Origin: Oligoflexales bacterium
Lineage (GTDB): Bacteria > Myxococcota_A > UBA9042 > DTJE01
Reading direction: 5' to 3'
Assembly: GCA_012840965.1 (NCBI GenBank)
Contig: DUVQ01000040.1
Coordinates: 1 to 35,581, forward strand
Length of the DNA stretch: 35,581 bases
Position 1 is the first letter of the stretch. Each line of letters opens with the position of its first letter. Positions 1 to 35,581 of the stretch are shown piece by piece. The position numbers and the translations under genes were made by a program. A model generated the notes under the pieces. That model saw nothing but the letters and a program-made list of their open reading frames with translations, did not search any database and was not told the DNA's origin.

Positions 1-1422
1 AAGGCTGTGAAGCCTGGCTGGGTTTTTGTGGCTGTTAAGGGAAGTAAGGTTGACGGGCACACGTTTATTCCAGATGCGATTGCCGCTGGGGCCGGTTTGT
101 TGATTGTTGAAACTGAATTTCCTGGCGATGAACGCGTGCGTGGGGTTTATCAAGGGGTGCCGTACTTAAGGGTTGCCGACAGTCGTTTGGCTTTGGCACA
201 CCTGTCGTGGGCCAACTACGACCATCCGACTGTCAAGTTCGCCTTGGTGGGTATTACAGGAACCGACGAAAAAACATCTAGTGCACAGTTGACGTTAAGT
301 GGGCTACAGGCGTGTGGCCATATAACTGGGTCTGTTGGTACCATTACCTATGACATTGATAAAGCAAAGGAACCGGCCTCCTTGACGACCCCAGGTCCAG
401 AGATTTTAGCGCCTTTGTTTGAACGGATGGTCGATGCTGGTGTGCAAACTGCGGTGATGGAGGTCTCATCACACGGATTGGCGCTTAATCGAGTTTATGG
501 TTGCAATTTCAGGTGCGTCGTTTTTACGAATATAACCAGGGACCATCTGGACTTTCACGGCTCTTTGGAAGAGTACGCGAACGCCAAGCTGCTGCTGTTT
601 TCTGAAGTAATTGCGAACAACCCAGATACCTTGGGGGCCGTAGTTAATCAAGATGATCCGCTGTATCAACGGATAGTCGATGTATGTCCAGTACCGGTAG
701 TCGGATTTTCCCTGAATCCTGATAGTGCCGCAGCAATTGCCCCCATCAAGGTTCATTATGGACTTGATGGAATTAAAGGCACCTTGCGGACTCCTTGGGG
801 CAACGTTTCCATCGATAGCAAGCTGATTGGCAAAAACAATCTAAAGAACATCATGACTGCTATCGGGGTTGGAGGGGTGTTAGGTCATGATATTACACGG
901 TTTACCGCGGGCGTGTGTCAACTGGACAGGATTCCAGGCCGTTTGGAGGCAGTTTCAGGTAAACGAAACGTCAACGTGTTTGTTGATTTTGCACATACAC
1001 CAGATGCGATTACAGGGGTGCTTAGCATCCTTAAGGAGTTGGCTCCAAACCATCCTATTACCGCGGTGTTTGGCGCTGGTGGCAGCCGAGACGCAGGTAA
1101 ACGTCCTTTGATGGGAAGGGCTGCAGCGCTGCTGGCGTCTAAGGTTGTGGTCACATCTGACAATCCAAGGGCCGAAGATGCAAAGGCGATTGCCGCACAG
1201 ATAGTGGCCGGCATCGATGAGTTGAAAGAACAGGGGATTGCCACTGGAGAGGTCATTGTTGAAACGGACCGTCGTTTGGCCATTAAGCTGGCGATAGAAA
1301 CTGCTGAAGATGACGAAGTTATTGTGATTTTGGGCAAAGGGCATGAAACCACCCAAGATTTTGGGACCCGAGTCATCCATTTCAGCGATGTTGAAGTTGC
1401 AAAGGAGTATTTAGACTCATGA
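1..1422 (+). CDS. murE: UDP-MurNAc-tripeptide synthetase MurE (5' partial)
   Basis: Adds the third stem-peptide residue to UDP-MurNAc-L-Ala-D-Glu in the cytoplasm. The reading frame is open from base 1, and the first residues (KAVKPGWVFVAVKG) match the early part of MurE, so the true start lies upstream. Visible motifs are VDFAHTPDA, a FGAGGSRDAGKRPLMG stretch, SDNPRAED and LGKGHETTQ. The DNPR motif is the usual signature for meso-diaminopimelate as substrate. The ATP-binding loop reads GITGTDEKTSS instead of the expected TG-T-[ND]-G-K-T: the Gly before the Lys is Glu (codon 268-270, GAA). A single G at 269 would restore Gly. The stop overlaps the murF start (ATGA at 1419-1422), which indicates translational coupling. 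The family call is secure; activity with the altered loop is open. Confidence 0.95.
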   Translation, partial: KAVKPGWVFVAVKGSKVDGHTFIPDAIAAGAGLLIVETEFPGDERVRGVYQGVPYLRVADSRLALAHLSWANYDHPTVKFALVGITGTDEKTSSAQLTLSGLQACGHITGSVGTITYDIDKAKEPASLTTPGPEILAPLFERMVDAGVQTAVMEVSSHGLALNRVYGCNFRCVVFTNITRDHLDFHGSLEEYANAKLLLFSEVIANNPDTLGAVVNQDDPLYQRIVDVCPVPVVGFSLNPDSAAAIAPIKVHYGLDGIKGTLRTPWGNVSIDSKLIGKNNLKNIMTAIGVGGVLGHDITRFTAGVCQLDRIPGRLEAVSGKRNVNVFVDFAHTPDAITGVLSILKELAPNHPITAVFGAGGSRDAGKRPLMGRAAALLASKVVVTSDNPRAEDAKAIAAQIVAGIDELKEQGIATGEVIVETDRRLAIKLAIETAEDDEVIVILGKGHETTQDFGTRVIHFSDVEVAKEYLDS

Positions 1423-2855
1423 GTCGAAAGTACCAGATCAAATTAACAGGTGAGTTCTGCGCCGAGGCCGCAAATGGCGATTTGATTAAAGGTGCTGATA
1501 TTGAGGCGGTACACGGGGCTTCTATAGACACAAGAACCGCCAAGGCTGGTCAAGTATTCTTCGCAATTTCTGGTCCCAACTTTGATGGACATCAATTCAT
1601 GGACGAGTCGATTGCCAAGGATTGTGTTGGCCTTGTTGTTAACAACGAGTTCATTTCAAGGGCCGTTGCAGCTTCTGGTGAGGCACCTGATCGCGTCTTT
1701 GTGGTGGCAGTTGAAAACACAGTCAAAGCCCTTGGAATGATCGCAAATGCTTGGATTCATGTGCTAGGGCCTAAAGTTGTGGCTGTGACCGGATCAGTTG
1801 GAAAAACCACTACTAAAGAGTTGTTGGCCGCATGCATGAAAACCCGATATGTGACCTTGGCAACCGTTGGAAACTTGAATAATCACATTGGCTTGCCCCT
1901 GACAGCTCTTTCTTTAAAGCCAGAGCATGAGGCGGTTGTTTTTGAAATGGGGATGAATCATGCAGGGGAGATTGCTCACCTGTGCAAAATTGCTCGTCCG
2001 CAAATTGGCGTTGTGACTTATGTTGGTCCGGTTCACTTGGAGGGCTTGGGGTCGATTGCCGCAATTGCCGACGCCAAATCCGAGTTGATTTCAGCGCTGC
2101 CTAAAAACGGTGTGGCCGTCCTTAATGCAGACAATCCACACGTAATCGCGATGGCTCAGCGTGCCCCTTGTCCGGTCATGACTTTTGGCTTTGATGCGAA
2201 TGCGACGGTGCGAATCGTTGATGCCCAAATCGATGAAAGGGGGCTGTTGACGCTTAGTTTGCAGTATAAAGATGAAATAATTCCAGTGGCTACCTTTTTG
2301 GTGGGCTTACACAATGCGGCCAATGTAGCAGCTGCCGTTACTGCTGCAATTGCCGCTGGAGTCCCATTTGACAAGGCTTGTAATGCTATTGGCTTGGTGA
2401 CTCCTTCAAGTCATAGATTGGCAGTTATTCAGGCTAATCACTTTCGGATTATTGACGATTGTTACAACGCGTCTCCACCGTCCATGGCAGCTGCTTTGCA
2501 GGTTTTGGCTCAAAACCAAGGCCGAAAAGTTGCGATTTTGGGGGACATGCTGGAATTGGGGGCCGCCACCGATGTGGCTCATCTGGAATTGGGCAGTTTG
2601 GTGGCCGCCAAGAAAATCGATGTGCTGATTGCGGTTGGTAAGTATTCGGATCGAATTGTTCTGGGGGCTAAAGATTCTCAAGGCTTTGAGGCCGAAGTCT
2701 ACAAGGTTGACGATGCCATCCAGGCGGCAAAAATCGCTGAGGTGGTTGTAAATAAAGGGGATACCGTGCTTGTAAAGGGGTCCAGAGGTGTTGGCCTAGA
2801 CATAGTTGTAAAGGCTCTGGAATCGCTTTCTGGGCGCGAAGAGGTAAGTAACTGA
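1419..2855 (+). CDS. murF: UDP-MurNAc-tripeptide-D-Ala-D-Ala ligase MurF
   Basis: Cytoplasmic Mur ligase that attaches D-Ala-D-Ala to the UDP-MurNAc-tripeptide, completing the pentapeptide precursor. At 478 residues it has normal family length. The N-terminal substrate domain shows the DTRTAKAGQVFFAI motif. The central ATP loop is canonical (VAVTGSVGKTTTKE), followed by GNLNNHIGLPLT and EMGMNHAGEI. The C-terminal part carries DDCYNASPPSM and LGDMLELG, both typical of MurF. The start overlaps the murE stop by 4 bp. About 58 bp separate it from ftsW, where mraY and murD would normally lie; neither is present. Confidence 0.96.
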   Translation: MSRKYQIKLTGEFCAEAANGDLIKGADIEAVHGASIDTRTAKAGQVFFAISGPNFDGHQFMDESIAKDCVGLVVNNEFISRAVAASGEAPDRVFVVAVENTVKALGMIANAWIHVLGPKVVAVTGSVGKTTTKELLAACMKTRYVTLATVGNLNNHIGLPLTALSLKPEHEAVVFEMGMNHAGEIAHLCKIARPQIGVVTYVGPVHLEGLGSIAAIADAKSELISALPKNGVAVLNADNPHVIAMAQRAPCPVMTFGFDANATVRIVDAQIDERGLLTLSLQYKDEIIPVATFLVGLHNAANVAAAVTAAIAAGVPFDKACNAIGLVTPSSHRLAVIQANHFRIIDDCYNASPPSMAAALQVLAQNQGRKVAILGDMLELGAATDVAHLELGSLVAAKKIDVLIAVGKYSDRIVLGAKDSQGFEAEVYKVDDAIQAAKIAEVVVNKGDTVLVKGSRGVGLDIVVKALESLSGREEVSN

Positions 2856-2913
2856 CCTTGTTTTTTGGGGTTTGCTGATTCTGGCCCACTTATTGGGGCC
2901 TAGGTAGGGTGCC

Positions 2914-4173
2914 ATGAGTGCATGGAGCGTTAAGTTTAGAAGATTCTGGCCTAGGACAGGATTTATCGCCAATAGCAGAGGCGGACAACTTGATATATCC
3001 ATGCTTTTGGCAGTTGTCACCCTGTTGGTTGTCGGAACTTTGTTAGTGTTTTCAACAACTTTAAAGCCGGGCATTGTTGCGGCTGGTGGTGACCCCTACT
3101 TCAACCTTAAACGCCACCTGATATTCATGGGCATCGGCATAGGCGCCTTTGTTGTAGTGCTCAATATTTCGGACTCTGTACTAAACGCAATAGCCCATAG
3201 TCTTTTACTAATTTCCATAATCCTGCTTGGGGCGATATATCTGGTGCCAAATTTGGGAGTCACTGGAGGCAACTCTACACGATGGCTCGCACTTGGTCCG
3301 TTCACGTTTCAGCCATCCGAGCTTGCCAAGCTAGGGTTTGTTTTATACTTGGCCAAATCACTTGCGCATAATCAGGCAGTTGTACACAGGTTTGTTTATG
3401 GTCTCGGCCCCGCATTGGTCGCATTCGGACTGTTAACGGTTCTACTTCTTCGCCAGCCAGACGTAGGGTCCGTAATGGTTCTTGGAATATTGATGATTCT
3501 GATGTTCTTGGTGGCTGGTACTGGAAGATGGAATCTTTGGGCAATCTTAGTTGGTGGGGCTATAGGATTTCTTATCATGGTGGTGGCTTGGCCAGCAAAG
3601 TTTCAAAGGGTCTTTACCCCGCTATATTTGGACCAAGTTAGTCACGGCGAAGGCTATCAACTGACCCATGCCATAACTTCTTTGGTGCTGGGTGGGACGT
3701 TTGGTCAAGGCTTGGGTCAAGGTGCTCACCACAGTTTGGGGTTCCTGCCTGCTTCACATAACGACTTCATCATGGCAGTCGCAGGGGAAGAGCTTGGTTT
3801 GTTTGGAGTGGCATGCCTGATGATTTTGTACGCAGTCATCTTGATTAGAGGTGTTGCTACCGCCAGATTGGTACAAGGGCTGTTCGCCAAGTACGCGGTG
3901 TTTGGTCTTACCATGCTGCTGGTCCTTCCGGCGATAGTTCACCTTGGAGTTAATCTTGGCCTGCTGCCGACCAAGGGCTTGGTCTGTCCCTTCATGTCTT
4001 ATGGAGGTACGGCGCAGGTAGTCAATCTGGTGACATTTGGCCTAATCCAACGTTTTCACATCGAGGCTACAGCTGAAGACGCGCAGGTAGCTTTCGCAGC
4101 ACAGCCGCCAAAAACTGTAGAACCGAGTACTGATGAAGGGGGGAGAATAGCAGCCGCATGGAGGTCAGCATGA
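2914..4173 (+). CDS. ftsW: FtsW-type SEDS peptidoglycan polymerase
   Basis: Polytopic inner-membrane protein of the SEDS family, which polymerises lipid II into septal glycan with a partner class B PBP. About ten hydrophobic segments are visible. Family motifs include STRWLALGPFTFQPSELAK, RQPDVGSVMVLG and FLPASHNDFIMAVAGEELG; the Asp in the SHNDF segment is the position expected for the catalytic acidic residue. The C-terminal motif reads LPTKGLVCPFMSYGGTAQ, where many homologues have LP-x-TG-x-P-x-P-FISYGG. RodA shares these motifs, but the position between murF and ftsQ favours FtsW. No murG, murC or class B PBP gene lies beside it. Confidence 0.92.
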   Translation: MSAWSVKFRRFWPRTGFIANSRGGQLDISMLLAVVTLLVVGTLLVFSTTLKPGIVAAGGDPYFNLKRHLIFMGIGIGAFVVVLNISDSVLNAIAHSLLLISIILLGAIYLVPNLGVTGGNSTRWLALGPFTFQPSELAKLGFVLYLAKSLAHNQAVVHRFVYGLGPALVAFGLLTVLLLRQPDVGSVMVLGILMILMFLVAGTGRWNLWAILVGGAIGFLIMVVAWPAKFQRVFTPLYLDQVSHGEGYQLTHAITSLVLGGTFGQGLGQGAHHSLGFLPASHNDFIMAVAGEELGLFGVACLMILYAVILIRGVATARLVQGLFAKYAVFGLTMLLVLPAIVHLGVNLGLLPTKGLVCPFMSYGGTAQVVNLVTFGLIQRFHIEATAEDAQVAFAAQPPKTVEPSTDEGGRIAAAWRSA

Positions 4174-5138
4174 TTTTTAGCAGAAACAGAAAAAAGATGA
4201 CCTTAAGGGAGGCCTTTAGTGCGGCTAGCTCAGCAATGGTGGCGGGCATAGTGGGATTGACTAGGCGATATCTGGTTCATGCAATTGCCGTCATAGGTAT
4301 CGCTGGCCTTATAGCAGCGGTTTTTTACACGTGGGACGCCTTTAATAATTCCCCAACATTCAGATTAAAGACCATAACTGTCACTGGTAACGATTTGATA
4401 GGCGACGAGGAGATTGCCTTCTTATGTGGGTTGGAAGTTGGTGAAACAAAGATGCGTTTTACAAAGGCTGACGATGTTAAAGCAAATTGCCTTGCCGACC
4501 CGCGTCTTTACAACGTTGTAGTTGAGGTAAGGCAACCGTCTTCGATATCGCTGGAGGTGTTTGAGCGAAAAACTGAGATGTATGTGGCGCTGAGTGATGG
4601 GCTTTGGGCGGTAAGCCAGCACGGCGAGATTTACATGCCGGTTGAGACCAGCGAGATACAGCCTCTACCCATACTAATAAGCAGCCAAAAATTGTTGCAG
4701 GATATTCCAGCAGTTAAGGAGCCGACTAACTGGAAGTCGCACTTTCAACGCAGCCTGTATAAAGTAGCACTTCTTGAATATAACCAACATGTTATGCGCC
4801 AAGCTAGCATAGTAAGGCAGGCCTTGTCTTTGAAACGTACGATAGCCCGAGCCCCAATTAACCAATGGCGTGATAGCTTGGCACTTGAACTGGATTATCA
4901 CGAACTGTTGGGCTTTTCCGTTAAAGAAATTGGTGAAAAATTGCTGGTCCGTTTTGGACACGCCCCTTTTTCAAGAAAGAATCAACGGCTGCAATTAGCT
5001 TTAAGGTACCTTGAAAAAAGGACGACTAGGGAAGCCAAGGAGGTCTTTGTCGACAACGAGGTTCGCCCAAATGAAGTGGCGGTTCAGGTAGTTAACAAGG
5101 AATACGCAGGGCATGCTGATTTAGGAGGCTACAGGTGA
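4170..5138 (+). CDS. ftsQ: Cell division protein FtsQ (POTRA domain)
   Basis: Bitopic division protein linking the cytoplasmic and periplasmic parts of the divisome. I chose the ATG at 4170, which overlaps the ftsW stop as ATGA and has GGAGGT at 4160-4165 just upstream; an in-frame ATG at 4158 lies on top of that ribosome site. The product has a basic cytoplasmic tail, one transmembrane helix (around YLVHAIAVIGIAGLIAAVF), then a POTRA-like domain beginning FRLKTITVTGND with a PSSISLEVFERK strand. The C-terminal ~150 residues are less typical. FtsQ is poorly conserved, so the call rests on topology, the POTRA pattern and the position before ftsA. Confidence 0.85.
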   Translation: MIFSRNRKKMTLREAFSAASSAMVAGIVGLTRRYLVHAIAVIGIAGLIAAVFYTWDAFNNSPTFRLKTITVTGNDLIGDEEIAFLCGLEVGETKMRFTKADDVKANCLADPRLYNVVVEVRQPSSISLEVFERKTEMYVALSDGLWAVSQHGEIYMPVETSEIQPLPILISSQKLLQDIPAVKEPTNWKSHFQRSLYKVALLEYNQHVMRQASIVRQALSLKRTIARAPINQWRDSLALELDYHELLGFSVKEIGEKLLVRFGHAPFSRKNQRLQLALRYLEKRTTREAKEVFVDNEVRPNEVAVQVVNKEYAGHADLGGYR

Positions 5139-6376
5139 GGCAACGAGCTGAAACGATCGCTACCTTAGAACTTGGGTCTTCTAAGGTTGTAATCACAGTG
5201 GCTGATGTGGGACCCGAGGGTATCTCCGTCAGGGGCGTAGGTATAGCCCCAGCGAACGACTGCTTGAGGGAAGGCAACATTGTCAATCTTGCTGGGTTGG
5301 TTCAGGCCATTAACACGGCGAAGCTTGAAGCTGAAAACATGGCTGGATATACCATCGGCGATGTCTACGCTTCGGTATCTGGTAGCCATGTCTATGGAGT
5401 GACAAGCTCTGCGATGACCAACTTGAAGCATGGAAAGGTGCTAGACAGTGATGTGCGCGACGTTTTATCGAACGCCACAGTAATTTCGCTGCCGCCAAAT
5501 CAAAGAGTGGTTGACATATACCCATTGTCATATTCGGTTGATGGCATTCAAAACATCGATAATCCGATGGAAATGTCAGGTAAGCGTCTCGATGTTGATG
5601 CGCATCTTGTGACTGCTTCTGGCAGCGCCATCGACAACATGTCGAAGTGTGCGGCTAGAGCAGGTCTGAGAGTGGTCAAAACCGTGTCAAGCGCTTTGGC
5701 ATCGGCTTTAGCTGTTTTGCACGATGAGGAAAGGGAAATTGGAGCCGCTGTCTTAGATTTTGGCGCTGGGCTTTGCGAACTAACTATCTGGGAAGCACAG
5801 GGTTTGGTTTACACTGCTGTGATTCCTGTTGGCGGTCATAACATAACCGAAGATATTGCCATAGGTTTGAGCACTCCAATTGCAGTGGCTGAAGAACTCA
5901 AGGTAACTCAGGGACATGCTTATAATACCTCTCACACAAACGGAACCACTATCCAGGTGCGTGGAGCTGGTGGTCGTGGCACTTACAATTACGATATAAA
6001 CAATCTGTACAGCATCATCGAGGAGCGCGTTAGTTATATCTTTTCACACGTATACAGCCAACTCGTGAACTATGGCAGGAAGGACTTTTTGCCAGGCGGA
6101 TTAGTGCTAACTGGAGGAGCATCTAAGATGCCAGGGCTTATTGATGCGGCAGATGAAGTCCTTAACATGAACGCGAGAATAGGATTTCCAAGGGATGTTA
6201 AAGAGTTATCGACAATCTTAAATGATCCTGCAATGGCCACATCTTATGGGCTTTTGGTGTGCGCCGGTATGCGCTACAACACCGATATTCCAAGGGCTAA
6301 ATTGCCTGGTGGTCCGCCGCAACAGCGGGGGCTATTGAAAGAGATAGTTAGAAAAGTTAAGGGGTTTACAGTTTAG
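5135..6376 (+). CDS. ftsA: Cell division protein FtsA (divergent actin-like ATPase)
   Basis: Actin-fold protein that tethers FtsZ to the membrane. It starts with GTG overlapping the ftsQ stop (GTGA) and has GGAGG at 5125-5129. The N-terminus (ATLELGSSKVVITVAD) is the phosphate-1 strand of the actin fold. VYASVSGSHVYG and VVDIYPLSYSVDG are typical of FtsA. The phosphate-2 strand reads AAVLDFGAGLCELTIW, where most FtsA have D-[IL]-G-G-G-T-T-[DN]. The adenosine motif GGLVLTGGASKMPGL is present. The C-terminus (GLLKEIVRKVKGF) looks like the usual amphipathic membrane-targeting helix. Length (413 residues) is normal. The identification is firm; the nucleotide pocket is unusual. Confidence 0.92.
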   Translation: MRQRAETIATLELGSSKVVITVADVGPEGISVRGVGIAPANDCLREGNIVNLAGLVQAINTAKLEAENMAGYTIGDVYASVSGSHVYGVTSSAMTNLKHGKVLDSDVRDVLSNATVISLPPNQRVVDIYPLSYSVDGIQNIDNPMEMSGKRLDVDAHLVTASGSAIDNMSKCAARAGLRVVKTVSSALASALAVLHDEEREIGAAVLDFGAGLCELTIWEAQGLVYTAVIPVGGHNITEDIAIGLSTPIAVAEELKVTQGHAYNTSHTNGTTIQVRGAGGRGTYNYDINNLYSIIEERVSYIFSHVYSQLVNYGRKDFLPGGLVLTGGASKMPGLIDAADEVLNMNARIGFPRDVKELSTILNDPAMATSYGLLVCAGMRYNTDIPRAKLPGGPPQQRGLLKEIVRKVKGFTV

Positions 6377-6422
6377 GTGCACAGCCTAAGTGGGTAGTTA
6401 TGTAAGTCAACAGGGGGCGGTC

Positions 6423-7922
6423 ATGACAAAAAGAAACGTTAACCAAGGTCAGATTAGATGGGATGGGCTGCTTGAAAAGGAGGATGCTTTGAGTAGCTTT
6501 GATGTGATTGACAACCCTGTTCCGGGTAAACCGAAAGCTGATTACTCAGGCGATTTAGATGGTTATAGCATTGATATCAGGGTGTTTGGTGTGGGCGGCG
6601 GAGGGGTGAATGCCATTGATACCATGATCAAAGATGGTGTCGAAGATGTTGAGTATGTAGCGATTAACACGGACGCGCAGCATCTAAAACGGTCCCTTGC
6701 AGATATCAAACTCGCGCTGAACACAAACACTCGTGGGCATGGGGCTGGGGGTGACCCGGATGTTGGTAGGGCTGCAGCAAAGGCTGAGGAAGAACGTATC
6801 AGAGAATTCCTTGAGGGCACCGAATTGCTTATATTGGCAACTGGGCTGGGTGGTGGAACTGGGACAGGGGCCTCATTAGCCATAGCTGAAATTGCTAAGG
6901 AGATGAATATTTTGACCCTTGCTATTGTTACTCAGCCATTTTCTTGGGAAGGAAGCTACAAAAAAGAGATAGCTGATAAAGGATTGGAAGAGCTAACGGG
7001 CTTGGTAGACGCATATATTCGCATACCGAACGATAAAATGAAGAAGGCTTCAGGGGTTCCCAGAAGCATGCTGGAGGATTTTATAGAACTGGACAGGGTT
7101 TTAGCCGAGTCTGTTTCGGCCGTTGTTCGCGTTATTAGCAACTACGGCACAATTAACCTGGACTTCGCAGATCTCAGAAAGGCCCTTGAAAATGGTGGCT
7201 TGTGTGTAGTTACTACTGCATCCGCCGTTGGTAACGACGCTGCAATGCAAGCTTATGACAAAGCTATAAACAACCCTTATCTTGAGGATACCCCCATTGA
7301 GGATGCCCAAAGGATGTTGCTTTCTTTGTCTGTGCCCGCGAATACTGGTGGAGATGTTGTTGCCTTCATTAACCAGAAACTTGAGGAACGACGGGAGGAC
7401 AAAGCGTTTTATAAAGCTGGTTTAAGGTTCAAAAATGCAGATGAAGATAAGGACAATCCGGATACGTTCGATATCATCATAATTGCTACTGGTATGCAGG
7501 ATTGCGTGACTGTGACAGAGGCTGAAATCATTGCAGCTGAAGAAGTTCCGGTTGTGGTACAGCCGGAGGAGAGCCATGGATATTCTGGACCTCGATATAG
7601 AGCAGGTGAACTAGGAGGAGGGCAAGTTAATATTTGGCCGGCTACCGGCACAGACCCCCATCAAATTGATAACAATCCGAGTGTAGCCAATCCCATCTCC
7701 GCGTACGGGCCTCCTAGAATTGTATATTCAGTGCCACCAATGCAACCTAGGCAACCTGGGCAGCTTGGGCAGTCTGGGCAGCCAGCACAACCTGGGCAAG
7801 GCGTTGTAGTAACTAGATATTCACCTAATCAGACGGTTGCGGTAGGTGGTGATGGACAACCAAGAAGTGAATTCGAGCACCAGGGAACTTACCCTCTGAA
7901 TAGACGCATCAATCGTAAATAG
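6423..7922 (+). CDS. ftsZ: Cell division GTPase FtsZ (divergent, extended N-terminus)
   Basis: Tubulin-like GTPase that forms the division ring. I chose the ATG at 6423, which has GGGGGCGG upstream; an in-frame GTG at 6390 is possible. The protein is 499 residues. Residues 1-50 form an N-terminal extension, longer than in typical FtsZ. The GTPase core follows with VFGVGGGGVNAID, the tubulin signature GGGTGTG (143-149) and the T7-loop NLDFAD (245-250). After T7 the usual MG-x-G segment is replaced by GLCVVTTASAVG. Residues ~375-485 are a Pro/Gln/Gly-rich linker. The extreme C-terminus (YPLNRRINRK) lacks the IPxFLR-type conserved peptide that normally binds FtsA. Position after ftsA confirms identity. 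Confidence 0.93.
   Translation: MTKRNVNQGQIRWDGLLEKEDALSSFDVIDNPVPGKPKADYSGDLDGYSIDIRVFGVGGGGVNAIDTMIKDGVEDVEYVAINTDAQHLKRSLADIKLALNTNTRGHGAGGDPDVGRAAAKAEEERIREFLEGTELLILATGLGGGTGTGASLAIAEIAKEMNILTLAIVTQPFSWEGSYKKEIADKGLEELTGLVDAYIRIPNDKMKKASGVPRSMLEDFIELDRVLAESVSAVVRVISNYGTINLDFADLRKALENGGLCVVTTASAVGNDAAMQAYDKAINNPYLEDTPIEDAQRMLLSLSVPANTGGDVVAFINQKLEERREDKAFYKAGLRFKNADEDKDNPDTFDIIIIATGMQDCVTVTEAEIIAAEEVPVVVQPEESHGYSGPRYRAGELGGGQVNIWPATGTDPHQIDNNPSVANPISAYGPPRIVYSVPPMQPRQPGQLGQSGQPAQPGQGVVVTRYSPNQTVAVGGDGQPRSEFEHQGTYPLNRRINRK
7746..7799 (+). repeat. Six imperfect 9-bp tandem repeats in the ftsZ linker
   Basis: Six in-frame 9-base units (consensus cctgggcag; the fifth, ccagcacaa, is degenerate) encode PRQ-PGQ-LGQ-SGQ-PAQ-PGQ in the disordered FtsZ linker. 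Such repeats can change number by slippage without breaking the frame. Confidence 0.85.
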
Positions 7923-7939
7923 TTACCAAGGGCTAAAAA

Positions 7940-8359
7940 ATGAAAAGTCTGACCAGATATCTTGAATTTAACGTTCCTGCACGCCGTGGTTTTATCAATA
8001 TAACAAGGACCGTGGAGGAGTGCGTAAGGGACAGCAATGTTCGTGAAGGGCTATGCCTTGTGAATGCCATGCATATAACTGCCAGCGTTTTTATAAACGA
8101 TGATGAATCTGGCCTGCATCAGGACTATGATGAATGGCTGGAGCGCTTGGCGCCACATGCCCCAACCAGCCAGTACAGGCACAACCTGACTGGGGAAGAC
8201 AACGCTGATGCCCACATGAAAAGGCAGATCATGGGGCGCGAGGTCGTGGTCGCCATAACCAATGGAAAGCTGGACTTCGGCACTTGGGAACAGATTTTCT
8301 ATGGTGAGTTTGATGGTAGAAGGCGAAAAAGAGTGCTTGTCAAAATCATCGGTGAATAA
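7940..8359 (+). CDS. yjbQ: YjbQ / UPF0047 family protein
   Basis: Small single-domain protein of the YjbQ family (PF01894); some members show weak thiamine-phosphate synthase activity, but the physiological role is unsettled. The 139 residues match the family throughout: [16 protein letters not shown] with the conserved His (most members have HTTA at this point), a [12 protein letters not shown] segment, YRHN, the [13 protein letters not shown] block and the ending [20 protein letters not shown]. It lies 17 bp after ftsZ and overlaps the next gene by 8 bp, so it is probably cotranscribed with the division genes. I see no functional reason for that. Confidence 0.88.
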
Positions 8360-9971
8360 TCAGCTTTCAGGCCCTCGTTTCAAAGGGATCAGCTTACTTC
8401 TCGTCGCCATATTTCTGTTTTCCGAAGGCTGGCTAGTTTGGCTGGCGGCCATTAATACAACTTCAGGCCAGGTTTTTTTGGGTTATCCCCACATCCCGAC
8501 TGATCATTACGCTTACAAGATGATGACCGAACAATCGCGGGAAGATGGGCGTTTTTTCACCGACAACATGTTTACAACCCAGGAGCAAGATGGGCGCTAT
8601 CTTATGTCTGGGCTTTCTGTGACGGGATGGATTGAGGCGTTGTTTCCAAGGGCGGTGCATGCTTGGATTTGGCATAGCCTGCGCCTGCTGGCCCTGGCTG
8701 GGTTTTGCGTTGTCTTGTTAAAACTTTGTCAAAGCCTGTTTGGTGGGCGGACGTTGGTCGCCTTGCTTGCCTTTGCCGCGCTGTTGTTTTCCCAGGGGAT
8801 TGACTGGTTGTGGCGTTTGTTCGTTTCAAAAGGTCTGATATTGATGCCAGGTGGGCAATGGCTGGAAAATCCATGGAACTTCAACTTGTTGTGGACTGGG
8901 ACCCTTGCTACCTGGGTATGGCCCGTGATGATCCTGACTGGGATGATAGTGTTGGAAATTCGCAAGCCACGTGAGGATTTGCTTCGCGGCTTGCTGCGAG
9001 GCATCGCTTTTGCTGTGCTTTTTAGTGTTCATCCATATACAGCCTTGTTTTATTTGGCCTTCACAGTTTTGATAATCGTTTTTGGGGGTGTTGGTGAAAG
9101 CCCTTGGAAGCAAACGATTATTGCAAGTCTAAAGGCGAATGTTGGGATTTTGGTGGGAGTGGCCCTCGTTGGGATTTATGCGTTGTGGGCCAGAGATGAC
9201 GCGGTGTATCGCCTTGGTTCCGATCAGGTCCGGCTGTGGCGCCTTTGGTATTGGCCGCATCTGTGGCCTGTTGTTTACGGTCCTCAACTGGTGTTTGCCG
9301 TATTTGGACTGTTGGTAGATTTTGGTAGGGGAGGGCGGGTTGTCAAATTGTGGCTTGCTGCCGCTTTGCTGATGTCGCTAAATCCAATGGTGACAGGTGC
9401 AAAATTTCAGTTTTTAGCGGTCATCCCCTTGATTTTGCTTGAGGTTGCAGGCGTTTCATATCTGTTGAGGCGATTTCCAAAGGCAAGGCTGCTTAAGATT
9501 GGGGTAGCATTGATTGCGGTTTTGTCGTTGAGCGGCTACGTTGAGGCGATGACCTCGGACCTAAGGGCGCCCGAAGTTGTAGACGCCAGCGAGGCAAGCC
9601 CTGACATGCTTAAGACCTTGGAATTTTTGAGAACTCAGCCTGAAGGTGGCGTTTTATGTCATCCAACTGATGGGGCTATAGTGCCTTGGAAGGCGCACAA
9701 GACGGTGTTTGTGGGCCAGTGGTTTCTAAGTACCAGATTTTATGAAAAAGTTGACCTGGTCAGCTGGTTTGTTCAAGGGCCCGCATCCGATGAAGCAAGG
9801 CTTGACTTTTTGGCTGCTGCCCACATCGCTTATGTGCTTGATAGTCCACGTCTTAGGTCCTTTGGAGCTATGCCCGAGATTGATGGATTAGTCGAGATAT
9901 TCCGGACAGATTCAGTAAGGTTATTGACAGTATCTAATTTTGATCGTAGTAAAAATCAGCAGACGGACTAA
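8352..9971 (+). CDS. Polytopic membrane protein, GT-C-like, function unknown
   Basis: Probably starts at GTG 8352, overlapping the end of the YjbQ gene. The frame stays open back to an ATG at 8262, but those extra codons lie inside the yjbQ gene and look spurious. The product (~539 residues) has about ten hydrophobic segments beginning with [21 protein letters not shown] long soluble loop with acidic residues ([20 protein letters not shown]) follows the first helix, as in GT-C glycosyltransferases, and the C-terminal ~130 residues are soluble. The arrangement suggests a lipid-linked sugar transferase or similar enzyme, but I recognise no diagnostic motif. It lies 15 bp before the lipoprotein gene, apparently in the same operon. 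Confidence 0.7.
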
Positions 9972-9986
9972 AACTGGGAGGGAAAG

Positions 9987-11696
9987 ATGCTCACGGTTAG
10001 ATGGGTTTTTTTCGGGGCATCGTGTTTGGCACTTGTAGGTATGCTTGCATGTTCCGAGCCTACTTTACAGGAAGCCAAAGATTACGATTATTTAACTCAG
10101 CCCATTGCAATTTTGAATACTGATTGGGGGGTTATTCCTTTGCCGAATGACTTTCTAAACCCAGTCAGGCAGTCAAAAACGGTGAATATTCCAGGTGTAC
10201 GCCCGCCACGCGAGGCACCAGAGGGCATGGCCCTGCCTATCGTTGACGCCGAGGCTGCCGCCCAAAAGGAATATCTGGGATATCCAGGCGTTGAGGACCC
10301 GCCCTTGACAAAGGCGCTGTTGGCTGGGATGAACAAGTTAAATGGTTTTATAACCAGTTTTGCACCAAATATTCCATTTAACCGCCCAGTTGACGCGGCT
10401 TCCATTGTGCCCTTTGATGGTGGTAACGCATCGGAAGCAAACATGTTTTTCATGGATATTACGGATGCGGAAAACCCCGTAGTGATACAGCCAAATAATT
10501 ATCTGCGTCTGTTCAACTGGGAGCAGGCCACCGAAATGCCATACAAGCTTTATCTGCGATTTCCGGCGGCCGGTTTCCTGCAACCACCCAAGGATTTTGA
10601 GCCTGGCCATACATACGCAGTCGTCATGACTGGATGGACCGACAATGGGGTAAAAGATTCAGAAGGCAACCCCTTTAAATCTGATGGCTCTTTCCTGGTT
10701 TTTGCCCAGGAGGACATCTTTCCTGAAACTGGGACTGCGTACATAGGGCCTGATGGAAGCTCCAGAAACAGCGTTGTGCCAGATCTAGCGATGGCCCAGC
10801 AGGCTGAAGGTGCCAGACAGTTGACCAATCAGGTGCTAAAGGTCTGGGAGGGGCTTGATGGTATTGCCTCTTCTGGTTGGACCCGCCAAGAGGTCATCGT
10901 TGCCTTTTCTTTCACTACCGCAACTAACCCAATGCCTAATTATTTTGATGCAGTAAAGGCGTTTTTTGGACAAGCTGCAGTTGTCCCGCAGCCGTCTGAT
11001 GCCATTGAAGGGACAGACGGCATTTCAAAGGCTAAGGCTGACTGTTCACCCAAGCTGACCTTCACCTTGGACAAGCCAGTGGCCCCAAAGACTGTCAACA
11101 ACAAAACAGTGCGCTTGTTTAAGGTTGATGGACAGCAATACACAGAGGTTGGGCTGATAGTCACCGCGAAAAACGATGAGGCCCTTTCAACTGTTGAGGC
11201 CACCCCAACAACCGCCCTTGAACCACAAACCCTTTATTTGGCTGCTGTAACCAATGGTATTCGCAGCCTTGATGGTTTGGCTGCGGCCACCGACCAGACA
11301 TATTTTGGCTTAACAAGAGCCGCGCTGAAGGCGGTTGATGGAGACGGTAACTGGTCTTTTACTGACACTCCTTTGGTAGCCCAAAACGATAAAGGCGAAT
11401 TGGTGTGGCAGTCTGCTCACTTGGATAGCCGTCTTGACACCTTGATCCTGAATGGTGCAACGCAAGATGCAGACGTCGATGATGACGCCTTGGCAAGCGC
11501 TGGGGAAACCTTGGTGAATGTACTGTCTTATCTTGAGGGGATGCGCAAAATCTACAAGCCTCACATTGACTGGCTGGTGCTGGGAAATGACGGTAAGCCA
11601 GGAATTCCAGGCCAAGAGGGCGTGGATAACGTTGTCGCCGAGCGTGAAGACCTAGTCCTGGTGTGGACATTTACCACAGGCGCCTGTGAGCAGTAG
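9987..11696 (+). CDS. Lipoprotein resembling the N-terminal part of bacterial virulence-factor lipases
   Basis: Starts at ATG 9987 after a good ribosome site (GGGAGGG). The first ~22 residues form a signal peptide ending in GMLAC, so lipidation at that Cys is likely. The mature part begins with a layout like the lipase N-terminal domain (PF12262 type): GVIPLPNDF, FNRPVD, then a domain with KLTFTLDKPVAPKTVNNKTV that reads like an Ig-like 'which value can it take' module. I find no G-x-S-x-G nucleophile elbow, so the hydrolase domain appears absent. The next gene encodes a FadL-type porin, the same pairing as VolA-FadL of Vibrio cholerae. A role in binding or presenting lipids at the cell surface is inference. 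Confidence 0.65.
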   Translation: MLTVRWVFFGASCLALVGMLACSEPTLQEAKDYDYLTQPIAILNTDWGVIPLPNDFLNPVRQSKTVNIPGVRPPREAPEGMALPIVDAEAAAQKEYLGYPGVEDPPLTKALLAGMNKLNGFITSFAPNIPFNRPVDAASIVPFDGGNASEANMFFMDITDAENPVVIQPNNYLRLFNWEQATEMPYKLYLRFPAAGFLQPPKDFEPGHTYAVVMTGWTDNGVKDSEGNPFKSDGSFLVFAQEDIFPETGTAYIGPDGSSRNSVVPDLAMAQQAEGARQLTNQVLKVWEGLDGIASSGWTRQEVIVAFSFTTATNPMPNYFDAVKAFFGQAAVVPQPSDAIEGTDGISKAKADCSPKLTFTLDKPVAPKTVNNKTVRLFKVDGQQYTEVGLIVTAKNDEALSTVEATPTTALEPQTLYLAAVTNGIRSLDGLAAATDQTYFGLTRAALKAVDGDGNWSFTDTPLVAQNDKGELVWQSAHLDSRLDTLILNGATQDADVDDDALASAGETLVNVLSYLEGMRKIYKPHIDWLVLGNDGKPGIPGQEGVDNVVAEREDLVLVWTFTTGACEQ

Positions 11697-11705
11697 GAGG
11701 TTGTC

Positions 11706-13010
11706 ATGAAGATTCGCAATGTTGCATTTGTTGCGGCTTTTGTAGGGTTGATGGCCTTTAGTCAGGCGGCGTTGGCTAGTGGCTTTTTCATTCAGGAGTT
11801 TTCAGCTGCCGGCCTTGGCCAGGGGATGGCACTTGTGGCCTCTGGCAGTCGTCCGGCTTCTCAGTATCAAAACGTGGCCAATCTTTCCTTTATGGAGGGG
11901 CTGTGGCTTGAAGCAACTGCCACCACCTACTTTTTTGATGGCGGTTTTGAAAACACAAGTGGGGACTTCACGTCGATTACTAATGCCCCACAAGTAGTGC
12001 CAACGTTTTTCGCATCCTATCGGATTAACGACTGGTTAGCGGTTGGTTTTGCAGAATTCACCGCTTTTGGGCTGTCTATGAGCTGGCCAAAGGACTGGGA
12101 AGGGCGTCATCTTTCATACAGTTCAGGTTTGCAGACTTTCACCTTGAATCCAAACATCAGTTTTGGGCCTTTTAAAGGGTTTGCCGTTGGTGTCGGTTTT
12201 AATGCGATGTATGGCGCAATTGACATCAAAAGGGGGTTGACTTTAGGCATGAATCCCCCTGGTGACACGGCTTCAAATTCAGTTCACCTGCACGCTTCTG
12301 CTTGGGGTTTTGGGGCAAATGTCGGGGTGATGTACCAGCCATCTGAACAAGCCCGCATAGGCCTTGCCTATCGTTCGGGCATCAAGATATCGACCAAAAC
12401 TGGCAAGATGGACTATGACGTCAACGAGGTTTTTTCAGCGCGTTTTCCAGACCAAACCTTTGAGGCGGACATTAATTTGCCTCACATCATAATGGCTGGT
12501 ATGCGTTACTGGCCGATTAAGGATCTTTCTCTTGAATTAGACCTTCAGTGGGTCCAGTGGTCTTCTTATGATGAGCTGAATTTCAAGATGTCCAAGGGGC
12601 TTGGTCTTGGCCCAGATGCCAGACAGATGACCCTGACGGAACGTAAGGATTATCACGATTCAATTCAACTACGTTTTGGGATCGAGTATAAGTTTTTGCG
12701 AGATATCATGGCGTTAAGGCTTGGTTTTGTTTGGGACCAAAATCCAGTTCCAGACAAGTCGGTTGATCCTATGCTGCCTGATAGTGACCGTTTAATGGGA
12801 GCAATTGGGCTTGGCGCCATCTACAAAGGTTTTGTTATCGACATTGGTTACATGCCGGTGTTTGGATTAAAGCGTAAAGTCACCTTGGAAAGCGGTGCGC
12901 CCATGGCTGGAACTTACAGCCTGATGGCCCACGATCTGTCTGTAACGCTTGGATATCATTGGGGCGGCCCAAAGAAGAAGGTTCAGGACTCCGAAGCGAT
13001 GCCCGAGTAA
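11706..13010 (+). CDS. FadL/OmpP1-family outer-membrane hydrophobic-compound transporter
   Basis: Preceded by AGGAGG and 9 bp after the lipoprotein gene. Residues 1-24 are a cleavable signal peptide ending ALASG. The mature N-terminus (GFFIQEFSAAGLGQGMAL) is the hallmark of the FadL family, in which an N-terminal hatch plugs a 14-strand barrel. Later features also fit: FGPFKGFAVGVGFNAMYG, QARIGLAYRSGIKI, ELDLQWVQWSSYDEL and a barrel-like C-terminus of alternating residues. Family members move long-chain fatty acids or aromatic hydrocarbons across the outer membrane; the substrate here is unknown. It is the last gene of the long + strand block that starts at murE. Confidence 0.88.
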   Translation: MKIRNVAFVAAFVGLMAFSQAALASGFFIQEFSAAGLGQGMALVASGSRPASQYQNVANLSFMEGLWLEATATTYFFDGGFENTSGDFTSITNAPQVVPTFFASYRINDWLAVGFAEFTAFGLSMSWPKDWEGRHLSYSSGLQTFTLNPNISFGPFKGFAVGVGFNAMYGAIDIKRGLTLGMNPPGDTASNSVHLHASAWGFGANVGVMYQPSEQARIGLAYRSGIKISTKTGKMDYDVNEVFSARFPDQTFEADINLPHIIMAGMRYWPIKDLSLELDLQWVQWSSYDELNFKMSKGLGLGPDARQMTLTERKDYHDSIQLRFGIEYKFLRDIMALRLGFVWDQNPVPDKSVDPMLPDSDRLMGAIGLGAIYKGFVIDIGYMPVFGLKRKVTLESGAPMAGTYSLMAHDLSVTLGYHWGGPKKKVQDSEAMPE

Positions 13011-13164
13011 TGATTCGGTTTCTTGGGATGGTTTCATGATCAATCCCAGACGTTTGGTTCGTTTTGTCCCAAAAATTTCTGGCTGCTGCTCGTAATTAAG
13101 ACAGTGATTGTGCGTTTTTCTTGTCGCGCCTTTATCGGCAGACAACTTTTTTGAGTTTTGGCCC

Positions 13165-13193
13165 TTGTGGAGTGGCTAGTTTGGCCTCATTAT
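13165..13193 (+). promoter_or_regulatory. Possible sigma-70-like promoter for pgk
   Basis: TTGTGG, 17-base spacer, CATTAT. It is a weak match (three of six and four of six bases) in the 248-bp gap between the FadL gene and pgk. Nothing else convincing is seen in that gap. Confidence 0.3.
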
Positions 13194-13258
13194 CATGGCC
13201 AGGGAATTGGCCCAGCTTACACAGGCTTTGACAAAGCTTTTTATCTAAGGAGCAAATA

Positions 13259-14509
13259 ATGGCAACAAAAACATTGGCAGACGTGAATGTCGCCGGTAAA
13301 ACAGTATTGATGAGAGTGGATTTCAACGTGCCTTTGAAAGGTGGTGAGATTACAAACGACCGCCGCATTGTTCAGGCTCTTCCAAGTATTCGTACAGTCA
13401 TTGAAAATGGTGGCAAACTTGTGTTGATGAGCCATCTCGGACGCCCATCAGGGGAAGGTTTTGAGGCTGATTATTCCATAGCACCGGCTGCGAAACGGTT
13501 GGGTGAACTTTTGGGCAAGCCTGTTGCAGTCGGTCCACAGACTGTCATTGGTCCCAAGGCTGTTGAACAAGTCGCAGCGATGAAACCAGGTGATGTTTTG
13601 TTGCTTGAAAACGTTCGTTTTGTGGCTGGTGAGACCATTGCTGATAAGGCGAAAAAGAATCCAGACAAGAAGCTGACCGAGCAACAGCAAAAGGAACTTG
13701 ACGATTTTGTGGCAGGTCTGGCCGAGCTAGGTGACCTGTATGTTAACGACGCCTTTGGTACTTGCCATCGAAAGCATGCCTCGATGTACGGCTTGCCCAA
13801 AGCGATTGTTGCAAAGGGTGGCCAGGCAGTGGCTGGCTTTTTGGTTGAAAAGGAGATTCGCTATCTTCATGAGGCAGTTTCTGAACCAAAACGTCCGTTT
13901 ATCGCCATTTTGGGTGGCGCAAAGGTCTCTGACAAGATTAAGCTGATTGCAAAACTGCTTGATCAGGTTGATGGAATCCTGATTGGTGGAGCCATGGCTT
14001 ACACCTTGTTGAAGGCTCAGGATGTCAAGATTGGAAACAGCCTGTGCGAAGAGGATCAGGTCGCGGAAATGAAGAGCCTGCTTGTCAGCGGTAAGATTAA
14101 GCTTCCAGTTGACCATGTTGTCACTGATGATTTTGCCAATGGAAAGCCAAAGGTCATAGAAGGGATTGATATCCCGGACGGATTCATGGGGATGGACATT
14201 GGGCCAGCCACAATCAAGGCTTACAGCGACGTGATTGCCAAGGCTGGAACAGTAGTGTGGAACGGCCCAATGGGGGTGTTCGAAAAGCCGGACTATGCAA
14301 ATGGCACCAAGTCGGTGGCCCAGGCACTGGCTGACGCGACTGCAAAGGGCACGGTCAGCGTCATCGGTGGCGGTGACTCGGCGGCTGCTGTAGAGCAGAT
14401 GGGGCTAGATGAGGCAATGACCCACATCTCCACTGGCGGTGGCGCAAGTCTTGAGTATTTGGAAGGAAAACCTATGCCTCCAATCGAGGTTTTGGACAAG
14501 AAGGGCTAA
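13259..14509 (+). CDS. pgk: Phosphoglycerate kinase
   Basis: Glycolytic enzyme interconverting 1,3-bisphosphoglycerate plus ADP and 3-phosphoglycerate plus ATP in the cytoplasm. A clear AAGGAG precedes the ATG. The 416 residues are slightly long for bacterial Pgk (about 390-400), owing to an insertion rich in Lys and Gln around residues 128-145. Motifs: LMRVDFNVPLKGG, LMSHLGRPSG, LLENVRF, VNDAFGTCHRKHASM, AILGGAKVSDKI, NGPMGVFE and the nucleotide-binding GGGDSAAA with STGGGASLEYLEGK. It stands alone, with no gap or tpi neighbour, and ends 12 bp from the convergent UbiU-UbiV-like gene. Confidence 0.97.
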   Translation: MATKTLADVNVAGKTVLMRVDFNVPLKGGEITNDRRIVQALPSIRTVIENGGKLVLMSHLGRPSGEGFEADYSIAPAAKRLGELLGKPVAVGPQTVIGPKAVEQVAAMKPGDVLLLENVRFVAGETIADKAKKNPDKKLTEQQQKELDDFVAGLAELGDLYVNDAFGTCHRKHASMYGLPKAIVAKGGQAVAGFLVEKEIRYLHEAVSEPKRPFIAILGGAKVSDKIKLIAKLLDQVDGILIGGAMAYTLLKAQDVKIGNSLCEEDQVAEMKSLLVSGKIKLPVDHVVTDDFANGKPKVIEGIDIPDGFMGMDIGPATIKAYSDVIAKAGTVVWNGPMGVFEKPDYANGTKSVAQALADATAKGTVSVIGGGDSAAAVEQMGLDEAMTHISTGGGASLEYLEGKPMPPIEVLDKKG

Positions 14510-14521
14510 CGTCCCTCATCG

Positions 14522-16681
14522 TCACAAAATCTGCAACTTGTGATGCTCTATCACCCTATCAATCTGCGCAGGAATTTCACCAATAGGCCTATTACTCGAA
14601 AATAATGCATTGTTCACCAAGTAAAATGGAGTGTCGTCGCCAGCCATCTTTATCTCAATATCTTGGCCAAGGCATGGTCTGCTGCAGGTTTCGGGCACTA
14701 TATACAAATGTTTCTGTTTTGCTTGCCTAGAAAGATAGGAACAAGCACGACCTGAAGCCAGCATCGTAGGGCCAACGTGTAGCGTAAGCTTGTTGATAAC
14801 AGTGGAATTCCAGATCGGCCAGACATTTGGAATAGAGATCTCAGCACGATTAATGGACAGCATCTTTGCCAATTCTTCGAGATGTAAAATAGCTGGTGCA
14901 AAAGCAATTGAGTGCTGATCAATCTTGGCGCCAGGTCTAATCAACCTAGGGTCATCTCGCATCTTCACAAGGAGCCTGCCAATCGAAATGATCGCATCGG
15001 GCCCCAACATTTTGCGCAGGCCAAACAAAGTTCCCATATCGTTTGCGATAAATTCGATTTGAGAGTTGGCATTAAAAGAGGCGAGCTCACTTACCAGCTG
15101 CTGTACTCGGTCGTGCTGTTTAATTCCATACAGAGGCGGCAATACAAAAATAAGCCGTTTATCTTTAAGCACTTCCAACCACGAACGCAGTTGAGTTTTT
15201 GTCGGAAGCAAGTGGGTACACGTTTCGTGACCAATGGCCACACCGTCGTACTCTGGCGGCGGCTCAGATGGTTTTTCATATGGGAGAGCCAGCCAGAACC
15301 TGTCTACATTCTGCCAATTTGATGGGATTGGCGGCTTTGGGCTCTCGATGACTTTTGGTGGAATAGTCCAGACTTTTTCCAAATCCTGGGGGTAGTAACA
15401 AATTTCGGGTTTGCAAACTAATTCGGGATGTTGCGTTATTAACGTCTGCACATCTTCAATCGAGTCTAGCTGTCTATCAAGGATGTCGCTAGCAGCTTGG
15501 ACAAACGGCGCTATCTGCTTTCCACTCATCCTACGCCCAACGATTTTGAATGTCTTGACTCTAGGATATCTGCTTAGGGCGGCAATTGCACACAGGCCAC
15601 ATGATTCCATTTTGTTACGATCATCTATGGTGAATTCAGAATCTTTTGAATACCACCTTTGATGGCACAAAGCGTAGCTTCCCAATTTGTCAGCTTCTTC
15701 AGCAGGGAACTCGTGTTCAGAACGACAGTAGGCATTTATGAACCGGCAACGCTCTCGTGCTATGAATATCTCGATGTCGGGGCCTTCGCCTTGAGCCAGT
15801 TCTGCTATTTCACTCAGCAACATCGGTCTGGGTAAAACTACATCGTTGGTTCCAATTTCTTTTAAAAACTCCATCCCAGAAGGGGTTGAAATGTTCATCA
15901 GGACGCTTGTCGCAACCTTCAGATTTGGCCATGTTTTTCGAACAAAGGATATCAAATTGAGGTCTGACAGGATTATCCCATCAACACCAGCATCAACAAG
16001 TCTTGTTATGCCTTCAATGACTTGATCCTCAATACCATTGGGGTAAAGGGAATTCATTGTGAGCATGATTTTACGCCCATATTCGTGCGCAACTTCGATG
16101 AAACGCTCAAAATCAACTATCGTAACACTAGCATTTTCTGATGATCGGCAGTTTTCAGGGTTCCATCCAGGGGCAGAATTTCGCAAATCGTCAAAACGGA
16201 TTCCAGCGTAAAAGACATCAGCACCTGCCTTACTCAGAAGCCCTATGTCTACGATATTTCTTAGAGGAACCATGAGTCTTCGATCTGTCCTAGCTGGGGG
16301 TACGTCAGCTGGTCGAATCGGTGTATCTCGCACATGTACGGGAAATCGCAGTTCTTGGATAGCGTTAATCCAGGTTTGGCTAAGCGAGTTTTCACGAGCC
16401 ACAATTTTTTGACAGACAGCATCAAGCAAAGGGTTAGCTTCAGGAACATATTGACTAGTACCGACCATGAGTTTTGAGAATCTGCGGTAGGCAGGCTCCT
16501 TGTCGTCACGGGCCATAAGCCAAATTGAAACTGATGCAGTTTCACCCTGAAACAACATCAAGAGTCGGTCAGATTCAACAACATCGACTAACTTAAAGCC
16601 ATAAAGGTCATCAGACGAGTAGACAAGGTCATCCAACAAAAACAAGACGCCTCGCAAAAATCTGCTACTCTTCTTTGCCAT
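14522..16681 (-). CDS. U32-family protein: apparent UbiU-UbiV-like fusion
   Basis: 719 residues. Residues ~135-410 are a U32 domain closest in pattern to UbiU: KAGADVFYAGI, GVDGIILSDL, VVLPRPMLLSEIAELA, Cys312-x6-Cys319, Cys339, Cys361 and KIVGRRMSGKQ. Residues ~465-715 resemble UbiV: GHETCTHLLPTKTQLRSWLE (Cys488), IEFIANDMG, then Cys647-x18-Cys666-x3-Cys670. In Escherichia coli, UbiU and UbiV are separate [4Fe-4S] proteins that act together with UbiT in oxygen-independent ubiquinone hydroxylation. Here each half keeps four well-placed Cys, so two clusters in one chain are plausible. Residues 1-130 form an additional domain that I do not recognise. Other U32 roles (RNA hydroxylation, peptidase-like) cannot be excluded. 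It is a single gene, convergent with pgk. Confidence 0.75.
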   Translation of the reverse strand: MAKKSSRFLRGVLFLLDDLVYSSDDLYGFKLVDVVESDRLLMLFQGETASVSIWLMARDDKEPAYRRFSKLMVGTSQYVPEANPLLDAVCQKIVARENSLSQTWINAIQELRFPVHVRDTPIRPADVPPARTDRRLMVPLRNIVDIGLLSKAGADVFYAGIRFDDLRNSAPGWNPENCRSSENASVTIVDFERFIEVAHEYGRKIMLTMNSLYPNGIEDQVIEGITRLVDAGVDGIILSDLNLISFVRKTWPNLKVATSVLMNISTPSGMEFLKEIGTNDVVLPRPMLLSEIAELAQGEGPDIEIFIARERCRFINAYCRSEHEFPAEEADKLGSYALCHQRWYSKDSEFTIDDRNKMESCGLCAIAALSRYPRVKTFKIVGRRMSGKQIAPFVQAASDILDRQLDSIEDVQTLITQHPELVCKPEICYYPQDLEKVWTIPPKVIESPKPPIPSNWQNVDRFWLALPYEKPSEPPPEYDGVAIGHETCTHLLPTKTQLRSWLEVLKDKRLIFVLPPLYGIKQHDRVQQLVSELASFNANSQIEFIANDMGTLFGLRKMLGPDAIISIGRLLVKMRDDPRLIRPGAKIDQHSIAFAPAILHLEELAKMLSINRAEISIPNVWPIWNSTVINKLTLHVGPTMLASGRACSYLSRQAKQKHLYIVPETCSRPCLGQDIEIKMAGDDTPFYLVNNALFSSNRPIGEIPAQIDRVIEHHKLQIL

Positions 16682-16714
16682 CTAAAGCCCCGAACGGCCA
16701 CGTTAGCCGGTGTG

Positions 16715-16743
16715 AGTATCTATACTGGGCGGCTGCTTTGCAA
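16715..16743 (-). promoter_or_regulatory. Possible promoter of the UbiU-UbiV-like gene
   Basis: Read on the - strand: TTGCAA, 17-base spacer, GATACT, ending about 33 bases before the ATG at 16681. The -10 variant GATAC- recurs at other candidate promoters in this window. Confidence 0.35.
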
Positions 16744-16832
16744 GTATCACAGCGCTTTTTACTAGGCGTCTTCGTAATTTCCTCGAATTCAGTGGGAGTC
16801 AATTATTATTCAATGATTGGACCAGCTCAATT

Positions 16833-16851
16833 GTGTCAACAGTGTTGACAC
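16833..16851. promoter_or_regulatory. Perfect 19-bp palindrome, operator-like
   Basis: GTGTCAACAGTGTTGACAC: two perfect 9-base arms around one central G, in the ~295-bp divergent gap between the UbiU-UbiV-like gene and engB. The right arm contains TTGACA (16845-16850), a consensus -35 box for the engB direction, with TACAGC 17 bases further on as a weak -10. A dimeric regulator bound here would block that promoter. The regulator is not identifiable from the window, and it is not an FNR-type site (TTGAT-N4-ATCAA). Confidence 0.6.
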
Positions 16852-16976
16852 TTTTTGATTGTCTTTGTACAGCTCATAAAACTGCTTCGTTCTATAAAGC
16901 CTAGGGCGGTTGCCCAGGAGTGATAATCCCTTGCCATTCTGCGCGAGTGAGGGCAGGATGTGGGCGGGAGGTTTCG

Positions 16977-17594
16977 ATGCTTAGACGACCTTTTGTTAGT
17001 TGGATTGGGGCGGCTACTAGCTTGAATAGGGTGCCTGAGGGGAGTGTGCCCGAGGTGGCGTTTTTGGGGCGCTCCAATGTTGGTAAGTCTAGTCTTATTA
17101 ATGCCTTAGCTGGTTCTGCAGTGGCTCGGGTTAGTAGTTCTCCTGGTAGGACCAGGGCCATCCACTTTATGGACGTGGCTTTTGATGGTGCGAAAAATCC
17201 GGTGGAGCTTCGATTGGTGGACCTGCCTGGATATGGTTATGCAAAAGTCTCTAGGGCCGAAGCCAATGAGTGGCCAAAGTTTATAAATCCCTATTTGACC
17301 GACCGTCCGCAACTGGTTTTGGCTTTGGTGTTGGTGGATTCTGGTATTGGGCCGCAACCTAAGGATGTTCAGATGATCGATTGGTTGAAAAACGTTCAAC
17401 GATCTGTACAAACGCCTTTGAACTTTATGGTTGTTGCCACAAAGGCTGATCGACGCAGTAGTAAGGTGCTTTCAGCTTCTTTAAGCCAGATGAAAGAGGT
17501 CTTTGGGGTCCAACCGATGCCGGTTTCGGCGAAGACTGGTGCACAGATCCCGGAGCTGTGGTTCAAGATTCGTAGGGCGTGTGGGGTTAAATAG
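16977..17594 (+). CDS. engB: Ribosome biogenesis GTPase EngB/YsxC
   Basis: Small GTPase needed for large ribosomal subunit assembly. I chose the ATG at 16977, preceded by GGGAGG five bases upstream; the frame is open to a GTG at 16920, but that gives a 19-residue extension and poorer spacing. The 205 residues contain all GTPase motifs: G1 GRSNVGKS (31-38), G2 GRTRAIHF, G3 DLPGYGYAKVS, G4 TKAD and G5 SAKTG. The DLPGYGYA form of G3 is specific to the EngB family. It is convergent with murB, with only 6 bp between stops. Confidence 0.95.
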   Translation: MLRRPFVSWIGAATSLNRVPEGSVPEVAFLGRSNVGKSSLINALAGSAVARVSSSPGRTRAIHFMDVAFDGAKNPVELRLVDLPGYGYAKVSRAEANEWPKFINPYLTDRPQLVLALVLVDSGIGPQPKDVQMIDWLKNVQRSVQTPLNFMVVATKADRRSSKVLSASLSQMKEVFGVQPMPVSAKTGAQIPELWFKIRRACGVK

Positions 17595-17600
17595 CCGGGC

Positions 17601-18608
17601 TTAAATGACTCTTGGCTCGATTTCCAGGCTGACTTTAAATCGATCCATGACTGAATCTTGCACTATCTTGGCTAGTTCCATCACTTCTAAGCCGGTGGCT
17701 TTGCCGTGATTTATCATTACCAAAGCATGGTTGGGGTGAATGCCAACGGTGCCTTTGGAAAATCCTTTCAATCCACATTGTTCGATTAACCAGGCTGCTG
17801 CTAGCTTGACTTGGCCGTCTGGCTGGGCGAACGACACAATGTCTGGAAACTTGTCCTCTAAAAGCTCGAATTTGTTGCGGTCCACAATGGGATTGGAAAA
17901 AAAACTGCCGCTGTTTGGGGTTATGGCTGGATCTGGAAGCTTGGATTGGCGTATGTAAATCACCGCTTTGGCGACATCGACAGGGGTTGGTTTTGTTATT
18001 CCAAGCTCTATTAGTCTTTGGCGGATGGTTCCATAGCCGGTTCTGATGTTAGGGGTCAGAGATAACTTCAATATAATCGAGGTGATAAGCCATTTTTGCT
18101 GGGCTTTGAATCGGCTGTTTCGGTAGCTGAATTCACACTCTGAGTTGGTGAACACGCGTTCTTGACCTGTTTTGATGTCGATTGCATGCACTTGATAAAG
18201 GTGGTCTGCCAGTTCGACACCATAGGCACCAATGTTTTGGACTGGTGCTGCACCTGCAGTTCCAGGTATGAGGGACAGGTTTTCTAGTCCCCAATATTGA
18301 TTATCCAACGTCCATTCAACTAGTTCTGTCCATCCTTCGTTGGCTCCAACGTGTAGGTAGACATCGTTGTTGTCAAAACTAGCTTTGCGGCCAGTCATAC
18401 CAGGCTTGATTACTAACCCATGAGGATCTTTGCTGAAAATAATGTTTGTGCCGCCGCCTAGAACCAAGATGGGTAAAACTTTGGAGTTGGCAAAATCAAG
18501 GGCTGCTTTCGCCGCTTCAACGTTTGCAGGTGAAGCGAAATACGATGCATTTGCTTGTAAATTGAAAGAGTTGAGGTGCCTTAAGGGTTGGTTGGTCAAA
18601 ATTTTCAT
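17601..18608 (-). CDS. murB: UDP-N-acetylenolpyruvoylglucosamine reductase MurB
   Basis: FAD enzyme that reduces UDP-GlcNAc-enolpyruvate to UDP-MurNAc, the first committed precursor step. I chose the ATG at 18608 (MKILTNQ); a TTG 12 bases earlier is also in frame. The 335 residues show the FAD-binding GGGTNIIF (51-58), LSLIPGTAGAAPVQNIGAYG, and SYRNSRFK with Arg163. Also present are PNSGSFFSNP with Ser235 as the probable proton donor, HPNHALVMIN, and a C-terminal EIEPRVI whose Glu331 matches the catalytic Glu. Retention of the YRxSxFK segment marks a type I (Escherichia coli-like) enzyme. It lies ~16 kb from the murE-murF cluster in an unrelated setting. Confidence 0.95.
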   Translation of the reverse strand: MKILTNQPLRHLNSFNLQANASYFASPANVEAAKAALDFANSKVLPILVLGGGTNIIFSKDPHGLVIKPGMTGRKASFDNNDVYLHVGANEGWTELVEWTLDNQYWGLENLSLIPGTAGAAPVQNIGAYGVELADHLYQVHAIDIKTGQERVFTNSECEFSYRNSRFKAQQKWLITSIILKLSLTPNIRTGYGTIRQRLIELGITKPTPVDVAKAVIYIRQSKLPDPAITPNSGSFFSNPIVDRNKFELLEDKFPDIVSFAQPDGQVKLAAAWLIEQCGLKGFSKGTVGIHPNHALVMINHGKATGLEVMELAKIVQDSVMDRFKVSLEIEPRVI

Positions 18609-18773
18609 CACGAGATTCAATCATCGTGAGAATAGAACGTCAACCAAAATCCCATTTTTGTCATATATACCTCATGAACATGGAGCATGCTTGCTTGATC
18701 TTGTGACCATTGCGTTCTACTCTTACGCGGTTTCTGGGTTTTGGACCCAGAGCATCTTTTCCTGGAGGTTGTG

Positions 18774-19205
18774 GTGCAAAGAGTCGCGTTTGGGCCAATT
18801 TTTGCTGCGACAGTACTGTTTTTTGTGCTGGGTACTTATGGTTGTCGTCAGGAAGTTGATTTTGACCGTTCCCAGTGCGGGCCCGGGCCTGCTTCCGCAA
18901 GCTGTAGATTTGAGAATCAATGCTGGGATCTTGAGTGTAGACACCTGCAGGATGACGGTAGTTGTCCTTCTGCTGACTCTGTCATCAATAAAGACAAAGA
19001 GACTTGCGAGGTCAAACTGAAGGGGGTTTGGTCGACAAACTGCCCGTGTTCGTTGAAAGACACCATCGGTGGTTGTAAACGTGGTGGTGACGACCCTGAT
19101 CGTAAGCTTACTACTTGGATCTATGGTGGAATGACCACTGAAGAGTACCAAAAGGTCTGTGAAATGTCTGTGTACAACACCTTCCTGCCTCCGCCCAGTA
19201 ACTAG
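18774..19205 (+). CDS. Small Cys-rich exported protein, probable lipoprotein, function unknown
   Basis: I chose GTG 18774, with TGGAGG at 18763-18768; the GTG at 18771 is also possible. The frame extends to 18741, but only this start gives a clean signal peptide (VQRVAFGPIFAATVLFFVLGTYGC). The Cys at its end may be lipidated, although the lipobox (TYGC) is imperfect. The mature part of ~120 residues has ten further Cys (SQCGPG, SCRFENQCWDLEC, GSCPS, ETCEV, TNCPC, GGCKRGG, VCEMS), suggesting a disulfide-bonded periplasmic or surface domain. I recognise no family. It is divergent from murB and is followed directly by a C-rich repeat. Confidence 0.65.
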   Translation: MQRVAFGPIFAATVLFFVLGTYGCRQEVDFDRSQCGPGPASASCRFENQCWDLECRHLQDDGSCPSADSVINKDKETCEVKLKGVWSTNCPCSLKDTIGGCKRGGDDPDRKLTTWIYGGMTTEEYQKVCEMSVYNTFLPPPSN

Positions 19206-19225
19206 CGAAATCCCCAAATACATCG

Positions 19226-19284
19226 CCCTGTCCCTGTCCCTGTCCCTGACCCCGTCCCCGTCCCTGTCCCTGTCCCAGTCCCCC
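19226..19284. repeat. C-rich hexamer tandem repeat, block 1
   Basis: About 9.5 six-base units, mostly ccctgt with ccccgt, ccctga and cccagt variants, between two convergent genes (stops at 19205 and 19316). On the opposite strand it reads GGGACA repeats, i.e. runs of three or more G every six bases, which could form G-quadruplexes. A related block lies at 34098-34176. Confidence 0.9.
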
Positions 19285-19315
19285 TTCCCTAGACATCAAA
19301 GGCTGTGGCTTTGCA

Positions 19316-21442
19316 TCACGGCTGTGACTGTTTTATCCTGTAAACAGCACAGTTTTCGCGGTAAATGAGGGTTTCAAATTGGTCAGGCATTTCACGAATC
19401 CACCTGTTTTCAATTGGTAGATCCTCTCGGTCGTCCCTGAACACAAATAGGGTTGAGGCGTTTTGTTTGCTGAGATTTTGCATCCAAGCGTCTAAGTCTG
19501 GATTTTCCCTGATGTTTACAGTGGGCCAAAGGTGTGAGGCTCGATGATCGGGTGAGCTTACGTTGATGTATGCGACGTCTCGGGTCAGATGAGAGCCAAA
19601 TAATGGAAAAACAAAGGTGTTTCTGCTGTCATCGGCAGCTACTGCAACTTTCCCATCACGCTGGTTTTTGTCGAGCGCCGCAAAGCAAAAGGACAGATCC
19701 GACATTAGGGTGTTATATGGAACTTGGCTATCAAACCAGGAGCTGTACCTGGATTTGTCGCGGTGGTTGTGCAAAGTTGTGACCAAAAACAGGCCAACAG
19801 CTATATATGCTGCAATCGTCATTATTTGTCGCATCTTACTTGGCGCATAAGAACTTTTAGGTAGCTTTTTGTGAAGTAACAGAATTACAGGGATTGCCAA
19901 GGCAAGGAGGCTTAATAAAAGGCCTGAAAAAGATGTAACAGGGAATCTTGAAAAGAAAAAACCGCCAATTTGGGTTACCAGTATTGCCAAAGTCAGCGCA
20001 CTGGATGAGACCCCAGCTTGTGTCAGGGCTGCAACTCCTGTAAGCAAAAGAAGCATGACCGCAGGATAAGCAAACCGCACGTTAAACATCAGGAACTTGC
20101 CTGCGTATGGGGTAAACAGATATGAGACAAGGGCAATGACACCCAGTGTAAAAAACGTCCATATTTCCAGGCGTATTGCTGATTTTCTGACAGCCACAGC
20201 CACTAGAATCGGTACGAGGAACAGCGCCATAAGTCCAAGCGGCCCCAAGCCCCAACCACCTGAAAGTGTTATTGATTCTCCTAAAATGGCATTTAGCCAT
20301 TTGCCTGAGTAAAGCAAGAAATCCCATTGCGCCATGAAAGTAGAGTGGGGCAGTGAATAAGAATAATGCTCCAAGCTGGTAAGCGGGCCAATGAAGGGCA
20401 GGCTCAAAGGCACTGGAAAGATTGGGTTTCCAGCGATAATCCAATTTCTGATATAAAACACTGAGCCAAGGACCAGGATCATAATGATCATCCACAATGT
20501 GAATTGACCATTAACTTTGAACCAGGTTTTTCTATTTGCTTTGAAGGTCAAAGACAGGTGTAACACATACGTCATCGCCGCCAGTAAAAGGCCTGTTGAT
20601 TTGATCCCAACTGTGATGCCGGCCATTCCAGCCGCTAGGATTGCCGCGGATTTGTCCCTGGACGCTAAAACCGCAAAGCGAACAGATGCTAAAAAAACTG
20701 CAAATAGGGGGATATCAACGTAGGACTCAGTCAAGGTGGTCAAGAAAAATGGGGGCGTTATCAAGGCCATTGCCACGACCAAAGCCAGCGGTCTTGGCAC
20801 GTGCAGATCCATAGCGATTTTGTACGCTGAAATGGACAGCATGGCTAGAAATGGCAGATTTACCCAGGGTAAAAGGAAATCGCAGCCAAAGGGCAGCATT
20901 ACCCACACTGAAAAAAGGTCTCCATTGGCTGGTAAATATGAATAAAGATCAAAGAAATGTGGAAAGTAGAAAACCTCAAAGCCACCGGTGCGAATCATGT
21001 TGGCGGCTATGGGCAGGTGATAGGTCAAGGAATCAAAGCCCATGGGAGGGCGTGGGGCGGCATAAAGGTAGGCTAGGGCGTAAACGGCTGCCGTGGGGGC
21101 CATCAAAAGCGCCAGTAATGGCGATGTTGTGATTGCATTGCGAATGTCTTGATATAGCTTGGAAATCCAGCTAAAAGAACCAGTTTTGCGAAAACCAAAA
21201 AACAAGGCGCCGGAGGCTGCAAGCGATAAAAGTGAGACTGGTATGACCGAAATGATACCCAAAGCGCCAGCGAGGACCAAGACTGCCACGATGTGCATGG
21301 CCGCAATCGCGATGGTGCCCAAAAGCTTGTCCAGGCCGGACCACTTGGTGGCACCGGCTGTAAATGCGGCCGTTCCTAGCGCCGCTCCATTTAGCAGGGC
21401 AAATAAAGCGGTTCCGATTGTGACATGGATGAAGCTGTCCAC
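19316..21442 (-). CDS. GT-C-like integral membrane glycosyltransferase, specificity unknown
   Basis: 708 residues with more than a dozen hydrophobic segments, starting at GTG 21442. The first large extracytoplasmic loop contains PPMGFDSLTYHLPIAANMI, an acidic motif followed by a His as seen in ArnT/PMT-type GT-C enzymes that use polyprenyl-phosphate sugars. A second hallmark is LTESYVDIPLFAVFLAS, a helix with charged residues after a periplasmic turn. The C-terminal ~130 residues are soluble (DSRNTFVFPLFGSHLTRDVAY) and probably periplasmic. It is divergent from another GT-C-like gene across a 106-bp gap. The sugar and acceptor cannot be inferred. Confidence 0.75.
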   Translation of the reverse strand: MDSFIHVTIGTALFALLNGAALGTAAFTAGATKWSGLDKLLGTIAIAAMHIVAVLVLAGALGIISVIPVSLLSLAASGALFFGFRKTGSFSWISKLYQDIRNAITTSPLLALLMAPTAAVYALAYLYAAPRPPMGFDSLTYHLPIAANMIRTGGFEVFYFPHFFDLYSYLPANGDLFSVWVMLPFGCDFLLPWVNLPFLAMLSISAYKIAMDLHVPRPLALVVAMALITPPFFLTTLTESYVDIPLFAVFLASVRFAVLASRDKSAAILAAGMAGITVGIKSTGLLLAAMTYVLHLSLTFKANRKTWFKVNGQFTLWMIIMILVLGSVFYIRNWIIAGNPIFPVPLSLPFIGPLTSLEHYSYSLPHSTFMAQWDFLLYSGKWLNAILGESITLSGGWGLGPLGLMALFLVPILVAVAVRKSAIRLEIWTFFTLGVIALVSYLFTPYAGKFLMFNVRFAYPAVMLLLLTGVAALTQAGVSSSALTLAILVTQIGGFFFSRFPVTSFSGLLLSLLALAIPVILLLHKKLPKSSYAPSKMRQIMTIAAYIAVGLFLVTTLHNHRDKSRYSSWFDSQVPYNTLMSDLSFCFAALDKNQRDGKVAVAADDSRNTFVFPLFGSHLTRDVAYINVSSPDHRASHLWPTVNIRENPDLDAWMQNLSKQNASTLFVFRDDREDLPIENRWIREMPDQFETLIYRENCAVYRIKQSQP

Positions 21443-21548
21443 GTGCGAAGGATAGCACAGGGTGATGAAAGTTGGCGATTTTGGGGTGAACCCCGGCGAC
21501 AGCTGGATGGATTTTGGCTAAACTTCGCAGGTTACTTGTTGGGGTGGT

Positions 21549-23159
21549 TTGTTGGCTGGCTCATCCAAAATAGTTGTTGGTGTGGTTGTCGCCGGTTTGC
21601 TGACCGCCTTTGTTTTGCGAGGAAATCACAGTTTGAAAAGGGAATCTCCCACTTGGGACGAGACTATGCATATGGACTACGGGCTCAATTTTCTGAGCCT
21701 TGGCTCCAAGGTGCCAGCTAGGGACCACCCTTATCCTGTGGTTGCGTTGCTGACCTTGCCGCTGTTTTTTCACGAGCCAGCGCCTGATCAAATTTCCGAG
21801 ATTATCGACCTGCCTGGCACGAATCTTAAGGCCGAGTTGAGGGTGGTAGAAGACCCTCGCAACCTTTGGCCAGCCAGACAGATGAACCTAGCGCTGGCTA
21901 CTTTGGGTGTGGCCTTGGCAACTTTGTGGCTTTACAGACGTTCTGGAGCTGCCTTGGCCGTCGCATTTTGTGCCATTGCAACGTTTGACCCTAGTTGGCT
22001 TGCACATGCTCGCTACATAACGACTGATGTGACTCAAGGGCTTGCCTTTTTAGGTGGGGCTTTTGCCCTTAATAGCTTTCGAGAACGCCCAAATTGGCGC
22101 TCGTTGACTGCTGCTGGTCTATTTGGGGCGTTAGCTCTGGCTTCAAAATTTTCGGGCGCGTCGCTAGTTTTCGCCGGGGCCGTCGCGATGGTTATTCCAG
22201 GACCAGACAGCTGGCGTCAAAGGGTCATTAACGCTTTGTTAGCATTTGTAATTGTTCTGATATTGTCATTGCTCGGGTGGGCCTTGGTGTACCAGATCCA
22301 CGCCTTGTTTGGGATCGCGACGTTTAAAGAAGGTCTTGACCGAATTGTGGATGGCTTTAAACAGTTTCTAAGCATTCGTTCAAGTAAAAGGGGTTCATTT
22401 CTGCTTGGTTCCTTTTATTCAGATGGCACTCGCGCTTATCTGCCTGTGCTTTTGGCATCAAAAACCCCAATATCCTTGCTGGCGTTGGCTGTTTTGGGCG
22501 CCGCTTTGCCTGCTGGTAGGGAACTTTTAAGCAAATACATGACTTTCTTTGTGGTTCTTTTTTGCTACTTGGCTGTCGCGATAATTTCCAATGTAAACCT
22601 TGGACATCGTCATCTGGCGCCGTTTCTGCCCGTTCTGTGGCTGGCTGGGGCAGCTGGTTTAGTTGCAGTCGAGAAAACTTTGGCAAGGGGGCGTTGGTTG
22701 GCAGCAGCACTGCTGGCTCTGCTGGCGCTGGAAGGCGGCATTGTTCACCCTCACTACCTAGCCTTTAACAATGAGCTGTTTGGTGGAGTCGATGGTGCGC
22801 ACAAGGTCGCAGTTGATTCTGCTTGTGATTGGGGCCAGGATTTGCCGCTATTGGCGCGGTATTTAAAGGAAAATCCGCCCAAAGAAGGTGGGACGGTTCA
22901 TCTGGCCTACTTTGGGACTGCAGACCCCAAAAAGTACGACATTGACGCGACTTGGATTCCCTGTCGTCCGCTTGGCAGGCCGAAACCAAAGGGACAGCCT
23001 GCCGCCGGATGTTCTGATATTGGCGAAATAATGGCCATATCTGCAACCTGCTTACAGGGTGCTGCAGGTGGTACCGAGCAGGATCAATGCTACAGCTGGC
23101 TCAGGAACAGGACTCCAGACGCGATTTTAGGTGGTTCAATATTGGTGTTTCGGCATTAG
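21549..23159 (+). CDS. GT-C / PMT-like membrane glycosyltransferase
   Basis: Start probably TTG 21549 (or TTG 21552), with GGGGTGG just upstream. 536 residues: an N-terminal helix (IVVGVVVAGLLTAFVL), then a loop with SPTWDETMHMDYGLNF, the D-E motif with a nearby His that marks PMT/ArnT-type GT-C enzymes. A second acidic motif, HARYITTDVTQGLAFLGGAFAL, follows, as expected for the paired Asp of this fold. Later parts include NLGHRHLAPFLPVLWLAGAAG and a periplasmic C-terminal domain with KVAVDSACDWGQDLPLLARYL. Such domains are frequent in exported-glycan GT-C proteins. It may act with the divergent neighbour; the substrate is unknown. Confidence 0.78.
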   Translation: MLAGSSKIVVGVVVAGLLTAFVLRGNHSLKRESPTWDETMHMDYGLNFLSLGSKVPARDHPYPVVALLTLPLFFHEPAPDQISEIIDLPGTNLKAELRVVEDPRNLWPARQMNLALATLGVALATLWLYRRSGAALAVAFCAIATFDPSWLAHARYITTDVTQGLAFLGGAFALNSFRERPNWRSLTAAGLFGALALASKFSGASLVFAGAVAMVIPGPDSWRQRVINALLAFVIVLILSLLGWALVYQIHALFGIATFKEGLDRIVDGFKQFLSIRSSKRGSFLLGSFYSDGTRAYLPVLLASKTPISLLALAVLGAALPAGRELLSKYMTFFVVLFCYLAVAIISNVNLGHRHLAPFLPVLWLAGAAGLVAVEKTLARGRWLAAALLALLALEGGIVHPHYLAFNNELFGGVDGAHKVAVDSACDWGQDLPLLARYLKENPPKEGGTVHLAYFGTADPKKYDIDATWIPCRPLGRPKPKGQPAAGCSDIGEIMAISATCLQGAAGGTEQDQCYSWLRNRTPDAILGGSILVFRH

Positions 23160-23198
23160 TCGAAAAAACATTGCAGTCCTGTGACCTTACCGTTGATT

Positions 23199-24275
23199 TC
23201 AGTCGCCAAACCAAGGTTTCAAGCCAACCATCATGGCATCAAACAGCTCAATATCTAACTGCTGTTTGCCATCTGAATGGGCCAGATGTGGTTGTGGGTG
23301 GACCTCTACCATCAACCCGTCAGCTCCTGCAGCCAATGCCGCCCTGGCAAGGGCTGGAATAATGATGCGCCTGCCGGCCGCATGGCTGACATCCACAGTA
23401 ACTGGAAGGCGCGTTCTGAGCTTTAAAAGTGGTACTGCAGATATGTCTAGGGTAAATCTGGTCTCCGAATTGAAGGTCCTGATGCCCCTTTCACAAAGTA
23501 CGATCCGTTGGTTTCCGGTTTTATAGATATACTCTGCTGCCAGTTCAAACTCCTCTAATGTGGCTGCAAACCCTCTTTTTAACAGTATAGGCAGCCCTGT
23601 TTGGCCGGCGGCTTGAAGGAGCTCAAAGTTTGACATGCTCCTGGTACCAATCTGAAGCATATCCACATGTTTAACACATATATCCAGTTGATGAATGGCG
23701 TTAACTTCGGTTATTGACGCCATCCCATAGCGCTTGGCGGCTTCTCCCAAAAACCGAACTCCTTCATTTCCCAAACCTTGGAAGGAGTAAGGCGAAGTTC
23801 GCATTTTAAAGGTCCCGCCGCGTAAGACCCGCACGCCACGGACTGCCAATTCTTTGGCGATTTGATCAATCTGTTCTTCACTTTCGACTGAACATGGTCC
23901 GGCAATAAGTACAGGTTTTTTGCCAAATTCCACGTCGCCAACAGGAACAGTAATGGGCAGCAAATCGAAGCGGCTGGCGATTTCCAGCCCATTTCCATTC
24001 GAGCCTCGCATCAGTTCCAATGAGACATCAAAGATGTGCTTAAATAGGTCCACCACTGTTTCATTGGAAAAAGGCCCTGTATTAGCCTGGAGCAGAGCTT
24101 GGATCATCTCCCGCTCTCTGGAGGGGCTAAACAGATCCAAGCGGTCGCGGCGCTTGATTGCCGCCATATTAATCACAAGTTGGGCTCGTTGAGACAGTAA
24201 ATCCAAGAGCTTCATATTGAGATCGCTAATGTTTTTTCGTAGCTCCACAACGTTTCTATTCTCAGTGTCTGACAT
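23199..24275 (-). CDS. aroF: Chorismate mutase-DAHP synthase fusion
   Basis: Bifunctional cytoplasmic enzyme. Residues 1-90 are an AroQ-type chorismate mutase (LRKNISDLNMKLLDLLSQRA, SPSREREMI). Residues ~105-358 are a type I-beta DAHP synthase of the Bacillus/KDO8P-synthase-related group: LIAGPCSVES (124-133, metal-binding Cys128), RGGTFKMRTSPYSFQG, QIGTRSMSNFELL, ERGIRTF, VDVSHAAGRR and VEVHPQPHLAHSDG. In related fusions the mutase domain senses prephenate or chorismate and feedback-inhibits DAHP synthase, so this chain may both make and sense pathway intermediates. It is divergent from aroB across a 251-bp control region, completing a full shikimate cluster. Confidence 0.94.
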   Translation of the reverse strand: MSDTENRNVVELRKNISDLNMKLLDLLSQRAQLVINMAAIKRRDRLDLFSPSREREMIQALLQANTGPFSNETVVDLFKHIFDVSLELMRGSNGNGLEIASRFDLLPITVPVGDVEFGKKPVLIAGPCSVESEEQIDQIAKELAVRGVRVLRGGTFKMRTSPYSFQGLGNEGVRFLGEAAKRYGMASITEVNAIHQLDICVKHVDMLQIGTRSMSNFELLQAAGQTGLPILLKRGFAATLEEFELAAEYIYKTGNQRIVLCERGIRTFNSETRFTLDISAVPLLKLRTRLPVTVDVSHAAGRRIIIPALARAALAAGADGLMVEVHPQPHLAHSDGKQQLDIELFDAMMVGLKPWFGD

Positions 24276-24363
24276 TTACTACCCTTCTTTGCTCCAATCA
24301 TCTTTGAATGTAAGTAAGTCACCACCGTGCCTATGCCCTGCCGTTGGGGCATTGTGGAGGGGA

Positions 24364-24392
24364 ATTGTACCTTTTATGGGTTTCAATGGCAA
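24364..24392 (-). promoter_or_regulatory. Promoter for chorismate mutase-DAHP synthase gene
   Basis: Read on the - strand: TTGCCA, 17-base spacer, TACAAT; five of six matches in both boxes at ideal spacing. It predicts a leader of about 80 bases, in which a 6-bp stem (24333-24338 with 24347-24352) lies. No U-run follows the stem, so I do not call it an attenuator. Confidence 0.6.
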
Positions 24393-24472
24393 GTAATGGT
24401 GTGCAACCCCGGAATCTTCGCATCAATTCGAGTCTTGGACATGCGTTGATTTTGGGACTGTTACTCAGTTAC

Positions 24473-24502
24473 TTGACACTGTATCAGTCAGCCCCAGATA
24501 CT
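24473..24502 (+). promoter_or_regulatory. Promoter for the aroB-aroDEAK-aroC operon
   Basis: Consensus TTGACA, 18-base spacer, GATACT, ending 24 bases before the aroB start. It is divergent from the aroF promoter, so both halves of the pathway are controlled from one 251-bp region. Confidence 0.5.
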
Positions 24503-24526
24503 TGCCATTTGTGACGGGCTAATTGG

Positions 24527-25594
24527 GTGTCCAACATGACAAACGATGTGTTGCTTACGCATTTTGTACAACAGGAGCAAAGAACACAGGTGGCAATTGG
24601 TTCAGGGGTTTTAAAAAAGCTTGAACAATTCCTGCCACCTAATACCTCAAAAGTATTTGTAATTGGTGATTCCATAGTCATGTCCTTGTACGGGGATGAA
24701 ATTAAAAGCCATTTGTCGATTGAAACTAGTTTGCTTTCGTTTGCCCCTGGTGAATCTTCAAAAGTATTGGACACTTGGTTTGAATTAAATCAGCAGCTTG
24801 AACAAGGGGCAGTTGACCGTCGGGCAGTTGTTATTGGACTTGGTGGAGGGGTTTCAACCGATTTGGCTGGCTTTGTTGCAGCAACGTCCCTTAGAGGCTT
24901 GGATGGCATCTTTGTTCCGACTTCACTGCTGGGGATGGTTGATGCTGCAATTGGTGGCAAGGTCGGGCTAAATAGTGGCTTTGGCAAAAACAGAATTGGC
25001 TGCATGTGGTGGCCCAAGGCAGTTGTGGTTGACCCCGATGTTTTGCTTACATTGCCAGATTTGGAGACTAGTCTGGGGCTGGCTGAAGTCATTAAAATAG
25101 CGTGTGTGGATGATCCACCTTTGTTGGACTTGCTGTTAGCCCAACCATCGTTTAGGCCGTCCACAGAGGTCATCATTCGGGCCATAAAGGCAAAGCTTGC
25201 AATCGTGGAACGTGACCCCTTCGAGAAAGGTGAAAGGGCGGTGCTTAACTTTGGCCATACTGTTGGGCATGCCATGGAAGCTTGTTCCAATTGGTCCATT
25301 CCTCATGGGGATGCTGTTGCTTTGGGGATGGAGATAGAGGCTTCAATACTGGAGAGCATTTCTGGCATAAAATGGCGTGATAAGGATAAATTTCTGCGTG
25401 TTCGAGAAAAGGCTGAGCTTACGAGAATTCTTGAGCATCAGCCTGTTACAGCTTGGCAAGACCTGCTTAACTACATGGCTAGCGACAAGAAGTCCACCGG
25501 CTCAAAAATTCGATTCTCGTTACCTAGTTGTTTTGGTGGCGGTCCAGGCAACTGGACAGTTGCTGTTGATTTAGAAGTTTTGGAGACATTGTGA
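24527..25594 (+). CDS. aroB: 3-dehydroquinate synthase
   Basis: Second shikimate step: DAHP to 3-dehydroquinate, using NAD and a divalent metal. The start is GTG 24527, or ATG 24536 three codons later; neither has a strong ribosome site. The 355 residues contain GLGGGVSTDLAGFVAATSLRG (NAD-binding glycines), PTSLLGMVDAAIGGKVGLN, GKNRIGCMWWPKAVVVDPD, GLAEVIKIACV with the metal-binding Glu, LNFGHTVGHAMEA and PHGDAVALGM with the metal-binding His residues. Its stop overlaps the next start as GTGA (25591-25594), so it is translationally coupled to the AroDEAK fusion. Confidence 0.96.
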   Translation: MSNMTNDVLLTHFVQQEQRTQVAIGSGVLKKLEQFLPPNTSKVFVIGDSIVMSLYGDEIKSHLSIETSLLSFAPGESSKVLDTWFELNQQLEQGAVDRRAVVIGLGGGVSTDLAGFVAATSLRGLDGIFVPTSLLGMVDAAIGGKVGLNSGFGKNRIGCMWWPKAVVVDPDVLLTLPDLETSLGLAEVIKIACVDDPPLLDLLLAQPSFRPSTEVIIRAIKAKLAIVERDPFEKGERAVLNFGHTVGHAMEACSNWSIPHGDAVALGMEIEASILESISGIKWRDKDKFLRVREKAELTRILEHQPVTAWQDLLNYMASDKKSTGSKIRFSLPSCFGGGPGNWTVAVDLEVLETL

Positions 25595-28500
25595 CCAGAT
25601 TCTGCGTCACAGGATGTGAACGAGACGTAGAGTCCCTTTCGCAAAGGCTTGAGAACTTAGAACCAGACGACCTTTGTGAAATCCGCATTGATGCCCTTTA
25701 TGATGGGGCTTCATTGGGGGACGCAACTTTAGAAGGATTGTGGCCCCTGATATCCAAGTACGGTCCTAGATTGATTGTGACTTGCAGGCCTGAATGGGAG
25801 GGCGGCTGGTTTTCAGGCGATGAACACAAGCGCCTAGGGTTACTTGTAAAGGCCTTTGAATTAGGGGCCAGATTTGTCGATGTGGAAGTTGTCGCTTTGG
25901 ATAAGCTGCCTGACTTTGTTGCACATGAAAACATCTTGGCTTCTTGGCATGGTGATATCGCGGACCTAGATAAGGTCGCATTTCCAAAAGATATGCACAT
26001 CAAGGTGGCTGCAAACGTCAACTGGGCCTCAGATTTAGTTAAGCTGCGACGTTTTAGCCAGACTTTGAAACAGCCTGCATCAGTAGTTGCAGTCGGACAT
26101 GCCGGCATCTGGTCCAGGGTCAGACCTTTGGACTTTAACTCGGCCTGGACTTACGTTGCCGCAGCCTCTGGCCTTGAGACAGCCGCCGGTCAGGTCACAA
26201 AAGACGAGGCTGTTGCACTTAGGGCCTTAGAATCGGGCAAGCTGCAACCAATAGCTTTGGTTGGTGGCAAGCAGGTGACTTCATCGGTCGGGCCTGCAGT
26301 TTACAACCGGCTTTTTTCAAACACTGGAGAGTCATTTCAGTATTTGGCAGTGCCAGCTAGAAGTTGGGGTGAAGTCCTGGAGCTTACTTTGGAATTTGGC
26401 ATTCCGTGGCTGTCAGTCACGATGCCATTTAAAAAAGAGGCCTTTGCTTCAAGTCTAGTCTCAGACACTTGGGCTTTGGGAGCAGGTGTTGCAAACACAG
26501 TTCAATTAAAACAGGGCGTTCCAATAAAGTGCTGGAACACCGATGTTGTTGGGTTTTTGGATGGCCTGCCTGATGCCCATTCAAGGGCATTAATCTTGGG
26601 TGGTGGTGATACTGCTTTTGCCTTGGCTTACGGCTTAAGGCAAAGGAATGTCGAGGTAACTTTTGCAGCTAGGCGCGTTGATGTTGTTAAAACGCGAGCC
26701 TCAAGTATGGATGGGGTTAACGTTGTAACATGGCAGGATCGTGCAAGCGTACCTTTTGACTTGTTGATTCAAGCAACTCCTTTGGATGGCCTTTTAGGCG
26801 AGGCGCCTTGGGATGAATCGGGGCTTAAGGTCCTTAAGGATTCTGCAAAACTCGTCGTTGACGTGGTTGTGCCTGTCAAAGAGCCTACAGCCCTGGTAAA
26901 AGACTGTTGGGCAGCTGGCATTCCGGTCATGGATGGGCTTGACTTTTGGGCGTATCAAGCAGCTAGGCAGGCAAGTTTGTTTACTGGTCGGGATGTGACG
27001 TTTAAGGAAATAGTTGCGACTTTGAATGCGGTGCGACGAATTGACTTCAAGTGCCTTCCAGAGTCGAGTTTGTTGATTCCAGGTTCCAAAAGCTTGACCC
27101 AGCGATATCTTGTTTTATCAGCACTTAGCGATGTTGCCGCAAAAATTCACAATGCGTCCACAAGCTCAGATTCCATAGAGCTGGCCGCGGCATTACAGCA
27201 GTTCAAAACAGGTCAGAGCAACATCTACTGTGGCCAAGGTGGGACTACAGCACGTTTTATGGCCGCTTTGTCGCTGCTTACTGACAGACAGATTTGTCTT
27301 GAGTTTGCGTCTGGCCTTGCTAGGCGCCCTATGCGGCACATGGCAGATGCGCTGGCCTTGGCTGGGAAGCAGACAAAAATAGTTGAAGAGCGTGATGGCA
27401 AAGGGATTTTTCTGATTTCTGGACCAAAGTTCGCTGGTGGGCGTGTATCAGTGGATGCCTCCGTTTCAAGCCAATTTGCTTCAGGTCTTTTGTTGGTTGC
27501 CCCATTTTTGGAAAACGGCCTTGAATTGGTTATCAAAGGACCGCTGGTTTCTAAATCCTATCTGGAGATGACCTTGCGGTCCATTAAGCTTTTTGGGGCG
27601 TCAGTTATCAAGGCAGATTATGGTTTTAAGGTGCCTCCAAGTAAGCCGAAAAATGTTGAATTAACAGTAGAACCTGATTGGTCTTTAGCTGCATTTTGGT
27701 TCGTGGCCAACAAAATTACTGGTGCTGGTCCAGTGCCTGATGGTTTGACCTATCCTTCGATGCAGGGTGACGCCATAGTTTGCGATCTGTTACAGACGAT
27801 AGCTGGCGGGGAGTGCGAGATAGATCTGAAATCCACGCCAGATTTGCTGCCGCCTCTTGTGATTGCAGCCATTTTTCAACCATGGTCAGTTACCTTTACA
27901 AATGTTGGGCACGCCAGGTATAAAGAAAGTAATCGTTTAGAGGTGTTAGCCTCTGAATTGACCAAGGTTGGTGCCAATATAACGGTTCTTGAAGATTCGA
28001 TGGTTATAAAACCCTCGATCCTTAATGGGCCTGCGATCCTTAACCCCCATGGCGATCATCGGATGGCGATGTCCTTTGGAATTTTGTCGCTTGCTTTGCC
28101 TAAGGTTTTTGTGACCGACAAGCAGTGTGTAAGCAAGTCATATCCGTCATTTTTTAATCAGTTAGAAGTTTTTCGCCGTCTGTCAAAACCACCATCAGCG
28201 CTTGTTTTAGTTGGAAATCGTGGGTCTGGCAAATCAACGGTTGGACAAGCGTTAGCAGCCACACTTGGGCTTGATTTTATTGATACCGACGTGGAAGTGG
28301 AAAGGCGCACTGGATTGGAGATTAGTCAGCTATTCAATCAAGGTCGCATTGGCGAATTTCGTCGCCTTGAATCCGCCATCATCCGTGAGAATCTTCAAAA
28401 ACCTGTGGCCTTAGCCACTGGTGGTGGTGCCCTAGATGATGGAAACGCAAGGTGGTTGCTTAAAAACGCCTTTGTTGCATGGCTTGATTGCCCTGTTGAT

Positions 28501-28704
28501 GTCTTGGTCAAACGTTTGGGAAATCGACCATCAGTTACAGGTGCTGACCCAGCGCAAGAACTTGAATTGCTTGTAAAATCCAGAAATGAAAAGTACTGTG
28601 AACTAGCCATAGTAAAGGCGGATACTAGTGGCAACAACATAAAGGAAGTGTGTGATGTCATCGAACGAGCTTGGCGAACATTTCAGGATTCTTACCTTCG
28701 GTGA
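25591..28704 (+). CDS. Tetrafunctional shikimate enzyme: AroD-AroE-AroA-AroK fusion
   Basis: 1037 residues in one uninterrupted frame. 1-213: type I dehydroquinate dehydratase (EIRID 30-34, TCRPEWEGG, His120 in SWH, Schiff-base Lys138 in IKVA). 217-482: shikimate dehydrogenase (SSVGPAVYN, MPFKK with catalytic Lys281, NTDVVGFLDGL with Asp318, LGGGDTAFA). 485-860: EPSP synthase (PGSKSLTQR, RRPMRHMADAL, SSQFASG, KSYLEMTL, catalytic Asp751 in DLLPPL, RYKESNR, DHRMAM). 862-1037: shikimate kinase (P-loop GNRGSGKST 865-873, DTD 898-900, EFRRLE, ATGGGALDD). All key residues appear present, although the usual S-x-S-P of AroE reads SVGP. Fungal AROM has the order B-A-K-D-E; here AroB is separate and the order is D-E-A-K. 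Confidence 0.95.
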   Translation: MTRFCVTGCERDVESLSQRLENLEPDDLCEIRIDALYDGASLGDATLEGLWPLISKYGPRLIVTCRPEWEGGWFSGDEHKRLGLLVKAFELGARFVDVEVVALDKLPDFVAHENILASWHGDIADLDKVAFPKDMHIKVAANVNWASDLVKLRRFSQTLKQPASVVAVGHAGIWSRVRPLDFNSAWTYVAAASGLETAAGQVTKDEAVALRALESGKLQPIALVGGKQVTSSVGPAVYNRLFSNTGESFQYLAVPARSWGEVLELTLEFGIPWLSVTMPFKKEAFASSLVSDTWALGAGVANTVQLKQGVPIKCWNTDVVGFLDGLPDAHSRALILGGGDTAFALAYGLRQRNVEVTFAARRVDVVKTRASSMDGVNVVTWQDRASVPFDLLIQATPLDGLLGEAPWDESGLKVLKDSAKLVVDVVVPVKEPTALVKDCWAAGIPVMDGLDFWAYQAARQASLFTGRDVTFKEIVATLNAVRRIDFKCLPESSLLIPGSKSLTQRYLVLSALSDVAAKIHNASTSSDSIELAAALQQFKTGQSNIYCGQGGTTARFMAALSLLTDRQICLEFASGLARRPMRHMADALALAGKQTKIVEERDGKGIFLISGPKFAGGRVSVDASVSSQFASGLLLVAPFLENGLELVIKGPLVSKSYLEMTLRSIKLFGASVIKADYGFKVPPSKPKNVELTVEPDWSLAAFWFVANKITGAGPVPDGLTYPSMQGDAIVCDLLQTIAGGECEIDLKSTPDLLPPLVIAAIFQPWSVTFTNVGHARYKESNRLEVLASELTKVGANITVLEDSMVIKPSILNGPAILNPHGDHRMAMSFGILSLALPKVFVTDKQCVSKSYPSFFNQLEVFRRLSKPPSALVLVGNRGSGKSTVGQALAATLGLDFIDTDVEVERRTGLEISQLFNQGRIGEFRRLESAIIRENLQKPVALATGGGALDDGNARWLLKNAFVAWLDCPVDVLVKRLGNRPSVTGADPAQELELLVKSRNEKYCELAIVKADTSGNNIKEVCDVIERAWRTFQDSYLR

Positions 28705-29710
28705 ATCTCATGGTCCGGCCATGGGTGTGGTAATTGATGGGGTTGTTCCAGGAATGAGCTTGTCCATCGAGGATATCCAGGTGGAGCTTGACAGGCGAAG
28801 GCCAGGGACATCTCCTTTTGTTAGTTCAAGGCAGGAACTGGATAGGGCCGAGATTTTGTCTGGGGTTTTTAATGGCGTTACTACTGGGGCCCCAATATGT
28901 ATAGTGGTCAGAAACCATGATGCTAGGCCTGCTGATTATGACGCGCTGGCTGATATCGTCCGTCCTGGCCATGGGGTAGGGTGGCTTCACAGGTATGGGG
29001 TTCGAGATTGGCGTGGTGGGGGCCGGACGTCAGGGCGGGAAACTGTTGGTCGAGTGGCTGCAGGTGCTGTGGCCAAGGCGTTTTTGGCCTCCAAGGGTGT
29101 TGTAGTTCAAGCGCGAGTTCAACAGGTCGCCAACATTAAAGCTGGTGCTCCTAATTGGGATTTGGTCGAATCTGACCCGATTCGTTGCGGTGATCTGGAG
29201 GCTTCAAACAGGATGCAGGCCGCCATTTTAGCAGCCAAAGCCGATGGTGATTCCCTTGGTGGGATAGTTGAGGTTTTTGCCTACGGTGTGCCTGCGGGAC
29301 TAGGGGATCCGGTGTTTTGTAAGCTTGATGCCGAGCTTGCAAAGGCGCTCGTGTCAATTGGTGCAGTCAAAGGGGTTGAGTTTGGGGATGGCTTTTTGGT
29401 GGCCACCAAAACTGGGTCTGAAAATAATGATCGGCCAACGCCGAAGGGTTTTGCTAGCAATCATTGTGGAGGTATCCTTGGGGGAATTTCAACTGGCCAG
29501 ACTTTGATAATGCGACTTGCTGTCAAACCAACTCCAACGATAGGCCAAGACCAAGAGACCGTGGATTTGAAAGGAAATCCTGTGACCCTTCATAGTGGAG
29601 GACGCCACGACCCGTGCATTTGTCCAAGGTTGGTGCCTGTGGCTGAGGCGATGGTTGCATTGGTCCTAGCTGATGCCTGGATGCGTAGGGATACATCGTT
29701 GAATTCGTGA
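28655..29710 (+). CDS. aroC: Chorismate synthase
   Basis: Last shikimate step: EPSP to chorismate with reduced FMN. I chose ATG 28655, preceded by AAGGAAG; a GTG lies one codon earlier. The gene starts 50 bp inside the 3' end of the AroDEAK gene. 351 residues: FRILTFGESHGPAMG with catalytic His, GTSPFVSSRQELDRAEILSG, RNHDARPADYD, YGVRDWRGGGRTSGRET, SNHCGGILGGISTGQ, and GRHDPCICPRLVPVAEAM. The segment after RPGH is GVGWLHRYG instead of the common ADYTY-x-x-KYG, a local departure at the FMN site. Otherwise a standard bacterial AroC. Confidence 0.95.
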   Translation: MSSNELGEHFRILTFGESHGPAMGVVIDGVVPGMSLSIEDIQVELDRRRPGTSPFVSSRQELDRAEILSGVFNGVTTGAPICIVVRNHDARPADYDALADIVRPGHGVGWLHRYGVRDWRGGGRTSGRETVGRVAAGAVAKAFLASKGVVVQARVQQVANIKAGAPNWDLVESDPIRCGDLEASNRMQAAILAAKADGDSLGGIVEVFAYGVPAGLGDPVFCKLDAELAKALVSIGAVKGVEFGDGFLVATKTGSENNDRPTPKGFASNHCGGILGGISTGQTLIMRLAVKPTPTIGQDQETVDLKGNPVTLHSGGRHDPCICPRLVPVAEAMVALVLADAWMRRDTSLNS

Positions 29711-29775
29711 TTTTTGTTTGGCTTGTTAAATTGGTTTGGTGATGTTGGGTTGAACTTGGGAATTTGGATGGCTAA

Positions 29776-31107
29776 CTACTCAAGACAGCGGCCTTCCAGG
29801 TAAAAGCGTTTCTCGTGGGCGTCGCCCATTGAAAAAGTCTTGCGTTGCAAGGCACCTTCCATGATCACCGATTTAAATAGGTCGTTTTTATCCATCGCTG
29901 GCAGCAAAAACCCGATTTTGCCTTCAACTTTAGCCATGGATTCAAGCACATCAGCCCCGTGGATATAGTCGATAGTATCCAATCCAAAGCGCTGAATCAC
30001 CGGGTCCAAAAACGTCTGCAAGGTGGCTACAGGCATCTCAAAGCCAGGTTGGGCAACTTCAAGCACTCGCAAGCCTTTGGGGCAGATGACCCCAATTTTG
30101 TGCAGTTGGGCAGTCGATGTGGCAACAAGCTTCTCCATTTCCTTTAAGTCGGCAACATTTTGTTCGTCAACTTTTCCAGCATAGTGCTTGGTGAATTCAG
30201 CCACGATGTCATAGTCTTGCGGCAAATCAAACATAAGCCGATGGATTGGTTCAAAAATCAAGGCTGGATCATGCAGATTGCCATATTCGACCAAAGCCCA
30301 CCTTAAAGGACTATCCAGCGTGGCGCCCTCCTTTTTGGCGTCTTCCCAGATGGTTTTGGCGGTAGCCAGCGAATGATTTCCATCACCTACAGCATACAGC
30401 AGAACTGGGGTTTCCTTGGCGACGCCGTATTTATCAATGAATACATTTGGTTGAGCCAACTGTTTCAGGGCGGTTACTACTTTTTCCTCAAGCTCTAGGC
30501 TGTCGACCAAAAAGCCAGCCAAGTGGCCGCCTTCTTCCATCAGATCAAAGTCATACAGCTTGGTCAACGAGTCCTTGCCTGCCTGCAGTGGGGCTAGCAT
30601 GGTGTCTTTGGGGTCATCAACCAAGATCAAAATGTGTGGAAACTCCATTGGAGCGCCTTTGCGGATTCTGACCCTTGGTGGAATTCGTTCAAGAATGGTT
30701 CCCTCAGTGGCCCTAACCAAGGAAGTCGAGCCAGGCTTAAAGCTGTAACGCTCTAAATCGATGCAGCCAACAATCCCTCGACGTACACGGTCGTCTACGG
30801 TCCTTTCGACATAGATAAGCCCTTCATATGTTTCAAAAATACCATCAGCTAGGTACTTGCCCATAGTGTCATGGATTGACTTTATCCTGGCCTCTTTTTC
30901 ATTTTCTGACTCGTTTAAAAACACCTCGGGATAGACCAGATGCAGGGTGGATGGGGCGTCAGCTACAGTGTCTTTTACCCTGGCCCAGTAGTCAGGTTGC
31001 GACGTGTACTGGTCACATGCCACAACTGCCCAACGATAAAGGTCTGCGCCCTTTTTGGGCAACATCACATCTGGAACCGCAAAGCCAACAGATTCGTACT
31101 TACGCAT
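29776..31107 (-). CDS. DUF1015 family protein
   Basis: 443-residue cytoplasmic protein of the DUF1015 family (PF06245), whose function is unknown. Characteristic parts are the N-terminal KGADLYRWAVVACDQYTSQPDYWARV, YVERTVDDRVRRGIVGCIDLERYSF, and the central YAVGDGNHSLATAKTIWE, which is the family's most conserved block. A good AGGAGG sits 10 bases before the ATG. It faces aroC tail to tail (65-bp gap with no clear terminator). Some family members lie near serine or tRNA-related genes, but nothing here points to a role. Confidence 0.88.
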   Translation of the reverse strand: MRKYESVGFAVPDVMLPKKGADLYRWAVVACDQYTSQPDYWARVKDTVADAPSTLHLVYPEVFLNESENEKEARIKSIHDTMGKYLADGIFETYEGLIYVERTVDDRVRRGIVGCIDLERYSFKPGSTSLVRATEGTILERIPPRVRIRKGAPMEFPHILILVDDPKDTMLAPLQAGKDSLTKLYDFDLMEEGGHLAGFLVDSLELEEKVVTALKQLAQPNVFIDKYGVAKETPVLLYAVGDGNHSLATAKTIWEDAKKEGATLDSPLRWALVEYGNLHDPALIFEPIHRLMFDLPQDYDIVAEFTKHYAGKVDEQNVADLKEMEKLVATSTAQLHKIGVICPKGLRVLEVAQPGFEMPVATLQTFLDPVIQRFGLDTIDYIHGADVLESMAKVEGKIGFLLPAMDKNDLFKSVIMEGALQRKTFSMGDAHEKRFYLEGRCLE

Positions 31108-31137
31108 GCCAAGAAACCTCCTAATACAACTTCCGGA

Positions 31138-31165
31138 ATCGTACTAAAAGAAAAGGGTTCGTCAA
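31138..31165 (-). promoter_or_regulatory. Possible promoter for the DUF1015 gene
   Basis: Read on the - strand: TTGACG, 16-base spacer, TACGAT, about 30 bases before the start codon. It lies just beyond the thiF-like gene's end side and implies separate transcription from mnmA-thiF. Confidence 0.4.
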
Positions 31166-31246
31166 CTGCTAAAAGCATTGGGTAATGGGTTTGTGGGGGT
31201 GGCGTTTCGAGGGGGTTGTTTTTGGAGGGGTGAAAGTCAAGGAGCA

Positions 31247-32023
31247 TCAGTGAAGCGGTGGCTGAAGGAATTGGAAGTTTTTGTGAACGCAGCAAGGACA
31301 ATCTGGGTTTTTCGAAATTTGGATAGTTCTGACGGTGCCTTCCCAAACATCAAGTCCATGCAGTAAGACTTGCTCATTTGTGTGTCCCAGAATCAATTTT
31401 GTCGCCTTGGCCACCTGCAAAGAGGCCACCCACATAACTGCAGCGTTTAACACGCCGTCACTTTTGCAAGTTGGCAGCTTGTTACAGTCAGGTGCTTTGG
31501 GAACCAAGCAACAAAGGCAAGGTCCTTGATTTGGCAACACCGTCATAACAGACCCTTGGACACTTAAAACTCCTCCATATATCCAAGGTTTTCCTGTGAT
31601 GATGGCGGCTTCGTTTATCAAAAACCTAGTTGGAAAATTGTCAGTTCCATCCAGGATGAGATCAGCTTCAGCGACCAGTTCCAGGGCGTTTTGGGGGCTA
31701 AATCTGGTGTGAAATGCCAAGATTTCAGTCTGTGGATCAATCGCATTAAGCCTTCGCTTGGCCGCCAGCACTTTTGGCATTTCCTCGATTACATCACGCT
31801 GGTCAAACAGAATCTGCCGGTGAAGGTCGACCGCCTGGACCGTGTCATGGTCGATCAAAATCAACTTGCCAATCCCAGCCCTGACCAGCAGATTAGCTTG
31901 TGCACTTCCCAACGCACCACAACCAACGATTGCCACAGTGGTCTCTAATAATCGCTTTTGCCCTTGTGGCCCAATGACCTTTAAAGCGTGCTGTCTGGCG
32001 AAACGCGAAAAGGTATCAGCCAT
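31247..32023 (-). CDS. ThiF/MoeB/HesA-family E1-like adenylyltransferase
   Basis: E1-like enzyme that would adenylate the C-terminus of a ubiquitin-like sulfur carrier or a related substrate. I chose ATG 32023 (MADTFSRFARQHAL), which overlaps the mnmA stop by 8 bp and has AAGGA upstream; an ATG at 32041 is possible. The 258 residues show the nucleotide-binding IVGCGALGSAQANLLVRAGIG and LILIDHDTV, DLHRQILF, DGTDNFPTRFLINEAA, YGGVLSVQGSV, a zinc site (CLCC and CPCC), and PTCKSDGVL with the usual catalytic Cys. No ThiS/MoaD partner gene is in the window. Coupling to mnmA suggests a sulfur-related role, but this is inference. Confidence 0.88.
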   Translation of the reverse strand: MADTFSRFARQHALKVIGPQGQKRLLETTVAIVGCGALGSAQANLLVRAGIGKLILIDHDTVQAVDLHRQILFDQRDVIEEMPKVLAAKRRLNAIDPQTEILAFHTRFSPQNALELVAEADLILDGTDNFPTRFLINEAAIITGKPWIYGGVLSVQGSVMTVLPNQGPCLCCLVPKAPDCNKLPTCKSDGVLNAAVMWVASLQVAKATKLILGHTNEQVLLHGLDVWEGTVRTIQISKNPDCPCCVHKNFQFLQPPLH

Positions 32024-33140
32024 CAATCCATCCTTGGCCAATCACCATGTCCTGGTCATAAAACACTGCTGCCTGTCCAGGTGAAATTGCCTTTGCTGGC
32101 TCATCAAAGGATACCACGACAATATCTTGGGAAACGACTTTGATCGAGGCATTCTGAGGTGAGTGGCGAGATCGTATCTGGACCTGACAGTTGAGGCTGT
32201 CGCCAACGGTCACTTCTTGCAGCCAGTTAAGGTTTGAAACTTCCATGTGTTTAGAGCTGAGCTTGTCTGAATCAAAGGTGACCACAATGGTTGCATCTTC
32301 TTTGCGAATCTGGCGAATCCACATGCGACTTTTGGAAGCAATTCCAAGACCTTGGCGCTGTCCAATAGTGTAATTGTGAATCCCTGTGTGCTGACCCAAC
32401 ACGTTTCCATCGTCATCAATTACTTTCCCAGGGCGTGTCTGTCCAGCGAACCGTTGTTGCAAAATGGCGCCAAATGTCATGCCAGGGGCTAAAAAACAGG
32501 CGTCTTGGCTGTCGACAGTGGAACTGGTGGGTAATCCCATTTGGTGGGCGAGAGCCCTGACTTCGGGTTTGGTCATGCCTCCAAGAGGAAACTGAAGCCT
32601 GGCCAACGTTGATTTTGGGATTGCAGCCAAAAAGTATGATTGGTCCTTGTTACGATCAACTGCCCTAAAAAGCATGGGGCCTTTTTTAGGGTCGTGCTGA
32701 AGTCGCGCATAGTGTCCTGTAACCATGCCGGTAGCCTTTTTCTCAGTCGCCCAGTCCATCAGGAGGCCAAACTTGATGTACCGATTACACAAAAGACATG
32801 GGCTGGGGGTCCTGCCGCTGTCGTATTCATTCCAGGCGTGTCGCAAGACGTTTTCTTGGAACTGTTCACTGTAGTCCAGACAATAATGTGGAATATTAAG
32901 CAGTTGGGCTACCGCCTTTGCGCGGCCTATGGCGTCAACACCGCAGCATGGGCTGATGATACCTGGCATGTCACAATTCTTTAGCTGTAATGTGACTGCC
33001 ACCACGTCATAACCGGCTTTCAAGGCCAGGGCTGCGGCAACGGAACTATCAACGCCACCGCTTAAGGCGGCAACGATCAAGCCTTTTTTGTTTTGAGACA
33101 GATCCAAAAGCAGACTCCAAAAGGAAATCTTGCAACTCAT
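32016..33140 (-). CDS. mnmA: tRNA-specific 2-thiouridylase MnmA
   Basis: Cytoplasmic enzyme that thiolates U34 of tRNA Lys, Glu and Gln at position 2. 374 residues. ATP-pyrophosphatase loop SGGVDSSVAA (27-36), TPSPCLLCNRYIKFG with nucleophile Cys118, GHYAR, DRNKDQSYFLA, and DSQDACFLAPG with the second catalytic Cys215. GQRQGLG and the C-terminal barrel SPGQAAVFYDQDMVIG-x-G complete the family pattern. The N-terminus is about 10 residues longer than usual, so a later start is possible, though none has a better ribosome site. Translation is probably coupled to the downstream E1-like gene. Confidence 0.95.
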   Translation of the reverse strand: MSCKISFWSLLLDLSQNKKGLIVAALSGGVDSSVAAALALKAGYDVVAVTLQLKNCDMPGIISPCCGVDAIGRAKAVAQLLNIPHYCLDYSEQFQENVLRHAWNEYDSGRTPSPCLLCNRYIKFGLLMDWATEKKATGMVTGHYARLQHDPKKGPMLFRAVDRNKDQSYFLAAIPKSTLARLQFPLGGMTKPEVRALAHQMGLPTSSTVDSQDACFLAPGMTFGAILQQRFAGQTRPGKVIDDDGNVLGQHTGIHNYTIGQRQGLGIASKSRMWIRQIRKEDATIVVTFDSDKLSSKHMEVSNLNWLQEVTVGDSLNCQVQIRSRHSPQNASIKVVSQDIVVVSFDEPAKAISPGQAAVFYDQDMVIGQGWIDG

Positions 33141-33225
33141 TTACACTTTTTCAGGAATTAGTGCCAGTGTTCCCCAAAAATCACCTTTTCATCGGTTACG
33201 GCCGGCTCCAATTTGAGGCGTGATT

Positions 33226-33254
33226 TTGTCAGCGCCCAGCCCCATTGTGATACC
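33226..33254 (+). promoter_or_regulatory. Possible promoter of the SUMF1-type gene
   Basis: TTGTCA, 17-base spacer, GATACC preceded by TGT (extended -10 form), ending 26 bases before the start codon. It is the same GATAC-type -10 as at aroB and at the UbiU-UbiV-like gene. Confidence 0.4.
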
Positions 33255-33280
33255 ATTTCACGGTTTTTTTGGTGTTTGAT

Positions 33281-34117
33281 ATGAAAAAATCGCTGCTCTT
33301 TTTGATCGTTACATTTGCCTTTGGAACTGCCAAGGCGGATTTTGCGCCTTGTCCCAGCAACATCCCTGAAAACATGGCCTGTATTCCAGGGGGTTCCTTT
33401 GTTCGTGGTTCGGACAAAGGCGCTGCAAACGCAAGGCCGGCTGCAACTGTCACGGTTAGCACCTTTTTGATGGACAAGTATGAGGTTACCTACGGTGAAT
33501 ATCAGGCTTGTGTAAAGGCCAAAAAGTGCGAGCCTGCAAGGCCATTGTACGCGGACTTTAATGACCCCAAGCAACCAATGACCGCCCTTAGTTGGTATAA
33601 CGCCAAGCAGTACTGTGAGGCACACAACAAGCGTTTGCCAACCGAGGCCGAGTGGGAAAAGGCCGCTCGTGGGCCAGATGGAGCCACATTTCCTTGGGGA
33701 AATGACGCCATTACCTGCAAGAGAGCCATTATCATGGACGAAACTGGGCGTTCTTGTGGGCGTACGAAAAGGGGAGGGCAGCCTGAAAAAGGCAAACCTT
33801 GGCCCGTAGGATCAAGGGATCCTGGTGTTTATGGTCTGTATGACATGGCTGGAAATGTTGATGAGTGGGTTGCTGACTGGTATTCCAAAGACTGGGAAGC
33901 ATGCGGTGAGGCTTGTTTGGGTATTGACCCCAAGGGGCCTTGTAATGGTGCTGATAAATGCAAGGGGCATCGCACAAAGTCTGTTCGAGGAGGTTCCTGG
34001 TACTGGCCTGGGGAGCATTCCACAGGTTATTTCAGAAGATCACACATCCCATCAAACAACCCAGCCCACCACTTTGGATTTCGCTGTGCCGCAGACGTCC
34101 CCGCCCCTGCTCCCTGA
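33281..34117 (+). CDS. Exported SUMF1/FGE-sulfatase-domain protein
   Basis: I chose ATG 33281 (MKKSLLFLIVTFAFGTAKADF), which gives a clean Sec signal peptide; a TTG at 33269 is in frame. The 278-residue product is mostly one formylglycine-generating-enzyme-like domain (PF03781): CIPGGSFVRGSD, DKYEVTYGEYQACV, ALSWYNAKQYCEAHNKRLPTEAEWEKAARG, FPWGN, YGLYDMAGNVDEWVADWY, SVRGGSW and FGFRCA. True sulfatase activators and many carbohydrate-binding or regulatory proteins share this fold; the catalytic role is untested. Ten or more Cys fit a periplasmic disulfide-bonded protein. The last codons (PAPAP) run into a C-rich hexamer repeat. Confidence 0.88.
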   Translation: MKKSLLFLIVTFAFGTAKADFAPCPSNIPENMACIPGGSFVRGSDKGAANARPAATVTVSTFLMDKYEVTYGEYQACVKAKKCEPARPLYADFNDPKQPMTALSWYNAKQYCEAHNKRLPTEAEWEKAARGPDGATFPWGNDAITCKRAIIMDETGRSCGRTKRGGQPEKGKPWPVGSRDPGVYGLYDMAGNVDEWVADWYSKDWEACGEACLGIDPKGPCNGADKCKGHRTKSVRGGSWYWPGEHSTGYFRRSHIPSNNPAHHFGFRCAADVPAPAP

Positions 34118-34176
34118 TCCTGGCCCCTGCTCCCGCCCTTGTCCCTGTCCCCGCCCCTGTCCCTGGCCCCGCCCCA
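34098..34176. repeat. C-rich hexamer repeat, block 2
   Basis: Degenerate ccctgt/ccccgc units with roughly six-base spacing, spanning the last codons of the SUMF1-type gene and the gap to the convergent downstream gene (end at 34181). Composition and unit match block 1 at 19226-19284. The other strand is a series of G runs. Confidence 0.8.
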
Positions 34177-34180
34177 GATC

Positions 34181-34762
34181 CTACTTAGTCTTCTTGACCT
34201 CTGGCGCTTCTTCCTCAGTAATGAGGCTCGGGGCTGTCTTTCGCTGGCTCAAAGCCTTGGCTTGGGCACTTTGTGCTGACGTCTTGGCAGGACCTTTTTG
34301 CCGCTGTCCAACAATGGTGCCAGCACCTGAGACTATCTTCTTGAAACAAGGCTCACAGTAGTGCTCCCACGTGAGTTCCTCTTTTAGTAGCCTCATAACG
34401 TTGACGATAAACTGCTCAGAGCACTGCAACGGCCGGAAACGTTGAATCATTCCCTTTAGGTCTTCCGTTGGAATAGGCTGCCCCTCATTTTCGCCGTCAG
34501 TATAAAAGGCTGTAAGCGGCACGCCTATATCCTTTTTCCCACAGCGATCACAGTCGAAGACGATTCTTTTCATGACGAGCTCTCCGATGCCATTAATGTT
34601 GGTGTACTCGATGGGTGTGATGCCCCTTTGTTTGAAAAAATCCCAAAATGCGTTGCAATATCCAGGCCTTTCGCAGTTACGCATGCACGCAACTACGTAG
34701 CGCGTGAAGTTGTCCTCGCAAAAAATTTTATCTTTGGGATAGGATTCGCGGTCACCGTCCAT
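34181..34762 (-). CDS. Cys-rich protein of unknown function, probable zinc binding
   Basis: 193 residues starting at ATG 34762 with TAGGA upstream. I recognise no family. Nine Cys occur in two sets: Cys15, 26, 30 and 36 near the N-terminus, and CDRC (71-74) with Cys114 and CEPC (136-139), which look like knuckles of a zinc ribbon. There is no signal peptide or membrane segment. The last ~45 residues are Lys/Ala/Gln-rich and end in EAPEVKKTK, likely disordered. The gene is convergent with the SUMF1-type gene across the second C-rich repeat. A regulatory or nucleic-acid-binding role is possible but unsupported. Confidence 0.6.
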   Translation of the reverse strand: MDGDRESYPKDKIFCEDNFTRYVVACMRNCERPGYCNAFWDFFKQRGITPIEYTNINGIGELVMKRIVFDCDRCGKKDIGVPLTAFYTDGENEGQPIPTEDLKGMIQRFRPLQCSEQFIVNVMRLLKEELTWEHYCEPCFKKIVSGAGTIVGQRQKGPAKTSAQSAQAKALSQRKTAPSLITEEEAPEVKKTK

Positions 34763-34864
34763 CGGGTCCTATCCTATCAAATAACTGAGACATTGCATCT
34801 GAAAAACCGTTATCGCTAGCCTTTAACATTGATTAAGCGCTGATTTCAGGCGGATTTTGAGGCA

Positions 34865-35581
34865 TTACGGGCACATTGTTGAAACAACAGCCGGCGGAAG
34901 CCATGGTGGCAATTCGGGCATAACCGACGCTTGCATGTCCTGCTTGACTTCCCAGATCTCAAAGCCCCCAACATGTTCAATCATAGAGGAATTTTGTTTC
35001 CAAATTTCAATGGGATAGATGACTCCAGCTCGCTTATCGCTGCTCAAAACCAACAGATCTCCAGCGTTTAAGGGCCGTTTGTCAGCCAAGCATGGCCACA
35101 GCAAGTTTCCATAGAAATTATTTTCCACAGCGTTAACCCACCGTTTATTTTGGTTATTAACATGGTTTGTTAAAACGAAGGGTTCATAGATCATGTCATA
35201 GCCAGCGAGAAAGTTAACCTGGGAAGGTTCATTTGGGGAAGCCAGGGTATATGCCAACAAGTATGCATTTGTGTAGATTGCAGCCCCAGGTTTTTGGTGG
35301 GCGACTACTTTATTGGCCAACTGAATCCGCTTAACGTTAAGGCTTGGCAGCTTAAAGCTTGATTCCTTGGTAACTAATAAGCCAGAACCTATTAATATTA
35401 CCGTTAAAATAACCGTGGTCCGTATCTTGGCCACAGGTATTAGGGGGACCACCGAAGCAAGTCCGAAGGGAAGCGCAAGCAGCAGCCAGCTGAGGTGGTG
35501 TTGACGTAGGGTAATTTCTAGCATCATTCCTGCGGCAATCAAGAATGCCGCTAGGTATTTGGAGGAGCGTGCCCCTATCAA
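34865..35581 (-). CDS. C-terminal part of a membrane protein, probably GT-C-like (partial)
   Basis: The frame is open to the window edge, so the gene continues beyond base 35581 and only its last ~238 codons are seen. They show three hydrophobic segments (YLAAFLIAAGMMLEITL, LSWLLLALPFGLASVVPLI, TTVILTVILIGSGLLV) followed by a soluble domain of ~150 residues (VAHQKPGAAIYTNAYLLAYTL, DLLVLSSDK). The helices-then-periplasmic-tail layout matches the two GT-C-like proteins earlier in the window. The family cannot be fixed without the N-terminal motifs. Confidence 0.6.
   Translation of the reverse strand: MIGARSSKYLAAFLIAAGMMLEITLRQHHLSWLLLALPFGLASVVPLIPVAKIRTTVILTVILIGSGLLVTKESSFKLPSLNVKRIQLANKVVAHQKPGAAIYTNAYLLAYTLASPNEPSQVNFLAGYDMIYEPFVLTNHVNNQNKRWVNAVENNFYGNLLWPCLADKRPLNAGDLLVLSSDKRAGVIYPIEIWKQNSSMIEHVGGFEIWEVKQDMQASVMPELPPWLPPAVVSTMCP

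Follow-up and report, generated by a model that had tools for sequence, protein, structure and literature searches.

A fused U32 protein from an Oligoflexales genome: a predicted O2-independent hydroxylase with a new accessory domain, most likely from a distinct U/V family that does not serve ubiquinone synthesis

To our knowledge, few enzymes insert an oxygen atom without using O2. The UbiU–UbiV heterodimer of Escherichia coli, an anaerobic ubiquinone hydroxylase, is built from two U32-type subunits, whose clusters are held by a C-x6-C-x16-C-x38-C pattern in UbiU and by C39, C180, C193 and C197 in UbiV (PMC6747719); its oxygen source is given as prephenate in a review (PMC11574389) that cites Ferizhendi et al. 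2024. Prephenate is also required by RlhA, which acts on 23S rRNA, and TrhP, which acts on tRNA, and the Glu and both Cys residues of their E-x7-C-x6-C motif are essential (PMC6599085). RlhA carries two U32 domains in one chain, and a ubiT–ubiU fusion in Zymomonas mobilis provides a precedent for fusion within the UbiUV hydroxylase system (PMC6747719), although it joins a lipid-binding accessory factor, not both U32 halves.

The protein described here combines a U32 half and a UbiV-like half in a single chain. Its gene, which starts with ATG, lies in a 35,581-nucleotide stretch of an Oligoflexales genome that was analysed whole (the window), and its product is the sole U32 match in the source assembly (G000; 3.09 Mb, 218 contigs, 95.7% complete). 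Among relatives, full-length homologues share 34–43% identity with it, and a profile search recovered the full-length fusion in 6 of 379 Myxococcota genomes, five in one family and one in another family of the class; the five genomes other than the source are Myxococcota or Deltaproteobacteria MAGs. The six proteins align across both halves and, because the same fusion is found in six independently assembled genomes, it is a real gene and no assembly artefact. Homologues were found in contigs with the alignment as query but not with the single fused sequence, and the alignment matched no viral contigs. The AF2 model obtained for the full-length protein (pLDDT 78, pTM 0.74) matched the U32 protein 5d88 and TIM-barrel proteins, two-barrel ones among them, in Foldseek, while a PDB sequence search with the fused protein returned weak barrel matches only. 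The model and its matches are compatible with two TIM-barrel-like halves; structure prediction was a check proposed in an earlier note on this DNA.

Table 1. Features of the fused gene and its aromatic-pathway context, in window coordinates
Feature	Position	Strand	Details
Fused U+V protein	14522..16681	-	719 aa; six homologues
Accessory N-terminal domain, residues 11-110	16352..16651	-	Absent from Pfam; without PDB fold match
U32 (UbiU-like) half, residues 135-431	15389..16279	-	Pfam U32 E 2.5e-23; tree
U32 hydroxylase motif E304-x7-C312-x6-C319	15725..15772	-	Conservation over all U32 rows
C339, third cysteine, present in RlhA/TrhP too	15665..15667	-	19/19 in fused/split U/V family
C361-x2-C364 ... 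C423-x4-C428	15398..15601	-	19/19 in fused/split U/V family; 0/12 UbiU/RlhA/TrhP
Linker, residues 432-478	15248..15388	-	Low pLDDT at 434-452; weak conservation among homologues
UbiV-like half, residues 479-713	14543..15247	-	hhalign to UbiV 88-92%; to split homologues 99.7%
C488, counterpart of UbiV C39	15218..15220	-	19/19; aligned with UbiV GExVC
C647-x18-C666-x3-C670, counterpart of UbiV C180-x12-C193-x3-C197	14672..14743	-	Conservation; UbiV ligands PMC6747719
Fused chorismate mutase / DAHP synthase (context gene for prephenate supply)	23199..24275	-	Profile matches; adjoins fused U+V gene in G001

Pfam U32 (PF01136) matched residues 220–407 of the first half (83 bits against a cut-off of 22.4), and the rest of the 719-residue chain, second half included, had no Pfam match. 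The best NCBIfam match of the fused protein was UbiU, at 62.4 bits, below the equivalog cut-off of 440. The UbiU-type motifs pointed out previously do exist (VVLPR at 281–285, C312-x6-C319 and KIVGR at 379–383), as does the E-x7-C-x6-C motif of U32 Fe-S hydroxylases: among all U32 rows aligned, E304 and C312 were each kept in 30 of 31 and C319 in 31 of 31. Seven cysteines of the first half (312, 319, 339, 361, 364, 423 and 428), rather than four, are invariant in 19 U-type proteins, which the earlier note had missed. C312, C319 and C339 are common to RlhA and TrhP; the other four are absent from all 12 UbiU, RlhA and TrhP rows. The UbiU ligand pattern is not matched, the spacing here being C-x6-C-x19-C-x21-C-x2-C plus C423 and C428. 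Motif cysteines of both halves are invariant across the six fused homologues, and over 19 related pairs or fusions C312, C319, C488, C647 and C670 were found in 19 of 19 and C666 in 17 of 19, conservation that is far beyond chance.

The second half gave no NCBIfam UbiV hit, and its likeness to UbiV, judged from sequence comparison, appears remote. Alignment of the V family to seven UbiV sequences with hhalign gave 92% or 88% over about 88 columns only, and the V family scores equally against the U family; GHETC lay on the GExVC of UbiV in that alignment. Compared with split V proteins, the second half reached 99.7%. The order C488, C647, C666, C670 is that of the UbiV ligands, and the UbiV pattern C-Xn-C-X12-C-X3-C recurs as C488-X158-C647-X18-C666-X3-C670, in which the X18 gap is longer than X12. 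The cysteine after a GH/GE motif and the three that follow it, all described before, are thus present and are kept in relatives; the T-K-x-x-x-WLE segment listed with them is a chance feature, unconserved even among the closest relatives.

In a tree of the U half, UbiU, TrhP and RlhA grouped together (100/100), apart from a second group made up of the fused and split proteins (19 rows, 100/100), so that the fused protein groups with 18 others outside the UbiU clade. The six fused rows were monophyletic in both the U tree (100/99) and the V tree (97/100), which indicates a single origin of the six-genome fusion; long branches flagged by the tree program make the finer branching order unsure. 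By these comparisons, the fused protein is a putative member of a separate, undescribed U/V family, sister to the UbiU/TrhP/RlhA clade. Of the proposed UbiU–UbiV fusion, the layout is supported: behind an N-terminal domain, a single chain in which a U32 half precedes one of UbiV type, with separate cysteine sets for the two. The identification of the halves as UbiU and UbiV is not supported, given the UbiU score, the clustering of UbiU with TrhP and RlhA in the tree, and the lack of UbiA (below). Like the E. coli heterodimer, the fused protein has a U followed by a V half, both of U32 type, with E-x7-C-x6-C in U and C...C-xn-C-x3-C in V, and a likely prephenate link; it differs in being one chain rather than two, in its extra N-terminal domain and four extra U cysteines, and in its separate clade and the absence of UbiA from its genome.

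Split U and V are encoded by adjoining genes in other Myxococcota, a Diapherotrites archaeon, a contig filed as Chloroflexota and a Roseburia megaplasmid. In the archaeon the second gene of the pair begins one base past the end of the first. The Chloroflexota-filed contig (L027) has archaeal-looking neighbours, among them an apparent large subunit of archaeal DNA polymerase D, and several of its genes match those of the Diapherotrites locus (L028); it is probably misbinned. On the plasmid of the gut Firmicute Roseburia sp. 831b (L085 11317-14005) the V/U pair is divergent and V is annotated as a hypothetical protein. A second, independent U+V fusion belongs to another family branch (G006, L081 6200-12202; G006:C17), and by eye its C-terminal domain looks like that of V-like proteins in L062 and L063.

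Genes for chorismate mutase and chorismate synthase are found no more than 14 kb from the fused gene in G000 and in G001, the two genomes of its genus. A chorismate mutase-DAHP synthase gene precedes the fused gene of G001 by 45 bp, on its strand, and the same 14.9 kb contig also holds a multifunctional Aro gene and chorismate synthase; in the window, these aromatic genes are 7–13 kb away. Every genome with the fusion encodes both activities, as does the archaeon that has the pair as separate genes; chorismate genes are nearly ubiquitous, so finding them is weak evidence. The suggestion that the enzyme may depend on prephenate gains support from the donor reported in the literature and from the 45-bp arrangement in G001. 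Outside its own genus the fused gene had no conserved neighbours. Two further fusions were seen among these aromatic genes. A 1037-aa open reading frame at 25591-28704 of the window, flanked by aroB and aroC, is a bacterial four-part fusion of AROM-like type, with matches to 3-dehydroquinase, shikimate dehydrogenase, EPSP synthase and shikimate kinase; and chorismate synthase and a chorismate mutase domain share one 543-aa open frame in G001 (L169 about 8047-9333; G001:C162).

Several split pairs sit in recognizable gene clusters. A U/V pair and a QhpC match occur in one stretch in five genomes of one Myxococcota family, within clusters for quinohemoprotein amine dehydrogenase maturation (L064 4582-12131 and L065 4082-11666, with L068, L069 and L070 similar). 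The gene order in L064 is QhpD-type radical-SAM protein, QhpC, beta-propeller-like protein, V, U, ABC exporter and QhpE-type protease; QhpC is above its cut-off, and the QhpD-type gene has TIGR03906 as its best model, below cut-off. Paracoccus has the same Qhp gene set with a FAD protein in place of the U/V pair; used as query, that protein hit nothing in four of these Qhp genomes, and the fifth gave only a weak, unlinked match. QhpG is an O2-dependent peptidyl-tryptophan dihydroxylase (PMC7876137). The U/V pair of the Myxococcota clusters, which holds the place where QhpG is missing, is a candidate O2-independent peptidyl-tryptophan hydroxylase, although QhpG is a flavin (FAD) and O2 enzyme of another protein family; none of the papers searched names U32 together with quinohemoprotein amine dehydrogenase. 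Genomes with the fused gene had no QhpC match over the cut-off, so a Qhp role for the fused protein was rejected, and what the Qhp-linked pairs act on is no guide to its own substrate. Another U/V pair heads an ATP-dependent benzoyl-CoA reductase cluster (L067 1-9669), in which the BcrB and Oah models are above cut-off.

The N-terminal region noted earlier as an addition to the U and V halves (residues 11–110) proved to be a real domain, recurring on other proteins by profile search. It matched no Pfam family above cut-off, and assignment to a known fold was rejected, with no Foldseek match at E < 0.001. Profile searches in Myxococcota found it at the N- or C-terminus of many radical-SAM proteins, on a PhyH dioxygenase, and on nitrogenase component 1-like and membrane glycosyltransferase-like proteins. 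One carrier in G000 is a nitrogenase-like protein (PF00148, E 1e-27), whose gene is followed by a second apparent component 1-like subunit gene and a radical-SAM-like gene, and another, as a weaker match, is a double radical-SAM protein; a nitrogenase-like operon with a NifH-like gene bears it in G006. V-like proteins of G008 and G002 matched at their C-terminus with the enriched profile only (E 1.9e-6 and 3.6e-5), the initial comparison not being significant. Loci for front-domain nitrogenase-like component 1 proteins include L165 9644-14755 (G000:C84), L168, L167 and L166 9251-10575, and the fusion to a PhyH-type Fe/2-oxoglutarate dioxygenase is at L113 4419-5705 (G265:C876).

A true UbiU–UbiV fusion for anaerobic ubiquinone synthesis would account for the U-then-V order, as in ubiUV, and the UbiV-like cysteine set, and has the Zymomonas fusion as precedent (PMC6747719). 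We nevertheless consider it very improbable: the score is far under the UbiU cut-off, the protein falls outside the UbiU clade, and proteobacterial UbiA (TIGR01474) was over cut-off in none of the 13 genomes tested, which rules out ubiquinone as the product. A ubiquinone role was accordingly rejected on UbiA and phylogeny. The search for ubiT proposed in the earlier note gave only a weak SCP2 match, in a 276-aa open reading frame of G000. No COX1-type oxidase was found in G000, consistent with anaerobic life, short of proof. An equally slight chance attaches to a peptidase, the activity in the Pfam name Peptidase_U32, against conserved cysteines and an E-x7-C-x6-C motif like those of U32 hydroxylases.

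That the protein is an RNA hydroxylase standing in for RlhA or TrhP is unlikely, though a lone U32 match in G000, a stand-alone gene and the two U32 domains per chain of RlhA (PMC6747719) speak for it. With both enzymes it has in common the U32 domain, catalytic motif and third cysteine; unlike them it has a UbiV-type second half and a different cysteine set. A Pfam search found no known RNA-binding domain, four fused genomes (G001, G003, G009 and G025) have another U32 match elsewhere, and the front domain otherwise sits on radical-SAM, nitrogenase-like and dioxygenase proteins, none of them RNA enzymes. We give a similarly low chance to a U32 oxidoreductase for some other reaction, such as dehydration or reduction, in which oxygen or electrons are moved or removed. 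Four extra cysteines would shift the redox make-up, one U/V pair heads the benzoyl-CoA reductase cluster, and the front domain is common to nitrogenase-like proteins; but those U32 Fe-S proteins with a described activity in the literature surveyed are hydroxylases (PMC11574389), and Qhp clusters miss their hydroxylase just where the U/V pair sits.

On balance we think it rather likely that the fused protein is a self-contained, probably prephenate-dependent, U32-type O2-independent hydroxylase with a non-ubiquinone substrate. As such a hydroxylase, its two halves would do the work of the two subunits, UbiU and UbiV, which in E. coli are distinct proteins. The first half would hold the catalytic E-x7-C-x6-C site with an open or four-ligand [4Fe-4S] cluster, while C361, C364, C423 and C428 probably bind another; in the second half, C488, C647, C666 and C670 may hold one cluster. 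The oxygen atom would probably come from prephenate and be placed on a substrate other than a ubiquinone precursor. The N-terminal domain may dock the enzyme on a substrate or partner common to the radical-SAM and nitrogenase-like proteins that carry it in G000 and related genomes. With more doubt than confidence, we extend this to a wider proposal: an undescribed anaerobic biosynthetic system might exist whose oxygen-sensitive metalloenzymes (nitrogenase-like reductase, double radical-SAM proteins and the two-half U32 hydroxylase) share the new domain for docking and work on one carrier or scaffold, and non-ubiquinone U/V pairs might form a general O2-independent hydroxylase family that includes a peptidyl-tryptophan hydroxylase replacing QhpG.

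The finding is thus real and more interesting than a UbiU–UbiV fusion: the protein is most likely the fused form of a distinct U/V family unconnected with ubiquinone, carries a new accessory domain and is a predicted O2-independent hydroxylase. Substrates of the U32 hydroxylases in the literature surveyed are ubiquinone precursors or RNA, and the fused protein lies outside both groups. As a single-chain hydroxylase candidate it offers a compact protein for studying the chemistry, and it suggests new substrates. The U/V family extends to archaea and to amine dehydrogenase clusters, and the missing QhpG of the Myxococcota Qhp clusters makes its activity directly testable on a known protein substrate.
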